From Halorubrum sp. CBA1229 (GTDB lineage Archaea > Halobacteriota > Halobacteria > Halobacteriales > Haloferacaceae), in the NCBI RefSeq assembly GCF_003721435.2, contig NZ_CP054585.1, positions 1,240,001 through 1,304,000 of the forward strand: DNA of 64,000 nucleotides. Direction: 5' to 3'. A model generated the notes under the pieces. That model saw only the letters and a program-made list of their open reading frames with translations. It did no database searches and was not told where the DNA came from. Position 1 is the first letter of the stretch. Every line of letters starts with the position of its first letter. Positions 1 to 64,000 of the stretch are shown here, one piece after another. Made by a program: the position numbers and the translations under genes.

Positions 1-41
1 CGCACCGCCTGTACGACGGTGAGGTTCTGTGTGTCGCTCAT
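1..41 (-). CDS. pdhB: Pyruvate dehydrogenase E1 beta subunit, first 13 codons only
   Basis: Only the beginning of the gene is in the window; it runs off the left edge on the minus strand. The ATG at 39-41 follows directly on the stop codon of the E1 alpha gene (42-44), so the two are one operon and probably translationally coupled. The visible residues (MSDTQNLTVVQAV) fit the start of haloarchaeal E1 beta proteins of the 2-oxoacid dehydrogenase complex. The identification rests mainly on the neighbour. Confidence 0.75.
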   Translation of the reverse strand, partial: MSDTQNLTVVQAV

Positions 42-1145
42 TTACTCCTCCAGGAACGCCTCGTCGCCGTGCGCCTCGCGGAAGGCCGCGAACTCCTCCT
101 GCTGCCGCGCCAGTTCGGACGGGAGCTCAGCGTACGCGTGCTCGAACAGCTCGCTCGGCTCCGGCCGTGCCGCCGCCTCCGCCGCGTCGATCGCGTCGGC
201 GACGCGCTCCTCGACCGCGGTCTCGATCTCCGCGACGCGCTCGTCGTCGAGGATCGCCTCCGAGCGGAGGTACGCCTCCAGCCGCGGGATCGGGTCCTTC
301 GCCTTCCAGCGCTCGACCTCCTCGTCGTCGCGGTAGACGGTGGGGTCGTCGGCGGTCGTGTGCGCGCCGAACCGGTACTGGATCGCCTCGATCAGCGTCG
401 GGCGGGGCCGGTCCGTCTCCGGCCCGCGCGCCTTCTCCACGGCGTCCCGCGTGACGCTGTACACCGCGAGCGGGTCCATCCCGTCGACCTGCACCCCGTC
501 TATCCCGTACGCCTCGGCCTTCTGGGCCAGCGTCGCGCTCCGGGTCTGCCGCTCGCGAGGCACGGAGATCGCCCACTGGTTGTTGTTACAGAAGAAGACG
601 GTCGGCGTGTCGAAGACGCCGGCGAAGTTGACCCCCTCGTGGAAGTCGCCCTCGCTGGTCGCGCCGTCGCCGAAGTAACAGAGGAACACCTCGTCGGTGT
701 CGCGGAGCTTCGCGGCCCACGACGCGCCCGTGGCGTGGGGGACCTGCGAGGCGATGGGGACGGCGACCGGGAAGACGTTGACGCCCTCGGGCGCCTTGTT
801 GCCGGCCTCGTGGCCCATCCAGTAGAGGAGGGTCTGTTTCAGCGGGAGCCCGCGGACCAGGGCGGCACCGTGCTCGCGGTAGGAGGGGACCATCCAGTCG
901 TCCTCGGCGAGCGCCGTCGCGGAGCCGATCTGCGCGCCCTCCTGTCCCGACAGCGGCGGGTACGTCCCCATCCGTCCCTGTCGTTGGAGGCTCACCGCCC
1001 GGCCGTCGAAGTGCCGGGCGAGCCGCATGTGTCGGTACATGTCGACGAGCGCCTCGTCGTCGAGGTCGGGGACGTCGCCGACGACTTCGCCGTCCTCGTC
1101 GAGCACGCGGACCGGATCGTCGTACGCTCTGTCGAATACGCTCAC
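42..1145 (-). CDS. pdhA: Pyruvate dehydrogenase (2-oxoacid dehydrogenase) E1 alpha subunit
   Basis: Thiamine-diphosphate-dependent E1 alpha subunit, which decarboxylates pyruvate or another 2-oxoacid and passes the acyl group to E2. About 367 residues, normal for the family. The ThDP-binding motif is clear: GDGATSEGD is followed about 20 residues later by CNNNQWAIS. The N-terminal part has the typical RLARHFD and QGRMGTYPPLSGQEG blocks. There is no suitable ATG. I chose the GTG at 1145 because related proteins begin near MSVFDR; a GTG at 1157 is also in frame. An AT-rich stretch with TATA-like sequence lies at about 1190-1215. E1 beta follows without a gap. Haloarchaea usually oxidise pyruvate through a ferredoxin oxidoreductase, so the true substrate of such complexes is often uncertain. 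Confidence 0.88.
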   Translation of the reverse strand: MSVFDRAYDDPVRVLDEDGEVVGDVPDLDDEALVDMYRHMRLARHFDGRAVSLQRQGRMGTYPPLSGQEGAQIGSATALAEDDWMVPSYREHGAALVRGLPLKQTLLYWMGHEAGNKAPEGVNVFPVAVPIASQVPHATGASWAAKLRDTDEVFLCYFGDGATSEGDFHEGVNFAGVFDTPTVFFCNNNQWAISVPRERQTRSATLAQKAEAYGIDGVQVDGMDPLAVYSVTRDAVEKARGPETDRPRPTLIEAIQYRFGAHTTADDPTVYRDDEEVERWKAKDPIPRLEAYLRSEAILDDERVAEIETAVEERVADAIDAAEAAARPEPSELFEHAYAELPSELARQQEEFAAFREAHGDEAFLEE

Positions 1146-1506
1146 GGTCGGACCCACCTGTTCATGTCCAAACGGTTCGCCGCCCGGGTAATATTGTTTT
1201 CGTAAATAATTTATTATAATCAGAAATCGGTGTGTGGCCTGAGAAACTGTCCATCAGATTGCGAGGGAATCGGACGTTTTTGTACAACTCGCTCCGAGGC
1301 CGGCAATATTTTCGGCGCCTCGGCGGTTTCCGCTAATATAACGAACAAACAGGAGAGTTTCGCAGCGGGTCGGAACCGCGACGGGAGTCGGAGTCGCGGC
1401 CGGATGGGGTCGCAACTCAGGGGAGTCGAGCGGCACGAAGCGTGCGGGCGAGCGGCACGAAGCGTGCGGGCGAGCGGCACGAAGCGTGCGGCCGCCGGCC
1501 CCTCGG
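1146..1506. other. Intergenic region: pdh promoter and 22-bp tandem repeat
   Basis: The region lies upstream of pdhA and downstream of the ribbon-helix-helix-like gene, both on the minus strand. The part near 1190-1220 is AT-rich and is the likely pdh promoter. The part near 1427-1491 holds a three-copy 22-bp tandem repeat. I see no convincing gene; the short reading frames here are rich in Arg, Pro and Ser and look like non-coding translation. Confidence 0.7.
1427..1491. repeat. Three tandem copies of a 22-bp repeat with a small hairpin
   Basis: The units start at 1427, 1449 and 1471. Each contains the palindrome GCACG-AAG-CGTGC. The array ends 16 bp from the stop codon of the minus-strand gene at 1507, so it could act as a terminator-like hairpin series, or be a simple tandem expansion. 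Confidence 0.85.
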
Positions 1507-1929
1507 TTATCCGAGTCGGAAGGAGGGTTCGTCGCGCTCGTCGCGGTCATCGCGCTCGCCGTCGAGGTCCTCCAGGTGGATCACGTCCTCGTCGTCGTCG
1601 TCCAGCTGTTCGCGGAGGTGGTTGACGTACCGCTTGTACTCGTCCAGCTGCTCGCGGAGGTGGTCGGCCTCCAGCTCCAGCCGCTCGTGCTCGCGGACGA
1701 AGCTCTTGGGGACCTCGACGCGCGGGGGGAACACCTCGCCGGTCTCGGTCTCGCTCTGGAGCTCCGCCTCCGGGACGGCGCGGACCTGTCCGTCGTGGGC
1801 AACGAGCGTGTCCACGTAGTCTCGGAACACCGCCGACAGCGAGATGTCCCGCTCCTCGGCGATGTCTCGGAGCGCCTCGAACGCGTCCTCGTTGACGCGG
1901 AACGAGATCGTCTTGTTCTTGTTGCCCAT
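1507..1929 (-). CDS. Ribbon-helix-helix-like conserved haloarchaeal protein with acidic coiled tail
   Basis: A 140-residue protein. The first 45 residues (NKNKTISFRVNEDAFEAL and following) read like a ribbon-helix-helix (CopG/Arc-type) fold, usually DNA binding. The middle (about 85-115) is a Leu/Glu-rich probable coiled coil, and the C-terminus is a run of Asp and Glu. I set the start at the ATG at 1929 (MGNKNK); an upstream in-frame ATG would add nine residues that do not look conserved. It is a single gene between the pdh and rpa3 operons. The target, if it is a regulator, cannot be read from the sequence. Confidence 0.75.
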   Translation of the reverse strand: MGNKNKTISFRVNEDAFEALRDIAEERDISLSAVFRDYVDTLVAHDGQVRAVPEAELQSETETGEVFPPRVEVPKSFVREHERLELEADHLREQLDEYKRYVNHLREQLDDDDEDVIHLEDLDGERDDRDERDEPSFRLG

Positions 1930-2055
1930 TACCGGAAGATCCCTCTCGCGATCCACTTAAGCGTTTGTCAGACGGTGGCAGGGAACGGGGAATACCGACT
2001 GTTTCGGGCGTGAGACGCCCGATCTCTCCACGGAGCGGGTCGGCCTCGGCGCCGC

Positions 2056-2730
2056 TCAGGGGTCCGGCGTCCCGGCCGGACCCGTCGCGTCGGCGTCGTC
2101 GGGAACGTCTCCGTCCCCGAGGCCCTCGTCCGCGGCGTCGCCGGCGAGCTCGTCGCCGGCGCCGTCGTCGAGGTCCTCCAGCGCCGACAGCGCGGCGGCC
2201 TTGTACGTCTCGGGGTCGAGGTCGTACTCCTCGCGGGCCATCCGCGCGTACTCGTTGCCCTCGTCGTCGAACGCGGCGACGCGCTCGACGGTGCGGCGGG
2301 CCGTCTCGGCGACCCAGCGGTCGCGGGTGGCGGCGTCGACCTCGGTGATCGACTCGGGGCGGACGGAGACCCGGACGGTGCCGTCGTCGGTCTCGTACGT
2401 CCGGGGCTTCCCCACGACTGCGACGTAGGCGGGCGGCTCCAGGTCGCGGAGCTTGGAGGCGGCCTCGGGCTGGTACTGGCCGGCGTACACGAAGAACGTG
2501 CCCGTCGGGTCGACGATGCGGCCGCGCCAGTACTCGCTGTCCTCGCCGACGTCCTCCTTCTCGGTGAGGGTACCGACGAAGAAGACGCGGTTCGAGGACT
2601 CGCCCGTCGGGAGGAGCGCGTAGACGGGGGCGCGCTCGTCGTCGGACTCGGTGAACGTGTAGCCGGCGTCGTTGAACTCGCTCGCGAACACGCGCCGGGC
2701 GACCTCTCGGGTGGGTGCGGATTGACTCAT
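2056..2730 (-). CDS. rpap3: RPA-associated protein (Rpap, COG3390 type)
   Basis: A 224-residue partner of the RPA3 single-stranded DNA-binding protein. In Haloferax each of two RPA genes is followed by such an associated-protein gene, and the two products are reported to act together in DNA repair. An OB-fold-like stretch is visible at about residues 45-120 (VFFVGTLTEKEDV, GRIVDPTGTFFVYAG, AYVAVVGKPR). The C-terminal 40 residues are acidic and low in complexity. The ATG at 2730 is one base from the rpa3 stop (2732-2734), so the pair is almost certainly co-transcribed. The symbol is assigned by operon context and resemblance. Confidence 0.85.
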   Translation of the reverse strand: MSQSAPTREVARRVFASEFNDAGYTFTESDDERAPVYALLPTGESSNRVFFVGTLTEKEDVGEDSEYWRGRIVDPTGTFFVYAGQYQPEAASKLRDLEPPAYVAVVGKPRTYETDDGTVRVSVRPESITEVDAATRDRWVAETARRTVERVAAFDDEGNEYARMAREEYDLDPETYKAAALSALEDLDDGAGDELAGDAADEGLGDGDVPDDADATGPAGTPDP

Positions 2731-2731
2731 G

Positions 2732-3658
2732 TTAGATCGACCTCGCTTCGATCAGCGCGCTTTCAACGTCGACGGCGCCCGGGTCCTCCATCTCGTCGAC
2801 CAGGACGTACCGGCCGAACGTGGGACCGGTGACGCGGTAGTACCGCCCGAGTACGTCGTCGGCCATCTCCTCGGCGACGACGGTGGTGTCGAGCGCGTCC
2901 ATCGCCATGTCCTTGGCCTCCTCCAAGCCCATCCCGGTGAGCTCTTCGGTGGCCTCGCGGTCGAAGATGACCTCGGTGACGGTCTCGCCGTCGTCGAGGA
3001 CGCCCTTGATCCGGAGGTCGAACTCGCCCTCGACCTGGCCGTGCTCGGAGCACCGGCCGTTCTGGAGGACGCGCGTGCAGTCGTCCTCGGGACAGCGCTT
3101 GATCAGCCCGGAGCCGGACTGGATGTCCACGAGGGCGCCCTCGACGGTGTCGGCGTTGTCGCCGACCTCGATCTCCTCGTCGATCTCGGTGATACCGGTG
3201 GTCCGGTTGAGCTTCACCGAGTAGCTGCCCTCGTACTCGTCGGTGACGACGTTCGAGAGCTCGTACGCCTGTCCCTCCGTCAGCTCGGGGAGATCGGAGG
3301 TCTCGAAGGCGACGAACTTGATCGTGCCCGACTCGTCGCCTAAGAGTCCGACCTGCGAGATCGAGTCGCTACGGGGCTCCCAGAGGTCGACCAGCGTCAC
3401 GCGCAGGTCGACCCACTGTTCGTCCTCGTCGATCTCGTTGACCAAGACGGACTCGCTGCCGCCGCGGCCGAGCTCGTCGCGCTCCATCCCGGCGTCTTCG
3501 AGGTAGCTGTTGGTGACGCTCCGGCGCGCCTCGTCGACCGGGACGCGGTACTCGTTGACGAGGTTCTCCAGCCGCTCCTCGACCTCGTCGGCGTCCACGT
3601 TGAGGTGGTCCGAGAACTGTTCCGCTATCGCTTCCGCTTCCTGTCGCAGTTCGCTCAT
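2732..3658 (-). CDS. rpa3: Replication protein A, RPA3 type, single-stranded DNA-binding
   Basis: A 308-residue ssDNA-binding protein for replication and repair. An N-terminal helical segment (residues 1-60) precedes two OB-fold-like regions, at about 68-160 and 165-290. A zinc-finger-like motif, CPEDDC then CSEHG, sits at about residues 188-207, as expected for RPA3. I set the start at the ATG at 3658 (MSELRQEAE); an upstream in-frame ATG adds only a basic run. A TATA-like ATTAAAAAT lies at 3720-3728. Its partner follows one base downstream. Confidence 0.9.
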   Translation of the reverse strand: MSELRQEAEAIAEQFSDHLNVDADEVEERLENLVNEYRVPVDEARRSVTNSYLEDAGMERDELGRGGSESVLVNEIDEDEQWVDLRVTLVDLWEPRSDSISQVGLLGDESGTIKFVAFETSDLPELTEGQAYELSNVVTDEYEGSYSVKLNRTTGITEIDEEIEVGDNADTVEGALVDIQSGSGLIKRCPEDDCTRVLQNGRCSEHGQVEGEFDLRIKGVLDDGETVTEVIFDREATEELTGMGLEEAKDMAMDALDTTVVAEEMADDVLGRYYRVTGPTFGRYVLVDEMEDPGAVDVESALIEARSI

Positions 3659-3964
3659 GGGGTGTCTCCGCCTCCGGTCGTGTTTCAATGGGAGGCGTAC
3701 GCCGGTTGGTTCCTCACGGTATTAAAAATCCCGCAACCACGGTGAAAGTGGTCGTCTCCGACGCGCTGACCGGCCTCTTCCGGCGGTTCCGGGGTTCGAC
3801 GGCCGGCCGCGTCAGACGCTCGTACGCCACGCGCGGGCTTCGTTTCAAGTGGAACCGTACCACGCGAAGCGTCCCCACGCGCCGATGGGAACTTCCGCGA
3901 AGAAGACGTCGCAGACGGCCACGGCGGCACCCATTTAAAACGGCTCGGCCGGACGCAACGTTCA
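3659..3964. other. Intergenic region between rpa3 and repeat element copy 1
   Basis: The region holds the probable rpa3 promoter (AT-rich at 3719-3729) and another TATA-like box, ATTTAAAA, at 3934-3941. Short reading frames on both strands are dominated by Arg and Ser and have no recognisable domain. I find no gene. Confidence 0.6.
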
Positions 3965-4350
3965 TTTATAAACAGAGCGCGGTGGCGCGCCGGTGAGCGC
4001 CCAACGGGCCGAACCGCCCGCGAGGGAGTCGCTGGCGCCCTCGGCGCCAGCGACGAGGCTGGGGAGGCGTGAGGTGCGGTTGCGGTGCGGGCGGGACTCA
4101 AAGGGGCAGTCGCGAGGACGGCGCAGGCGACGTAAGCACTGCAGGGAGTGAGCGAAGCGAACGACCGAAGCGCGCAGCGAGCGTGTGCCGTCCTCGCGAC
4201 TGGGGCTTTGAATGCCTTCACCGCGAAGTCATCGATCACATATCGCCGAACGGCTGGGGCTTCGGATATCTTCACCGCCGATTCGGAGTCAGCCATTTAT
4301 AAGCGATCGACTGGAGCTTCCGAGAGGTCCACCGCGACGGCAACGATAGA
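3965..4350 (+). repeat. Structured repeat element, copy 1 (candidate ncRNA or mobile element)
   Basis: The first of three related elements. It starts with TTTATAAAC at 3965. A perfect 12-bp hairpin follows (arms 4028-4039 and 4043-4054, loop CTC), then a conserved core (4055-4106, GAGGCTGGGGAGG and GGGACTCAAAGGGG). A 19-nt stem comes next (arms 4107-4125 and 4184-4202, one G-T pair), enclosing a purine-rich loop. The tail holds repeats of a module beginning CTGGGGCTT at 4200, 4254 and 4311, with spacings of 54 and 57 bp. Copies 2 (21643) and 3 (32724, minus) share this plan but have different stem sequences. I do not recognise a named family. Boundaries are approximate. Confidence 0.75.
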
Positions 4351-4438
4351 TACACCTCCCACACCGGGCCCACCAACTAGGCACCCAGCGGCCTCGTCTC
4401 GCCAACGGACCTATATTCCGCGCGCCGGTACGACCCCC

Positions 4439-4741
4439 ATGGACGACCGACTCGAACGCGTCATCCGCCGGAAGCTCCGCGAGGCGGGCAAGCAGTTCGA
4501 GGAGGCGAAGCGGGCGTACGCCGAGGGGAGAGACGACCCCGACGGCGACGCGACCGGGGCGGAGCGGTACGACCTCCCGACCGACGAGGACGGCCGAGCG
4601 CGGATCGTCTGCCGGCGGCACGCGGAGCGGCGGGCGGTCGCCGTCGACGCCGGGGGGCGCCCGTCGTGTTTCGACGCCGGCCACCCGGACTGCGAGGGCT
4701 GCGCGGAGGACGTGCGCGACGGGTACGTCGAGACCTGGTGA
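4439..4741 (+). CDS. Small conserved haloarchaeal protein with Cys/His residues (DUF7091-like)
   Basis: A 100-residue protein that starts at MDDRLER, about 35 bp after a TATA-like stretch (CCTATATTCC, 4410-4419). A basic helical N-terminus (RRKLREAGKQFEEAKRAYAEG) is followed by a C-terminal half carrying VCRRHAERR, CFDAGHPDCEGC and DVRDG. The Cys and His residues could bind zinc. The longer upstream open frame runs through the repeat element and is not coding. Function unknown; the domain name is from memory. Confidence 0.75.
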   Translation: MDDRLERVIRRKLREAGKQFEEAKRAYAEGRDDPDGDATGAERYDLPTDEDGRARIVCRRHAERRAVAVDAGGRPSCFDAGHPDCEGCAEDVRDGYVETW

Positions 4742-4825
4742 GCCGGGGCTCGGCCGACGCGCCGACCGGAGCGCGGCCCCGCCGACCACCGAAGGCGTTT
4801 TGATACTGGCTCCCTCGGGACGGTC

Positions 4826-6019
4826 ATGAAGCGGCCGAGGGTCGTGGTCGCGCTCCTCGTCGTCGTCGCGGTCGGACTGGCGCTTTCCGGCGCCTTCTCC
4901 GGGCCGCCCGCGGAGGAGCCGGCGGCGTCGACGGTCCCCGAGGAGTCGCTCATCGCGGTCGAGGGCGACTACCGACTGTGGCCGTATACGAGCCGGAGCA
5001 CGTCGATCGAGGGGCGGACGCTCGCGATCAACGTCGTGTTCCACGCCGACGCGGCGGCGACGCGCGCGGCGATCGAGAGCGGCGCGGCGGCCGACTGGGA
5101 GGAGACCGACGAGACGGAGTCGGCGACGACCGCCGACACGGAACAGGTGCGGGCGTTCGTCGAGCGCGACTGGGACGACGCACGCAGCTCGACGCGGTAC
5201 ACCTACGTGGAGGGGCCCACCGGCGGCGTCTGGCTGACGGAGACGTTCGAGCTCCACGACGGGGCGTACCTCGGCGTGCGCGACCACCTCCGGGCGTACG
5301 AGTCCCCCGGCGGGGCATACACCGCGATACAGGCCCACGAGGAGTACTACGACTGGTTCCGGCTCCGCCACACGGTACCCGGGATCGACGAGCCGGCGGT
5401 CCGGCTGGAGGACGAGTTCATCCGCGGCGGGGTCGACGCCGAGGTCCGCCGCGAGTACCGCGGGATCGAGGGGGGATGGAGCGACGGCTGGATCTCGGTG
5501 ATCGAGCTGGCGTCGCTCGCGACCGTCGGCGGCGTGCTGCTCCGGCGCCGGACCCGGACGGCCGCCGTCGACCTCGCGCGACGGAGCCGCCGGGAGGCGG
5601 CGAGACACGCTGACGCCGCGGTGCTCGGGGCCGCGCTCGCCGCCGTCGTCGTCGGCGTCCGTGCCGCCGGGGTCGGGCTGGAGCTCGCGTACCCGAGCCT
5701 CCCGCCGAAGGCGATCGCCGGCCCGCTGTACCTCGTCCTCGCCGTCGGCCTCCCGGCCCTCGTCGTCTTGCGGGCGCGCGAGTGCGACCCGGCGGCGGCC
5801 GCCCTCGGCGTCGCCGTCGGGCTCGGAGCGGGGTTCGTGGTCGACTTCGCCGCGCTCGGCGTCGCGGTGCCCCCCGACCTCATCGTGCACCGGATCGCGC
5901 TGCTCGCGGCGCTCGGCGTGGTCGCCATCGGGCGCGCGGCGGCCGACCGCCCCGTGCTTGCCGCGGGGGCCCTCGCGTGGGCGATCGGACTGGCGCTCCC
6001 GCTCGCGGACGTGATCTGA
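4826..6019 (+). CDS. Membrane protein: signal anchor, extracellular domain, C-terminal transmembrane helices
   Basis: A 397-residue protein of unknown function. Residues 5-24 form a hydrophobic signal or anchor. Residues about 30-235 form a soluble acidic domain rich in Tyr and Trp (for example YRLWPYTSRS and EEYYDWFRLRHT), probably outside the cell. After a hydrophobic segment near 230-245 and a basic Arg-rich cytosolic loop (RRRTRTAAVDLARRSRREAARH), about five helices follow to the end. The ATG at 4826 follows TTTTGATACTGG (4799-4810), a weak TATA-like box. I do not recognise the family. Confidence 0.75.
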   Translation: MKRPRVVVALLVVVAVGLALSGAFSGPPAEEPAASTVPEESLIAVEGDYRLWPYTSRSTSIEGRTLAINVVFHADAAATRAAIESGAAADWEETDETESATTADTEQVRAFVERDWDDARSSTRYTYVEGPTGGVWLTETFELHDGAYLGVRDHLRAYESPGGAYTAIQAHEEYYDWFRLRHTVPGIDEPAVRLEDEFIRGGVDAEVRREYRGIEGGWSDGWISVIELASLATVGGVLLRRRTRTAAVDLARRSRREAARHADAAVLGAALAAVVVGVRAAGVGLELAYPSLPPKAIAGPLYLVLAVGLPALVVLRARECDPAAAALGVAVGLGAGFVVDFAALGVAVPPDLIVHRIALLAALGVVAIGRAAADRPVLAAGALAWAIGLALPLADVI

Positions 6020-6116
6020 GGCCGGAGCGCGGCCGAGGCTCCCGGAGCGGTCGATCGATCCCGGCCGACGGCACCACAGAAGAGATATACGCCGGCGCCG
6101 AAAGAGGAAGGGACGA

Positions 6117-8012
6117 ATGAACGGGCAGGTCAGCCGGCGCGAGGCGCTCGCGGGGATCGGTCTGGGGGCCCTGAGCGCCGGCTGTCTCGGTCGGACCCGC
6201 AACATCGCGGGCCGCGACCGGTCGTCGCAGCTCACGCTGCGGATCGTCGCCGCGCCGGCCGACAGGGACCCGAACGCGATCCGGATCGCCCGACACCTCG
6301 CCGAGAATCTGAACGCGGTGGGGATCGACGCCCGGATCAACACCCTGAACCGGACCGACCTCTGGCGGAAGGTGCTCATCAACCAGGACTTCGATATATA
6401 CGTCGGACAGTTCCTGGAGCCGGAGCCGTTCGATCCCGACGCGATGTACGCGTTCACCCACTCGCGGTTCGTCGCCGAGGCGGGCCGGCAGAATCCGTTC
6501 GGCTTCACCGACGTCAACGGCGTGGACGAGCAGCTCGAACGCCAGCGGCGGGCGGAAGGAGAGCGGCCGGAGGTCGTGGCCGAGCTCCAGCGCTCGCTGT
6601 GCGAGCTCCAGCCGTTCACCGTCGTCGCGTTCCCCGACCCGCTCACCGCGGTCCGCGAGGAGCGGTTCGAGGGGTGGACGAACCGACAGCCCCTGTCGGT
6701 CGGCGCGCTGCTGGGCCTCGAGCACGCGGGGACGAGCGACGAGGCGGGAACAGCGAACGGAACGACGGAGGGCGACGCGGGAAGCGGCGAGAACGCCACG
6801 GCCGACGGGGAGACCGCCGACGGCGGCGCCACCCTCCGGCTCGTCACGACGGACGATCAGATCACGGAGAACTGGAACCCGATCGCGGCCGAGTACAGAC
6901 GCGAGGGGACGTTCACGACGCTGCTGTACGACCAGCTCGCGCTGGTGGACGGCGGCGAGGTCGTCCCGTGGCTCGCGGCGGGGTGGGAACGGGTCGACGA
7001 GGGGACGCTCGCGCTCGACCTCCGGGACGCCCGGTGGCACGACGGCGAGCCGGTGACCGCGGGCGACGTGGCGTTCACCTACGAGTTCCTCCGCGACACC
7101 TCGATGGGCTCGCTCGAGGCGGCGGTGCCGACGCCGCGGTTCCGCGGCCGGAGCTCGGTCGTCGAGTCGGCGACGGTCGTCGACGAGGGACGGGTCGAGC
7201 TCGAGATCGGCGACGTGAACGACGCGGTCGCGGTCCGGGCGCTGCAGGTCCCGATCCTCCCGGAACACGTCTGGTCCGAGCGGACCGACGCCGCGACCAT
7301 CGCCGGCTTCGAGTTCGACGTGGAGACGACCGAGGCGGTGGTGTCGACCAACGAGAACCCGGTCGGCAGCGGGCCGATACGGTTCGTCGAGGCGACGGCT
7401 GAGGAGTCGGTCGTCTTCGAGCGCAACCCGGACCACTTCCTCGTCCGCGCGGACGCGACGGACGGGGAGACCGCGGACGGAGAGAGCGACCCCGCGGCGG
7501 GGATCCCGGAGCGGTTCCGCGGGAAGCCGGCCTTCGATCGGCTGCGGATCGAGGTGTCGCCCTCGGACATCGCCGCGGTGGAGGCGGTCAGCGACGGGAT
7601 CGCGGACGCGACCGTTTCGACCCTCGGCCCGGACGCGGTCCCCCGGGTCGGGAGGGAGGCCGACTCGCGGCTCGTGACCGGGCGCTCGGGCGGGTTCTAC
7701 CACGTCGGGTACAACGCGCGGCGGGCGCCCCTGTCGAACCCGCGCTTCCGGGCCGTCCTCGCGTCGCTGATAGACAAGCAGACGCTCGTTCGCGAGGCGT
7801 TCAGCGGGTACGCCGAGCCGGCGACGTCGCCGCTGGCGGCCTCGCCCGAGTGGGTGCCGGACGACCTGCGGTGGGACGACCGGGAGACGGACCCGGTGTA
7901 CCCGTTCGTCGGAGAGGGGGGAACGCTCGACATCGGGCGCGCGAAGGACTTGCTCCGGGAGGCGGGGTATCGCTTCAACGACGCGGGGCACCTGCTCTCT
8001 CGGGGGGGATGA
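6117..8012 (+). CDS. Peptide/solute-binding lipoprotein (SBP family 5) with permuted domain order
   Basis: A 631-residue extracellular binding protein of an ABC-type uptake system. It has a Tat signal (SRREALAG, residues 5-12) and a lipobox ending in Cys21 (LSAGC). Normal family-5 proteins begin with a block such as LRLVTTDDQ...VPWLAAGWE...WHDGEPVTAGDVAFTYEFL. Here that block comes in the middle (about residues 240-330), after a Gly/Thr/Asp-rich linker (about 205-238). The first 200 residues instead match what usually forms the C-terminal end (ENLNAVGIDARINTLN, DFDIYVGQF). The protein stops at the KDLLREAGYRF segment, where the usual C-terminal block would begin. The gene overlaps the next start by ATGA. 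No permease genes are adjacent. Confidence 0.85.
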   Translation: MNGQVSRREALAGIGLGALSAGCLGRTRNIAGRDRSSQLTLRIVAAPADRDPNAIRIARHLAENLNAVGIDARINTLNRTDLWRKVLINQDFDIYVGQFLEPEPFDPDAMYAFTHSRFVAEAGRQNPFGFTDVNGVDEQLERQRRAEGERPEVVAELQRSLCELQPFTVVAFPDPLTAVREERFEGWTNRQPLSVGALLGLEHAGTSDEAGTANGTTEGDAGSGENATADGETADGGATLRLVTTDDQITENWNPIAAEYRREGTFTTLLYDQLALVDGGEVVPWLAAGWERVDEGTLALDLRDARWHDGEPVTAGDVAFTYEFLRDTSMGSLEAAVPTPRFRGRSSVVESATVVDEGRVELEIGDVNDAVAVRALQVPILPEHVWSERTDAATIAGFEFDVETTEAVVSTNENPVGSGPIRFVEATAEESVVFERNPDHFLVRADATDGETADGESDPAAGIPERFRGKPAFDRLRIEVSPSDIAAVEAVSDGIADATVSTLGPDAVPRVGREADSRLVTGRSGGFYHVGYNARRAPLSNPRFRAVLASLIDKQTLVREAFSGYAEPATSPLAASPEWVPDDLRWDDRETDPVYPFVGEGGTLDIGRAKDLLREAGYRFNDAGHLLSRGG

Positions 8013-8848
8013 GCCCGCTTCTGTCGGTCGTCGGCTCGCTCGTGCTGTGGGTCGGGGGAGCGCTGCTCGTGGCGGGGGCGGCGATCGTCGGTCCGCACCG
8101 GCTCGCCCGCCTTCGGACCGAACTCGCGCCGCGGCTGTGGAGCGTCCGGCGACCGCTCGTCGCGCTGGGCGCGGTACTGCTCGCGAGCGCGGTCGGTCGG
8201 AGCGCGCTCCAGACCGTCTCGGAGCTGTTCGGGCTGCGCCTGACGGGGCTGATCTACGCTATCGAGGGCAACTTCGTCGCGTGGGTGCAGGCGACGTTCG
8301 TTACCCCGGAGCTGACGGTGTACTTCTCCGGGATATACGTGTACGGGTACGTGTTCCTGCTGGTGTTCCCGTTCGTCGCCTACCTCGCGCTGCCGGACAC
8401 GACGACGCTGAAGCGGCTGATCGTCGCGTACGGGCTCAACTACTCGATCGGACTCGTGGTCTACACGGTCGTGTACGCGCACGGTCCGCGGAACCTCATG
8501 CCCGACATGGTGACGTCGCTGCTGTTCACGTACAACCCCGACTTCATGGCGCTGACGAGCGAGGTGAACGAGGCCGCGAACGTCTTCCCGTCGCTCCACA
8601 CGTCGCTGTCGGTGACGGTCGCGACGTTCGCGGTGCTGACGCGCGGGGAGTACCCGCGGTGGACGCCGGTCGCGCTGTGGCTCTCGACGTCGGTGGTACT
8701 CGCGACGATGTACCTCGGGATCCACTGGCTCACCGACGTGATCGGCGGGATCGCGCTCGCGCTGGGGTCTGTCTACCTCTCGTATCGGTTCGTCGACGAG
8801 GAGGGGGAGACCGACCGCGACGTCGACGTCGACGGCACCGCCGCCTAG
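8009..8848 (+). CDS. PAP2-superfamily membrane enzyme, inositolphosphotransferase-like
   Basis: A 279-residue integral membrane protein with about six helices. The PAP2 motifs are visible as FPSLHTS (around residues 191-197) and YLGIHWLTDVIGG (about 234-246). The PSLH form, instead of PSGH, is typical of the AUR1/Ipt1-like subgroup (PAP2_3), which moves phospho-head groups between lipids or hydrolyses lipid phosphates. The start ATG overlaps the stop of the upstream lipoprotein gene (ATGA), so the two are translationally coupled. The C-terminus is an acidic tail. Its stop is one base from the end of the convergent DsbA-like gene. The substrate cannot be deduced. Confidence 0.85.
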   Translation: MSPLLSVVGSLVLWVGGALLVAGAAIVGPHRLARLRTELAPRLWSVRRPLVALGAVLLASAVGRSALQTVSELFGLRLTGLIYAIEGNFVAWVQATFVTPELTVYFSGIYVYGYVFLLVFPFVAYLALPDTTTLKRLIVAYGLNYSIGLVVYTVVYAHGPRNLMPDMVTSLLFTYNPDFMALTSEVNEAANVFPSLHTSLSVTVATFAVLTRGEYPRWTPVALWLSTSVVLATMYLGIHWLTDVIGGIALALGSVYLSYRFVDEEGETDRDVDVDGTAA

Positions 8849-8849
8849 C

Positions 8850-9521
8850 TCAGGCGCCCTCGACGAGCCGTTCGAGCTGCTCCGGCGGGACCGCGCCGCG
8901 GGCGGCGTGGCCGTCGAACGCGAACGTCGGCACGCCGGTGATCCCTCGCTGTCGCGCCGCGTCGAACAGCTCCGTCACGCGTTCGCGGAGGTCCTCGTCG
9001 TCGAGTGCGGCGTCGACGACATCGGCGCCGAGCCCCTCGACGTCGCTCGCGATGTCGGCGAGCACCTCGCGGTCGCCGATGTCGCGGCCCTCCTGCCACA
9101 GCGCCGCGAACACCGCGTCGTCGAAGGCGGGCCACGCCTCGGGGGCGGTCTCCTTCACGTGTACGGAGACGAGCTGGGCGGGCAGCGAGTCGACCTCGGT
9201 CGCGATCTCCTGGGCCATGTCGACGCCGTACTGCTCCTGCAGGCGACGGACGTTCTCGCGGGCCTGCGCGTAGTAGTCGTCGCCCTTCCCGTCGTCGACG
9301 TCGTGGTCGATCGTGCCGTCCGGGTTCCGCTTGCCGGCCCGGAGGTCGAACGGGTGCCAGTCGACCGCGAGCGGCTCGTCGCGCGTCTCCTGGTACTCGG
9401 CGAGCGACCGCCGGCCGAGGTAGCAGAACGGGCAGACGTAGTCGGAGTAGACGGTGATCGACTCGGTCGCGTCGCCGGCCGAGTCGCCGTCGGCCGCGTC
9501 GTCGGAGTGCGTGTTCGACAT
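8850..9521 (-). CDS. DsbA/FrnE-family thioredoxin-fold oxidoreductase
   Basis: A 223-residue thioredoxin-fold protein with a CPFC active site ([16 protein letters not shown]) at about residues 25-40 and the cis-Pro motif TGVPTFAF near residue 195. The large helical insertion between them is typical of the FrnE/2-hydroxychromene-2-carboxylate isomerase branch of the DsbA family. There is no signal peptide, so it should act in the cytoplasm. I set the start at 9521 (MSNTHSDD); the open frame upstream runs through the thiD promoter. The gene is divergent from thiD. Confidence 0.88.
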
Positions 9522-9577
9522 ACCTCCCGTTCGGCGGCGAGCGGCAAAGGGCGTTCGGCGGCGGCGATCGCCACGAT

Positions 9578-9602
9578 TTAATATTACTAAGTGGTACCAC
9601 TC
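9578..9602 (+). promoter_or_regulatory. thiD promoter with 12-bp palindrome
   Basis: A TATA-like TTTAATATTA at 9578-9587 is followed by the perfect palindrome AGTGGTACCACT at 9591-9602, five bases before the thiD ATG. With a leaderless transcript the palindrome would cover the transcription start, a good place for a repressor. Archaeal thiamine genes are known to be controlled by ThiR-type regulators binding palindromes; whether this is such a site is inference. Confidence 0.6.
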
Positions 9603-9606
9603 AAGT

Positions 9607-10485
9607 ATGACACACGCTCGCGACCCCGTTTCCCCGCCGGTCGCGCTGACGATCGCCGGCAGCGACGCCGGCGGCGGTGCGGGGGTCCAGGCCGACCTGA
9701 AGGCGATGACGGCCCACGGCGTCTTCGGGACCGCGGTCGTGACGGCCACGACGGCGCAGAACACGCGCGGCATCGAGGACGTCCACGCCGTCCCGGCCGA
9801 CCACGTGGCGAGCCAGTACGAGGCCGTGGTCGAGGACTTCGACGTCGGCGCGGTCAAGACGGGGATGCTGGCCACGGCGCCGATCGTCGAGACCGCGGCC
9901 GACCTGCTCGCCCGTCTCTCGGCCCCGGTCGTCGTCGACCCGGTGATGGTCGCCGCGACCGGCGACCGGCTGCTCTCGCCCGCCGCCGAGGACGCCTACG
10001 AGGGGCTGATCGAGGGGGCGACGCTCGTCACTCCCAACGCCGACGAGGCGGCGGTGCTATTCGGCGAGCCGGTCGAGACGCCGGCGGACGCCGAGGCGGC
10101 CGGCCGGGAGCTCGTCGCCCGCGGCGCCGAGGCCGCTCTTATAAAAGGCGGCCACCTCGACGAGGGCGGCGAGACGGTCGTCGACACGCTCGTGGTCGGC
10201 GACGCGAAGGGGAGCGGCGGCGCTGGCGACGCCGGCGACGAACTCGGCGACTGCGACGACCCGACCGTCGTTCGCTTCGAGAATCCGCGCGTAGCGACCG
10301 ACGCGACGCACGGCTCCGGTTGCGCGCTGTCGAGCGCGATCGCGGCCCGGCTGGCGCGCGGCGACCCCCTGCGCGAGGCCGTCGCACGCGCGGTGGACGA
10401 GATGGAGTCCGCGATCCGTCGCGGCTACGACGTCGGCGAGGGGCCGGGCGCGGTGAACCCGACGGCGTTCGGCGGCGACCGCTGA
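9607..10485 (+). CDS. thiD: Hydroxymethylpyrimidine/phosphomethylpyrimidine kinase
   Basis: A 292-residue kinase of thiamine biosynthesis and salvage that phosphorylates HMP and HMP-phosphate. The ribokinase-family motifs are clear: [19 protein letters not shown] near the N-terminus, [22 protein letters not shown], and the C-terminal anion hole and catalytic block [13 protein letters not shown]. An acidic Gly/Asp-rich insert sits at about residues 200-220. Many archaeal ThiD proteins carry a C-terminal ThiN domain; this one ends without it. The ATG at 9607 lies 20 bases after the TATA box, so the mRNA is probably leaderless. Confidence 0.93.
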
Positions 10486-10513
10486 GGCGATCAGAGACGG
10501 GCCGCGGCCTCGA

Positions 10514-11311
10514 TCAGAGGAACGCGAGAGGGACCATGAGCACGACGCCGAGCGCGATCCCGCCCGCGAGCACGGGCTTCCCGCCGCGGGGGAGCGCCGC
10601 GCCGGTCTCGAGCGCCTCGGGGATGAACTCGGTGGCGACGAGGTAGATCATCGCGCCGGCGGCGAACCCGAAGCCGTACGGGAGGAACTCCCGGGCGTAC
10701 CGGACGAACGCGAAGGCGAGGACCGCACCGATCGGCTGCGGGAGGCTGGAGAACACCGACCACCAGACCATCTTCCACTTCGAGACGCCCATCGCCCGCA
10801 GCGGGATCGAGATCGCGGTCCCCTCGGGGACGTTGTGGATCGAGATCGCGACCGTCATGAACACCGCGAGCAGCGGGACGGTGAACCCGAACAGCGAGGT
10901 GCCGCCCGCCAGCCCGAGGTCCGCGAACGAGACGCCGACGGCGACCCCCTCTGGGAAGCTGTGGACGGTCAGCACGCCGAGGATCAACACGAGCTTCTTG
11001 AAGTCCGCCTCCTCGTACTCCCGCGGGTCGATATCGGCGTCCAGCAGCACGTCGTGCGCGACGACGACCAGGACGACGCCCGCGGCCAGGCCGACCCCGA
11101 TCTCGACCGGCGTCCCCTCCGCGAGCCCCTCCCGAACGAGCCCGAACAGCGACGCGGAGAGCATGATCCCCGAGGAGAACCCCCACAGCGCCACGTTCCC
11201 GCGGTCGCTGATCGAGTCGAAGAAGAAGAACGGCAGCGCGCCGATCCCGGTCGCGAGGGCCGTGATCAGCCCGGCGACGAAGACGAACGCGAACGCGTCG
11301 AGTGCGACCAT
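10514..11311 (-). CDS. ZIP-family divalent metal transporter
   Basis: A 265-residue membrane protein of about eight helices. The ZIP signature motifs HSFPEG and HNVPEG in the two central helices form the metal-binding site for Zn or other divalent metals. Between helices 3 and 4 is the variable cytoplasmic loop (DADIDPREYEEADFKK). I prefer the ATG at 11311 (MVALDAFAF), because the frame upstream adds only a charged 11-residue stretch; the alternative start is 11344. It is a single gene downstream of the matrix locus. Confidence 0.9.
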   Translation of the reverse strand: MVALDAFAFVFVAGLITALATGIGALPFFFFDSISDRGNVALWGFSSGIMLSASLFGLVREGLAEGTPVEIGVGLAAGVVLVVVAHDVLLDADIDPREYEEADFKKLVLILGVLTVHSFPEGVAVGVSFADLGLAGGTSLFGFTVPLLAVFMTVAISIHNVPEGTAISIPLRAMGVSKWKMVWWSVFSSLPQPIGAVLAFAFVRYAREFLPYGFGFAAGAMIYLVATEFIPEALETGAALPRGGKPVLAGGIALGVVLMVPLAFL

Positions 11312-11378
11312 ACGTTTGCGGGAAACTTCGTCAGTCCGGTACATAATCCCGCCGACGAAACCCGGAGTCCGGGAGCGG

Positions 11379-11543
11379 TCATCCGATACTGCGAACGAGG
11401 CCGGCGAGCAGCAGGATCAGGAACAGCGCGAGGAGCAACAGCAGCACCCCGAGCTTCGTCCCGGGCGGAGGCCGGCGAGCGCACGCCCCACCGCCGCGTT
11501 TCGGTGCGGATTCCCGCAGCCGGGTCGGCGAGCTCACGCTCAC
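11379..11543 (-). CDS. 54-residue small membrane protein, GTG start, coupled to the matrix operon
   Basis: The GTG at 11541-11543 overlaps the upstream stop codon (GTGA, stop at 11540-11542). The frame is open for 54 codons to a TGA at 11379-11381. Residues about 1-30 are basic (LRESAPKRRRGACARRPPPGTK). A single transmembrane helix follows (LGVLLLLLALFLILLLAGLV) and then a four-residue tail. Overlapping starts run through this whole operon (see the genes up to 15631), which supports the reading frame. Function unknown; it could be a small accessory of the adjoining signal peptidase. Confidence 0.55.
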   Translation of the reverse strand: MSVSSPTRLRESAPKRGGGACARRPPPGTKLGVLLLLLALFLILLLAGLVRSIG

Positions 11544-12313
11544 ACCCCGGTCGGGGCGGACGCCGCGACGTCCGAACTGGTCGTTTCAGACCCCTTCTCC
11601 GCAGGATCCGGAACGTTCCCGTCGAACGTCGTTTCGTCTCCCGTCGGCGCGGGCTCATCGTTCGTCTTCGGCTCCTCGTCCGGCGCGGGCCCCTCGTCCG
11701 GCGCGGGCTCATCGTTCGTCTTCGGCTCCCCGTCCGGCGCGGGCTCATCGTTCGTCTTCGGCTCCCCGTCCGGCGCGGGCTCCTCGTCCGGTGCCGATTC
11801 GTTCGTCTTCGGCTCCCCGTCCGGCGCGGGCTCCTCGTCCGGTGCCGATTCGTTCTCGGACGGCGCGGGCTCCTCGTCCGGTGCCGATTCGTTCTCGGAC
11901 GGCGCGGGCTCGGTATCCGGAGCCGTGACGTTCTCTGGCGCCGGTTCGGTTCCGTTCTCGGGCAGCGCAGTTTCGTTTTCCGGAGCCGAAACGTTCTCGG
12001 AGCTCGGGGCGGTCGCGTTGCCCGGCGGCACCGAGACGGTCTCGGGAGCCGACGCGTTCGCGTTCACCGATCTCTCCGTCGCGTTGCCCACGGGCGCTGT
12101 CGTGTTCGTCTCGTTCCCAACCGAGAGCGTCGACGTCCCGAGATCGCCGTCCGTCGACGTTTCGATCGGGGCGAACTCCTCGACCGTTTCGAACGTCGTC
12201 GTCACGGTCGCGTTCGACGTGAGCACGGCGAGCGTGAGGCCGCCGCCGAACGCGACCGCCCACACCAGCACCGCGACGGCGACGAGGCCGACGAGGCCGC
12301 GGTTCACGGCCAT
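11540..12313 (-). CDS. Acidic, repeat-rich surface protein with N-terminal membrane anchor
   Basis: A 257-residue protein. Residues 5-30 are a transmembrane anchor. A short conserved part follows (SNATVTTTFETVEEFAPIE). The rest is Asn-, Glu-, Pro- and Thr-rich, with repeats of the type SAPDEEPAPDGEPKTN and DEPAPDGEPKTN over residues about 130-215. Many NxT/NxS sites are present, so it may be N-glycosylated outside the cell. The ATG overlaps the stop of the signal peptidase gene (TGATG). It may be a wall-spanning or matrix spacer protein; function is inferred from position only. Confidence 0.7.
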   Translation of the reverse strand: MAVNRGLVGLVAVAVLVWAVAFGGGLTLAVLTSNATVTTTFETVEEFAPIETSTDGDLGTSTLSVGNETNTTAPVGNATERSVNANASAPETVSVPPGNATAPSSENVSAPENETALPENGTEPAPENVTAPDTEPAPSENESAPDEEPAPSENESAPDEEPAPDGEPKTNESAPDEEPAPDGEPKTNDEPAPDGEPKTNDEPAPDEGPAPDEEPKTNDEPAPTGDETTFDGNVPDPAEKGSETTSSDVAASAPTGV

Positions 12314-13446
12314 CAGTCCACCTCCCCGGCGCGGTCCGGCTGTGACGGTGGGGTGGTCGGCGGCGACTGAAGCTCCCCGGACCCGTCTGTCACTGTCACC
12401 GATCCCGACGGCTCGACCGGGTCAGTCGCTCCGTCGTCGCGCTCCGCTCCGCGGTCGTCATTCGCCACGTAGTCGTCAGTCGCCACGTAGTCGTCATCCG
12501 CCCCGTCGTCCGCGGCATCGCCGCTCGCCGCGCGGTCGTTCGCCGTGTCGTCGTCCGCCGCCGCCTCCGCGCTCGGTCGGTTCCGGTCGAGGACGCCGCT
12601 TGCCGGCACCCACGTCGCGAGCGCGCCGAGCAGCAGCGTCGCCGCCGCGACCGCGACCGCGATGGCCGCAGCGGTGCGGAGCTGGACCGCGACGTAGGCC
12701 GTGTACGGCGCGAACGCCAGCAACACCGCCGCCGCCCCGCCGACCGCGTCGACGGAGACTCCCGGGGAACCGGTCGCGGCGGTCTCTGCGGGCGCCACGT
12801 CGGTTTCGGCGGTCTCGACGCCTGCCGCGTCGGTCCCGGCGGACGCCGCGGTGACGGGCGCCGCGGTCGCGTCCGCGTCGACGACTCCGTCGGCCGGTGC
12901 GTCCGGCGCCTCCGAGCCCCCGTCTACCTCCTCGCGGCCGCGAACGATCGACCAGACCTCTGTGACCGCGAGCAGCCCGAACGGGAGCAACACCAGCGTG
13001 ACGAACCCGGCCTGGGTCCCCGCGAACTGGATCACGTACCCGATGTACGGGATCGTCAGCGCGACCACGCCGACGAGGTTCCCGGCGGGGACGAGCCCCG
13101 GGTCCGGCCCCTCGTTCGCGTCGCCCATCGTCTCGAAGGCGAGGGTCCCGCCCTCGCCGACGACGTCGATCACGCGGTGGGTCACCGGCACCTCGCTCGT
13201 GCCGCGCATGAACGTGATCACGTCGCCGTCGACGACCGTCGTCGGGTCGCGATCGGCGACGATCACCACGTCGCCCGGCGCGATGGCGGGCGTCATGCTC
13301 GCCGTGAGTACCACGAAGCTCTCGTCGGCGCCGACGATCTCGGGCGCGGCGTACACCGCGAACGGCGCGACGAGCGCTAGCAACAGGACGATCCCGAGTA
13401 CGTTCGCCGCCTTCTTGAGTCGTGGTGATGTGAGTGTGTTGTGCAT
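12313..13446 (-). CDS. Signal peptidase I, archaeal S26B / SipW-like, with long C-terminal extension
   Basis: A 377-residue membrane protease. The first helix is at residues 13-34. The catalytic Ser is Ser50 (TASMTP), His90 stands where bacterial enzymes have Lys (PVTHRV), and acidic candidates follow in TMGDANEGPDP (Asp109, Asp115). A second helix follows at about 120-160. The C-terminal half is Ala/Asp-rich with two more hydrophobic segments (about 232-285) and an acidic tail, unlike the short housekeeping signal peptidases. Its start and stop overlap both neighbours. Because it lies among genes with SipW-dependent-type signals, it is probably the dedicated processing enzyme for them. Confidence 0.88.
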   Translation of the reverse strand: MHNTLTSPRLKKAANVLGIVLLLALVAPFAVYAAPEIVGADESFVVLTASMTPAIAPGDVVIVADRDPTTVVDGDVITFMRGTSEVPVTHRVIDVVGEGGTLAFETMGDANEGPDPGLVPAGNLVGVVALTIPYIGYVIQFAGTQAGFVTLVLLPFGLLAVTEVWSIVRGREEVDGGSEAPDAPADGVVDADATAAPVTAASAGTDAAGVETAETDVAPAETAATGSPGVSVDAVGGAAAVLLAFAPYTAYVAVQLRTAAAIAVAVAAATLLLGALATWVPASGVLDRNRPSAEAAADDDTANDRAASGDAADDGADDDYVATDDYVANDDRGAERDDGATDPVEPSGSVTVTDGSGELQSPPTTPPSQPDRAGEVD

Positions 13447-14864
13447 CAGATATCCTCCGAGCCGCAGATCGGCGCGTCCGTCGTAGTCGTGCCGCCGTCG
13501 ATCTCGAACTCGCCGTCGGGTCCGAACCGCATGCCGACCGCGAGCGGCTCCGAGCAGCTCACGTGAAGCGATATCGGCTCCCCGCCGTCGACCGTTATCT
13601 CGACCTCCGGGCCGAGCTTGTCGGGGCCTTTCCCCTTCCCCTGGCGCTCGACGTCGCTCCCGTCGAGGGTGAACACGTCGCCGTTAGCGACCGTTCCAGT
13701 GAACAGCGTCCCGCCGGTGCCGCCATTCGTCGAGACGACGGTGACCGACGGCTCGTCGTCGCCGCGGTAACGCATGTCGAGCGTCGCGAGCGAGGCGTTC
13801 TCGTCGTCGCAGACGACGCAGTCGACCGTCTCGTCCGGCTCGTCGGGGTCGTCGCCCGAATCGGAACAGACGAAGACGACGATGTTGCTGATCCCGTACC
13901 GATCGTCTCCGTCGGGCTTCAGGGGGGCGAACAGGATCTCGCCCGTCTCCGCGGAGATCGGGTCGATCTCGTAGCGTTCGGTCCCCTGCCCGCCCTTGAT
14001 CTCGACGGTGCACACGTCCGGTCCGGGGTTTCCGTCGGGGCCGCGGAGGACGAACGCGGCGCCGACCGCCTCGCCGTCGTCCTTCGTCTCGACCTCGGTG
14101 ATCTCAATCGCATGTGCGGCCACGCCCTCAGGGAGTTCGGTCAGCGGAAGGACGTCGCCCGGCGCAAGTGTCGCCTCGATGTCGTCCGCCTTGCCGAACT
14201 TGACGCACGCGGGGCAGTCGTCGCCCGGCTCCTCACAGACCCGGTCGGCGAAGGGGTTCGACCCCGCCGCGTCCGCCTCGGAGACGTGGCGACACTGCTC
14301 GGCGTACAGCCGGAACGAGAGTGAACTGTTTTGTCCAGACAGCGAATCTGGCGCGTCGACGGGGAGCTCCGCGAAGACCTCGACCTCGATCGAGCTTTCG
14401 GGATCGAGACAGCCGATGTCGATCCGTTCGCCGTCGACGAGTCCGGCAGCGACCGTGGCGAACGGGCGGAACCCGCCCGTGATCGAACTCCCGTCCACGC
14501 GGACGTCGACTTCGAGGGCGTCCGAAAGGTCGTCGTTGACCGTGGGACACTTCGCCGCGAGCCAGACCCTGGCGGGGTTCGTCCGAACTTCGATATTGAA
14601 CGAGTCGAAGGCCCTCTTGTCCGGGCCGCGTCCAATTCCCGACACGTCGACCGCGAAGGCCCCGTCGGAGACCGTTTCGTTCACGACCAGCTCGACGGAG
14701 CCGGCGCCGAAGACGTTGTCCGGGAACGTCTCGCGGTCCGAGAGGTACGCGCCGGTCCCGAGGCCGCTCGCCATCCCGACGGCGCCGACGCCGCCGATGC
14801 TCGCGAGGAGCCGGCGCCGGCTCAGGCGGCTCGGGCGCCGTCCCGCGTCGTTTCCGGGGGTCAT
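13446..14864 (-). CDS. Secreted protein with SipW-dependent-type Tat signal; TasA-like N-terminal domain
   Basis: A 472-residue exported protein. The signal SRRRLLASIGGVGAVGMASG with the following GTGAYLSDRETF matches the SipW-dependent-type pattern in the paralogues at 15.8-20.6 kb. Residues about 45-200 form the TasA/camelysin-like part (VELVVNETV, GQNSSLSFRLYAEQCRH). Residues about 205-470 contain paired cysteines (CPACVKF, CVVCDDENA) and two beta-rich segments. The stop overlaps the signal peptidase ATG, and the start overlaps the upstream stop. Probably a filament or matrix subunit or tip protein; the C-terminal domain is not recognised. Confidence 0.8.
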   Translation of the reverse strand: MTPGNDAGRRPSRLSRRRLLASIGGVGAVGMASGLGTGAYLSDRETFPDNVFGAGSVELVVNETVSDGAFAVDVSGIGRGPDKRAFDSFNIEVRTNPARVWLAAKCPTVNDDLSDALEVDVRVDGSSITGGFRPFATVAAGLVDGERIDIGCLDPESSIEVEVFAELPVDAPDSLSGQNSSLSFRLYAEQCRHVSEADAAGSNPFADRVCEEPGDDCPACVKFGKADDIEATLAPGDVLPLTELPEGVAAHAIEITEVETKDDGEAVGAAFVLRGPDGNPGPDVCTVEIKGGQGTERYEIDPISAETGEILFAPLKPDGDDRYGISNIVVFVCSDSGDDPDEPDETVDCVVCDDENASLATLDMRYRGDDEPSVTVVSTNGGTGGTLFTGTVANGDVFTLDGSDVERQGKGKGPDKLGPEVEITVDGGEPISLHVSCSEPLAVGMRFGPDGEFEIDGGTTTTDAPICGSEDI

Positions 14865-15631
14865 GCGCTCCCTCCGGCGGCGTCGCCGCCCGTCAGGACG
14901 TTCTCCTCAAAGGGGTTCGCCTCGTCGTCGCAGTCGACCGCGGCGAACTCCACGCGGAAGTCGACCGCGCCGCCCTGTCCGGCGTTGCCGCCATCGCCGA
15001 GAAACTCCCACTCGAAGGTCAGACAGCGCTGCTCGCCGGGCCCGAGGCAGCCGTCGCCGAGAATCCCCGGACGCAGTTCGACCCCGTCCGCGAGCGCTGA
15101 CCCGTCGATCTCCGCGAGCGTTCCGGCGTCGATCTGCTCGCCGACGGCCGCAAACTCGCTTTCGGCGCCGCCGCAGCTGCCGATTCCGAATATCCCGGTA
15201 TCGTGCCGGATGTCGAGTCTGATGCGCTCCGCGAGGGCGGCGCTCGCCGCGTCGGCGGTTTCGAGGTGCGGATCGATCTTCAGCCACACGCGGGCGGTGT
15301 CCTCGGGGTCTTCCAGCCGGAGCCCGACGCTCGCCGTTCCGTAGTCGTGCGGTAGCGCGTTTTCGACGTCGAATAGCCGGATCCCGGCCGCTTCGACGTC
15401 GTCTTCGGCGTCGGTCGGGCTCGAATCGACGACCGTCCCGTTCTCCGTGCGCCGCCACCCGACGAGCAGATTCAACGGCGTGTCCGTCTGGGCGTACGTG
15501 TACGCCGAGTACTCGTCCCAGTTGTCCGTTCCCGTCCGCCGTCCGGAGGCGGCTCCGAGGGTCGCGAAGCCGACGGCTCCGACGCCCGCGAGTGCCTCCC
15601 GCCGCGTGAGTCCCGATTCTTTTTGTGTCAT
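14861..15631 (-). CDS. Secreted TasA-like protein with Tat signal
   Basis: A 256-residue protein starting at MTQKESG (15631). The Tat signal is TRREALAGVGAVGFATLGAASG. The mature part has the same elements as its neighbours: a first beta strand (PLNLLVGWRRT), ARVWLKIDPH, and near the end ECxTFEWEFL-like and VDFRVEFAAV segments (CLTFEWEFLGDGG). Compared with the paralogues it lacks the AYFNDTE block after the signal. The longer upstream frame is Arg-rich and unlikely to be coding. First gene of the tightly overlapping part of the operon (ATGA with 13446-14864). Confidence 0.75.
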   Translation of the reverse strand: MTQKESGLTRREALAGVGAVGFATLGAASGRRTGTDNWDEYSAYTYAQTDTPLNLLVGWRRTENGTVVDSSPTDAEDDVEAAGIRLFDVENALPHDYGTASVGLRLEDPEDTARVWLKIDPHLETADAASAALAERIRLDIRHDTGIFGIGSCGGAESEFAAVGEQIDAGTLAEIDGSALADGVELRPGILGDGCLGPGEQRCLTFEWEFLGDGGNAGQGGAVDFRVEFAAVDCDDEANPFEENVLTGGDAAGGSA

Positions 15632-15743
15632 TGTGCGTGTGTGCGGCTCCGAACGGCCGTTTCGTCGATGCGCTTCCTCTCGTCTATACCCCCGTACGCC
15701 GACTGCGCTGGTATGTATGCGCGCCCTACCCGGGCGGACCGAC

Positions 15744-15766
15744 GCCCGTACCTGTGCGGTACGGGC
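15744..15766. promoter_or_regulatory. Inverted repeat, 8-bp arms, between two matrix genes
   Basis: GCCCGTAC at 15744-15751 and GTACGGGC at 15759-15766 pair perfectly around a 7-base spacer. It lies 60 bp after the stop of the vWA gene (15827) and 113 bp before the start at 15631. It could be an operator for the downstream operon or a transcript-end hairpin; there is no T-tract. Confidence 0.5.
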
Positions 15767-15826
15767 CGCATACCGGTCAGATCGCATCGAAGCGAACGGC
15801 GGTCGTTTGTCCCGGCCGCGATCGGA

Positions 15827-17530
15827 TCAGGCCGACTGGGGTCCCGCCCCGTCGTTGTGGCGCGCCTGCTCGGTGTAGAAGCCGAGGTCGAAGCCGAGCG
15901 TGTCGCCCTGGACCTCGTTGCCCACGTCGAACGGCAGTTCCCATTCGAGCGCGACGCAGTGCATCACGCCGTCGCCCGCGAACGGCTCGCGATTTGCGTC
16001 GGCGGGGTCGTCGTCGAACTCGTCGTACGGCGTCGACCGGTTCCCGTCGAGCGGAATCCCGTCGCCGTCCTCGAGCGCGTCGAGCACGTCCGCGAGCGAG
16101 CCGTCCATGATGATCTTCTCCTGTCCGGTCTGCGCCGCAAGGTTCCCGAACACCGAGGGGATGTTGAGCGGATCGCTGACGTCGTTGAAGAACGTCGGGT
16201 CGCCGCCCGACCCGCCGGCCGGACCCGCCATCGCCTGGAGCGTGCTCGCGCTGCCGTCGACGTTGATCGTGTACACGTTGGTCGCGGGGTTCGGCGACGC
16301 CGCGCGGGCGTCGTCGGCCGCGTCCACGGGGTCGGAGAACTGGGTGCTGCCGGTCCCGTTGAACGACTCCCCGTCCGAGAGGACGATGTTCCGGTACTCG
16401 ACGCCGCCGCGGCCGTTCGCGTCGAGCTCGGCCTGCGCGTCGTTGATCCCCTCGCCGATGTAGGTGCCCGTCGCGATGCCGCTCGCGTTCGAGAACGGGT
16501 CCGCGTTGCTGTCGTCGATGTTGGGGTCGTTGTTCGTTCCGCTGACGACGTTCGCGAGCTTCTTCCGGAGCCCGTCGAGCGCGCCGTCGACGAGCGAGAG
16601 GTCGCTCGTCAGCGGCTGGAGGAGTCCCGTTCGGGGCTCGGTGTCGCCGCTCCCCTCGCCGTCGAAGTACGCGACGCCGACCTGAACGTCGGACCCCTGC
16701 GACTGGAGGTAGCTGACGAACTGGCGGGTGCCGAGCTCGACGAGGTCGATCTTCGTCGTCTCGCCGTGGGTGGTCCCGCCGACCGTGATGTCGTCGTCGT
16801 TGACGACGCCGCCGTACTGCTCGTACAGCATCGAGCCGGAGAAGTCCAGCGTCAGCATGATGTCGACCGGCTCCGCGCCGTCGTACACGTTGTCGCAGTC
16901 CTCGTCGTACCAGAGCGTCGCCTGGATGGCGTCGCCGAGGTCGCCGAGGTTATCGGGGTCGACGAGCAGCTCGGGCTCGGTGCCTGCGCCGCCGTCGTCG
17001 CTGACGTTGCCCGCCTGCATCCAGATGTAGCCGGGGTTGTCACAGAGGTGCAGCGAGAAGGTGATCTCGCCGGAGTCGCCGGGCTTCACGTCGGTGAGCT
17101 GAACGAGCGTGTCCATCTCCTCGCCCGTGACCGGATCCGTCCCGAAGTCCGCCTCCGATAGCGGCGGGATGTTGTCGCAGGTCAGCACCGGGAGGTTCGC
17201 GCCGTTGCTGTCATCGTCGTCCTCGTCCGGGAAGTCGCTGTACGTGACCACGTCGCCGTCGATCTCGACGGACTGCTCGCCGTCGCCGTCGTGGTCGGGG
17301 TGCGCGCTGACGAACTGGCGGCCCTCGCCGAAGTCGTACGTCTGCTGCCAGTCGACCAAGAGGTCGAGCTGGCCGGCGGTGAGCGTGTTGCCGTCGAACG
17401 ACTCGGTGTCGTTGAAGTACGCCGTGGTGCCTAAGCCCGCGCCCGCCGACGCCAGCCCGACCGCGCCGAGGCCGGCCAGGACGGTCCGCCGCGAGAGTCC
17501 GATGGTGTCGATGTTGTCTTTGTCGTTCAT
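15827..17530 (-). CDS. Secreted TasA-like protein with nested von Willebrand A domain
   Basis: A 567-residue exported protein. The signal GLSRRTVLAGLGAVGLASAG is followed by TTAYFNDTESF, the SipW-dependent-type pattern. The TasA-like part is split. Residues about 45-215 run up to TLWYDEDCDNVY, and residues about 470-560 resume at IIMDGSLADVL and end with ALEWELPFDVGNEV and GFYTEQARHND. Between them lies a vWA domain (about 222-468) with MIDAS residues Asp229, Ser231 and Ser233 (DFSGS), a Thr-rich loop near 353-357 and LSDGES at 385-390. The paralogue at 17650-18975 lacks this insertion. Likely a surface protein with metal-dependent binding. The ATG at 17530 is 119 bp after the upstream gene. 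Confidence 0.85.
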   Translation of the reverse strand: MNDKDNIDTIGLSRRTVLAGLGAVGLASAGAGLGTTAYFNDTESFDGNTLTAGQLDLLVDWQQTYDFGEGRQFVSAHPDHDGDGEQSVEIDGDVVTYSDFPDEDDDDSNGANLPVLTCDNIPPLSEADFGTDPVTGEEMDTLVQLTDVKPGDSGEITFSLHLCDNPGYIWMQAGNVSDDGGAGTEPELLVDPDNLGDLGDAIQATLWYDEDCDNVYDGAEPVDIMLTLDFSGSMLYEQYGGVVNDDDITVGGTTHGETTKIDLVELGTRQFVSYLQSQGSDVQVGVAYFDGEGSGDTEPRTGLLQPLTSDLSLVDGALDGLRKKLANVVSGTNNDPNIDDSNADPFSNASGIATGTYIGEGINDAQAELDANGRGGVEYRNIVLSDGESFNGTGSTQFSDPVDAADDARAASPNPATNVYTINVDGSASTLQAMAGPAGGSGGDPTFFNDVSDPLNIPSVFGNLAAQTGQEKIIMDGSLADVLDALEDGDGIPLDGNRSTPYDEFDDDPADANREPFAGDGVMHCVALEWELPFDVGNEVQGDTLGFDLGFYTEQARHNDGAGPQSA

Positions 17531-17649
17531 GAGTGTAATTCCCCGTAGGGAAGTCCCACCGACGGAGTCGAACCGTCGTCCCGGCCGCCCGCGCGGGTCC
17601 GGAATGGGAGAGCGATCACGCCGCCCGAAGCGGCGGGGTCGTCAGCGCG

Positions 17650-18975
17650 TCAGGGGCTGAACTCGATCGCGTTCGTGCTGTTGTAGAAGTCCGGGCCCAA
17701 CGAGGGGTCGACGTTGACCTCCGCGATGGGTCCCTCGCCGCCGGTGCTGCCGTACCCGAGCAGCCGGAACGTCGAGTTGATGTCGCTGTTCGGGATCCCG
17801 AACACGATCGTGTTCCCGACCTTCGCCGCCGAGAAGCCGGCCGGAAGCGCTTCGGTCGCGCCGTAGCTCCCGCCGTTGTTCGGCTGGTATCCGAACGGCG
17901 CGTCCGGGAACCCGGCGCTCGGCTGCCAGATGAGCTGCCAGTCGTGGGTGCCGTCCGCATCCGCGTCGACCGCCACGGGGAGATTCGTGCTGGAGTAGTC
18001 CGCGATGTCGAGGAAGTCCACCCCGTCGCCGTCGTCGGCGAACGCGAAGCTCAGGACGGTCTGGTTCTGGCCGACCGAGACGCTGGTGTAAACGTTCCCG
18101 TCGGTGGGGTTACCCAGGGTCTGGCCCTTCCAGTCGTTGTCGTACGCCGTGACGACAGTCTCGTCGACGCAGGGGTTGTGCGCCCCGTCGTTGTGGCGAG
18201 CCTGGACCGCGTAGAACTCGAAGTCGAAGGCGACCGAGTCCGTCTGGATCTCGTTTTCGACGCTCGTCGGGACGACCCACTCGAAACAAACGCACTGTTC
18301 GGCGATGTTCGGTTCTCCATCGACGAACGGCTCGGTGACGCCCTCGAACGCGGGGCGGTCGGCGAGCGACGCGCCCGCGTCGCCGTCGCCGGAGAGCGGA
18401 ATGCCGGCTTGGAGCGCGAGCATCACGTTCGCCAGCGAGTCGGAGATGATCTCCTCGCCGATGACGGTCTCGCCTTCCACGTCAGTGCAGTACGAGACGG
18501 TCACCTGCATCGCGTCGGCGAGCTCGCCCTCGTCGGGCGTGTCGTCCACGTCCATCTCGGGCTCAGACTGCCCGTTCTCCGCGTTCTCGGTCAGCTCGCC
18601 ACACATCCACATGTACGCGGGGTTGTCGACGATCGAGAAGCAGAACTCGCCCTCGCCGGAGTCACCAGGCTTCAGGTCGGAGACCTGGATGCTGAGCGGC
18701 TCACCCGTCGAACCCTGGCCATCGATCCCGACGACGTTCCCGTCGACGTACGTTCCCGGCTCCGTGGAGTACTGCGCGTAGCTGCCCTGATCCTCAGAGT
18801 AGTCGACGTGGACGAACAAGTCGAGCGAGCCCGCCGTCAGCTCGTTGTTCACGAACGTCTCGGTGTCGTTGAAGTATGCCGTCGTCCCGAGGCCCGCGCC
18901 CGCGGAGGCCACGCCGACCGCACCGAGTCCGACCAGCATCTTACGCCGCGATAGTCCGATTGTGTCGTCGTTCAT
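17650..18975 (-). CDS. Secreted TasA-like protein (no vWA) with extra C-terminal beta domain
   Basis: A 441-residue exported protein with the signal GLSRRKMLVGLGAVGVASAG then TTAYFNDTETF. The uninterrupted TasA-like domain occupies about residues 45-262: KPGDSGEGEFCFSI, GELTENAENGQSEPEM, SDSLANVMLALQAG, and CFEWVVPTSVENEI ending at YAVQARHND. The last 180 residues form a different, beta-rich Gly/Asn domain (DGNVYTSVSVGQ, DWQLIWQPS, FGIPNSDINSTF). I do not recognise that part. It lies between the two vWA paralogues on the same strand and is the natural reference for the domain-nesting comparison. Confidence 0.82.
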   Translation of the reverse strand: MNDDTIGLSRRKMLVGLGAVGVASAGAGLGTTAYFNDTETFVNNELTAGSLDLFVHVDYSEDQGSYAQYSTEPGTYVDGNVVGIDGQGSTGEPLSIQVSDLKPGDSGEGEFCFSIVDNPAYMWMCGELTENAENGQSEPEMDVDDTPDEGELADAMQVTVSYCTDVEGETVIGEEIISDSLANVMLALQAGIPLSGDGDAGASLADRPAFEGVTEPFVDGEPNIAEQCVCFEWVVPTSVENEIQTDSVAFDFEFYAVQARHNDGAHNPCVDETVVTAYDNDWKGQTLGNPTDGNVYTSVSVGQNQTVLSFAFADDGDGVDFLDIADYSSTNLPVAVDADADGTHDWQLIWQPSAGFPDAPFGYQPNNGGSYGATEALPAGFSAAKVGNTIVFGIPNSDINSTFRLLGYGSTGGEGPIAEVNVDPSLGPDFYNSTNAIEFSP

Positions 18976-19099
18976 TATGTATCATCCCCGTTTGGGGGAA
19001 CTCCCGACGGCGGTCGCGAACCGCCGCGTCGGCCGCCCGAAGGCGCCGAGCCGGGAACCGGACGTGTCTCGTCGTCCGGGGCCGCGTTGCTCCGAGGAG

Positions 19100-20593
19100 C
19101 TAGTTCTGACCGCTCACGTTGCCGGTACCGTTGGGTGCGGGACCGGGGCTGGTGCTGTTCACGTCGGTTCCGTTGAACGCCACCTGCGGATTATCGTTGT
19201 GCCGCGACTGCTCGGCGTAGACGGCGAGATCGAAGCTCACGGAGTCGGTCTGGATCTCGTTGCCGACCTCCGCCGGGAGCGTCCACTCGAAGCCGATGCA
19301 CTGGGTGGTCGCGCCGGGGTAGGGCTGCCGACCCTCCTCCTGGCGGTTGCCGTCGAGCGCCTCGCCGTCGGCCAGTTCCGCGAAGACCTCGCTCATCGTG
19401 CCCGAGAGGATCTTCAGTTCGCCCGCGAGGACGATCTGCGCGATTTCGGCGTAGACGGTGTCGAGGTCGGCCGGGTCGGGCGCGACGAAGGCATCGTCTG
19501 GCGAACTCGCGAGGCTCTGGAGCAGCGAGGTGTTCGCGCTCCCGAGGGCGATCGTGAAGATGCGGATGCCCGCGTTCTTCGCGGCGTCCGCCGCGGCGTT
19601 CGCGGCGCTGGCGCTGGAGTTCCCGTCGCTCAACAGGATCATCACCTTCGAGGCGCCGGGGGTGGCGTTGCTCCCGTTGAGGAGCTCGTCCGCACCAACG
19701 TCGATACCTAGGTCGATGCTCGTGCCGCCACCGTCACTGTAGGCGTTGATGGCGTCCTTGACGGCCTGGTAGTTCGTGGTCAGCTCCTGGTCGAGCGACG
19801 CGGAGCTGTTGAACGAGATCGCGGCGGCCTCGTCCGGGGCAGAGAGGTTGTCGACGAACCCGTTCGCGGCGGCCTGGAGGTCGTCGATCGAACCGCTCAT
19901 CGAGCCGGAGACGTCGCTGACGAGCGCGACTTCCAGCTCCTGCTGCTGGCCCGTACCGGTGGGCTCGTACACGTTGTCGCAGTCCTCGTCGTACCAGACG
20001 CAGACCTCGATGGCGTCGGCGAGCTCGCCGATGCCGTCTGTGTCCTCGCCCTCGGCTGCCAGTTCGGGCTCGGACTGACCGTTCTCCGCGTTCTCGGTCA
20101 GCTCGCCCGCGAGGTAGAGGTACGCGGGGTTGTCACAGATGTGAATGCTGATCGTGACCTCGCCGGAGTCGCCGGGCTTCACGTCGTCAAGCGTGAAGAT
20201 CGGGATCCCGTCGCCGTTGACGAGGAACTCGTCCGCCTCGGGCGAACAGAAGTCGAACTCCTCTCCCGTAACAAGGTCCTCCCATGCCTGCATGTCCGCA
20301 GGGCTGGGCGCCTGATCGAGCAGGTACCGCCCGTCACCGAGGTCCTCGGCGTCCGGGTAGCCCATGTCGACGACGTCGTCCAGACGGCCGGGACCGCCGA
20401 GGTACGTCGACTTGTAGTCCAGCTTCAGGTCGAGCTCGCCCGCGGTGAGCGTGTTGCCCTGGAACGACTCGGTGTCGTTGAAGTACGCCGTGGTACCGAG
20501 TCCCGCGCCCGCGGACGCGACGCCGACGGCACCGAGGCCCGCGAGCACTTTGCGCCGCGAGAGTCCGATTGTGTCGTTTGTGTCTTGGCTCAT
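19100..20593 (-). CDS. Secreted TasA-like protein with nested von Willebrand A domain, second copy
   Basis: A 497-residue exported protein starting at MSQDTND (20593). The signal is GLSRRKVLAGLGAVGVASAG then TTAYFNDTESF. TasA-like part: about residues 45-210, ending CVWYDEDCDNVY. It resumes at LKILSGTMSEVFAEL (about 395) and finishes with FEWTLPAEVGNEI and YAEQSRHND. The nested vWA (about 218-390) has MIDAS Asp227, Ser229 and Ser231 (DVSGS), Thr291 and LLSDGNSS at 321-328. It is the first gene of the all-minus locus, divergent from the regulator at 21048. The domain order matches the gene at 15827-17530, although the vWA sequences differ greatly. Confidence 0.85.
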   Translation of the reverse strand: MSQDTNDTIGLSRRKVLAGLGAVGVASAGAGLGTTAYFNDTESFQGNTLTAGELDLKLDYKSTYLGGPGRLDDVVDMGYPDAEDLGDGRYLLDQAPSPADMQAWEDLVTGEEFDFCSPEADEFLVNGDGIPIFTLDDVKPGDSGEVTISIHICDNPAYLYLAGELTENAENGQSEPELAAEGEDTDGIGELADAIEVCVWYDEDCDNVYEPTGTGQQQELEVALVSDVSGSMSGSIDDLQAAANGFVDNLSAPDEAAAISFNSSASLDQELTTNYQAVKDAINAYSDGGGTSIDLGIDVGADELLNGSNATPGASKVMILLSDGNSSASAANAAADAAKNAGIRIFTIALGSANTSLLQSLASSPDDAFVAPDPADLDTVYAEIAQIVLAGELKILSGTMSEVFAELADGEALDGNRQEEGRQPYPGATTQCIGFEWTLPAEVGNEIQTDSVSFDLAVYAEQSRHNDNPQVAFNGTDVNSTSPGPAPNGTGNVSGQN

Positions 20594-21047
20594 GGTTTCT
20601 CCCCCGACCCGCGTCCCGTCCGCGCTGGGCTGACCGAATCGGTTACTCTCTCCTCCGAGGGATACCCACCTAGTTACGCGCAGCCACGTCACCGTGGAAC
20701 GGAGGCTTCGATTCGGTAGAACGGACGGTGCCGACGGTCAAAGGCCGCCTTCGACCGGCGGTCCGGCGTCCCTACTCCGGGCGAGATCGGCGGCAGGAAC
20801 CCCGTACTTCGAACGCGGGGGGCGGTACGGGATCCGTGCCGCATCGAAGATGAGATCGGGGGCGATCCGAACCGAACGACGGGGTCCACGGGGACGCGTG
20901 CTATCGGTTTCGAAGAGCCGAATCTCGGGATAAGGTACCACGAAACACGGTCCGAACAGGGGTAGCGAGCGCATACATATCCCCTCGAAGGAAGATGTAG
21001 CGTCAACGACCGATCTCCGTGCCGCGCGGAGCGTCGGACCCCCACCC
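20594..21047. other. Divergent intergenic region between the matrix locus and its neighbouring regulator
   Basis: A 454-bp region between the first matrix gene (minus) and the winged-helix/membrane protein (plus). TATA-like CATACATATCCCC lies at 20971-20983, about 65 bp before the plus-strand ATG. I see no convincing reading frame and no clear tRNA or IS end. The promoters of both genes should be here. Confidence 0.6.
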
Positions 21048-21608
21048 ATGAAACTCAGAACCGACGTCCTTCCGGCGGAGCAGGTGTATTCCATCCTCGC
21101 GAACGAGCGCCGTCGGCGCGCCCTCGAGCAGCTCGGGAGCGTCGGCGGCGTGGTGACGGTCCACGAGCTCTCCGAACTGGTGGCGGGCCGCGAGACAGGC
21201 GAGAACCCGCCGCCGAAGCGCTGTCGCGAGAGCGTGTACACCTCGCTCGTCCAGACGCACCTGCCGAAGCTGGAAGCGGTCGGCGTGGTCGAGTACGACC
21301 GGGAGACGCAGACGATCGAGCTGTCGCGGCACGCGCGGGACGTGTCCCTGTACACCGAGATCGTCGCCACGGGCGGGGTGACGTGGTCGGAACTGTACCG
21401 CGCGCTCGGCATCGCGTCGCTGACGGTCCTGCTCGCGATCCTGCTCGAAGCCCCGGTCGCCTCCGTGATCGACCCGGTCCTCTGGACGAGCCTCTCGCTC
21501 GGCGCGTTCGCCCTCACGGGCGCGTACCAGCTGTGGGTCAACCGCTTCTCCGTGCTCCGGCAGTTCCGGATCGGACGCAGCGGCCTGCTGTCGCGGCCCC
21601 GAAGCTGA
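21048..21608 (+). CDS. Winged-helix protein with C-terminal membrane helices (DUF7344-like)
   Basis: A 186-residue protein. Residues about 8-110 form a winged helix-turn-helix domain (YSILANERRRRALEQL, TVHELSELVAGRE, YTSLVQTHLPKLEAVGVVEYD). Two hydrophobic segments follow at about 124-145 and 150-165, so the DNA-binding domain is membrane-attached. It stands divergent from the matrix locus, and a paralogue lies at 23356. Regulation of the surface locus is a reasonable guess from position. Confidence 0.8.
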   Translation: MKLRTDVLPAEQVYSILANERRRRALEQLGSVGGVVTVHELSELVAGRETGENPPPKRCRESVYTSLVQTHLPKLEAVGVVEYDRETQTIELSRHARDVSLYTEIVATGGVTWSELYRALGIASLTVLLAILLEAPVASVIDPVLWTSLSLGAFALTGAYQLWVNRFSVLRQFRIGRSGLLSRPRS

Positions 21609-21642
21609 GACGAACGACGAATTCTGCGACTTGCCGATTCTA

Positions 21643-22118
21643 TTTATAAACAGACGAACGCTGCGGTCGGCGCGCGCCGGCGAGCGGCCGCCCTCGGCGG
21701 TCGCGAGTCGCATGCGCGAGGGAGTCGGTGGTCCGGAGCAACGCGGAGGACCACCGACGAGGCTGGGGAGGTGAGAGGTGCGGTGCTGTGTGGGTGGGGC
21801 TCAAAGGGGCAGCCGTGAGGGGCGCGGAGGCGAAGCCAAGCACCGCAAGGAGGGAGCGAAGCGACTGACTGAGGAGCGCAGCGAGCGTGCGCGCCCCTCA
21901 CGGCTGGGGCTTTGGAGGTGTTCACCGCCGATCCGCCGTCAACCGTTTATAAATGAGCGGCTGGGGCTTTGGAGGTGTTCACCGCCGATCCGCCGTCAAC
22001 CGTTTATAAATGAGCGGCTGGGGCTTTGGAGGTGTTCACCGCCGATCCGCCGTCAACCGTTTATAAATGAGCGGCTGGAACTTCGGCAGAATCCACCACG
22101 AAACAATCGGTCACAACG
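21643..22118 (+). repeat. Structured repeat element, copy 2 (candidate ncRNA or mobile element)
   Basis: Same plan as copy 1. TTTATAAACAGA at 21643. First hairpin: arms 21724-21734 and 21748-21758, 11 bp, sequence different from copy 1. Core: 21759-21809 (GAGGCTGGGGAGG, CTCAAAGGGG). Second stem: arms 21810-21826 and 21890-21906, 17 bp, perfect, again different from copies 1 and 3. The tail is expanded into three identical 57-bp units plus a degenerate fourth. It lies between the two regulator-region genes and ends at the stop of the gene at 22121. Confidence 0.75.
21904..22074 (+). repeat. Three identical 57-bp tandem repeats, each with a TTTATAAA box
   Basis: Units at 21904-21960, 21961-22017 and 22018-22074 are identical. 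Each begins CTGGGGCTTTGGAGG and contains CCGTTTATAAATGAGCGG near its end. A diverged fourth unit starts at 22075. The same unit, diverged, is present in copy 1 at 4254-4310. The perfect identity implies recent amplification. Confidence 0.95.
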
Positions 22119-22120
22119 TG

Positions 22121-23047
22121 TTATTCGGCCGCGAGCGACGGCGGCAGGTCCAGCTCGAACAGCCGCGCGTTGCAGGCGGTACACCGGCCCGCGACCACGT
22201 CGTAGCTCGTACAGCAGGACTCGACGACGCGCTCCTCGAGGCTCACCGGACCCTCGCAGGCGGGGCACTCCTCGACGAACAGTCGGAGCGCACCGAGCAC
22301 GCCGCTCCGCGCCGCGAGCGGGAGAGCCGTCCAGTCGTCGACGCGGTCAGATAACGCGCGGTCGGCGGCGACGTCGGCGAGGAACGCGGCGCGGGACTCC
22401 CAGTGACCGATGCGCTCGCCGTCGGCGGACGCGAAGGCGGTCCCGCCGCGCCAGTCGAGCGAGAGCGAGTCGCCGTCGACGCCGGTGAGCGTCGCGAGCG
22501 CCGCCACGTCGGCAGCGATGCCGGCGTCGTCGTTGGCGGTCATCGGGGCGTCGGCGGCGGTCACCGAGATGTCGGCGCCGGCGGTCACCGAGGCGTCCGC
22601 GGCGTCGGCAACGCTCGCGTCGAGGCGCATCTCGTCGAGGGCGTCGTTCCACGCGGACGCGAACCACGGCGCGAACGAGAGGTCGGCCCCGTCGGGCGTC
22701 TCGACGAGGACGTCCGCCGACAGCAGGTACGACTCCGCGTCGACGTCGGCGGGCGGCGCGGCGGCGCGGCCCTTCCCGAACAGCCGCAGCACGCGGTCGG
22801 GGAGGTAGCGCTTCGTGAGTTCCGGCGTGCCGGGGACGAGGTAGCCGCGCAGCCAGATCGCCGCGAGGGAGACGGCGAGGGCGAGCGCGGCCAGTTCGAT
22901 CGCGGCAACGACGGCGATCGCGGCGGCGGCAGCGACCGCGATCGCGACGTTGACCGCGGTGCAGGGAAGACAGCGGTTCTCACCGGTGTACTCCGGGCGA
23001 CGAAGCCGGTCGAGCCGACCGAGACGAGTGTCGTGTGAGGTCGTCAT
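22121..23047 (-). CDS. Membrane protein with C-terminal zinc-ribbon-like Cys pairs
   Basis: A 308-residue protein of unknown function starting at MTTSHDTRL (23047). Two close hydrophobic helices lie at about residues 30-70, after a short Arg-rich start with CLPC. The cytoplasmic middle is acidic and Ala-rich. Near the C-terminus CPAC and, after VVESCCTSYD, CTAC could bind zinc (about residues 265-295). The upstream part of the open frame is low-complexity and not used. It ends at the edge of repeat element copy 2. Confidence 0.7.
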   Translation of the reverse strand: MTTSHDTRLGRLDRLRRPEYTGENRCLPCTAVNVAIAVAAAAAIAVVAAIELAALALAVSLAAIWLRGYLVPGTPELTKRYLPDRVLRLFGKGRAAAPPADVDAESYLLSADVLVETPDGADLSFAPWFASAWNDALDEMRLDASVADAADASVTAGADISVTAADAPMTANDDAGIAADVAALATLTGVDGDSLSLDWRGGTAFASADGERIGHWESRAAFLADVAADRALSDRVDDWTALPLAARSGVLGALRLFVEECPACEGPVSLEERVVESCCTSYDVVAGRCTACNARLFELDLPPSLAAE

Positions 23048-23355
23048 ACCCCCCGAGAGGCGCCGGTCGGTCGTATGTATGGACGCCATACCGCCTCGCG
23101 CGGCGGCGATTACGGCGCGAAGGAGCTCGGAGACCCGTGAGGGATGGAGCACCCGACGCCGCCAGCCGTGGCCGCGAACAGCCTCGTCTAAGCTCTAGAA
23201 TAATACATAACTATCAAACATACGGCGGTGAGACGGTTATTAACCGATCAAAATTCATATTTTATACTACCGGGAAAATAATAGAAAGTGATATGTTGTC
23301 CGGTGCCAATCTGTATGGATAGTCTATCTACCCGCGCTATGTCATCCCAAACCAA
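23048..23355. other. AT-rich promoter region of the second winged-helix regulator
   Basis: The part at 23190-23340 is far more AT-rich than its surroundings. It contains the palindrome CGGTTA-T-TAACCG at 23234-23246 and a TATA-like ATTTTATACT at 23258-23267, upstream of the ATG at 23356. I see no gene. The palindrome is a candidate operator. Confidence 0.6.
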
Positions 23356-23910
23356 ATGTCACCCCAACTCAGCATTCAGAAGGAAACGGCGTCGAGCGGG
23401 GAAGACGGCCCCTCGCGCGACGAGGTGTTCACCGCACTGAGCAACCGCCGCCGGCGAAACGTGATCACGTACCTGAAAGAGAACGGCGACGACGCTCGCG
23501 TCAGGGACATCGCCGAGCAGCTGGCCGCGTGGGAGAACGACCGCGAGATCAACGAAGTGACGTACAAACAGCGGAAGCGCGTCTACACGGCCCTCCATCA
23601 GTCGCACCTGCCGAAGCTGGCCGACAGCGGCTTCATCGAGTACGAGCCCGACAGGGGGATCGTCTCGCTGACCGAGGAGAGCCGCAAGCTCGAGGTGTAC
23701 CTCGAGGTCGTCTCCGAAAACGAGATCCTGTGGAGCGAGTACTACGTGGGGCTCGCGGTCGTCTGCGGGCTGCTCGGCGGGGCCGCGGCGATCGGAACCG
23801 CCCCATTTGCGAGCGTCTCCGGGTACACGTACGCGATCCTCTTCGCGGTGCTCTTCGCCGTCTCCGGTGTGATACACCGGACGGTGACGCGTCGGAACCG
23901 GGTCGGGTAG
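23356..23910 (+). CDS. Winged-helix protein with C-terminal membrane helices (DUF7344-like), paralogue
   Basis: A 184-residue protein with the same plan as the gene at 21048. A wHTH domain occupies about residues 20-118 (VFTALSNRRRRNVITYLKEN, VRDIAEQLAAWEN, YTALHQSHLPKLADSGFIEYE). Two transmembrane segments follow at about 128-148 and 155-172, with a basic tail. It starts with MSPQLSIQK at 23356. A regulator attached to the membrane is the likely role; its target is not visible. Confidence 0.8.
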   Translation: MSPQLSIQKETASSGEDGPSRDEVFTALSNRRRRNVITYLKENGDDARVRDIAEQLAAWENDREINEVTYKQRKRVYTALHQSHLPKLADSGFIEYEPDRGIVSLTEESRKLEVYLEVVSENEILWSEYYVGLAVVCGLLGGAAAIGTAPFASVSGYTYAILFAVLFAVSGVIHRTVTRRNRVG

Positions 23911-23970
23911 CGTCGTCGCTCGGCTCGACACCCGTAGGGTTTTAGCCGCCCACGGCGGGAGTACGGGTAT

Positions 23971-26829
23971 ATGGCAACGGGGATCGTCGGGGAGTTCCTC
24001 GATCTCAAGGCGGAGACGGACGCGGACGTCCTCGCGATGCAGTGCGGCGACTTCTACGAGTTCTTCGCGGACGACGCGGAGCTGGTCGCCGACGAGCTCG
24101 ACCTGACGGTGTCACAGAAGTCCTCGCACGGCTCGTCGTACCCGATGGCGGGCGTGCCGCTCTCGGAGCTGACCCCGTACGTGAAGGCGCTCGTCGAGCG
24201 CGGCTACCGGGTCGCCGTCGCCGACCAGTACGAGACGGACGACGGGCACGCCCGGGAAATTACGCGGGTCGTCACGCCCGGCACCCTGCTGGAGACCGCC
24301 GACGACGACGCGCGGTACCTCGCGGCGGTCGTTCGCGAGGACGACGAGCGAGCGGCGGGCGCGCCGGCGACCGGCGGCGCGTCGGCGACCGAGAACGACG
24401 ACGCCGGTGGCCCCTACGGCCTCGCTCTCGCGGACGTCACCACCGGGCGGTTCCTCGTCACCGAGGTCGACGACGAGAGCGACCTCCGGGCGGAGCTGTA
24501 CCGGTTCGACCCAGCCGAGGTGCTCCCGGGCCCCCGCGTCCGCAACGACGACCGGCTGCTCGGCGCGGTCCGCGAGGACCTCTCCGGGTCGGTCTCCCTC
24601 TTCGACGCGGAGGCGTTCGCGCCGGGGCGGGCGACGCACACCGTGCGCGAGCAGTTCGGGCGGGAGACCGCCGACAGCGTCGGTATCGACTCCGATCTCG
24701 CGCTGCGCGCGGCCGGCGCGGTGCTCGGCTACGTCGAGGAGACGGGCGCCGGCGTGCTCGCGTCGATGACCCGGCTCACGGCGTACGGCGACGGCGACCA
24801 CGTCGACGTCGACGCGACGACCCAGCGTAACCTCGAGCTCACCGAGACGATGCGCGGCGAGGGCGAGGGGTCGCTGTTCGAGACGGTCGACCACACCGTC
24901 ACCGCGGCCGGCGGGCGGCTCCTCCGGGAGTGGCTCACGCGACCGCGCCGGGACCGGGCGCGGCTCGACCGGCGGCTCGACGCGGTCGAGGCGCTGGCGT
25001 CGGCGGCGCTCGCGCGCGACCGCCTGCGCGAGACGCTCGGAGACGCGTACGACCTCGAACGGCTCGCCGCGCGGGCGACGAGCGGGAGCGCGGGCGCACG
25101 CGAACTCCTCTCGGTGCGCGACACCCTCGCGCTGGTGCCGGCGATGGTCGACGCCGTCGAGGGAAGCGAGCTCGCCGAGTCGCCGGTCGCCGAGGTGCTG
25201 GAGGGCCTCGACCGCGAGCGCGCCCGCGCTCTCCACGGCGAGCTCGCCGACGCGCTCGCGGACGACCCGCCGAAGGCGAAGACGCAGGGCGGGCTGCTCC
25301 GAAAGGGGTACGACGACGAGCTCGACGAGCTGATCGCGAGCCACGAAGAGGCGACGGAGTGGCTCGACACGCTCGCGGAGCGGGAGAAGCGCCAGTACGG
25401 GCTCAGCCACGTCACGGTCGACCGCAACAAGACGGACGGCTACTACATCCAGGTCGGCAAGTCCGTCGCCGACCAGGTGCCCGAGCACTACCGCGAGATC
25501 AAGACGCTGAAGAACTCCAAGCGGTTCGTCACCGACGAGCTGGCGGAGCGGGAACGGGATGTGCTCCGCTTGGAGGAGGCCCGCGGCGAGCTGGAGTACG
25601 AGCTGTTCGAGGAGTTACGCGAGCGGGTCGCCGACGACGCCGAACTGCTCCAGGACGTCGGGCGGGTCGTCGCCGAGGTCGACGCCCTCGCGTCGCTGGC
25701 GACCCACGCCGCCGGCAACGACTGGACCCGTCCCGAGCTGACCGACGAGCGCCGGCTCGACATCGAGGCCGGTCGGCATCCGGTGGTCGAGCGAACCACG
25801 GACTTCGTGCCGAACGACCTCCGGCTCGACGCGGAGCGCGGCTTCCTCATCGTCACCGGGCCGAACATGAGCGGGAAGTCGACGTACATGCGGCAGGCCG
25901 CGCTGATCCAGCTGCTCGCGCAGGCGGGGTCGTTCGTCCCCGCGCGGGCGGCCACGGTCGGCCTCGTCGACGGGATCTACACCCGCGTCGGCGCGCTCGA
26001 CGAGCTCGCGCAGGGGCGCTCGACGTTCATGGTCGAGATGCAGGAGCTGTCGAACATCCTCCACTCGGCGACCGCGGACTCGCTCGTCATCCTCGACGAG
26101 GTGGGTCGGGGTACCGCCACCTACGACGGGATCTCCATCGCGTGGGCCGCGACCGAGTACCTCCACAACGAGGTGCGCGCGCGGACCCTCTTCGCCACGC
26201 ACTACCACGAGCTGACGGCGCTCGCCGACCACCTCCCCCGGGTCGCCAACGTCCACGTCGCCGTCGACGAGCGCGACGGCGAGGTGACGTTCCTCCGGAC
26301 GGTCCGCGACGGGCCGACGAACCGGTCGTACGGGGTCCACGTCGCCGACCTCGCCGGCGTCCCGGAGCCGGTGGTTGGGCGGGCCGACGAGGTGCTCGAC
26401 CGGCTCCGAGAGGAGAAGGCGATCGAGGCGAAGGGGTCGCGGGGCGGAGGCAAGGGGAGCGAGAGCGACGCGGGGGACGGAACAGGGAGCGGCGAGGGGA
26501 CGAAGCAGGTCGTCTTCGATCTCTCATCTGAGTCGTTCGCGGGCGACGGCGACGGCGGCGGAGCCGCCGAGTCGGACGCGCCCGATCCCGAGGGAGGGCG
26601 CAACGGGACGGGTCCGGAGTCGGCCTCGGGCGGTTCGGGAGGGGTCGCCGAGTCGACCGAGCGCGCGGAGACCGCGGAAGCAGACCGGCTCGGCCCCGAG
26701 ACCCGCGCCGTCGTCGAGGAGCTGACCGACGTCGACGTCGCGGCGACCGCGCCGGTCGAGCTGCTCGCGCGGGTACAGGAGTGGCAGGATCGGCTCGACG
26801 GGGAGGACCGGCTCGACGGGAACGGCTGA
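23971..26829 (+). CDS. mutS: DNA mismatch repair ATPase MutS
   Basis: A 952-residue MutS. The mismatch-reading Phe-x-Glu motif is present at residues 28-30 (GDFYEFF). The connector, lever and clamp regions follow. The ATPase domain has Walker A GPNMSGKST from about residue 630, Walker B LVILDEVGRGT and the conserved FATHYHEL. A long acidic Gly/Ser-rich linker (about 825-915) precedes a short C-terminal helical part (VVEELTDVDVAATAPVELL), typical of haloarchaeal MutS. No mutL is adjacent in the window. sepF follows. Haloarchaea have more than one MutS1 paralogue, and I cannot say which this is. Confidence 0.93.
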   Translation: MATGIVGEFLDLKAETDADVLAMQCGDFYEFFADDAELVADELDLTVSQKSSHGSSYPMAGVPLSELTPYVKALVERGYRVAVADQYETDDGHAREITRVVTPGTLLETADDDARYLAAVVREDDERAAGAPATGGASATENDDAGGPYGLALADVTTGRFLVTEVDDESDLRAELYRFDPAEVLPGPRVRNDDRLLGAVREDLSGSVSLFDAEAFAPGRATHTVREQFGRETADSVGIDSDLALRAAGAVLGYVEETGAGVLASMTRLTAYGDGDHVDVDATTQRNLELTETMRGEGEGSLFETVDHTVTAAGGRLLREWLTRPRRDRARLDRRLDAVEALASAALARDRLRETLGDAYDLERLAARATSGSAGARELLSVRDTLALVPAMVDAVEGSELAESPVAEVLEGLDRERARALHGELADALADDPPKAKTQGGLLRKGYDDELDELIASHEEATEWLDTLAEREKRQYGLSHVTVDRNKTDGYYIQVGKSVADQVPEHYREIKTLKNSKRFVTDELAERERDVLRLEEARGELEYELFEELRERVADDAELLQDVGRVVAEVDALASLATHAAGNDWTRPELTDERRLDIEAGRHPVVERTTDFVPNDLRLDAERGFLIVTGPNMSGKSTYMRQAALIQLLAQAGSFVPARAATVGLVDGIYTRVGALDELAQGRSTFMVEMQELSNILHSATADSLVILDEVGRGTATYDGISIAWAATEYLHNEVRARTLFATHYHELTALADHLPRVANVHVAVDERDGEVTFLRTVRDGPTNRSYGVHVADLAGVPEPVVGRADEVLDRLREEKAIEAKGSRGGGKGSESDAGDGTGSGEGTKQVVFDLSSESFAGDGDGGGAAESDAPDPEGGRNGTGPESASGGSGGVAESTERAETAEADRLGPETRAVVEELTDVDVAATAPVELLARVQEWQDRLDGEDRLDGNG

Positions 26830-26890
26830 CGACCGGCCCGGCGGTGCGTCTGACGTAAGAACTAATGTCCGACCGCGGCGTGTGGTGTGT

Positions 26891-27241
26891 ATGGGCATCA
26901 TGAGCAAGATCCTCGGCGGGGGCGGCAACCGCTCCGTCGACGACTACGTCGAGCTCGACCTCGACGACTTCGCCGAGGCGCACGCGGACGCGGGGATGCA
27001 GGTACACATCGCTGAGATCGGCGACCAGAGCGACGTCATCCCGATCAAAGACGCCGTCTACGACGGCGACTTCGTCATCGCCGACATCACCCGCCACTCA
27101 ACGTCGGACCGCACGGTCGAACACATCATCGACGAGCTGCGACAGGTCGCCCAGGAGGTCGACGGCGACATCGTCCAGAAGGGCGACGACCAGATCGTGA
27201 TCACGCCGACGGGCGTCTCGGTCGCCCGAGAGAAGCTCTAA
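26891..27241 (+). CDS. sepF: Cell-division protein SepF
   Basis: A 116-residue archaeal SepF, the membrane anchor of FtsZ. The N-terminal MGIMSKILGGG is the amphipathic membrane-targeting helix. The SepF domain follows with VHIAEIGDQSDVI, AVYDGDFVIADITRH, HIIDELRQVAQEVDGDIV and ending DQIVITPTGVSVAR. I set the start at the ATG at 26891; a GTG three codons upstream and an ATG three codons downstream are also possible. SepF is essential for division in Haloferax. Single gene after mutS. Confidence 0.92.
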   Translation: MGIMSKILGGGGNRSVDDYVELDLDDFAEAHADAGMQVHIAEIGDQSDVIPIKDAVYDGDFVIADITRHSTSDRTVEHIIDELRQVAQEVDGDIVQKGDDQIVITPTGVSVAREKL

Positions 27242-27383
27242 CGCGGACGCGTCTCGTTTTCGCGACTCTCTCCGGGGGAGCCGCGCCCGGCTGCCGCGAC
27301 GGTCGGTACGAGGCCGGACGGCGACCGCCGGAGCGTGGCCGAACCGTGTATTATATGCCCGTCTCCCGCCCACGTACGACCGA

Positions 27384-28274
27384 ATGGACGAGCCGGTCCT
27401 GCTAACGGGCGCCGGCGGACGGGTGGGGCAGGCCATCCTCCGCGGCATCGGCGACGACTACGACTGGCGGCTCCTCGACAGGGAGCCGCTCCCGGCAGCG
27501 AAGGTGCCCGACGGGGTCACCGACGCCGACCGGTACGTCGCGGACATCACCGACGAGCGGGCGGTCCGAGAGGCGATGGCGGACGTCGGCGCCGTCATCC
27601 ACCTCGCCGGCGACCCGCGGAAGACGGCGCCGTGGGACTCGGTGCTCCGCAACAACATCGACGGGACGCAGGTCGTCATGCGCGCCGCCGTCGACGCGGG
27701 CGTCGACAAGTTCGCGTTCGCCTCCTCGAACCACGCCGTCGGCGGCTACGAGACGGACGACCGGACGCCGGACCTCTACCGCACCGACGACGACTACCGG
27801 CTGGACGGGACCGAGCTCCCCCGCCCCGGGAACCTCTACGGCGTCTCGAAGGCGACCGGCGAGGCGCTCGGACGCCTCTACCACGACGAGCACGGGATGA
27901 GCGTCGTCTGCGTCCGCATCGGGAACCTCACGAAGGACCACCCGCCCCGGGAGTACGAGCGCGGGCAGGCGATGTGGCTCTCGCACCGCGACTGCGCGCA
28001 CCTGTTCGACCGGTGTCTGCAGGCGGAGTACGGCTACGAGATCGTCTACGGCATCTCGGACAACGACCGGCGCTACTACTCCATCGAGCGCGCTCGCGAA
28101 GCGCTCGGCTACGACCCCGCCGACAACTCGGCGAACTACACCTTCGAGGGCAAACCGAAGGAGGACGCTGCGGAGGACGACCGCGACGGGGACGGCGACC
28201 CCACAGTCGCCGAGGATCCGCCCGCGGAACCGAACTTCCCGTCGGACCCCGACACGCCGACCGACGGCGCGTGA
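27384..28274 (+). CDS. azf: NAD-dependent glucose-6-phosphate dehydrogenase-like SDR protein
   Basis: A 296-residue extended short-chain dehydrogenase. The Rossmann motif is GAGGRVGQ (residues 9-16). The active site is Tyr152-x3-Lys156 (YGVSKATGE), with FASSNHAVGGY at 112-122. Overall it resembles Azf, the NAD-dependent glucose-6-phosphate dehydrogenase of Haloferax, a family that also includes uronate dehydrogenases. An acidic C-terminal extension (about 255-296) is unusual. Start ATG at 27384, about 30 bp after GTATTATATGCC. Confidence 0.78.
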   Translation: MDEPVLLTGAGGRVGQAILRGIGDDYDWRLLDREPLPAAKVPDGVTDADRYVADITDERAVREAMADVGAVIHLAGDPRKTAPWDSVLRNNIDGTQVVMRAAVDAGVDKFAFASSNHAVGGYETDDRTPDLYRTDDDYRLDGTELPRPGNLYGVSKATGEALGRLYHDEHGMSVVCVRIGNLTKDHPPREYERGQAMWLSHRDCAHLFDRCLQAEYGYEIVYGISDNDRRYYSIERAREALGYDPADNSANYTFEGKPKEDAAEDDRDGDGDPTVAEDPPAEPNFPSDPDTPTDGA

Positions 28275-28293
28275 CCGCGTCCGGCGCCGCTAT

Positions 28294-29064
28294 TTAAAAG
28301 AGGTCGTCGACGTCGCGTCGCTTCCGCTCCGCCAAGTCCACGTGGTCCGCGAGCCGCGCGGCCACCTGCGGGCGGGCGTCCGGTTCGCAGAGGAACGCGA
28401 AGAGCAGCTCCGCGAACCGCGTCCGGCCGGTGCCGCGCTCCTCGCGCGCGAGCGCCGCGGCCGTCTCGAACGTCGCCTCGTCGCCGTGGTCGACCGCTTC
28501 GGCGAGCGCGGGGGCCGCGAGCAGCGCCGCCGCGAGGTCCAGATCGGCGAACTCCGGCGTCGCGCCCTCGACGCGGATCGCCGGCGGCTCGGCGCGCTCG
28601 ATCGTCTCGGGGTCGCCCGCGAGCCGTCGGCACCACTCCCGGACGGCGGCGACGTCGACGCCGCGGGCGGGGTCGGCTGCGCCGCGGTCTTCGCTCTCGT
28701 CGGCGCCGCGGACTCCTCCCTCGTCGGCATCGCGGTCCTCTCCCTTGTCGGCATCGTGGTCCTCTCCCTCGTCAAGACCGCCGAGATACCGGACGGCGTT
28801 GCTCGCGCAGCCGGTCGCGCCGGACCAGTTGCCCTCGGTCGCGTGGTGGGTGGCGGCCGACGCCGCGATCAGCCCGTGGAGCAGGCGCTCGTCGTCGCCC
28901 TCGTCGAGGGGAAGCCACGCCGCCTCCCACGGGTCGTGGGCCGCGAGCACGTGACCCTCGTTGAACAGGGCGGCGCCGGCGGCGACGGCCGCGGGAACGG
29001 GCGGAGCGTCCCCGGCGTCGACTCCCCCGGCGTCGGCGCGGGGATCCGAGTCGCGATCGGTCAT
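28294..29064 (-). CDS. DUF309-domain protein
   Basis: A 256-residue protein. The DUF309 motif is at about residues 33-85: FNEGHVLAAHDPWEAAW and LLHGLIAASAATHHATEGNWSGA. An Asp/Glu-rich repeated linker (EDHDADKGEDRDADEG, about 98-130) separates it from a helical C-terminal half (AVREWCRRLAGDPETIE, FAELLFAFLCEPD). A TATA-like TATAAAAAG lies 21-30 bp upstream, so transcription is probably leaderless. The molecular function of DUF309 is not established. Confidence 0.8.
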   Translation of the reverse strand: MTDRDSDPRADAGGVDAGDAPPVPAAVAAGAALFNEGHVLAAHDPWEAAWLPLDEGDDERLLHGLIAASAATHHATEGNWSGATGCASNAVRYLGGLDEGEDHDADKGEDRDADEGGVRGADESEDRGAADPARGVDVAAVREWCRRLAGDPETIERAEPPAIRVEGATPEFADLDLAAALLAAPALAEAVDHGDEATFETAAALAREERGTGRTRFAELLFAFLCEPDARPQVAARLADHVDLAERKRRDVDDLF

Positions 29065-29270
29065 ACCCGGCCGTCGGCGGCGGCGATATAAAAAGGCCGA
29101 GACACGTCGCCGCCCGCGCCTCGGCGCGCGAAGACAGAGAGTGCTATTTAAAACGGAGCGGAGCGGCCGCGGGGGCGGAGGGAACGCGTCAGCGGGGAGT
29201 TCATCGGCAGAGGAAACGCGTCAGCGGTGATCTCGCCGACGGGAGCGGTCGCGGCGGCGACCGGCGCGGA
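29065..29270. other. Intergenic region with an imperfect direct repeat
   Basis: It contains the DUF309 promoter (29084-29093), a second TATA-like TATTTAAAAC at 29144-29153, and the direct repeat AACGCGTCAGCGG at 29182 and 29216. No gene is supported. Confidence 0.5.
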
Positions 29271-29552
29271 TCAGCGGTCGCTGGCGGCGGTCGAGTCGCC
29301 GCCGGGGACCGGCAGCGTCCGGTCGACGGCGCCCGGGTACCGGCGCTGGATCGCCGCGCCGGCGACGGCGCCGACGACCAGGGCCAGCGCGAGCGCGGCC
29401 GCCACCGGGAAGGAGGCGACCGCGACGAGCGCGACGGGGAACGCCGCGAAGACGGCCATCACGCGCGGCGACGGGAGGGGCGCGGTCGGGTCGGGACCCG
29501 CGTGCGGGTCGGGGTGGACGGTGCGTCTGGAGGGGGGTCGGTCTCGTCTCAT
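29271..29552 (-). CDS. Small two-helix membrane protein
   Basis: A 93-residue protein starting at MRRDRPPSRR (29552). A basic, Pro-rich N-terminus is followed by a long hydrophobic stretch at about residues 32-68, enough for two helices (VMAVFAAFPVALVAVASF and AALALALVVGAVAGAAI), and a short polar tail. Proteins of this type are common and uncharacterised in haloarchaea. The frame upstream of this ATG is Arg-rich and unlikely. Confidence 0.5.
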   Translation of the reverse strand: MRRDRPPSRRTVHPDPHAGPDPTAPLPSPRVMAVFAAFPVALVAVASFPVAAALALALVVGAVAGAAIQRRYPGAVDRTLPVPGGDSTAASDR

Positions 29553-29659
29553 GGTCGGATGGGGTGGATGGCGCGAGGGCCTCGCGCCGCGGTCGGTGGC
29601 TGTTCGTCGGTCGGGGACCGTGTCGCGTCCGTCGCGGTCCGATCGTCGCCCGCGATCGG

Positions 29660-29953
29660 TCATCGGTCGCCGTCGGTCGCCGCCCGCTTTCGCGGACGGG
29701 CCTCCGACACCCCGACGACGTCGGTGAGGTCGGCGACCTCGGCGTCCGGCGCGAGCCGAACCGAGGCGTCGACCTCGACCGCGAGGTCGTTGAGGCGGGG
29801 GCGGAGGTCGACGACGTCGACGTCGGTCACGTCGACGCCGTCGCGACCGTCGAGCTTCGATCGGACGCCGGCGCGGAGGTCGCCCGCGGCGTCGCGGGGG
29901 ACCGCCACCCGGAGCGCGACGTCGGTCGCGCGGTGGCAGGGTGGGGCTGCCAT
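29660..29953 (-). CDS. Conserved small haloarchaeal protein, function unknown
   Basis: A 97-residue protein that reads like a small alpha/beta domain: DVALRVAVPRDAAGDLRAGV, VDVTDVDVVDLRPRLNDLAVEVDASVRL. The last 15 residues are basic. Its ATG at 29953 follows, after only three bases, a 57-nt tRNA-like sequence on the same strand (29957-30013), so the mRNA may begin with or carry that structure. I do not recognise a named family. Confidence 0.6.
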   Translation of the reverse strand: MAAPPCHRATDVALRVAVPRDAAGDLRAGVRSKLDGRDGVDVTDVDVVDLRPRLNDLAVEVDASVRLAPDAEVADLTDVVGVSEARPRKRAATDGDR

Positions 29954-29956
29954 ACG

Positions 29957-30013
29957 GACCCGGGAGGGAGTCGATTCCTCACCCCGAGGCTCTGCCGCTT
30001 GAGCTACCGGGTC
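29957..30013 (-). pseudogene. tRNA-like sequence lacking a normal anticodon arm
   Basis: Read on the minus strand it starts GACCCGG and ends CCGGGTC (perfect 7-bp acceptor-like stem). It has TAGCTC-AAGCGGCA-GAGC (a good D arm) and a T-arm-like GAGG-AATCGACT-CCCTC with A at the usual T54 position and an A-C mismatch at 53-61. Only about eight bases lie between the D arm and T arm where an anticodon arm should be, so it is 57 nt instead of about 73. A decayed tRNA or a tRNA-like leader of the following gene are both possible. Confidence 0.6.
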
Positions 30014-30388
30014 TAGGTGAAACGACTGGAGCGGCGGGGGACGGAGAGAAGGCGGCGCTCGCCTCGGCGGGCGGGGCCGACCGCCCCCGCGTCGGGGTCA
30101 CGCGGCGACGGCGTCGAGGCGAGCGACGACCGGTCCGCGGATCCCCTTCTCGACGCTCCAAAGGGGGGCGAACGTCGGAGTGGAGTCGCGGACGGTCATG
30201 GTGGGGCGCCCGGCGGGGGGGAGTCCGCTCGGGCTATTCCCACGCAGAGGAGGAACCGAGTTAATAGTTACCCGTGTGTGCTGATCAATAGCGTGATTTT
30301 CCGCGGGAGAGATATTTCTCACAATCATTCGTGAGAGAGGATCCGGTCAGCGGGACCGGGCGTTCCCACCAGTACACTAAGGAGGACG
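30014..30388. other. Intergenic region upstream of the cation antiporter
   Basis: It holds the antiporter promoter region (AT-rich 30258-30330), the inverted repeat TCTCAC-N8-GTGAGA at 30317-30336, and GGAGG at 30381-30385. On the minus strand a 33-codon frame (30098-30199, MTVRDSTPTFAPLWS) is protein-like in composition but too short to call with confidence. Confidence 0.55.
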
Positions 30389-32263
30389 GTGGACGTATGG
30401 GCGGTAGACGTGTCTAGCCTGTTGCCGGTCATCGCGGCGATCCTCGTGTCGGGACTCGTCGTCCAGCTCGTCGCTCACCGCTTGAAGGTGCCGAGCGTCA
30501 TCTTCTATCTCCTCATCGGCGTCGTGCTCGGACCGGAGGTGTTGGGGCTCGTGACCCTCGAGACGTTCGGGAACGGGCTCGAGATCATCGTCGGGATCAG
30601 CGTCGCGATCATCGTCTTCGAGGGGGCGTTCGCCTTACAGATCGACCGGATCCGCGGCGCGTCCACGGTGTCGCTCCGGCTGGTGACGGTCAGCGCCCTC
30701 GTGATGTTCCTCGGGACGGCGGCCGCGGTCCGGTTCTTCGAGGGGGCGAACTGGGAGATCGCGCTGCTGATCGGGGCGCTGCTCGTGGCGACCGGCCCGA
30801 CCGTGATCACGCCGATACTCAACGTGGTCCGCGTCAGGGACCACGTCGCGACCGCGCTGGAGACCGAGGGGATCGTCAACGACGTGACGGCCGCGATCGT
30901 CGCCGTGGTGATCTTCGAGACGCTGCTGCTCGACGACCTCGGAGTGCCGGCGACCCTCTTCTCGTTCGTCAAGCGGCTCGGCGTCGGGGTGCTCGCGGGG
31001 ATACTCGCGGCCGTGGTGATCTACCTCCTGTTGGACAGCGACCTCGTCCCCGAGCGCGACGTGCAGGCGTCGCAGTTCCTCGTGTTGGCGGCGGCGGTCG
31101 GGGCGTTCGCGGCCGCCGAGGCCGTCGCCGCCGAGGCGGGCATCGCGGCGGCCGCGACGAGCGGCATCCTGCTCGGGAACCTCGACATCGACCACAGAGA
31201 GGAGATCGAGCGGTTCGCGGAGAACACAACGCTCGTCGTCCTCTCGTTCGTCTTCATCTCGCTGGCCGCGCTGATCGACGTCGAGGCGATCGCGGCGCTC
31301 GGCGTCGGCGCGGTCGGGCTCGTGCTCGTGATCATGCTCGTGCTCCGACCGCTCGGGGCGCTGATCGCGACGTTCGGCGTCGAACGGTTCACCCGGCCGG
31401 AACGGCTCTTCCTCGCGAGCGTGGGCCCGCGCGGGATCATCCCGGCGAGCGTGGCCACGCTGTTCGCCATCGAGCTCGAGCTCGCGGGGAACGTGGCGGC
31501 GGGCGAACTGCTCGTCGGGACGGTGTTCGCCGTCATCTTCGCGACGGTCGCGATCGAGGCCGGGCTCGCGCGGCAGATCGGCGACGCCCTCGGAGTGTCA
31601 CCAATGCGCACGATAATCATCGGCGGCGGTCGGGTCGGCCGGGCGCTCGCCACACGACTGGAGAGACGGGGAGAGTACGTCGTCATCGTCGAGAACGACG
31701 ACGAAGAGGCCGAGCGAGCGCGCTCGGACGGGTTCACCGTGTACGAGGGTGACGGCAGCGACACGGCGGACCTGCGCGGCGCGGGCGTCGAGGACGCCAA
31801 GCGAGTGATCACGGTGACCGGCGACGACGACATCAATCTCCTCGCGTGCCAGTTGGCGATCACGAAGTTCGACGTGGAGTCGGTGTACTCGCGGGTGAAC
31901 GAGCCCGACAACGTCGACGCCTTCGACAGTATCGGCGTGAAGGGGATCGACTCGCCGACGGCGACCGCGGTGGCCATCGACGACGAGATCGAGCGGCCGG
32001 CGATCACCCACTGGATGAGCGAACTCGGAGACAGCCACGACGTACAGGAGGTCGAGGTGACCTCAGAGAATCTCGCCGGCAAGAGCATCCGCGACCTCAA
32101 CGCACAGATCCCCGACGGCACCTTCGTCGCCGTCGTCAGCCGCGACGGCGAGAATCACATCCCGTCGGCGGACAGCGTGCTGGAGTACGGCGACCACGTC
32201 ACCTTCATCGGCGACACGGACGCCGTCAGGAAGGCGATGGACCGGTTCCACCCGCACGATTAA
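30389..32263 (+). CDS. Cation:proton antiporter with C-terminal RCK (TrkA-N/TrkA-C) domains
   Basis: A 624-residue protein. Residues about 5-395 form some 12 helices of a CPA-type Na+(K+)/H+ antiporter (VIFYLLIGVVLGPEVLGL, ATGPTVITPIL, GPRGIIPASV). An RCK nucleotide-binding domain follows from about residue 405 (TIIIGGGRVGRALA, DGSDTADLRGAGVEDAK). TrkA-C runs from about 550 to the end (SIRDLNAQIPDG, GDHVTFIGDTDAV). The RCK domain should gate transport in response to NAD(H) or another ligand. The start is uncertain: the GTG at 30389 follows GGAGG by three bases, and a second GTG lies at 30410. Role: ion and pH homeostasis in high salt. Confidence 0.88.
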   Translation: MDVWAVDVSSLLPVIAAILVSGLVVQLVAHRLKVPSVIFYLLIGVVLGPEVLGLVTLETFGNGLEIIVGISVAIIVFEGAFALQIDRIRGASTVSLRLVTVSALVMFLGTAAAVRFFEGANWEIALLIGALLVATGPTVITPILNVVRVRDHVATALETEGIVNDVTAAIVAVVIFETLLLDDLGVPATLFSFVKRLGVGVLAGILAAVVIYLLLDSDLVPERDVQASQFLVLAAAVGAFAAAEAVAAEAGIAAAATSGILLGNLDIDHREEIERFAENTTLVVLSFVFISLAALIDVEAIAALGVGAVGLVLVIMLVLRPLGALIATFGVERFTRPERLFLASVGPRGIIPASVATLFAIELELAGNVAAGELLVGTVFAVIFATVAIEAGLARQIGDALGVSPMRTIIIGGGRVGRALATRLERRGEYVVIVENDDEEAERARSDGFTVYEGDGSDTADLRGAGVEDAKRVITVTGDDDINLLACQLAITKFDVESVYSRVNEPDNVDAFDSIGVKGIDSPTATAVAIDDEIERPAITHWMSELGDSHDVQEVEVTSENLAGKSIRDLNAQIPDGTFVAVVSRDGENHIPSADSVLEYGDHVTFIGDTDAVRKAMDRFHPHD

Positions 32264-32343
32264 GACGTTGTCTCGGTCAGCGACCGAGAGGCACCGTCCG
32301 TTCGCGGAGCGAGGGCAAAGAGCGTCCGACCGGCGCTCGGTTG

Positions 32344-32724
32344 TTTATAAATATTTTCCAACGAGGGATCGTTACTCGACCTCTTGGCCCGTTAGTAAAT
32401 GGTCGGTGACTGGACGGTGAACACCTCCAAACCCCAGTCGCGAGGATAGCGCACGCTCGCTGCGCTCCTCAGTCAGTCGCTTCGCTCCCTCCTTGCGGTG
32501 CTTGTGTCGTCATCAGAACGCGTTGCGTTCTGATCGGCTCACGAGAGCAAAGCTCTCGTGAACGCCTGCGCTATCCTCGCGGCTGCCCCTTTGAGTCCCA
32601 CCCGCGCCGCAACCGCAGCCTCACGCCTCCCCAGCCTCGCGGCTCCCTACGGTCGCCGCGTCCCTCGCGCGTGCTCCTCACGCCCTGTTGGGCGTTCGGA
32701 GGCACGCGCCACAGCTCGTTTAAA
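32344..32724 (-). repeat. Structured repeat element, copy 3, minus strand
   Basis: Read on the minus strand: TTTAAACGAGC at 32721-32711, then a first hairpin (arms 32655-32660 and 32638-32643, 6 bp). Next comes the core (about 32586-32637, GAGGCTGGGGAGG and GGGACTCAAAGGGG), a second stem (arms 32567-32585 and 32435-32453, 18 of 19 paired), a single tail module, and TTTATAAA at 32344-32351. The loop of the second stem holds two extra hairpins (AGAACGC-GTT-GCGTTCT and CACGAGAGC-AAA-GCTCTCGTG) absent from copies 1 and 2. It lies just beyond the tandem repeats that follow tRNA-Arg. Confidence 0.72.
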
Positions 32725-32794
32725 TTGCGAACGAGCGTGCAGCGCGAAACCCACGCACGGCTCGCGATGCTCGCCGTTTGGTGCATCCGAAAAC

Positions 32795-33060
32795 GTCCTG
32801 ACGGAGTCCCACGCGAGCGAAGCGAGCGTGGGGCAAGTCAGGACGCGGAGCGCCTGCGAGAAGTGAGCGTCCTGACGGAGTCCTGCGCGAGGGAACCGAG
32901 CGCAGGGCACGTCAGGACCGAACGCGGCGGCTGTCGAACGAAGTGAGACAGCCGCAAAGTGAGCGTCCTGACGGAGTCCTGCGCGAGGGAACCGAGCGCA
33001 GGGCACGTCAGGACCGAACGCGGCGGCTGTCGAACGAAGTGAGACAGCCGCAAAGTGAGC
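32795..33060 (-). repeat. Tandem repeats that copy the 3' end of tRNA-Arg
   Basis: Two identical 96-bp units (32869-32964 and 32965-33060) and one diverged 74-bp unit (32795-32868) lie head to tail downstream of tRNA-Arg. Each begins, on the plus strand, with GTCCTGACGGAG, the complement of the tRNA 3' end (33061-33072). Each unit can form an outer stem GTCCTGAC/GTCAGGAC, an inner hairpin CCTGCGC/GCGCAGG, and, in the 96-bp form, a further hairpin CGGCTGTC/GACAGCCG. Confidence 0.9.
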
Positions 33061-33132
33061 GTCCTGACGGAGATTTGAACTCCGGTCCCTGGCTCCGCAA
33101 GCCAAGAGGATAGTCCACTACCCTACCAGGAC
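33060..33132 (-). tRNA. tRNA-Arg (anticodon GCG)
   Basis: A 73-nt cloverleaf on the minus strand. Acceptor GTCCTGG pairs with TCAGGAC, with discriminator G. The D arm contains GGGTAGTGGACTATCC. The anticodon stem TTGGC/GCCAG encloses loop TTGCGGA, giving anticodon GCG (Arg, CGC/CGU codons). The T arm is CGGAG-TTCAAAT-CTCCG. No CCA is encoded and there is no intron. It is immediately followed by the 96-bp tandem repeats. Confidence 0.92.
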
Positions 33133-33422
33133 TCAAATGAACGTACCGCGGTTGAACTTAAGACGGTTACGGTCCGTGAGTCCCGTGGCGGAAGGTCGCA
33201 TGCGACGTGACCCGGCCGGCGTGACCGCGCGGGGATTGCACACCTTTTGTATCGAGGAGACCGATGAACGGGTATGACGGAACCCCGATCCGCGACAGCG
33301 ACGCCGCGGGCCCGACGTGCGACGACGCCCCGGAACGGACCGGCGGCGCGCACGAATCCGGGCGCGAGACCCCCGCAAGGACAACGCTTATCCGCGGACT
33401 CGACAACTCAGGAGGTACGCGT

Positions 33423-34901
33423 ATGGGAGTGATAGAGGACGTCTACGAGGATCTCGACACCGACGTCGAGTTCGAGGAGTTCGAGGCGGCCGTCGAGGAC
33501 AAGGTCGAGCAGATGGGCGGGCTCGCCGACGAGGAGACGGCCGCGATGCTGATCGCCCACGAGCTGCGCGACGAGGAGGCCGACACCATCGCCGACATCG
33601 AGCCGGGGATGAACGACGTGAAGTTCTTGGGGAAGGTGACCTCCATCGGCGAGATCAAGACGTTCGAGCGCGACGAGGAGGACGCCGAGGAGGGCCGCGT
33701 CTGCAACGTCGACGTCGCGGACGCCTCCGGCTCCGTCCGCGTCGCGCTGTGGGACGAGATGGCCGCGGCGGCCGAGGAGCAGCTGGAGGTCGGCCAGGTG
33801 CTCCGCGTTATGGGCCGCCCGAAGGAGGGGTACAGCGGGCTTGAAGTGAGCGCCGACAAGGTCGAGCCCGACGAGGACGCCGAGGTCGACGTGCAGGTGC
33901 TCGACACCTACCGCGTCGAGGACCTCTCGCTCGGCGCCTCCGACGTCGACCTCGTCGGGCAGGTGCTCGACACCGACTCGATCCGCACGTTCGACCGCGA
34001 CGACGGCAGCGAGGGGCGCGTGGCCAACCTCACCGTCGGCGACGAGACGGGTCGGGTGCGCGTCACGCTGTGGGACGACAAGGCCGACCTCGCCGAGGAG
34101 TTCGAGGCCGGCGAGGTCGTCGAGGTGGGGGACGGCTACGTCCGCGAGCGCGACGGCGACCTGGAGCTTCACGTCGGCGACCGCGGCACGGTCGAGCGCG
34201 TCGACGAGGACGTCGAGTACGTGCCCGAAACGACGGACATCGCCGACCTGGAGATCGACGAGGTCGTCGACATCGGGGGCGGCGTCATCGAGACGGATCC
34301 GAAGCGCACGTTCGACCGCGACGACGGCAGCGAGGGGCAGGTGCGGAACGTCCGGATCAAAGACGAGACGGGCGAGATCCGGGTCGCGCTGTGGGGCGAC
34401 AAGGCCGACCGCGAGATCGACTTGGCGGACCGCGTCGTCTTCACTGACGTGGAGATCCAAGACGGCTGGCAGGACGACCTGGAGGCGTCCGCGAACTGGC
34501 GCTCGACGGTCACCGTGCTCGACGAGGAGACGGAGGCGGCGGGCAACGCGGGGACCGACGTGTCCGGGTCCGGCGACGGTTCCGGAAACGGCGACCGCGC
34601 CGCGAGCGACACCGGACTCGGCGCCTTCGCCGAGGACGGACAGAAGGCGGCGACCGAGGCCGTCTCCGGCGGGACCGGCGGAGAGGAGAGCGCCGGATCC
34701 GGCGGCGCGGCGACCGCGACGGCGACCGCGGAGGAGATCGAGTTCACGGGCACCGTCGTGCAGACCGGCGACCCCGTCGTGTTGGACGACGGCCAGCAGA
34801 CGAAAAGCGTCGAGACCGACGCGAGCCTCCGACTGGGCGAGGAAGTCACCGTCCGGGGCACCGAGCGCGACGGGACGATCCACGCGGACGACGTGTTCTA
34901 G
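33423..34901 (+). CDS. rpa2: Replication protein A, RPA2 type, three OB folds
   Basis: A 492-residue ssDNA-binding protein, the essential RPA of haloarchaea. A helical N-terminus (residues 1-55) is followed by three similar OB folds, at about 65-160, 175-265 and 285-375. Each has a KTFERD- or RTFDRDDGSEG-type strand followed by VRVALWDE/VRVTLWDD/IRVALWGD. A flexible acidic Gly/Ser-rich linker (about 395-435) leads to a short C-terminal OB-like piece (EFTGTVVQTGD, LGEEVTVRGTERDG). I set the start at the ATG at 33423 (MGVIEDVYEDL); the upstream in-frame ATG at 33264 adds 53 unconserved residues. Confidence 0.92.
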   Translation: MGVIEDVYEDLDTDVEFEEFEAAVEDKVEQMGGLADEETAAMLIAHELRDEEADTIADIEPGMNDVKFLGKVTSIGEIKTFERDEEDAEEGRVCNVDVADASGSVRVALWDEMAAAAEEQLEVGQVLRVMGRPKEGYSGLEVSADKVEPDEDAEVDVQVLDTYRVEDLSLGASDVDLVGQVLDTDSIRTFDRDDGSEGRVANLTVGDETGRVRVTLWDDKADLAEEFEAGEVVEVGDGYVRERDGDLELHVGDRGTVERVDEDVEYVPETTDIADLEIDEVVDIGGGVIETDPKRTFDRDDGSEGQVRNVRIKDETGEIRVALWGDKADREIDLADRVVFTDVEIQDGWQDDLEASANWRSTVTVLDEETEAAGNAGTDVSGSGDGSGNGDRAASDTGLGAFAEDGQKAATEAVSGGTGGEESAGSGGAATATATAEEIEFTGTVVQTGDPVVLDDGQQTKSVETDASLRLGEEVTVRGTERDGTIHADDVF

Positions 34902-35072
34902 TCGCCGCGAGCGGCGTGGAGCCGACTGCCACGGCGTCTGGAGACGGCGAGCAGTTCGCGACGCGGGGACCGAACCGGACAGCGAGCCGTCGAGTAGCCG
35001 CGACGCCAGCGCTCGGGCGCGGAGACGGCGGTAACGGAAAGCGTTATACGGTACACGGACGCGACTGTGTGT

Positions 35073-35504
35073 ATGAGTGTCGAGTTGCCGTTCGCGCCGG
35101 TCGACGGGATTATCCGGCGGAACGCCGGGGAGCTCCGCGTCAGCGCCGACGCCGCCGAGGAGTTGGCGCGTCGCATCCAGTCGCACGGCGCGGAGCTGGC
35201 GATCGACGCGGCCGAGCGAGCAACCGAGGACGGCCGGAAGACCCTGATGGCGTCGGACTTCGGCGTCGAACAGGTGATCGCCCGCGAGGAGCTCACCCTC
35301 CCCGTCGCGCCCATCGACCGGATCGCGCGGCTCCGGATCGACGACCGATACCGCGTCGGGGTCGACGCGCGGATCGCGCTGGCCGACATCTTGGAGGACT
35401 ACGCCGACAACGTCGCGAGCGCGGCCGCGACGCTGGCGCGACACGCCGACCGGCGGACCGTACAGGCCGAGGACATCGAGACGTACTTCGCGCTGTTCGA
35501 GTAG
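35073..35504 (+). CDS. hstA: Archaeal histone, fused doublet
   Basis: A 143-residue protein with two histone folds joined head to tail, as in other haloarchaea. Fold 1 is at residues about 1-68 (LPFAPVDGIIRRNAG to DFGVEQVIA), fold 2 at about 75-143 (LPVAPIDRIARLR to DIETYFALFE). It is strongly acidic, unlike the basic histones of thermophiles. A TATA-like GTTATACGG lies 22-30 bp before the ATG, so it is probably leaderless. The deacetylase gene begins on the very next base. Halobacterial histone behaves more like a transcription regulator than a packaging protein, according to published work on HpyA. Confidence 0.9.
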   Translation: MSVELPFAPVDGIIRRNAGELRVSADAAEELARRIQSHGAELAIDAAERATEDGRKTLMASDFGVEQVIAREELTLPVAPIDRIARLRIDDRYRVGVDARIALADILEDYADNVASAAATLARHADRRTVQAEDIETYFALFE

Positions 35505-36509
35505 ATGCAGTTCGGCTACAGCGAGCGGTGTCTCGCGCACGACACGGGGGAACGGCACCCGGAGAACCCCGACCGACTGCGCGCGATCCGCCGCGGACTC
35601 GCCAAGCGGCACGGGGTCGAGTACACCGAGGCGGACCCGGCGACCCGCGAGGAGGTCGTCGCGGTCCACGACGAGGAGTACGTGGACGAGCTCGAGACGT
35701 TCGTCGACGACGGCGGCGGGAGCTGGGACCCCGACACCGTCGCGAGCGAGGGGACGTGGGACGCCGCGCTCACCGCCGCCGGCCTCGCACAGTGGGCGGC
35801 CCGGTCGGCGCTCGACGGGGCCGAGGGCCGGAACACCCCCTTCGCGCTCGGCCGCCCGCCGGGGCACCACGCGGTGCCCGACGACGCCATGGGGTTCTGC
35901 TTCTTCAACAACGCCGCCGTCGCGGCCCAGACCGTCCTCGATTCGGGCGACGCCGACCGGGTCGCGATCTTCGACTGGGACGTCCACCACGGGAACGGCA
36001 CCCAAGACGTGTTCTACGACCGGGGCGACGTGCTCTACTCGTCGCTCCACGAGGACGGCCTCTACCCGGACACCGGCGACTTGGAGGAGATCGGCCGCGA
36101 CGACGGAGAGGGGACCACGGTGAACCTCCCGCTGGCCGCCGGCGCCGGCGACGCCGACTACCGGTACGCCATCGACGAGGCGATTGCGCCGGCGATCGAC
36201 CGGTTCGACCCCGACCTGCTGATCGTCTCCGCCGGGTTCGACGCCCACCGCCACGACCCGATCTCGCGGATGCGTGTCTCCTCGGAGGGGTACGCGATGA
36301 TGACCGACCAGGTCAGGTCGATCGCGGACGACGTCGACGCCGCCGACGCCTACGTGCTGGAGGGCGGGTACGGGCTCGACACCCTCGCCGACGGCGTCTC
36401 GATGGTCCACGAGACGTACGACGGACGGACGCCGGTCACCGACGACGAGGAGCCGGACGCGGAGACGGAGTCGCTGGTGGCGGAGCTCCGGGACTTGCTC
36501 GACCTGTAG
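35505..36509 (+). CDS. hdaI: Histone deacetylase-family protein
   Basis: A 334-residue class-II-like deacetylase of protein lysine residues or small acetyl compounds. The active-site residues are present: GRPPGHH with His121-His122, DWDVHHGNGTQ with metal ligands Asp159 and His161, SAGFDAHRHDP for the third ligand, and LEGGYGLD with the transition-state Tyr. The ATG at 35505 touches the histone stop (35502-35504), so the two genes should be expressed together. The tail is acidic. Confidence 0.9.
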   Translation: MQFGYSERCLAHDTGERHPENPDRLRAIRRGLAKRHGVEYTEADPATREEVVAVHDEEYVDELETFVDDGGGSWDPDTVASEGTWDAALTAAGLAQWAARSALDGAEGRNTPFALGRPPGHHAVPDDAMGFCFFNNAAVAAQTVLDSGDADRVAIFDWDVHHGNGTQDVFYDRGDVLYSSLHEDGLYPDTGDLEEIGRDDGEGTTVNLPLAAGAGDADYRYAIDEAIAPAIDRFDPDLLIVSAGFDAHRHDPISRMRVSSEGYAMMTDQVRSIADDVDAADAYVLEGGYGLDTLADGVSMVHETYDGRTPVTDDEEPDAETESLVAELRDLLDL

Positions 36510-36616
36510 AGAGCGAGACGATCCCCCGGAGCCGGTCGAACGGTGACGGGCGACCGAGAGACGCACTCGACGAGCCGGCCGCTACGCTCGTCACTCGTCG
36601 AGTTGTCGACAGAAAA

Positions 36617-36638
36617 CGCCCGGAGCGGGATTTGAACC
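36617..36638 (-). pseudogene. Fragment of tRNA-Asp 3' end (22 nt)
   Basis: Bases 36617-36638 match the first 22 bases, read on the plus strand, of the tRNA-Asp gene at 36748. That is the acceptor 3' strand and most of the T arm. The preceding GTCGACAGAA is also shared (36606 and 36738). The copy is therefore a direct repeat about 132 bp from the intact gene, on its 3' side, as left by integration or duplication at a tRNA. Confidence 0.8.
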
Positions 36639-36747
36639 TCGGTCGTTCCGCTCGCTTCACTCGCTCCACTCCCTGATTCAAACCCCCAGCGAGCGTTCGT
36701 CGACTCCGGTACGGCTCGCTACGCTCGCCGATCGGAGTCGACAGAAG

Positions 36748-36820
36748 CGCCCGGAGCGGGATTTGAACCCGCGTCACGACCGTGACAGGGTCGTATGATG
36801 GGCCACTACACCATCCGGGC
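36748..36820 (-). tRNA. tRNA-Asp (anticodon GTC)
   Basis: A 73-nt cloverleaf. Acceptor GCCCGGA pairs with TCCGGGC, with discriminator G. Anticodon stem CGACC/GGTCG, loop CTGTCAC, anticodon GTC. T arm GCGGG-TTCAAAT-CCCGC. Identical to the copy 102 bp away at 36850. Confidence 0.95.
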
Positions 36821-36849
36821 AAACAGCGACAACGCCCCGAAACAGGGGA

Positions 36850-36922
36850 CGCCCGGAGCGGGATTTGAACCCGCGTCACGACCGTGACAGGGTCGTATGA
36901 TGGGCCACTACACCATCCGGGC
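36850..36922 (-). tRNA. tRNA-Asp (anticodon GTC), second identical copy
   Basis: Identical in all 73 positions to the gene at 36748, on the same strand, with 29 bp between them. The upstream (5') flank at 36923-36960 should hold the promoter. The pair is probably transcribed together. Confidence 0.95.
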
Positions 36923-37182
36923 TTGTCGCACTCATTCGTACCCCTGTCTGGCAAATAAGGCTTGTCATCGCCGGCGACGGTGGGGACGGGTGACAGGGGA
37001 AGACGATCGGTGTCACCGCCGATCGCGGCGGTAGCCTTTTGTATAATACCCGCATGAGTGTGAATATCGTACGCCCGTCGTCGTGAGCCGCGCGCGGCGG
37101 GGGCGGTTGGCAAGTCTTATGCCGTTGGCGCATATAGCGATCTGTAGTATCTCGTGATAGCTTCTTTCAATAACCACCACCC

Positions 37183-37410
37183 ATGGTAGACGTAAGCCAA
37201 CACGAACTCGTCCCGGACCACGTCTTGCTCGACGCCGACGAGATCGACGAGGTCCTGGCCGAGTACGACGTGAAGCGGACGAACCTACCGAAGATCAAAC
37301 GCACGGATCCCGCGCTCCCCGACGAGGCCGAGGTCGGCGACGTGGTGAAGATCGTTCGAAACTCTCGCACGACAGAGGAAGCGGTCGTGTACCGACTAGT
37401 CGTCTCATGA
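37183..37410 (+). CDS. rpoH: RNA polymerase subunit H (Rpo5)
   Basis: A 75-residue archaeal subunit [36 protein letters not shown] and [24 protein letters not shown] are the family core. First gene of the polymerase operon. TATA-like CATATAGCG at 37131-37139 lies about 45 bp upstream. The stop overlaps the rpoB2 start by ATGA (37407-37410). Confidence 0.97.
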
Positions 37411-38972
37411 ACAGGCAAGACCGACGCGTGGTCTCACGCGAATACTTCTCGGACGAACGGCTCGCCGAACACCACTTCCGCTCGTTCAACAACTTCCTGG
37501 ACCGCGGCATGCAGGAGGTCGTCGACGAGAAGGAGACGATCGAGACCGACATCGGCGACAAGGAGGGACAAGAGCCCGTCTACGTCGAGCTCGGCGACGT
37601 GCGGATGGTCACCCCGCGCGTCCGCGAGGCCGACGGCTCCGAGGAGCTGCTGTACCCCCAGGAGGCCCGTCTCCGGAACATCACCTACTCGGCGCCCGTC
37701 TTCATGGAGATGTCCATCGTGCGCGGCGGCGAGGACGAGCCCGAACAGGTCGTCGACACGACCGAGACGAAGGTCGGCCGGATGCCGATCATGGTCGGCT
37801 CGGACAAGTGTAACATGGCCGGCTTCTCCGACGAGGAGCTCATCGATATCGGCGAGGACCCCGTCGACCCCGGCGGCTACTTCATCGTCAACGGCTCCGA
37901 GCGCGTGCTGATGACCTCGGAGGACCTGGCGCCGAACAAGATCCTCGCGGAGTACGACTCGAAGTACGGCGACGAGATCCAAGTTGCCAAGACGTTCTCC
38001 CAGCGCCGCGGCTACCGCGCGCTGGTGCTGTGCGAGCGCAACCGCGAGGGACTGCTCGAAGTGTCGTTCCCGTCCGTCTCGGGCTCGATCGACTTCGTGA
38101 CGCTCGTCCGCGCGCTCGGCCTCGAATCGGACGAGGAGATCGTCCACCGCGTCTCGGACGACCCCGAGATCGTGAAGTTCATGCTGGAGAACTTAGAGGA
38201 GGCGGAGGTGCAGACGACCGAGGAGGCCATCGAGACCCTCGGCGAGCGCGTCGCCTCCGGCCAGGGCAAGAACTACCAGCTCAAGCGGGCGAACTACGTC
38301 ATCGACCGCTACCTCCTGCCGCACCTCCACGAGGAGGGCGTCGAGGAGGAGGACGTGCGGATCAACAAGGCGTACTACCTCTGCCGGATGGCCGAGGCGT
38401 GCTTCGAGCTCGCCTTAGACCGCCGCGAGTCCGACGACAAGGACCACTACGCCAACAAGCGCCTGAAGGTCTCCGGCGACCTGATGCGCGACCTGTTCCG
38501 GACCGCCCTGAACAAGCTGGCGCGCGACGTGAAGTACCAGCTGGAGCGCGCGAACATGCGGAACCGGCAGCTCACCGTCAACACGGTCGTCCGCTCCGAC
38601 GTGCTGACCGAGCGGCTCGAACACCCGATCGCGACGGGCAACTGGGTCGGCGGCCGCTCGGGCGTCTCCCAGCTCGTCGACCGGACGGACTACATGGGCG
38701 TGCTCTCGCACCTGCGGCGCCTGCGCTCGCCGCTGTCGCGGTCGCAGCCGCACTTCGAGGCGCGGGACCTCCACGCGACCCAGTGGGGTCGCATCTGTCC
38801 CTCCGAGACCCCGGAGGGGCCGAACTGCGGGCTCGTGAAGAACTTCGCGCAGTCGATGGAGCTGTCGCAGACGGTCGAGGACGAACAGGGGCTGAAACGA
38901 GAACTGGCGTCGATGGGTGTCGAGGGGATCCCCGGCATCGAGGGCGTCGAACGACAGACGGCGGACGACTAA
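37407..38972 (+). CDS. rpoB2: RNA polymerase subunit B'' (Rpo2 N-terminal half)
   Basis: A 521-residue N-terminal half of the split beta-like subunit: protrusion, lobe and fork regions. Family blocks are [42 protein letters not shown] and the fork [39 protein letters not shown] (residues about 440-490). The split from B' is normal in haloarchaea and methanogens. It is coupled to rpoH by ATGA and followed one base after its stop by rpoB1. Confidence 0.97.
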
Positions 38973-38973
38973 T

Positions 38974-40803
38974 ATGGCTCAGGCAGAACGCGAAGCGAAG
39001 GTGTACGTCAACGGGAGCCTCGTCGGGACCCATCCGGACCCCGAGGCCCTCGCCGAACAGATCCGCGAGGCGCGCCGCCGAGGCGACGTCTCCGACATGG
39101 TGAACGTCTCGGTCAGAGACCGGACCCAGGAAGTGATCGTCAACGCGGACGCGGGGCGGGCCCGCCGACCGCTGATCGTCGTCGAGAACGGCGAGCCCCT
39201 GCTGGGCGACGAGGAGATCGGGGCGCTCGAGCGCGACGACATCGAGTTCGAGGACCTCATCGACCGCGGCTACGTCGAGTTCATCGACGCCGAGGAGGAG
39301 GAGGACATCCTCGTCGCCGTCGACGAGGAGGATGTGACCGAGGACCACACGCACCTCGAGATCGACCCGCAGCTCGTGTTCGGTATCGGCGCGGGGATGA
39401 TCCCGTACCCCGAGCACAACGCGAGTCCCCGCATTACGATGGGCGCGGGGATGATGAAGCAGTCGCTCGGCCTCCCCTCCGCCAACTACCGGATCCGGCC
39501 GGACACGCGCCAACACCTGCTGCACTACCCGCAGCTGGCGATGGTGAAGACGCAGACGTCCGACCAGATCAGCTTCGACAAGCGGCCGGCGGCCCAGAAC
39601 TTCGTCGTCGCCGTGATGTCCTACGAGGGGTTCAACATCGAGGACGCGCTGGTGATGAACCAGGGCTCCGTCGACCGCGCGCTCACCCGCTCGCACTTCT
39701 TCCGGACCTACGAGGGCGAGGAGCGCCGGTATCCCGGTGGCCAGGAGGACCGCTTCGAGATCCCCGACCAGGACGTGCGCGGCGCACGCGGCGAGGACGC
39801 GTACACCCACCTCGACGAGGACGGCCTCGTCAACCCGGAGACGAAGGTGGACGAGTCCTCGGTGCTGCTCGGCAAGACCAGCCCGCCGCGCTTCCTGGAA
39901 GAGCCCGACGACATGGGCGGGCTCTCCCCGCAGAAGCGCCGGGAGACGAGCGTGACGATGCGCTCGGGCGAGTCGGGCGTCGTCGACACGGTGACGCTGA
40001 TGGAGGGCGAGGACGGCTCCAAGCTCTCGAAGGTGAAGGTGCGCGACCAGCGGGTCCCCGAGCTGGGCGACAAGTTCGCGTCCCGGCACGGCCAGAAGGG
40101 CGTCGTCGGCCACCTCGCCCCGCAGGAGGACATGCCGTTCACCGAGGAGGGGGTCGTCCCCGACCTCGTGATGAACCCGCACGCGCTTCCGTCGCGGATG
40201 ACGGTCGGCCACGTGCTGGAGATGCTCGGCGGCAAGGTCGGCTCGCTGCGCGGCTCGCGGGTCGACGGCACGCCGTTCCAGGGCGAAGACGAGGAGGAGC
40301 TCCGGAGCGGGCTCGAGGAGCACGGGTTCAAGTCCTCCGGCAAGGAGGTCATGTACTCCGGCGTCACCGGCGAGAAGATCGACGCGGAGATCTTCGTCGG
40401 GACGATCTTCTACCACAAGCTGTACCACATGGTGTCGAACAAGCTCCACGCCCGCTCGCGCGGGCCGGTTCAGGTGCTCACGCGCCAGCCGACCGAGGGG
40501 CGGGCCCGCGAGGGCGGCCTGCGCGTCGGGGAGATGGAGCGCGACACGATCATCGGCCACGGCGCGTCGATGGTGCTCAACGAGCGGCTCTTGGAGTCCT
40601 CGGACGCCGAGACCGTCCACGTCTCCGCTGAGACGGGGCTCGTCGCCGTCGAGGACCGCGAACAGCGCCGCGTGTACGACCCGGTCACGGGCGACGAAGA
40701 CGACATCCACGAGCTCGAGGTGAGCTACGCGTTCAAGCTCCTCCTCGACGAGATGATCGCGCTCGGCATCCGACCGAGACTCGAACTGGAGGACGCTATT
40801 TAA
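38974..40803 (+). CDS. rpoB1: RNA polymerase subunit B' (Rpo2 C-terminal half)
   Basis: A 609-residue C-terminal half of the split B subunit. It carries the hybrid-binding and wall domains and the C-terminal clamp. Visible blocks include [47 protein letters not shown] and the C-terminal region ending [19 protein letters not shown]. Start ATG at 38974 ([11 protein letters not shown]), one base after the rpoB2 stop; the longer frame upstream is a shadow of rpoB2. The rpoA1 ATG follows the stop directly. Confidence 0.97.
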
Positions 40804-43731
40804 ATGTCAATGCAAACACCGAAAGTGCTCGGCGGCATCGACTTCGGCCTCATGGACCCGGAGACGTACCGGGACATGTCGGCGACGAAGGTGATCACGG
40901 CCGACACGTACGACGACGACGGCTACCCGATCGACATGGGGCTGATGGACCCGCGGCTCGGCGTCATCGACCCCGGCCTGGAGTGTCGGACCTGCGGCGC
41001 CCACTCCGGCTCCTGTAACGGCCACTTCGGCCACATCGAGCTGGCCGCGCCCGTCATCCACGTGGGCTTCACGAAGCTCATCCGGCGGCTGCTCCGCTCG
41101 ACGTGCCGCGAGTGCGGCCGGCTCGCCTTAGACGAGGCGCAGCGCGACGAGTTCCGCGACCGCTACGAGCGAGCGAAGGAGCTCGGCGACGACGAGCACG
41201 ACGTGCTGAAGGCCGCCGTCCGGCAGGCCCGGAAGGCGTCGACCTGCCCGTTCTGCGGCGAGCCGCAGGCGGACATCAAACACGAGAAGCCGACCACGTA
41301 CTACGAGGTCCAGGACGTGCTCTCGGGCGACTACTCCGAGCGCATCGCGGCCGCGATGCAGCCCGACGAGGAGGAGGACGACCCGGGCACCTCGCCGCAG
41401 GAGCTCGCCGAGAAGACCGACATCGCCCTCGACCGGATCAACGAGATCATGGCCGGCGAGTTCCGCCCGCGCAAGGAGGACCGGCGCGCTATCGAGAAGG
41501 CGCTCGACGTCGACCTCACGGAGGAGGACATGAACAAGCTGATGCCCTCGGACATCCGCGACTGGTTCGAGGACATCCCGGACGAGGACCTCGAGGTCCT
41601 CGGTATCGACGCGGAGGACTCCCGGCCGGAGTGGATGATCCTGACGGTCCTCCCCGTCCCGCCGGTGACCACGCGCCCCTCCATCACGCTCGACAACGGC
41701 CAGCGCTCCGAGGACGACCTCACGCACAAGCTGGTCGACATCATCCGGATCAACCAGCGGTTCATGGAGAACCGCGAGGCGGGCGCCCCGCAGCTGATCA
41801 TCGAGGACCTCTGGGAGCTGCTCCAGTACCACGTCACCACGTTCGTCGACAACGAGATCAGCGGGACGCCGCCGGCGCGGCACCGCTCCGGTCGTCCCCT
41901 CAAGACCCTCAGCCAGCGGCTGAAGGGGAAGGAAGGCCGCTTCCGCGGCTCGCTGTCGGGGAAGCGCGTCAACTTCTCCGCCCGGACCGTCATCTCGCCG
42001 GACCCGACCCTCTCGCTGAACGAGGTCGGCGTGCCGGACCGCGTCGCCAAGGAGATGACCCAGACACTCAACGTCACCGAGCGCAACGTCGAGGAGGCGC
42101 GGCAGTACGTCCGGAACGGCCCGGAGGCCCACCCCGGCGCGAACTACGTGCGTCGTCCCGACGGACGTCGTCTGAAGGTGACCGAGAAGAACTGCGAGGA
42201 GCTCGCCGAGAAGGTCGAGGCCGACTGGGAGGTCAACCGCCACCTCGTCGACGGCGACATCGTGATCTTCAACCGGCAGCCCTCGCTGCACCGGATGTCC
42301 ATCATGGCCCACGAGGTCGTGGTGATGCCGTACAAGACGTTCCGGCTCAACACCGTCGTCTGCCCGCCGTACAACGCCGACTTCGACGGCGACGAGATGA
42401 ACATGCACGCGCTCCAGAACGAGGAGGCCCGCGCCGAGGCGCGCGTCCTCATGCGCGTGCAAGAGCAGATCCTCTCGCCGCGGTTCGGCGGGAACATCAT
42501 CGGCGCGATCCAGGACCACATCTCCGGGACGTACCTGCTCACGCACTCGAACCCCGAGTTCACCGAGACGCAGGCGCTCGACCTGCTCCGGGCGACGCGG
42601 GTGGACGAGCTGCCCGAGGCCGACGGCGTCGACGACGACGGCCGCGACTACTGGACCGGCCGGACGCTGTTCTCCGAGCTGCTGCCCGACGACCTCACGC
42701 TGCACTTCTCGTCGTCGACCGGCGACGACGTCGTCATCGAGAACGGCCAGCTGATCGAGGGGACGATCGACGAGGACGCCGTCGGGGCGTTCGGCGGCGA
42801 GGTCGTCGACACCCTCACCAAGGAGTACGGCGAGACGCGCTCGCGCGTGTTCATCAACGAGATCGCGTCGCTGGCGATGCGCGCGATCATGCACTTCGGC
42901 TTCTCGATCGGGATCGACGACGAGTCGATCCCGCCGGAGGCCGAAGAGCAGGTCGACGACGCGATCGAGAGCGCCTACGACCGCGTTCAGGAGCTGATCT
43001 CGACGTACGAGGCCGGCGAGTTGGAGTCGCTGCCGGGCCGCGGCGTCGACGAGACGCTCGAGATGAAGATCATGCAGACGCTCGGGAAGGCCCGCGACTC
43101 GGCCGGGGAGATCGCCGACCAGCACTTCGGCGACGACAACCCGGCGGTCGTGATGGCCCGCTCCGGCGCGCGTGGCTCGATGCTGAACCTCACGCAGATG
43201 GCCGGCTCCGTCGGCCAGCAGGCGGTCCGCGGCGAGCGGATCAACCGCGGCTACGAGGACCGGACACTCTCTCACTACAAGGAGAACGACCTCTCCGCGG
43301 AGGCGCACGGCTTCGTGGAGAACTCCTACCGCGGCGGGCTCACGCCCGAGGAGTTCTTCTTCCACGCGATGGGCGGCCGCGAGGGGCTGGTCGACACGGC
43401 GGTCCGGACCTCCAAGTCCGGCTACCTGCAGCGCCGTCTCATCAACGCGCTCTCCGAGCTCGAGGCGCAGTACGACGGCACGGTCCGAGACACCTCGGGT
43501 CGGATCGTCCAGTTCGAGTTCGGCGAGGACGGCACCTCGCCGGTGAAGGTCTCCTCGGGCGAGGGCGACGGCATCGACGTCGACGACATCGTCGACCGCG
43601 TCGTCGACTCCGAGTTCGAGTCCGACGACGAGAAGGAGCGGTTCCTCGGCGAGCGTTCGCCGCCGACGAACCTGTCGGAACACGCCGGACCGGGCCTGAA
43701 CAAGGCCTCGGGGGTGGAGTCGGATGACTGA
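40804..43731 (+). CDS. rpoA1: RNA polymerase subunit A' (Rpo1 N-terminal part)
   Basis: A 975-residue catalytic subunit. The N-terminal zinc site is [17 protein letters not shown] (about residues 61-77), with a second site CRECGR...CPFCGEP. The absolutely conserved Mg-binding loop [10 protein letters not shown] is at residues 524-533. The switch and bridge-helix region includes [19 protein letters not shown]. The protein ends where archaeal A is normally split. Its last codons overlap rpoA2 by 8 bp. Confidence 0.98.
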
Positions 43732-44938
43732 GTACGAGCACGTCACCGACGACATGGAGGCGGTCGTGGAGGCGACCGAGCTGCCAAGCCGCCTCAAGAG
43801 CGAGGTGTACGAGGCGCTCGAACGGAAGGCGGAGGAGACCGGCGAGGTCACCGTCGAGCAGGCCACCGAAGTCGCGACCGGCGTCGAGAACCGGTACATC
43901 GAGACGCGCGTCGACCCGCTCGACCCCGTCGGCACCGTCTCCGCGCAGTCGATCGGCGAGCCCGGGACGCAGATGACGATGAACACGTTCCACTACGCCG
44001 GCGTCGCGGAGATCGACGTCACTCAGGGGCTCCCCCGGCTCATCGAGCTGGTGGACGCCCGGAAGACGCCGGACACGCCGATGATGACCGTCCACCTCGA
44101 GGGTGAGTACGCGACGGACCGCGAGAAGGCCCACGAGGTCGTCTGGTCCATCGAAGCGACGCGCATCCTCGCGCTCGGCGACGTGTCGACGAACGTCGCC
44201 GACATGCTGGTACGGATCGACCTGAACGACGACACGCTGTTGGAGCGGTGGCCCACCCACACCGACCCCTCGGAGGTCGCCGAGATCATCGCCGAGACCA
44301 TCGAGGACTCGCTCGGCGTCGACGCCCGACAGTCGGGCACCGTCATCGAGTTCGGCCCGAGCGAGCCCAGCTACCGCGAGCTGCTCCAGCTGGTCGAGCG
44401 GCTCCGCGAGATCGTCTTCAAGGGGATCGAGGAGATCGAGCGCGTCGTCATCCGGAAAGAGGAGATCGACGGCGACGAGGAGTTCGTCCTCTACACCGAG
44501 GGATCGGCGTTCGGCGACGCCCTCGACATCGAGGGCGTCGACGCCTCGCGCACGACGTGTAACAACATCCACGAGATCTACCGCAACCTCGGCGTCGAGG
44601 CGGCCCGCGAGACGATCATCGACGAGACGAAGAACACGCTCGAAGAGCAGGGGCTCGACGACGTGAACGTCCGCCACCTAATGTTAGTGGCCGACATCAT
44701 GACGAACAACGGCGAGATCGACTCGATCGGTCGCCACGGCATCTCGGGCTCGAAGGACTCCGTGCTCGCGCGCGCGGCGTTCGAGGTGACGGTCAACCAC
44801 CTGCTCGACGCCGCGATCCACGGCGAGTACGACGAGCTCGACGGCGTCATCGAGAACGTTATCGCCGGCAAGCCGATCTCGCTCGGCACCGGCGACGTCG
44901 ACCTCCGGATGGGGTCGCGCGTCGTGGGCGACGACTGA
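43724..44938 (+). CDS. rpoA2: RNA polymerase subunit A'' (Rpo1 C-terminal part)
   Basis: A 404-residue C-terminal part of the largest subunit, completing the clamp and active-site cleft. The trigger-loop region shows [23 protein letters not shown] (residues about 67-90), and the C-terminal jaw and clamp include [25 protein letters not shown]. Start overlaps rpoA1; stop overlaps nusA (TGATG). Confidence 0.97.
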
Positions 44939-45357
44939 TGCACGTCGAGCTCTCCGACGAGGCGCGGCGCTACATCGGTCGCTTCGACGAGCTGACCGGG
45001 GTCGCGCCGAAGGACTGCCTCGTGGAGGGCGACCGGCTCGTGTTCCTCGTGCCGGCCGGCGAGATGGCCGCCGCGATCGGACAGGCGGGCGAGACCGTCG
45101 AGGAGGCGGAGCGGCGGCTCGGCAAGTCCGTCGAGCTGGTGGAGGACGCGGACACGCCGGAGGCGTTCGTCGCGAGCGCGCTCGCGCCCGCGGCGGTCAA
45201 CGCCGTGACGATCTCCGAGCAGAACGACCGCGTGGCGTACGTCGAGGTGCCGGAGCCGGACCGCGGCGTCGCCATCGGCGCCGACGGGACCAACATCGAG
45301 ACGGCCCGGACGCTGGCGAAGCGCCACCACGACATCGATGACGTCCAGCTGACCTAG
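44938..45357 (+). CDS. nusA: NusA-like transcription factor, two KH domains
   Basis: A 139-residue archaeal NusA consisting only of two KH domains. KH1 is at about residues 25-70 (LVFLVPAGEMAAAIGQAGETVEEAE), KH2 at about 85-139 (YVEVPEPDRGVAIGADGTNIETARTLAKRHHDI). The bacterial polymerase-binding and S1 domains are absent, as always in archaea. Its location after rpoA2 and before rps12 is the conserved archaeal order. Confidence 0.95.
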   Translation: MHVELSDEARRYIGRFDELTGVAPKDCLVEGDRLVFLVPAGEMAAAIGQAGETVEEAERRLGKSVELVEDADTPEAFVASALAPAAVNAVTISEQNDRVAYVEVPEPDRGVAIGADGTNIETARTLAKRHHDIDDVQLT

Positions 45358-45460
45358 CGCGGAACCGCGCCCGGCGGCTCGCGAGCCCGCTCCTCGGTGG
45401 GCTGCGGACCCGCGCTCTCCGAACCCGCGACCTTTTGACCGCTGCCCCGCTTCGTGACCC

Positions 45461-46306
45461 ATGAACCGCAGACGCCTCCTCGCGGGTCTCGGGACCGGAG
45501 TCGCGGTCGGGATCGCCGGCTGTTCCGGCGACGACGGCGGCGACGGCTCCGGCGGCCCGCTCGACGACGGCCCGGACCGCCCGTTCGCCGACGCGGAGTG
45601 GCGCGACGGCGACGGGCTCGCCCTGAAGGCGCTCGCCGAGTCGCACGCGCAGGCGCTCGTCGACGCGGGCGGTTTCACGCTGTTTTCGACGGCGGAGACG
45701 AGCCACGACGGCGACGCGGAGCCGACGCCGTGGCTCCCCTCGCAGACCTACGAGTCGAGCTACGACCTCGAAAACGGTCGGCAGTACGTGAGACAGGAAA
45801 TAACGGAGACGACGGAGGCGGACGTGACGGAGCTGTACGTCGCCGGCGAGGAGCTGCTGTTCCGACGCCGGGCCGACGGCGAGACGCGGTACGACCGGCA
45901 GTCGGTGGACCGATCCGAAGGCGACCTCGAGGAGTCGATGCGGCAGGAGGCGCTGACCGGGATCCGCGTCGAGGGCGAGACGGAGAGCGGCGAGACGGAG
46001 TACGAGGGGTTGAACCGCTGGAACCCGACGAGCGACGGGGAAGGGGCGGTCCGCGGCGAGGCGACCGCTCGGTTCACCGCCGACGAGTTCGACGGCGAGC
46101 GGAACATCCCCGAGACCGTCGAGACCGCGTCGGCGACGGCGCACGTGTACGAGTCCGGCGTCGTCCCGCGGCTCGAACAGTCGTGGGCCGGCGAGCACGA
46201 CGGGGGAGAGGCGACCGTCGACGTCGACATCGACTACCGCGACCCGGGAGCGGAGATCCCCGAGCCCGACTGGGCCGCCGACGCCCGCGAGGCGACGAGC
46301 GAGTGA
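45461..46306 (+). CDS. Predicted lipoprotein of unknown function
   Basis: A 281-residue exported protein. The Tat-like start MNRRRLLAGLGTG and lipobox GIAGC (Cys21) indicate a membrane-attached lipoprotein. The mature part is acidic, with a predominantly beta pattern (AGGFTLFSTAETSHDG-like, GRQYVRQEITE, ELYVAGEELLFRR, TARFTADEFDGE, HVYESGVVPRLEQSW). It resembles the haloarchaeal lipoprotein families often labelled DUF7537, though I cannot confirm this. It is inserted between nusA and rps12 with its own upstream spacer of 103 bp and a TTTTGACC stretch, so it may be transcribed independently. Confidence 0.8.
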   Translation: MNRRRLLAGLGTGVAVGIAGCSGDDGGDGSGGPLDDGPDRPFADAEWRDGDGLALKALAESHAQALVDAGGFTLFSTAETSHDGDAEPTPWLPSQTYESSYDLENGRQYVRQEITETTEADVTELYVAGEELLFRRRADGETRYDRQSVDRSEGDLEESMRQEALTGIRVEGETESGETEYEGLNRWNPTSDGEGAVRGEATARFTADEFDGERNIPETVETASATAHVYESGVVPRLEQSWAGEHDGGEATVDVDIDYRDPGAEIPEPDWAADAREATSE

Positions 46307-46564
46307 GCGGCCGGGGAAGGAGCAACCGAGCGGGTAAGCCGCCGAGAGAGGAGCGACCGGTAAGCGGCCGGCCGCGGTCGCCGAACGACGGGCGCTCGCG
46401 CCGGCTTACCGGCTCAGCGGGGACGAGCGGCGGTTGTTTTTCGATCTGACACGCCTCGAGAAACACCCTCAGAACGGACGAGAGGTACCGCTCGGGCGAT
46501 CTGAGGGCGTTTCGCCGCGCCGAAAGACGACGCTTAAGTAGCTCCGTTCGGAAGTAGACGTACG

Positions 46565-46993
46565 ATGGCGAACGGCAAATACGCGGCCCGTAAGCTCAAG
46601 CAGGACCGGCAGAAGCGCCGCTGGTCCGACTCCGAGTACGCTCGGCGAGAGCGCGGGCTCAAGAAGAAGTCCGACCCCCTCGAGGGCGCCCCGCAGGCTC
46701 GCGGGATCGTCTTAGAGAAGGTCGGGATCGAAGCAAAGCAGCCGAACTCCGCGATCCGAAAGTGCGTCCGCGTCCAGCTCATCAAGAACGGGAAGCAGGT
46801 CACCGCGTTCTGTCCCGGTGACGGCGCCATCTCGTTCATCGACGAGCACGACGAGGTCACGATCGCCGGGATCGGCGGGGCCAAGGGTCGCGCGATGGGC
46901 GACCTCTCCGGCGTCAACTACAAGGTCGAGAAGGTCAACGGCGTCTCGATGATCGAACTGGTTCGCGGCAACGCGGAGAAGCCCGTCAGATGA
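46565..46993 (+). CDS. rps12: Ribosomal protein S12 (uS12)
   Basis: A 142-residue archaeal uS12. The decoding-site motif [20 protein letters not shown] (about residues 60-79) and [17 protein letters not shown] are characteristic. The N-terminus ([20 protein letters not shown]) is typical of archaea. A TATA-like CTTAAGTAG at 46532-46540 lies about 25 bp before the ATG, indicating its own leaderless promoter. The stop overlaps rps7 by ATGA. Confidence 0.97.
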
Positions 46994-47643
46994 GCGGGGA
47001 GGAAGCCGAGGCGGAGTCCGACGCGGACGTCGCCGCCGACGAGCCCGAGCCCGACGCGCCCGCCGCCAGCGAGGCGGCCAACGAGAACGCCGAGCTGTTC
47101 GGCGTCTGGGACGTCACCGAGATCGCCTACGAGGACCCCTCGACGAAGCGGTACATGACCGTGACGCCCATCGCCCACACCATGGGCCGTCACGCGTCCA
47201 AGCAGTTCAAGAAGTCCGAGATCTCGCTGGTCGAGCGGCTGATCAACCGGCTGATGCAGACCGACGAGAACACGGGGAAGAAACAGCAGGCGACGCGCAT
47301 CGTGCGTGACGCCTTCGACATCGTCCACGATCGCACCGAGGAGAACCCGGTGCAGGTCCTCGTGACGGCCGTCGAGAACGCCGCGCCGCGGGAGGAGACC
47401 GTCCGCCTGAAGTACGGCGGCATCTCCGTCCCCAAGGCGGTCGACGTCGCGCCCCAGCGCCGCGTCGACCAGGCGCTGCTGTTCATCTCCGACGGCGTCG
47501 CCAGCGCGACGTACAAGTCGACCACGTCCGCCGCCGAGGCGCTCGCCAACGAGCTGATCGCCGCGGCCGACTACGACGCCGACCGCTCCTACTCCATCTC
47601 GCAGAAGGAGGAGCGCGAGCGCGTCGCCGCCGCGGCCCGCTGA
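46990..47643 (+). CDS. rps7: Ribosomal protein S7 (uS7)
   Basis: A 217-residue archaeal uS7. An acidic N-terminal extension (about residues 1-35) comes before the conserved body: [46 protein letters not shown], and [15 protein letters not shown]. It assembles the 30S head. In many archaea the elongation factor 2 gene follows; here the strand switches to aconitase. Confidence 0.97.
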
Positions 47644-47820
47644 CGCCGGTTCGACGGGCGAACCGACGGGTCGCGTTTTTCCGACCGAACCGTCTCCGTG
47701 AGCGGCGGATCCGTCAGTTTCCGACCCTCGGCCACCGAGAGCGACGGCGCTCGCGCTCCGCGTCGGTGAGCGCGCGAAAGAAGAAAAAGAACCGAGAGAG
47801 TCGCGGGTCCGCGAGCCGCC

Positions 47821-49809
47821 TCAGTCGTCGGCCGGCGCCGCGCCGGAGCCGTCGTCGGCGTGCTGCTGTTTGACCCACGAGAGCTTGCCGCCGGCCGCGA
47901 GGATGTCGCGCTCGCGCTCGGAGGCGTCGAGGTCGGCGGTGAACTCCCACTCGCCGTCGTTGACGCTCACGGTGAACTCCTCCTGACCGGAGGAGACGCC
48001 CGCGGGCACGTCGTCGACGATCTCGAGGTCGTCGCCCTGCTCGATCTGCTCGTACGTCTCCGCGTCGATCGCCAGCGGGACGATACCGAAGTTGAACAGG
48101 TTCGCCTTGTGGATGCGGGCGAAGCTCTGCGCGAAGACGGCCTCGATGCCGAGGTACATCGGACAGAGGGCGGCGTGCTCGCGCGAGGAGCCCTGTCCGT
48201 AGTTCTCGCCGGCCACGAGGACGCCGCCGTCGGCGTCGAGCGCGCGCTGCGCGAACGTGTCGTCGACGCGCGAGAGCGTGAACTCGGAGAGCTTCTCGAT
48301 GTTCGAGCGGAACTTCAGGATGTCCGCCGTCGCCGGAATGATGTGGTCGGTGGTGATGTTGTCCTCCATCTTGAGGAGCGCCTCACCGCCGTCCACGTCG
48401 ATCCCGTCCTTGAGCGGCACGTCGCCGATGTTCGGGCCCTTGACGAGGCCGTCGTCGATCGCCTCGTCGGGGGAGATGATGTCGGAGTCGTCCTGACCCA
48501 TGCCGGGGCCGTACTTCGTTCCCATCTCGAAGCCGGGCTCTTCGAGGTCGCCGAGCTCGTCCGCGAGGTCGCGCGGATCGACGATCTCGCCGGTGATGGC
48601 CGCCGCCGTGGCGACCTCGGGCGAGCAGAGGAAGACGGAGTCGTCCTCGATGCCCGAGCGGCCCTCGAAGTTGCGGTTGAAGGTGCGCAGCGAGACGGAG
48701 TCGGAGGCGGGCACGTGACCGATACCGATACACGCGCCGCAGGTCGCCTCGGAGAAGTTGACGCCGGCCGCCATCATCTCCGCGGTCCAGCCCTCGCGGG
48801 CCAGCATCTCGGAGGCCTGCTTGGAGCCGGGCGCGACGATCATCTCGGTCTGCTTGGCGACCTCGCGGCCCTCCAGCATCTTCGCGCTGGGGAGGATGTC
48901 CTCGTAGGCGCCGTTGGTACAGGAGCCGATGATGACCTGCTCGACGTCGGTGCCCTCGTACTCGCTGACGGGGGCGACGTTGTCGGGCATCGAGGGGGCG
49001 GCCACGAGCGGCTCGAGGTCGGAGAGGTCGACCTCGATCGTCTCGGCGTACTCCGCGTCGTCGTCGGGCTGGAGGTCGACGTACTCCTCCTCGCGGTCCT
49101 GGCGCGCGAGCCAGTCTTTCGTCTTCTCGTCGGTCGCGAAGATCGAGGAGGTGGCGCCGAGCTCGGTGCCGAGGTTCGTGATCGTGGTGCGCTCGGGGAT
49201 CGAGAGGTTCTCGGCGCCGGGGCCGGTGTACTCGAAGATCTTGCCGACGCCGCCCTTGACGGTCAGCTCGCCGAGCAGGTGGAGCGCGATGTCCTTCGCG
49301 GTCGCCCACTCGGGGAGCTCGCCCTCGAGGTGGACGTTGACGACTTCCGGCATCTCGACGTAGTATGGGCCGCCGCCCATCGCGACGGCGATGTCGAGCC
49401 CGCCGGCGCCGATCGCGAGCTGGCCGAGCCCGCCGGGGGTCGGCGTGTGCGAGTCGGAGCCGAGCAGCGTCTTGCCGGGCGCGGCGAAGTTCTCCTTGTG
49501 GACCTGGTGGCAGATGCCGTTGCCGGGCCGGGAGAAGTACGCGCCGTACGTGCCGGCCGCGGAGCGGAGGAAGCGGTGGTCGTCGGTGTTCTTGAAGTCG
49601 AACTGGTACGTCTGGTGGTCGCAGTACTGCGCGGCGAGCTCCGTCTGGACCTCGTCGAGGTCCAGCGCCTCGAACTGGAGCCACACCATCGTCCCGGTCG
49701 TGTCCTGCGTCAGCACCTGGTCGATCTCGATGCCGATCTCCTCGCCGGGCGTCAGCTCGCCCTCGACGAGGTGGTTATCGAGGATCTTCTCCGTAATCGT
49801 TTGTCCCAT
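47821..49809 (-). CDS. acnA: Aconitate hydratase
   Basis: A 662-residue citrate-cycle enzyme that converts citrate to isocitrate using a 4Fe-4S cluster. The cluster ligands are in GSCTNGAYED and ATCGACIGIG. Substrate-binding segments include GSDSHTPTPGGLG, DNITTDHIIPA and GQGSSREHAALCP. The start is the ATG at 49809 (MGQTITEKIL); the open frame further upstream is not conserved in style. A TATA-like GATATAAAAC lies on the facing strand at 49833-49842. The gene is divergent from the dUTPase-family gene. Confidence 0.95.
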   Translation of the reverse strand: MGQTITEKILDNHLVEGELTPGEEIGIEIDQVLTQDTTGTMVWLQFEALDLDEVQTELAAQYCDHQTYQFDFKNTDDHRFLRSAAGTYGAYFSRPGNGICHQVHKENFAAPGKTLLGSDSHTPTPGGLGQLAIGAGGLDIAVAMGGGPYYVEMPEVVNVHLEGELPEWATAKDIALHLLGELTVKGGVGKIFEYTGPGAENLSIPERTTITNLGTELGATSSIFATDEKTKDWLARQDREEEYVDLQPDDDAEYAETIEVDLSDLEPLVAAPSMPDNVAPVSEYEGTDVEQVIIGSCTNGAYEDILPSAKMLEGREVAKQTEMIVAPGSKQASEMLAREGWTAEMMAAGVNFSEATCGACIGIGHVPASDSVSLRTFNRNFEGRSGIEDDSVFLCSPEVATAAAITGEIVDPRDLADELGDLEEPGFEMGTKYGPGMGQDDSDIISPDEAIDDGLVKGPNIGDVPLKDGIDVDGGEALLKMEDNITTDHIIPATADILKFRSNIEKLSEFTLSRVDDTFAQRALDADGGVLVAGENYGQGSSREHAALCPMYLGIEAVFAQSFARIHKANLFNFGIVPLAIDAETYEQIEQGDDLEIVDDVPAGVSSGQEEFTVSVNDGEWEFTADLDASERERDILAAGGKLSWVKQQHADDGSGAAPADD

Positions 49810-49956
49810 ATCATCCGCACGTCGCCCTCCCGTGGATATAAAACCCGCGAGTTTCCCAAAAGATCGACCGTGTAGGATCCGAAGATCCAGCAACATTTGT
49901 GGATGGATCGCCGGAGCGGCGCGCCTGTGTGAGTGATAGTCGTAACGAGAATATAA

Positions 49957-49980
49957 GGCCGATAAAGGCTCATATCGGCC
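49957..49980. promoter_or_regulatory. Perfect inverted repeat in the acnA/dut divergent promoter
   Basis: GGCCGATA (49957-49964) and TATCGGCC (49973-49980) pair exactly around 8 bases. The site lies about 95 bp before the dut ATG and 148 bp before the acnA ATG, next to TATA-like ATATAAGG (49951-49958). A dimeric regulator site is likely; the regulator is not identifiable. Confidence 0.55.
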
Positions 49981-50074
49981 GAATTCGCCGCATCCCTCGG
50001 CGAACCGAGGGGGACCGATCCGCGTCGGGGCCGCGTGCGACACCGTTTAGTCTCGCCCGCGGATTCGGTCGGGC

Positions 50075-50548
50075 ATGTTCGACTCGGGAGCGACGGTCGC
50101 GGCGGCGCTGGAGGCCGGCGACGCCGACCTCGACGACGCGCAGCGACAGCCGAACGGCGTCGACCTCACGGCGGACGAGATTTTCGATCAGTCGACGCCC
50201 GGGCGGATCGGCCGCGACGGGAAACGCGTCGGCGAGCGCGACCCGGTGCCGCTCGACGACGGGGCGTACCGGCTGGACCCCGGGACGTACGTGGTTCGGT
50301 ACGGCGAGCCGGTGCGAATTCCCGAGGGGCGGATCGGGTTCGTGCTCCCGCGGTCGACCCTGCTCCGGAACTCCTGTACTCTCGACACCGCCGTCTGGGA
50401 CGCGGGCTACGAGGGCGTCGGCGAGGGGCGCCTCGACGTGGGACACGCGATCGAGATCGAGCCGGGCGCGCGGATCGCCCAGCTGGTGCTCGCCGAGGCC
50501 GACCACGACGGGGCGTACGAGGGGTCGTATCAGGGAGAGAACCTGTGA
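50075..50548 (+). CDS. dut: dUTP diphosphatase / dCTP deaminase-family protein
   Basis: A 157-residue trimeric dUTPase-fold protein that should hydrolyse dUTP to dUMP. Family motifs: NGVDLTADEIF, GTYVVRYGEPVRIPEG, GFVLPRSTLLRNS, DTAVWDAGYEGVGEG and GARIAQLVLAE. It is shorter than the bifunctional dCTP deaminases, so dUTP hydrolysis is the more likely activity, but deaminase activity cannot be excluded. Start ATG at 50075, 26 bp after a TTTAGTCT stretch. Its stop codon overlaps the boundary of an IS-type remnant. Confidence 0.85.
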   Translation: MFDSGATVAAALEAGDADLDDAQRQPNGVDLTADEIFDQSTPGRIGRDGKRVGERDPVPLDDGAYRLDPGTYVVRYGEPVRIPEGRIGFVLPRSTLLRNSCTLDTAVWDAGYEGVGEGRLDVGHAIEIEPGARIAQLVLAEADHDGAYEGSYQGENL

Positions 50549-50835
50549 ACTACCCTACCCTACTCGCTCACGGCTGACGCCGTTCGCTCCTTGAGGGTGG
50601 GGGCTTAGCGCCTATATCAAGCTAAGCGGAGTCTCGGATCCGGCGGCGCTCGCGCCGGGGTCGGGACGTGAAGACATGAAGACAGCCGTCGCTCGTGGGT
50701 GTGAAAGGAACGAACGGCACGCCCGTGCCGGAAAAAGTGGCACCGGCGTGTCGTTCAGTAGGTCCCCGCTGACGCTTCGGCCCTCCAAGCGAAGCGTCAC
50801 GTGAAGAAAGCGGTGGAACGCACTTAAGCGTAGTG
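50547..50835 (-). mobile_element. IS1341/IS200-IS605-type element remnant (no transposase)
   Basis: On the minus strand the sequence ends CCACCCTCAAGG...GAGTAGGGTAGGGTAGTTC, which I recognise as the conserved right end of haloarchaeal IS1341-type (TnpB) elements. The end lies at 50547-50549, overlapping the dut stop codon. The 290 bp inward contain palindromes (GACGCTTCG/CGAAGCGTC, about 50772-50800, and GTGCC/GGCAC pairs) but no tnpA or tnpB reading frame, so this is a MITE-like or decayed copy. The left boundary is an estimate. Confidence 0.55.
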
Positions 50836-50938
50836 GGCGCGGCAGGGATGGCGGATTCAGAACCGATAAAAAAGTCGACTCGGATCGCCCGACCTGGGCG
50901 GGATATCCCGGCCGCACCGTCGGAGGCAGTCGCGCTCC

Positions 50939-52315
50939 CTACCGCCGGGCCGGGTGGTCGTCGCGGAGCCGGGACTGGCCGTCGCCGAGCAGCCGCTCGC
51001 GGAGGGTGCCGTCACCGCGAGGGGTGTCGTCGGCATCGTCCGGGCCCGGGACGAGCCCGCGCTCGCGCAGCTCCGGGACGACGAGGTCGACGAAGTCCGT
51101 CAGCGAGTCGGGGCGGACGACCTCCTTCACGTTGAACCCGTGGACGCCGACCTCCTCGTGCCAGTACGCCAGCTCGTCGGCGATCACCTCCGGCGTGCCG
51201 ACGATCTTCGGGGAGGTGGTGCCGAGCCCGCAGAACTCCGCGACCTCGCGGACGGTCCACTCGCGGTCCGGCTGGGCCTTCGTGAACGCGTTCATCGTCC
51301 CCTGGATCGCGTCCGTCTCGATGTGCTCGACCTTCTGGTCGGGGTCGAGCTCCGAGAGGTCCATGTCGAGGAACCCGGAGAGGAGCGCGAGCGTCGCCTC
51401 GACGTCGACGTGGCGCTTGTACTCCTCGTACTTCGCCTCCGCGAGCGCCTGCGTCTCGCCGACGACGGGGACGACGCCGATGAAGAACTTCAGGCTCTCT
51501 GGGTCGCGGCCGTGGTCCGCGGCGCGCGACTTGACGTCGGCCATGTACTCGCGGACGCCCGCCTCGGTCGGCTGGCTGGCGAAGACGGCCTCCGCGTTCG
51601 CGGCCGCGAACTCCCGCCCGCGGTCGGAGGAGCCGGCCTGGTAGACGACCGGGGTCCGCTGCGGCGAGGGCTCGCAGCCATGGGGACCGGGCACGGAGAA
51701 GTGTTCGCCCTCGTGATCGATGGCCGAAACCTTCTCGGGGTCCGTGTACCGCCCGGTCTCGCGGTCGACCTCGACCGCGTCGTCGTCCCACGACTCTTCC
51801 CACAGCTCGTAGCAGACGTCGAGGAACTCGTCGGCGCGGTCGTAGCGCGTCTCCTTGTCCATCCGCTCCGAGAGCCCGAGGTTCTCGGCGGCCGACTGGA
51901 GGTAGGAGGTGACGACGTTGATCGCGATCCGCCCGTCGGTGAGGTGATCGAGCGTGGAGAACTCCCGCGCGAGCTGGTACGGGTGGGTGTACGTCGTCGA
52001 CCGCGTCACGGCGAAGCCGAGCTCGTCGGTGACCTCCGCCATCGCGGGAACGACGAGCTGCGGGTCGCTCGCGGGCGTCTGGACCGCCTTCTCGACGGCG
52101 GTGTGGCGGTCGTCGCCGTACACGTCGTAGACCCCGCGCACGTCCGCGAAGAACAGCGCGTCGAAGCCGCCCCGCTCGGCGGTCCGGGCGACCTCGGTCC
52201 AGTACTCGCGGTCCGTGTACTCCGGCGACCGGTCGCCGGGATAGGTCCACGACCCCGGCGAGACGTGCTCGACGGAGGCCATGGTGAAGAGGTTGAGATG
52301 CAGGTGATCGGGCAT
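50939..52315 (-). CDS. Flavin-dependent monooxygenase, NtaA/SnaA/DszA (LLM) family
   Basis: A 458-residue bacterial-luciferase-like FMNH2-dependent monooxygenase. Family features: HLNLFTMASVEHVSPGSW near the start, GGFDALFFADVRGVYDVYG, RSTTYTHPYQLAREFSTLDHLTDGRIAINVVTSYL (residues about 105-140) and QAGSSDRGREFAA. The family oxidises nitrilotriacetate, sulfonates, dibenzothiophene and similar compounds, and the substrate here is unknown. The C-terminal 30 residues are a disordered acidic tail. Isolated gene without a recognisable flavin reductase beside it. Confidence 0.87.
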   Translation of the reverse strand: MPDHLHLNLFTMASVEHVSPGSWTYPGDRSPEYTDREYWTEVARTAERGGFDALFFADVRGVYDVYGDDRHTAVEKAVQTPASDPQLVVPAMAEVTDELGFAVTRSTTYTHPYQLAREFSTLDHLTDGRIAINVVTSYLQSAAENLGLSERMDKETRYDRADEFLDVCYELWEESWDDDAVEVDRETGRYTDPEKVSAIDHEGEHFSVPGPHGCEPSPQRTPVVYQAGSSDRGREFAAANAEAVFASQPTEAGVREYMADVKSRAADHGRDPESLKFFIGVVPVVGETQALAEAKYEEYKRHVDVEATLALLSGFLDMDLSELDPDQKVEHIETDAIQGTMNAFTKAQPDREWTVREVAEFCGLGTTSPKIVGTPEVIADELAYWHEEVGVHGFNVKEVVRPDSLTDFVDLVVPELRERGLVPGPDDADDTPRGDGTLRERLLGDGQSRLRDDHPARR

Positions 52316-52428
52316 GGCGTCGGGTAGGCGGGGCGCGGGTAATACCCCACAGAAAGGGGCGTCACTTGTCGGCGTCGCGGACGCGGCGAAAACGGCGAAA
52401 GACCGCGGCGGAAAACTGCGGCCGGCGT

Positions 52429-52836
52429 CTACGGCGACACCGTCTCCGGCGAGGAGACGTACGCGGCGAAATCGGAGGTCGTGATGATCCCGATGGGCGT
52501 GTCGCCGTCGACGACGGGCACGTGGTGGAAGCCGTGCTCGACCATGAGCGAGGCGACCGCCGAGACGGAGTCCTGCGCGCCGGCCGTGATCGGGTCGCGC
52601 GTCATGTACCGCTCGACGGTCGTCTCCGCCTTCGGTTGGCTCTTCGCGACGATGTCGACGAAGTCGGTCGTGGTGAGGATGCCGACCAGGGCCCCGTCGT
52701 CGTCGACGACCAGCGCCGAGCTGATGTCGTTGTCGAGCAGCACGGCGGCCGCGTCCTCGACCAGCGTGTCGGGCGTTACCGTGTGGAGTTCGCTCGTCAT
52801 GAGCCGCGCGACGAACACGTCATCGATGTCGTCCAT
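52429..52836 (-). CDS. CBS-domain pair protein
   Basis: A 135-residue protein consisting of two CBS motifs, at about residues 12-62 (ELHTVTPDTLVEDAAAVLLDNDISSALVV, LVGILTTTDFVDIV) and 75-132 (DPITAGAQDSVSAVASLMVEHGFHHVPVV, PIGIITTSDFAAYV). Such modules sense adenine nucleotides or SAM and control partners. No catalytic domain is attached. Start ATG at 52836 (MDDIDDVF); the frame upstream is Arg/Gly filler. Confidence 0.9.
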   Translation of the reverse strand: MDDIDDVFVARLMTSELHTVTPDTLVEDAAAVLLDNDISSALVVDDDGALVGILTTTDFVDIVAKSQPKAETTVERYMTRDPITAGAQDSVSAVASLMVEHGFHHVPVVDGDTPIGIITTSDFAAYVSSPETVSP

Positions 52837-52883
52837 ACGTGAGAGTCCGTCGCACGGGGTATAAGGATTCCCACAGGCGACGG

Positions 52884-53840
52884 TCAGAGGAACCGCGAGA
52901 GCCCCGCCTGCCGACGCGGTCCGTCGCCGTCGGGGTCGGCCACCCACGCGGTTCGCCCGTCGCGGAGCCCGTCGCGGTCGACCGCGGGCGGGTCGGCGGG
53001 GTCGTACGCGTCACAGCCCGCGCCGCAGTCGCGCCCCGGGTCCACCACCCGGTCGAACCGCTCGCAGTACGGGCGGCCGTCGGCGGTCCCCGTCGCGTGC
53101 GCGCACCCCGGGGGCGACGGCCGCCACCCCTTCCCGTACGCGCGCTCCGCGATCCGGCGCCGCTTGCGGGCCAACGCGTCCGGGTCGGCGAGCGCCACGT
53201 CGGTCCGGAGCGACCGCTCCTCGCGGATCTCGACGCCGGGCGCGTCGGGGTCGAGCGGGTCGGGCGCCCGGACCACCTCTCGCTCGCCCGTCTCGGGGTC
53301 GAACCGCCAGACACCGACCGGGTCGGGGATCCGGTTGAGGTGCGCGCGGGTGACGTAGGAGGCGGTGGCGAGAACGACCTCGTCGAACAGGCCGAGCGCG
53401 ACGTCGTACCGCAGCTGGGCCGCCAAGTCGCCCGGCGTCCCGAGGTCGGGCTTGTTCTCGATAGCGGTGAGCGAGCCGACCCAGTCGTCGGGGTACCGGG
53501 CGGTCGCGCGCACGACCGGCCGGCCGTCGCGGCGCTCGCGTTCGAGGTAGCCGACCTCGACCGCGCGCTCGACGACCGCGGCCGCCCGGTCCGGCGGGAG
53601 GTCGAACGCGTCGGCGACGGAGACCGCCTCGCCCGGCCCGACGGCCGCCTCGATCGCGGGGTCCGGGATCCGCTCGGGGGCGATCGCCGCCCGCCGGTCG
53701 AACCCCGGACCGGGCGCCAGCACGCAGACGTCGACGATCCGGCCGCCGGGGTTCGTCACGCCGGCGCCGAGCTGGCGGGCGACGACTCGGTCCGTGGATT
53801 CGAGCGCGGCGCACAGGGCCAGCTCGAACCGGAACTCCAT
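52884..53840 (-). CDS. Conserved haloarchaeal protein (DUF5787-like)
   Basis: A 318-residue protein starting at MEFRFELALC (53840). Residues 1-110 include VVARQLGAGV and VDVCVLAPGPGFDRRAAI, then a winged-helix-like DAFDLPPDRAAAVVERAVEVGYLERERR. The middle contains ENKPDLGTPGDLAAQLRYDVALGLFDEVVLATASYVTR, which recalls a nuclease-like core (an E-x-K motif, DEVVLAT). The C-terminal part has Cys/His residues (CAHATG, CERF, CGAGCDAYDP). Published function is unknown to me. The E-N-K motif makes a PD-(D/E)xK-type nuclease a fair hypothesis. Confidence 0.8.
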   Translation of the reverse strand: MEFRFELALCAALESTDRVVARQLGAGVTNPGGRIVDVCVLAPGPGFDRRAAIAPERIPDPAIEAAVGPGEAVSVADAFDLPPDRAAAVVERAVEVGYLERERRDGRPVVRATARYPDDWVGSLTAIENKPDLGTPGDLAAQLRYDVALGLFDEVVLATASYVTRAHLNRIPDPVGVWRFDPETGEREVVRAPDPLDPDAPGVEIREERSLRTDVALADPDALARKRRRIAERAYGKGWRPSPPGCAHATGTADGRPYCERFDRVVDPGRDCGAGCDAYDPADPPAVDRDGLRDGRTAWVADPDGDGPRRQAGLSRFL

Positions 53841-53920
53841 GGGAAGGGAGAGGGGCGCCGGCGAGTAAAGCGCGTCGGCGCGGTCGAAACCGGTATTCCC
53901 GGGCGGCGTCAACGTCGACC

Positions 53921-54304
53921 ATGCGCCGGGTCACCCGGAACCTCCTCGTCGCCATCGCCTTGGTCATCGTCGCCCTGCTCGCGTTGGGCGCCCTGCCGAG
54001 CTACCTCGGCAGCGGCGATCCCTACTACCTGACCGCCGAGCCGATCGAGACCGACGGAGCGGCGATAGACGTGAACAACGTCACCGAGCGCCGGTACCCG
54101 TTCCTGACGAGCGCGCTCGCGAGCGACGACGGTCGCTCGGACCCGTACCTGGCCGACTCGTACGGGATCAAGGAGTGGTTCACCCATACCCCGTTCGACG
54201 AGGTGGACGCCCTCAGGCGACAGCTGCCCGAGGCCGCCACCGACGACGGAGTCCGCGTGCGGTACGAGGGGGGGATCTACCGCGTGGAGGTGGTGCAGCC
54301 GTGA
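53921..54304 (+). CDS. Small membrane-anchored protein, coupled to the NUDIX gene
   Basis: A 127-residue protein with an N-terminal transmembrane anchor (residues 7-28). An extracellular domain follows: PYYLTAEPIETDGAAIDVNNVTERRYPFLTSAL, EWFTHTPFDEVDALR and, at the end, GVRVRYEGGIYRVEVVQ. The stop overlaps the NUDIX start by GTGA, so the two are co-translated. I do not recognise the family. Confidence 0.7.
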   Translation: MRRVTRNLLVAIALVIVALLALGALPSYLGSGDPYYLTAEPIETDGAAIDVNNVTERRYPFLTSALASDDGRSDPYLADSYGIKEWFTHTPFDEVDALRRQLPEAATDDGVRVRYEGGIYRVEVVQP

Positions 54305-54933
54305 GCGACGACGATGAGCGACCGAGCGACGAGGGCGACGCCCCCGCGGCCGACCTCCGCGCCCTCCCGGCCTTTTCAGACGGCCGCAACCACTCGCTGC
54401 CGGGCGAGCCGGAGTGGCCGGTCAGGGAGGTCGCCGTCGAGTACGACCCCGGCTGGTTCGTCGGGGGGTACGACCGCGTCGAGCAGCCGGACGGGTCGGA
54501 GAAGAAGTACTACTGGGCCGAGCTGTCGCCCGCGACGGTCGTGGTCGCGGTCGCCGACGGCGACGTGCTGTTCGTCGAGCAGTACCGCCCGACGGTCCGG
54601 AACACACAGCTGGAGCTGCCCGCCGGAATCGTCGAGCGCGGCGAGTCGTACACCGCCGCCGGCGCGCGCGAACTCGCCGAGGAGACCGGCTTCGCGCCCT
54701 CGTCGACGTCGCTGTTACAGGAGGTGTGGTGCTCGACGGGCGTGCTCCGGCACAAGCGCGGGTACGTGTTCGCCGAGGGGCTCGAACCGGTCGGCGTCGA
54801 CCACGACAGCAACGAGTTCCTCTCGCCGCGGGCGGTGCCGATCGAGGAGGCGCTGGAGATCGCCCGCGAGCCCCCGACGAACGACGCGACGCTGGAGGGG
54901 CTGCTGCTCGCCGACCGCGAGGGGCTGCTCTGA
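54301..54933 (+). CDS. NUDIX hydrolase, ADP-ribose pyrophosphatase-like
   Basis: A 210-residue protein. The Nudix box is complete: GIVERGESYTAAGARELAEETGF (residues about 112-134). The preceding VVVAVADGDVLFVEQYRPTVRNTQLELPA is typical of the ADP-ribose/sugar-nucleotide branch. An extra N-terminal segment (about 1-70) with WPVREVAVEYDPGWFVGGYDRVEQPDGSEKKYYW precedes it. I chose the GTG at 54301, which overlaps the upstream stop (GTGA); no ATG in frame fits. The substrate is a likely nucleoside diphosphate derivative. Confidence 0.88.
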   Translation: MSDDDERPSDEGDAPAADLRALPAFSDGRNHSLPGEPEWPVREVAVEYDPGWFVGGYDRVEQPDGSEKKYYWAELSPATVVVAVADGDVLFVEQYRPTVRNTQLELPAGIVERGESYTAAGARELAEETGFAPSSTSLLQEVWCSTGVLRHKRGYVFAEGLEPVGVDHDSNEFLSPRAVPIEEALEIAREPPTNDATLEGLLLADREGLL

Positions 54934-55061
54934 GCGCGACGGCCAAGCGATCGAGGCGAGAGCGTCGGAAATCGGGCGAGACGGACGCGTCGAGTCGGAC
55001 GAACGTCCAGTTCGGGCGGGTGAAGCGGAGATATTAGTCGCCTCGGCCCCTGTTATCCTCC

Positions 55062-55895
55062 ATGAGCCAGCACTCGGAGCAGTCGGTGTTGCTGTCGGAC
55101 GACCCGCCCCTCGACCTCCGGCTCTCGGAGTCGGAGCTGGAGGCGACCCGCGAGCGGGTCGTCTCGTTCATCGCGGACGTCGTCGACGACGCGGGCGCCG
55201 ACGGGGCCGTCCTCGGCCTCTCGGGCGGGATCGACTCGACGCTGACCGCCCACCTCGCCGTCGAGGCGCTCGGCGAGGACGGCCTCCACGGGATCACGAT
55301 GCCCTCGGCGGTGAACGACCCGGACGTGATGAGCGACGCCGAGCGCGTCGCCCACGAGCTCGGGATCGAGTACGACTTAGTGGAGATCCAGCCGATCGCG
55401 GAGTCCTTCTTCGACGCGTTCCCGGAGGCCGCGGACGACCGGACGGCGGCGGGGAACGTCTACGTCCGGACCCGCGCGGTCCTGAACTACCTCGTCGCCA
55501 ACGCCGAGAACCGGGTGGTGCTGGGGACGGGGAACCGCGCGGAGGCGATGACCGGCTACTTCACCAAGTACGGCGACCAGGCGGTCGACTGCAACCCGAT
55601 CGGGAACCTGTACAAACAGCAGGTCCGCCAGCTGGCCGCCCACGTCGGCGTCCCGCGGGATCTCGTGATGCAGGAGCCGACCGCGGGGATGTGGGAGGGG
55701 CAGACCGACGCCGAGGAGCTGGGCCTCGACTACGACGTCGTCGACGCGATCCTCGCGGTCCACGTCGACGGCGGGCTCTCACGGGCGGCGACGGCCCGCG
55801 AGCTCGACGTGCCCGCCGAGGCGGTCGACCGCGTCGTCGAGCTCCACGAGCGCAGCGCCCACAAGCGGTCGATGCCGCCGGCTCCGGAGCGGTAG
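55062..55895 (+). CDS. nadE: NH3-dependent NAD+ synthetase
   Basis: A 277-residue enzyme for the last step of NAD synthesis (deamido-NAD + NH3 + ATP). The ATP-pyrophosphatase P-loop LGLSGGIDST is at about residues 49-58. Other blocks are VYVRTRAVLNYLVAN, GTGNRAEAMTGYFTKYGDQAVDCNPIGNLYKQQVRQLA and PTAGMWEGQTDAEELGLDYDVVDAIL. There is no glutaminase domain, so it uses ammonia. It ends in the KRSMPPAP motif usual for this family. Confidence 0.95.
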   Translation: MSQHSEQSVLLSDDPPLDLRLSESELEATRERVVSFIADVVDDAGADGAVLGLSGGIDSTLTAHLAVEALGEDGLHGITMPSAVNDPDVMSDAERVAHELGIEYDLVEIQPIAESFFDAFPEAADDRTAAGNVYVRTRAVLNYLVANAENRVVLGTGNRAEAMTGYFTKYGDQAVDCNPIGNLYKQQVRQLAAHVGVPRDLVMQEPTAGMWEGQTDAEELGLDYDVVDAILAVHVDGGLSRAATARELDVPAEAVDRVVELHERSAHKRSMPPAPER

Positions 55896-55941
55896 ACGGG
55901 GCGACGCGAAACGCGGTCGAGCGAGGAAAAATATCCGTTTT

Positions 55942-56091
55942 TCAGGCGTCGTGCGCCCGTTGTTTCGTGACCTCCGCGATACCGGCGTTGGCCGAGCAGT
56001 TCGGGCACGCGTGGATCCGGCCGCGAGCGTCGGAGAACACGCGGGCGAACCGGTCCGAGACGTGCGCGTCGCAGTGTTCACACGTGGGCAT
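55942..56091 (-). CDS. 49-residue zinc-ribbon-like protein (DUF7563-like)
   Basis: Short gene, ATG at 56091 to TGA at 55942. It starts MPTCEHCDAHVSDRFARVF, followed by HACPNCSANAGIAEV. The two CxxC pairs (residues 4-7 and 31-34) make a zinc knuckle. Close relatives of this size are widespread in haloarchaea, as far as I recall. It stands alone between nadE and the TrpD-like gene. Confidence 0.8.
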   Translation of the reverse strand: MPTCEHCDAHVSDRFARVFSDARGRIHACPNCSANAGIAEVTKQRAHDA

Positions 56092-56248
56092 CGCGGGGAC
56101 TCCCTCGGTGTGAGATAACGTCGTGTGTCATGGTGTGCTGTGCGTGTGAGAGTTGGTCACGAACGCCTAAGTGGGCTTTCCGAACTCCGGCCCAAATTCC
56201 GCCCAAAAGTGCGTCGACGGCCGGACGCGGTGGTCGGCGACCCGGGCC

Positions 56249-57373
56249 TCAGAACGCCCGCAGCTCCTCGAGCACGGCCATCGCGGAGCCGTCGTCGATG
56301 GCCTCGCGGGCGGCCTCTAACCCCTCCTCGATCGAGTCGGCGTCCTCGCGGGCGTAGATCCGGAGCGCGGCGTTGACCGCGACCGCGTCGGCGAAGGGGC
56401 CGTCGCGCTCCCCGGCCAGCACCTCCTCGGTGATCGCAGCGGAGTCGGCGGCGACGTCGTCGACCGCGAGGTCCTCCTCTTCGAGGTCCATCCCGTACTC
56501 GGCGGTCTCGATCTCGAAGTCGTCGAAGGAGGCGCCCTCGCTGCCGGTCTCGTCGGCGTCACCTTCGCTCTTCCCCGCGCCCTCGCTGCCGCCGGCCGCG
56601 TCCCACTCGGCGACCTTGGTGTAGCCGGGCCGCACGTCGTCGTACCCCTCCATCCCCTGGAACATCAGGACGCGGTCGAGGTCGTGGAACTCGCTCTCGA
56701 CGAACGTGTCGACCACCTTCTTCGCGAACGCGAGGTGGTAGAAGGAGCCGAGGTGGACCGACGCGCCGGCGGGGTTCGCCAGCGTCTCGATGGTGTTGAC
56801 GAACGTCCGGACCCCCATCTGGTCGCGCCGGTCGAACAGGTCGTCGATCGCGGGGTTGAACGCGGGCTGGTAGTAGAAGCCGAAGCCGGTCTCGTCCACC
56901 ATGTCGGCGGAGTCGGCGGGCGTCAGCTCGGTGTGGACGCCGAGCTCGTCGAGGACGTGCTTGTACGCGTCCTGCTTCTGGGTGGGAACGCGGTCGCCCG
57001 AGTGGACGACGACGGGCGTGCCCGCGGCGGCTGCGACGGCGCCCGCGGCGACGCCGAGGATAGCGGACCGCCCCTTCCCGTCGTAGTTGGCGCCGCAGTC
57101 GACGGGGTCGGCGTCGGGTTCGGCGTACTCGACGCGCTCGCACATCACGTCGACGTACGCCCCGAGCTCCTCCGGCGTGTTCCGCTTCCAGCGGTTCGAG
57201 AGCCAGAACGCCCCCAGCGTCGTGGGGTCGGGCTCGTCCGCGAGGATGCGCTCGAACGCCTCGGTCGCCTGCGCGCGCGTCAGGTCGTCGGCCGACTTGT
57301 GGCCGGAGCCGCAGACCTCGGTCATCAGCCGTTTGAGGGGCCAGTCGCCGAACTCCTGAGTCGCCTGAGCCAT
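56249..57373 (-). CDS. Anthranilate phosphoribosyltransferase-like protein (TrpD2 type)
   Basis: A 374-residue protein of the glycosyl-transferase family 3 fold. The N-terminal helical domain (LTRAQATEAFERILADEPDPTTLGAFWLSNRWKR) is followed by a PRPP-binding-type fold with DCGANYDGKGRSAILGVAAGAVAAAAGTPVVVHSG and GFGFYYQPAFNPAIDDL. The canonical GTGGD motif of TrpD is replaced by DCGANYDGKG, so the true tryptophan enzyme is unlikely. An acidic linker (about 268-295) splits the C-terminal part. Start ATG at 57373 (MAQATQEFGDW). Confidence 0.82.
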   Translation of the reverse strand: MAQATQEFGDWPLKRLMTEVCGSGHKSADDLTRAQATEAFERILADEPDPTTLGAFWLSNRWKRNTPEELGAYVDVMCERVEYAEPDADPVDCGANYDGKGRSAILGVAAGAVAAAAGTPVVVHSGDRVPTQKQDAYKHVLDELGVHTELTPADSADMVDETGFGFYYQPAFNPAIDDLFDRRDQMGVRTFVNTIETLANPAGASVHLGSFYHLAFAKKVVDTFVESEFHDLDRVLMFQGMEGYDDVRPGYTKVAEWDAAGGSEGAGKSEGDADETGSEGASFDDFEIETAEYGMDLEEEDLAVDDVAADSAAITEEVLAGERDGPFADAVAVNAALRIYAREDADSIEEGLEAAREAIDDGSAMAVLEELRAF

Positions 57374-57687
57374 ACGCGTCGTTCGGGACCTCGAACGAAA
57401 AGTCCCTCGCTCGACTCCCGAGCCGCGGGAACGGGGCGACCCGGAGCGAACCCGCCAGAGCGAACCCGCCGAGAGCGGACGTCGGGTGCGCGCGAGCGAC
57501 GAAGCCGTCGAACCGGCCGATTCGCTGCGGCTCCGTGGTATTGGTTCACATATCATAAGTGGACGTGTTTTGCTTTTTAAGCCTGAATAAAACAAATGTG
57601 GTGTGTTCTACCGCTCAAAGATTTTGTAACACACCGATAAGAGCGTTAGAGTTATATGCATGTCCATCTAGTAGAGAACTGTTCCCG
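57374..57687. other. AT-rich intergenic region with an 8-bp inverted repeat
   Basis: The part at 57540-57690 is much more AT-rich than its surroundings. It contains GGTGTGTT (57600-57607) and AACACACC (57628-57635), perfect arms around 20 bases, upstream of the small gene at 57688, and a TATA-like GTTATATGC at 57651-57659. No gene is seen between 57374 and 57687. Confidence 0.6.
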
Positions 57688-57846
57688 ATGACGTCCAAAT
57701 CCGTCGCCACCGCACTCACGCTGTATCGCGCTCGCACCCTAACGCTCGAACAGGCCGCCACCGTCGGCGGCTGCTCTGCGGCGCAGCTGGAGGAGAGCGC
57801 CCGGGCCTTCGCGCCGGCGTCGGGGCGGACCCCCGCTGACGACTGA
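57688..57846 (+). CDS. 52-residue conserved protein (DUF7317-like, HTH-type)
   Basis: A short protein, MTSKSVATALTLYRARTLTLEQAATVGGCSAAQLEESARAF and a tail. The TLTLEQAATVGGCSAAQLE segment looks like a helix-turn-helix, and similar 50-residue proteins are common in haloarchaea. ATG at 57688, 29-37 bp after TATA-like GTTATATGC. A longer frame upstream starts in the AT-rich region and is not convincing. Confidence 0.65.
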   Translation: MTSKSVATALTLYRARTLTLEQAATVGGCSAAQLEESARAFAPASGRTPADD

Positions 57847-57932
57847 CCCTCCCCGTCCGGAACTCCCGTCCGTCCCCGGGACGGCCGACTCCCTCCGAAA
57901 CCCGTAGGTACGCGCGACCCCAACCGAACACA

Positions 57933-59048
57933 ATGAGTCTGGACGCCGACTGGCGGGCCGACATCGACGCGGTCGACGCCGCGCTCATCGACGAGTACCA
58001 GAGCGGCTTCCCCGTCGAACCGCGCCCGTTCGAGCGGGTCGCTCGCGAGGTCTCGGCCGAGATGGGCATCGACGTCGACGCCGGCGAGATGCTCGACCGC
58101 GTCCGCGACCTCCGGGAGCGCGGCGTGTTCCGGCGGTTCGGGGCGGTGCTCAACCCCCCGGTCATCGGCTCGTCGACGCTGGCGGCCGTGCGCGCGCCCG
58201 AGGACCGGTTCGACGAGGTCGCCGAGGTCATCAACGGCTACCGGCAGGTGAACCACAACTACCGCCGAGACCACGAGTGGAACCAGTGGTTCGTCGTCAC
58301 CGCGGGCTCGCGCGAGAAGCGCGACGCGATCCTCGCGGAGATCGAGGAGCGGACCGGCTGCGAGGTGCTGGCGCTCCCGATGCTCACGGACTACTACATC
58401 GACCTGGAGTTCCCGGTGGTGAACGCCGACCGGTTCGCGAGGGAGTCGGGCGAGGCGCGGAGCGCCTCGGACTCCGCGAGCGGGGAGCGAAGCGACCCGC
58501 GAGCGTCCGAGACGGCGGTCTCCGCCACCCGCATCTCGGAAGACGCCCGCGGCGACCTCGCTCCCGTCGAAGCCGACCTCCTTCTGGCGATCCAGGACGG
58601 GTTCCCGCTGACGGCGACCCCCTACGCCGACGTGGCGAGCGGGATCGGCGCCCCCCTCGACGACGTCCTCGCGGCGGTCGATCGCCTGCTCGCCGACGGC
58701 TGTATCAAGCGCATCGGCTGCGTCGTCAACCACGTCGTCACCGGCTTCACGAACAACTGCATGGTCGTCTGGGACGTGCCCGACGACGAGCTCGACGAGC
58801 GCGGCGAGGCCGTCGGGAGCCTCCCGTACGTCACGCTGTGTTACCACCGCCCGCGCCGGCCGGAACAGGAGTGGGAGTACAACCTGTTCACGATGATCCA
58901 CGGGCGGGAGGCCGAGGCGGTCGACGCGAAGATCGACGAGCTGGCGGCCGATCACCTCCCCGTTTCCCACGAGCGGCTCTACTCGACCGAGACGCTGAAA
59001 CAGACCGGCGCGCGGTACGAGGACCTCGTCGCCGACGGCGACGAGTAG
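57933..59048 (+). CDS. ahbAB: Siroheme decarboxylase, AhbA-AhbB fusion
   Basis: A 371-residue protein made of two Lrp/AsnC-like siroheme-decarboxylase halves, at about residues 1-165 and 205-360. A disordered Ser/Ala/Glu linker (about 170-200) joins them. Each half has the signature RRFGAVLNPPVIG / KRIGCVVNHVVTG and a heme-pocket stretch VNHNYRRDHEWNQWFVVTAG / VTLCYHRPRRPEQEWEYNLFTMIHG. Together AhbA and AhbB form 12,18-didecarboxysiroheme in the alternative heme pathway of archaea, or the homologous step of d1 heme. They are usually separate genes. No other heme genes are in view. Confidence 0.88.
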   Translation: MSLDADWRADIDAVDAALIDEYQSGFPVEPRPFERVAREVSAEMGIDVDAGEMLDRVRDLRERGVFRRFGAVLNPPVIGSSTLAAVRAPEDRFDEVAEVINGYRQVNHNYRRDHEWNQWFVVTAGSREKRDAILAEIEERTGCEVLALPMLTDYYIDLEFPVVNADRFARESGEARSASDSASGERSDPRASETAVSATRISEDARGDLAPVEADLLLAIQDGFPLTATPYADVASGIGAPLDDVLAAVDRLLADGCIKRIGCVVNHVVTGFTNNCMVVWDVPDDELDERGEAVGSLPYVTLCYHRPRRPEQEWEYNLFTMIHGREAEAVDAKIDELAADHLPVSHERLYSTETLKQTGARYEDLVADGDE

Positions 59049-59057
59049 AGAAGCGAG

Positions 59058-59822
59058 TCAGTCGTCGCCGAGCGACGCGGCGGGCTCGTCGCCGTCGAGC
59101 GCGCCGCCGGGCGCACCGAGGCCGCCCGAGCCGCTCTCCGCGCCGAGGCCGTCGAACGCGTCCGCGCCCGCGACCGCGACGACGACGAAGCCGACCTTCG
59201 AGACGATGTCGAGGTAGACGAACACCAGCATCTCCGTGGAGGCCGTCAGGAGCCCGAGCCCGGTGGGCGCGAGCACCCAGACGACCGGGTACAGCGTCCA
59301 GAGGACGACCGTGATGTTCCGGAGGGTCCCGAAGACGGCGCGAACGCGGTCCCCCTCGGCCGACGCCGACCGCGGAAGCGCCACGAGCAGGCCGTAAACG
59401 AGCACCGCGTACGCCGCCGACGCGACGGCGAACAGACCCCACGAGAGCGTTCCCGCCGTGACGACCGCGGCGATCCCGCCGGCGATGATCACCACGTCGA
59501 CCGCGATCAACCCGGCGAGAACGCGCCGCGACGGACGCGCGAGCAGGCCGAGGTAGAGGAGCAGCAGCGGGGTCGTGATCAGCCAGTCGAGGTAGCGGGC
59601 GACCGGGAGGTCGCCGCCCGGCGTCGCCACCGTGCCGAACCCGAGCGCCATCGCGAGGTACGCGAGCGCCGCGACCCCGGTGACGCCGGCGAGCGTGGCG
59701 TAGTACCGCGCGTGCGACTCGCCCGACGACGACCCGGTAAACCAGTTCCACAGCGGCGGGATCGTCCCGGCCCCCATCGCGAGGACGCCGAGCCACGCCC
59801 ATATCGTCGTGTCGACCAGCAT
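59058..59822 (-). CDS. sop2: Sensory rhodopsin (SRII-like)
   Basis: A 254-residue seven-helix retinal protein. The retinal lysine is Lys209 (YLDIVSKVGF) and the counterions are Asp79 (RYLDWLITTP) and Asp205. The position of the BR proton donor Asp96 is Tyr90, as in sensory receptors and not pumps. Ser208 replaces the Thr of SRII before the lysine. The helix F motif WTLYPVVW is kept. The C-terminal tail is acidic. The gene follows its transducer with one base between them, the standard operon order. The KVGF ending resembles SRII more than SRI (KVPY). Repellent phototaxis to blue-green light is the likely role; wavelength is not predictable. Confidence 0.87.
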   Translation of the reverse strand: MLVDTTIWAWLGVLAMGAGTIPPLWNWFTGSSSGESHARYYATLAGVTGVAALAYLAMALGFGTVATPGGDLPVARYLDWLITTPLLLLYLGLLARPSRRVLAGLIAVDVVIIAGGIAAVVTAGTLSWGLFAVASAAYAVLVYGLLVALPRSASAEGDRVRAVFGTLRNITVVLWTLYPVVWVLAPTGLGLLTASTEMLVFVYLDIVSKVGFVVVAVAGADAFDGLGAESGSGGLGAPGGALDGDEPAASLGDD

Positions 59823-59823
59823 C

Positions 59824-61536
59824 TCAGTTCACCCCCTCCCCGCCGGCGGACGCGTCGTCCGGCGCGTCGTTTCCGTGCGAGAAGTCGAAGGCGGTCTCGC
59901 CGTCGCCCCCGCGCGTGCCGGGCCGTTGACCGCCGTCGTCACCCGCGGTTCCGCCGTCGGAGATCGCCGTGGCGGTCGCGTCCGCGGCGGTCGGGTCGGG
60001 CTCCGAGAGCGCGTCGTCGGTCGCGAACTCGAAGTCTTCGACCGCGTTGCGCAACGCGAGCGCGCGGTCCGAGAGCGACTCGGCGGCGGTCTCGACCGCG
60101 CCGAGGGTCTGCTCCTGTTCGTCGACCGCCCCGGTGACGTCGCCGGCCGCGCTCGCGGTCTGCGCGCTGATCGCAGAGACGTCCTCGACGTGCCCGACCA
60201 CCGCGTCCACGGAGTCGGCCTGCGTCTCGGTCGCCCGGGTGATCTCGGTCATGCTCGTGTCGGTCCGCTCGGAGGCCTCCGCGAGGCGTTCCAAGGCGTC
60301 GATCGACGTCTCGACGGTGTCGACTCCGGCGGAGATCCGCTGTTCGGTGCGTTCCATCGCGTCGGCGCCGGTCTCGGCGCGCTCCTGGACGGAGTGGATC
60401 CGGGCTTCGATCTCGCTCGCCGACTCCTGAGTCTCCTCGGCCAGCGCTTTCACCTCCTCGGCGACGACCGCGAAGCCGGCGCCCTCGGCGCCGGAGCGAG
60501 CCGCCTCGATGGAAGCGTTCAGCGCGAGCAGGTTCGTCTGCTCGGCGATCTCCGAGATGGTGTCGACCACCTCGCCGATCTCCTCGACCTCCTCCGCGAG
60601 CGCCTCGACCTCCGCGGTCGTCTCCGCGGTCGTCTCCTCGACCGCGTCCATCTCGGCGAGCGCCTCCTCGGCGGCCTCGCGCCCCTCCTCGCCGACCGCG
60701 GCGGCGTGCTCGGCGGTCTCAGCCACGTCGGTGACAGTGGAGGCGACCTCCTCGGCGGACGACGCGAGGCTCTCGGCCTCGTCGGTCGCCGCCTGCAAGT
60801 CGTCGCGCTGGGTGCGCGCGCCCTCGGCGATCTCGTCGACCGCCTCGCTCACGGTGCCGGTGGTCGCCCGCAGGCTCTCCGTGCGGTCGTCGACCGTCCC
60901 GGCGACGTCGGCGGTGTCCTCGGCGACGGTCGCGACGGACGCGACCGTCCCCTCCAGTTCGTCGGCCATCTCGTTGAACGCGGCACCGACGCGCGCCATC
61001 GCCTCGTTGTCGCTGTCGGGGTCGACCCGCCGGGTCAGGTCGCCGTCGGCGAGCGCGCGCATCGCCGACTCGTACTCGGTCGCCTTGCGCTCGACCGTCT
61101 CGGCGCGCGCCGTCGCCTCGCGCCGCGCCCGCTCCGCCTCCTCGCGGGCGTCCTCGGCGTCGGCGATCTCCGACCGCAGCGAGCCGCGCATGGCGTCGAA
61201 CGCCCGGAACAGCCGCCCGATCTCGTCTCGCCGCCCCGTCTCCAGCGTCACGTCGAGGTCCCCCTCGGCCATCCGCTCGGCCTTGGCCGTGAGCTGTCGC
61301 AGGGAGATGACCGTGTTCGATCCGACGGTGACCCCGATGAGCGCGAGCCCGATCACCGTCAACAGCGTCATCCCAACGAGCCCGGAGCGGATCTCCGCGC
61401 CCGCGGCCCCGGTCCCCTCCGCGCGGAGGTAGACGATGACCCCGTATGAAACTGAGACCCCCATGACCCCGATCAGAGACAGCGCGAGCTTCGCGCCGTA
61501 ACTCGACCGCACGCCGGAGGACGATCCCTCTTGCAT
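59824..61536 (-). CDS. htr2: Sensory rhodopsin transducer (halobacterial transducer, methyl-accepting)
   Basis: A 570-residue signal transducer that binds the rhodopsin encoded downstream. TM1 is at about 17-37 and TM2 at about 50-75, with only a short extracellular loop, like the Natronomonas HtrII and HtrI and unlike large-loop HtrII. HAMP domains follow (RMAEGDLDVTLETGRRDEIG and RALADGDLTRRVD). The long coiled signalling domain has the hairpin tip EQTNLLALNASIEAARSGAEGAGFAVVAEEVKALAEET. An acidic Gly-rich tail ends the protein. Start ATG at 61536 (MQEGSSSGVRSSYG); an in-frame ATG at 61584 is also possible. Confidence 0.88.
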   Translation of the reverse strand: MQEGSSSGVRSSYGAKLALSLIGVMGVSVSYGVIVYLRAEGTGAAGAEIRSGLVGMTLLTVIGLALIGVTVGSNTVISLRQLTAKAERMAEGDLDVTLETGRRDEIGRLFRAFDAMRGSLRSEIADAEDAREEAERARREATARAETVERKATEYESAMRALADGDLTRRVDPDSDNEAMARVGAAFNEMADELEGTVASVATVAEDTADVAGTVDDRTESLRATTGTVSEAVDEIAEGARTQRDDLQAATDEAESLASSAEEVASTVTDVAETAEHAAAVGEEGREAAEEALAEMDAVEETTAETTAEVEALAEEVEEIGEVVDTISEIAEQTNLLALNASIEAARSGAEGAGFAVVAEEVKALAEETQESASEIEARIHSVQERAETGADAMERTEQRISAGVDTVETSIDALERLAEASERTDTSMTEITRATETQADSVDAVVGHVEDVSAISAQTASAAGDVTGAVDEQEQTLGAVETAAESLSDRALALRNAVEDFEFATDDALSEPDPTAADATATAISDGGTAGDDGGQRPGTRGGDGETAFDFSHGNDAPDDASAGGEGVN

Positions 61537-61700
61537 AGTGTACTGATTTCCAGGGATCGTATCGGCATAATAACTGCTGCCCAAATATTACGCGTGATAA
61601 CGCAGTTCGGCGGGAAATCCGTCGGTAGCGCGGGATCGAAGGGACCGGCGGACGCGAGAGCGACCGGTACGTTGACGGGAGTCGCGGCCGCCGGATCGGT

Positions 61701-62507
61701 ATGACCGACGCGTTCGATCGGCTCGGGTACGGGACGTACAAGCTGGCGGACGGCGAGGAGTGCGTCGCCGGGGTCGCCCACGCCCTGGAGACGGGGTACC
61801 GTCACGTCGACACGGCGCAGGGGTACGACAACGAGGCGTCGGTGTCGGCGGGGATCGACCGCACCGACGTCGACCGCGACGAACTGTTCATCGCGACGAA
61901 GCTGTCGACGGACAACCTCTCGTACGACGACGCGACCGCGACCGCGCGGGTGAGCCGCGACCGGCTCGGCGTCGACTCGATCGACCTGCTGTACGTCCAC
62001 TGGCCGATCAACACCTACGACCCCGCGGAGACGCTGCCCGCCCTCGACGACCTCGTCGACGAGGGCGTGGTCGACCGGATCGGGCTCTCGAACTTCCGGC
62101 CCGACCAGCTCGCGGAGGCGATCCACCGGCTCGACCACGACGTGTTCGCCCACCAGGTCGAGTGTCATCCCCTGCTCCAACAGGAGGAGCTGCGCGAGCT
62201 CGCGGCCGAACACGGCCACTGGCTCGTCGCGTACTCGCCGATCGCGCGCAACCGGGTGGCCGACGTGGACGTCCTGCGGGAGGTCGCCGCGAAACACGAC
62301 GCGAGCCCGGCGCAGGTGAGCCTCGCGTGGCTGCTCTCGAAGGAGCGGGTCGCGCCGATCCCGAAGGCCGCCGACTTCGACCACGTCGAGGCGAACTGGG
62401 CAGCGCGCGACATCGACCTCGATCCCGAGGACATCGAGCGGATCGACGCGCTCGACCGCGGCGAGCGAATCGTCGACTTCGACGAGGCGCCGTGGAATCG
62501 GGTGTGA
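61701..62507 (+). CDS. Aldo/keto reductase
   Basis: A 268-residue NAD(P)H-dependent TIM-barrel reductase. The catalytic tetrad is visible: Asp39/Tyr44-type residues in RHVDTAQGYDNEASV, Lys of FIATKLS and His of LLYVHWPI. GLSNFRPDQLAEA and AYSPIARNRV are further family blocks. The cofactor-binding end IPKAADFDHVEANW is present. It is similar in size to 2,5-diketogluconate reductase types. It is divergent from the phototaxis operon; the substrate is unknown. Confidence 0.9.
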   Translation: MTDAFDRLGYGTYKLADGEECVAGVAHALETGYRHVDTAQGYDNEASVSAGIDRTDVDRDELFIATKLSTDNLSYDDATATARVSRDRLGVDSIDLLYVHWPINTYDPAETLPALDDLVDEGVVDRIGLSNFRPDQLAEAIHRLDHDVFAHQVECHPLLQQEELRELAAEHGHWLVAYSPIARNRVADVDVLREVAAKHDASPAQVSLAWLLSKERVAPIPKAADFDHVEANWAARDIDLDPEDIERIDALDRGERIVDFDEAPWNRV

Positions 62508-62680
62508 CCGCGGCCCGTCCGGGCCGAGCGTAGAGGAGCTCCTCGTCCGGCCGTGAGACGGGGGCGCGGCGGAACTGAACGCCGTCCCGCAGCGAACCGA
62601 GACCCTGACGCCCCGTCGGCCGGGGTTTCACTTCCGCTTTCGGGCGCGTTTTTAAAAGGCGTCGGCACGACGTCTCCGGT

Positions 62681-63088
62681 ATGAGCCAGTCCACGTTCGA
62701 CGACGACGACCTGTTCGGCGAGGCGGCCGAAGAGACCCGCGCCGAGGTCGAAGAGCACCTCGCGGCCGCCCGGGGGGAGCTCCCCGACCCGGACGCGGTG
62801 TGGGAGACGGACGCGGACAACGTGCTCGGCGCGCTCAACGGGCTCAAGTCCGCCCTCGACGTCGGCGACGCGATCGACTCCGTCCGGTCGGCGAAGAAGG
62901 CGTACGTGCTCGGCGAGCGCGCCGACGCCTTCGAGGACGCCGACGATTTAAAAGCGGAGATCGAGGAGCTGGAGTCGCTCGTCGGCGACATCGAGAGCGC
63001 CGCCGAGGAGGTCAGCTCGCTCACCGGCACCGTCCCGGCGATCCGCGGGGCGTTGCAGGACGCGGCGGAGGCGGCCGAGGACGAGTAG
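62681..63088 (+). CDS. Conserved coiled-coil haloarchaeal protein (DUF5790-like)
   Basis: A 135-residue, all-helical acidic protein. It begins MSQSTFDDDDLFGEAAEETR, and the middle LPDPDAVWETDADNVLGALNGLKSALD is the recognisable core. Two long helices follow (KKAYVLGERADAF and ADDLKAEIEELESLVGDIESAAEEVSSL). TATA-like TTTTTAAAAGG at 62649-62659 lies 22 bp before the ATG, so it is probably leaderless. Function unknown. Confidence 0.8.
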   Translation: MSQSTFDDDDLFGEAAEETRAEVEEHLAAARGELPDPDAVWETDADNVLGALNGLKSALDVGDAIDSVRSAKKAYVLGERADAFEDADDLKAEIEELESLVGDIESAAEEVSSLTGTVPAIRGALQDAAEAAEDE

Positions 63089-63100
63089 CGTCTCGCGTTT

Positions 63101-63868
63101 TTAAGCGGACTCCCGCTCGACGACCGCCGCCGCGAGCTCCGCCAGTGCGTCGCTCGCGAGGTCGAGGAGCTCCTCGCCGCGCGCCGCGTCGCCGGCGCTC
63201 GGATCGCCGACGACCCCGTTCCCCGTGAACTCGTCCGAGTCGTGCGCGAGGTTCACCCCCGATACCCACTCGCCCCACCGGTCTGCGGCGCCCTCGCGGG
63301 CCTCCTCGGTCCGGTCCTCGCGGACGAGGTCGGGGTTCGTCGCGCGCAGCAGCGCCGTCTCCAGCGGACCGGCGTGGCCCATGTCGCCCGCGTGCTCGCC
63401 GACCGCCTCGAACCAGGTGAACGCGACGGCGTACCCGTCGTGGGCGGAGTCGCGCGAGAACCGACGGGCGACCTCCGCGAGCGCCCCCACGTTGCCGCCG
63501 TGCCCGTTGACGAACACGACTCGGTCGATCCCGTGGTGCGGCAGCGATTCCGCCGCCTCGCGGACGTAGGCCCGGAACGCGTCGGGCGAGACCCACATCG
63601 TCCCGTCGAAGGCGCGGTGCTCCTCGGCGACGCCGACGGGGATCGGCGGGGCGACCGCGACCTCGCCCGTGCGTCCCTCGGACGCGTCGCGGTCGGCGGC
63701 CTCGTCCTCGTACGCCGCCGCGCCCGCCTCCGCGACGGCGACGGCGTCGAGCGTGTCGGTCCCGAGCGGGGCGTGGGGACCGTGCTGTTCGGTGCTGCCG
63801 ACGGGGACGAACGCGACGTCGACGTCGGCGTCGCGCACGTCGGTCCAGGTGGCGTCCGCGAGTCGCAT
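63101..63868 (-). CDS. Creatininase-family amidohydrolase (ArfB-like)
   Basis: A 255-residue zinc or iron amide hydrolase. Metal ligands appear in VGSTEQHGPHAPLGTDT (residues about 23-40), VFVNGHGGNVGAL and GDMGHAGPLETALL. In archaea the family includes ArfB, the deformylase of riboflavin and F420 synthesis, as well as creatininase-like proteins of unknown substrate. Two acidic insertions (AAYEDEAADRDASEGRTG; EEAREGAADRWGEW) are haloarchaeal. No other riboflavin genes are in view, so the assignment stays general. Confidence 0.87.
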   Translation of the reverse strand: MRLADATWTDVRDADVDVAFVPVGSTEQHGPHAPLGTDTLDAVAVAEAGAAAYEDEAADRDASEGRTGEVAVAPPIPVGVAEEHRAFDGTMWVSPDAFRAYVREAAESLPHHGIDRVVFVNGHGGNVGALAEVARRFSRDSAHDGYAVAFTWFEAVGEHAGDMGHAGPLETALLRATNPDLVREDRTEEAREGAADRWGEWVSGVNLAHDSDEFTGNGVVGDPSAGDAARGEELLDLASDALAELAAAVVERESA

Positions 63869-64000
63869 ACGGCCCCCTCGGCGGGACGCGCCGTATAGCC
63901 GACGGTCTTCGGGCGGCGCCGAGTCGGGGCGGCGCTGGGAGGCGACGCGGAGGCGGGACAGCGCAGACGCGGGGCGATCGCCCCGGGGAATTATTCCGCT
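63869..64000. other. Right edge of window, no gene seen
   Basis: This stretch of 132 bp holds the promoter of the creatininase-family gene and GC-rich sequence. AATTATTCCG near the end may begin another promoter. Confidence 0.5.

Follow-up and report, generated by a model that had tools for sequence, protein, structure and literature searches.

The window analyzed here, a 64-kb stretch of the Halorubrum sp. CBA1229 genome, carries on its forward strand a gene for a 631-aa family-5 solute-binding protein (SBP), preceded by a membrane protein gene and followed by a gene for a PAP2_3 membrane phosphatase/phosphotransferase (Table 1). The SBP open reading frame occupies exactly the interval listed, from an ATG start to a single stop codon. 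Its product contains both a twin-arginine motif and a lipobox cysteine, the two hallmarks by which it is predicted to be a Tat-exported lipoprotein, and R7, R8, G22, and C23 are invariant among the 27 relatives compared. The ATG of the PAP2 gene, the only PAP2_3 gene copy in the genome, overlaps the SBP stop codon (ATGA at positions 8009–8012, within the junction GGATGAG). Elsewhere in the window, the reverse strand encodes a secreted-looking protein (11543–12313) with repeated acidic motifs (ESAPDEEPAPSEN, DGEPKTN).

Table 1. Features of the SBP-PAP2 locus and of the related loci discussed in the text.
Feature	Coordinates	Strand	Remarks
Circularly permuted SBP_bac_5 lipoprotein, 631 aa (almost certain)	6117–8012	+	Profiles, rotation scan, AlphaFold models
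Signal region and tether, residues 1–34	6117–6218	+	Twin-arginine SRREAL; lipobox LSAGC with Cys23
Moved (front) block, residues about 36–206	6222–6734	+	C-terminal third of standard SBP_5 (DppA 341–507)
Linker from ancestral C-terminus to ancestral N-terminus, residues 206–237	6732–6827	+	pLDDT <50 over residues 208–235
Rear block, residues about 237–631	6828–8009	+	First two thirds of standard SBP_5 (DppA 1–346)
PAP2_3 membrane phosphatase/phosphotransferase, 279 aa	8009–8848	+	PF14378, 61 bits (cut-off 27)
Membrane protein with an extracellular domain and, toward the C-terminus, about six helices	4826–6019	+	No Pfam match
Orthologous archaeal SBPs, permuted	L189:13827–15386; L190:7139–8707		Two genomes
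Orthologous archaeal SBPs, standard	L188:9000–10550; L191:8291–9847; L192:8886–10478		Three genomes
Tandem-duplication loci	L036, L037, L100, L113, L118, L119, L123, L127		

Block order and fold of the 631-aa protein

The Pfam profile PF00496 (SBP_bac_5) places the protein within family 5 (168.5 bits, cut-off 32.4), with its segments in reversed order: profile positions 1–282 fall on residues 281–622, and positions 293–363 on residues 45–116. Family profiles of the front and rear blocks, each built from 24 relatives and run against the PDB, match separate regions of standard proteins, the front block aligning with DppA 357–487 (1dpp_A) and AppA 368–497 (1xoc_A), and the rear block with 1dpp_A 32–339, which does not overlap the front-block region. 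In all 30 standard-order SBP_5 controls, which include Escherichia coli DppA, OppA, and GsiB and four proteins of Halorubrum sp. CBA1229, the rear block comes first and the front block second, opposite to the 631-aa protein, the front-block match being weak (<6 bits) in five of the 30. The standard segment order of SBP_bac_5 is absent from the protein, which is hence a permuted rather than a canonical member of the family.

Single-sequence pairwise scores of rotated and unrotated forms were too noisy to be decisive, and profiles were therefore used to locate the cut. When the family profile was cut stepwise and each rotation scored on standard proteins, the optimum lay at residues 206–237, with 998 bits summed over nine standard proteins against 853 for the unrotated profile. 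Rotated at this point, the profile covers DppA 60–515 in one alignment, whereas the unrotated profile gives two separate alignments, of 118 and 39 bits. The unrotated, native order scores highest on five permuted relatives that had been found independently.

Structure models agree with this arrangement. The AlphaFold model of the whole protein (mean pLDDT 84.6, pTM 0.83) has low confidence only at residues 1–33 and 208–235, where pLDDT is below 50, and at residues 397–399, and order-dependent alignment superposes residues 233–631 on AppA 17–358 (Z 22.0) and residues 238–629 on DppA 1–346. Because the Foldseek and VIA matches to the complete model lay mostly within residues 230–631, the front block (residues 36–206) was folded and searched separately. 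Its isolated model (pLDDT 71.8) aligns over its full length to DppA 341–507 (Z 9.3, rmsd 6.0, a high value that reflects the front block not being a domain by itself), and its remaining top matches likewise correspond to the last third of SBP_5 proteins. Both blocks thus superpose on the two-lobe fold of DppA, jointly covering residues 1–507, and the fold matches listed are cluster C proteins. Among the best 60 matches, there is no solved chain whose best stretch extends across both blocks in the permuted order.

The first-pass annotation had proposed that the block order is reversed through rotation of the standard fold, and not by fusion with a second copy, and that the N-terminal block supplies the part missing at the C-terminus. 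Profiles, rotation scan, and the two structure models bear out each of these points, as does the topology comparison with DppA; the moved block is real, but its limits, originally set at about residues 25–200, lie at about 36–206, the first 34 residues being signal and tether. The protein is almost certainly a circularly permuted family-5 SBP. A C-terminal-like domain added to a truncated SBP, with no rotation, could be suspected from the linker (TSDEAGTANGTTEGDAGSGENATADGETADGG), which is long and disordered in the genus Halorubrum, but across permuted relatives the linker ranges from 1 to 74 residues, with 1–8 aa in many of them, and the two blocks tile DppA once with nothing duplicated, which makes this reading extremely improbable. 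Duplication or domain fusion is rejected on the block-profile matches and the structural alignments, in which DppA is covered without a duplicate.

The chain of this predicted Tat-exported, lipid-anchored, OppA/DppA-fold protein begins inside lobe II, finishes that lobe together with the last portion of lobe I, and passes through the disordered linker; what is still missing of lobe I follows, and then the initial portion of lobe II, up to just before the loop at which the chain started. The order of the segments is shown by sequence and models, and their assignment to lobes follows the known fold of the family. The permuted protein probably still works like a flytrap, closing on a ligand.

Distribution and recurrence of the permuted form

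The query is matched over most of its length in each of the 34 further genomes searched from the genus (35 of 35 when the source genome is included), and many families of the order likewise hold matches. Scanning the GTDB genomes gave 312 relatives, the best 80 of which are all haloarchaeal. Among open reading frames containing both blocks, 162 are permuted (redundancy included) and six are standard; the six are controls or other SBPs of Halorubrum sp. CBA1229, and none of the loci brought in as relatives contributes a standard-order protein. The permutation is conserved across relatives, rather than an accident of one genome. Halorubrum sp. CBA1229 itself has six SBP_5 genes, four standard and two permuted. 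In Salinigranum rubrum, a permuted SBP gene upstream of a PAP2 gene is annotated as two coding sequences (L164:4595–5708), perhaps through a frameshift or a split gene.

Permuted family-5 proteins also occur in the Alphaproteobacteria (Ketogulonicigenium, Roseomonas, and Nitratireductor; L160–L162). These share the identical rotation at the identical loop, but they lack a lipobox, are annotated merely as substrate-binding proteins, and are encoded beside two permease genes and ATPase genes in full Dpp/Opp-type ABC operons. The first-pass annotation had suggested that the new termini could change ligand closure or coupling to the membrane; since alphaproteobacterial relatives without a lipobox sit in ordinary ABC operons, such an effect does not account for the permutation in general, and the missing lipobox argues against a requirement for tethering. 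The group of permuted SBP_5 proteins is large, extends across the Halobacteria, and spans two domains of life, concealed by the annotation "substrate-binding protein".

Natural circular permutations of binding proteins have rarely been described, and for family 5 a search of open-licence PMC papers yielded no description of a permuted member. The closest precedent for natural permutation in a tethered lipoprotein is Tp0684 (MglB-2, TpMglB-2) of Treponema pallidum, a cluster B protein that still binds glucose, whose permutation was proposed by its authors to be an adaptation to tethering, and which was presented as the founder of a permuted sub-class, cluster Bc (PMC4990184). It differs from the 631-aa protein in having a Type I, cluster B sugar-binding fold and another cut site, and at this level it has no homology to family 5.

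In a tree that combined permuted proteins, after rotation, with standard ones, the clade of the 631-aa protein (hereafter the core clade) forms a single branch (100/100), apart from the transporter-linked permuted proteins, and joins further permuted proteins from haloarchaea and Alphaproteobacteria at 87/84. Two further permuted proteins (L148 and L149) are nested among standard orthologues of their own family (100/98), a placement on which one common origin for every permuted form was rejected. We take this family to be Archaeoglobi by sequence. For the permuted rows without this pair, a single clade was likewise rejected by an AU test (p 0.0005), on a group defined after inspection of a tree with long branches. 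The placements suggest that permutation at the same loop arose more than once. A permuted SBP with an early end and without the usual AGY tail (L156:5657–7300) groups with a standard SBP of Halorubrum sp. CBA1229 (L133) at 100/99, and is perhaps a further independent permutation.

In the archaeal family of L148 and L149 the same lipoprotein SBP orthologue is permuted in two genomes and standard in three (Table 1). Set against the standard genes of two congeneric genomes, the permuted genes are about 80% identical at the DNA level, aligning as two crossed pieces. In the standard orthologue AGYSE is followed by DNKLKLELWW; in the permuted protein AGYSE is the C-terminus, and the mature domain starts with KKLKIELWW after a similar lipoprotein signal. 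An assembly error is unlikely, because the two permuted genes come from separate assemblies and are 83% identical over the gene. These orthologues capture a recent natural permutation, and having standard and permuted forms at about 80% DNA identity makes the cost and the origin of permutation directly testable.

Pairing with a PAP2 gene and candidate role

Across the core clade, a PAP2 gene lies at most 900 nt downstream of the SBP gene on the same strand in 86 of 91 loci, from many families; in two more, the PAP2 gene stands between two SBP copies. The SBP stop and PAP2 start codons overlap in 74 of the 93 pairs measured. An adjacent downstream PAP2 gene is missing from five of the 91 loci, two of which have one upstream. 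Across about 100 neighbor proteins, the catalytic PAP2 motifs GPRN, FPSLHTS, and GIHWxxDV are conserved at 95% or more. The SBP-PAP2 pair is often preceded by a membrane protein of the type found at 4826–6019, with 52 occurrences in about 100 loci. Tandem duplication of the SBP or of the pair (SBP-PAP2-SBP, SBP-PAP2-SBP-PAP2) is seen in the Natrialbaceae and other groups (Table 1).

What this pairing shows is a common process, and not physical contact. The partner of the core-clade SBP would most likely be the product of the overlapping downstream gene, the membrane PAP2 enzyme, and not an ABC importer: the lipoprotein would capture or sense an extracellular ligand and either hand it on to the PAP2 active site, which normally faces outward, or regulate that site. 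Such ligand delivery or regulation is proposed from the PAP2 pairing and from the analogy to LpqW considered below, and we give this mechanism about an even chance of being correct.

An ordinary importer subunit for an ABC permease encoded in trans, beside a PAP2 gene that is a housekeeping operon neighbor, would be an alternative role. The permuted fold is evidently capable of serving import, given that divergent permuted SBPs belong to permease-permease-ATPase operons and hence to complete ABC importers, and the genome holds four standard SBP_5 proteins and one permuted SBP_5 besides the 631-aa protein. In this locus and in the core loci, the SBP gene is nevertheless not encoded with the permease and ATPase genes that accompany SBPs of ABC importers. 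Motif patterns, used here instead of profiles, detected no ABC ATPase signature within the 64-kb window and none near the core loci except for a few distant strays. Together with PAP2 adjacency over many families, and with the separation of the core clade from the transporter-linked proteins as one branch, this makes the importer role unlikely.

The core clade shares its fold with OppA, DppA, AppA, and NikA (cluster C), whose profile extends over both of its blocks, and it resembles them in export; it departs from them in its rotated blocks, in the lack of an ABC operon, and in the loss of a conserved peptide-anchoring aspartate. At the position where OppA and DppA anchor the amino group of the peptide with an aspartate, 2 of 18 core-clade proteins have this residue, in an alignment that is uncertain at a gap. 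A peptide ligand with a free amine is therefore less likely.

The nearest functional analogue of the 631-aa protein is LpqW (PDB 2grv), an SBP_5-fold lipoprotein that is likewise an orphan without an ABC operon; it is tied to envelope lipid synthesis rather than to import, and regulates the synthesis of PIM and LAM in mycobacteria (PMC3229680, PMC12421883). LpqW differs in having the PIM/LAM pathway as its partner and in its standard block order, the rear block matching residues 25–387 and the front block residues 386–598. Its regulatory role in that synthesis, the fact that both blocks have it among their fold matches, and the lost aspartate would also suit a lipoprotein that no longer binds a solute and instead assists the PAP2 enzyme, or the assembly of lipid-linked glycans, in a structural or regulatory capacity. 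The numerous conserved residues kept in the front and rear blocks are more than a scaffold may need, and we consider such an accessory rather improbable.

The account as a whole, a permuted SBP in partnership with a PAP2 enzyme, is in our judgment as apt to hold as to fail. A broader and more tentative extension, which we rate somewhat below even, is that nearly all haloarchaea possess a two-gene envelope system not described before. Its tethered, permuted SBP would capture a ligand, lipid-linked or amphipathic, on behalf of a PAP2 enzyme that faces outward, in a use of the OppA fold outside transport; and permutation at the loop opened here would have happened several times, making it a recurrent site. 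The pairing with PAP2 points to haloarchaeal envelopes as a place where a very common fold serves a purpose other than transport.
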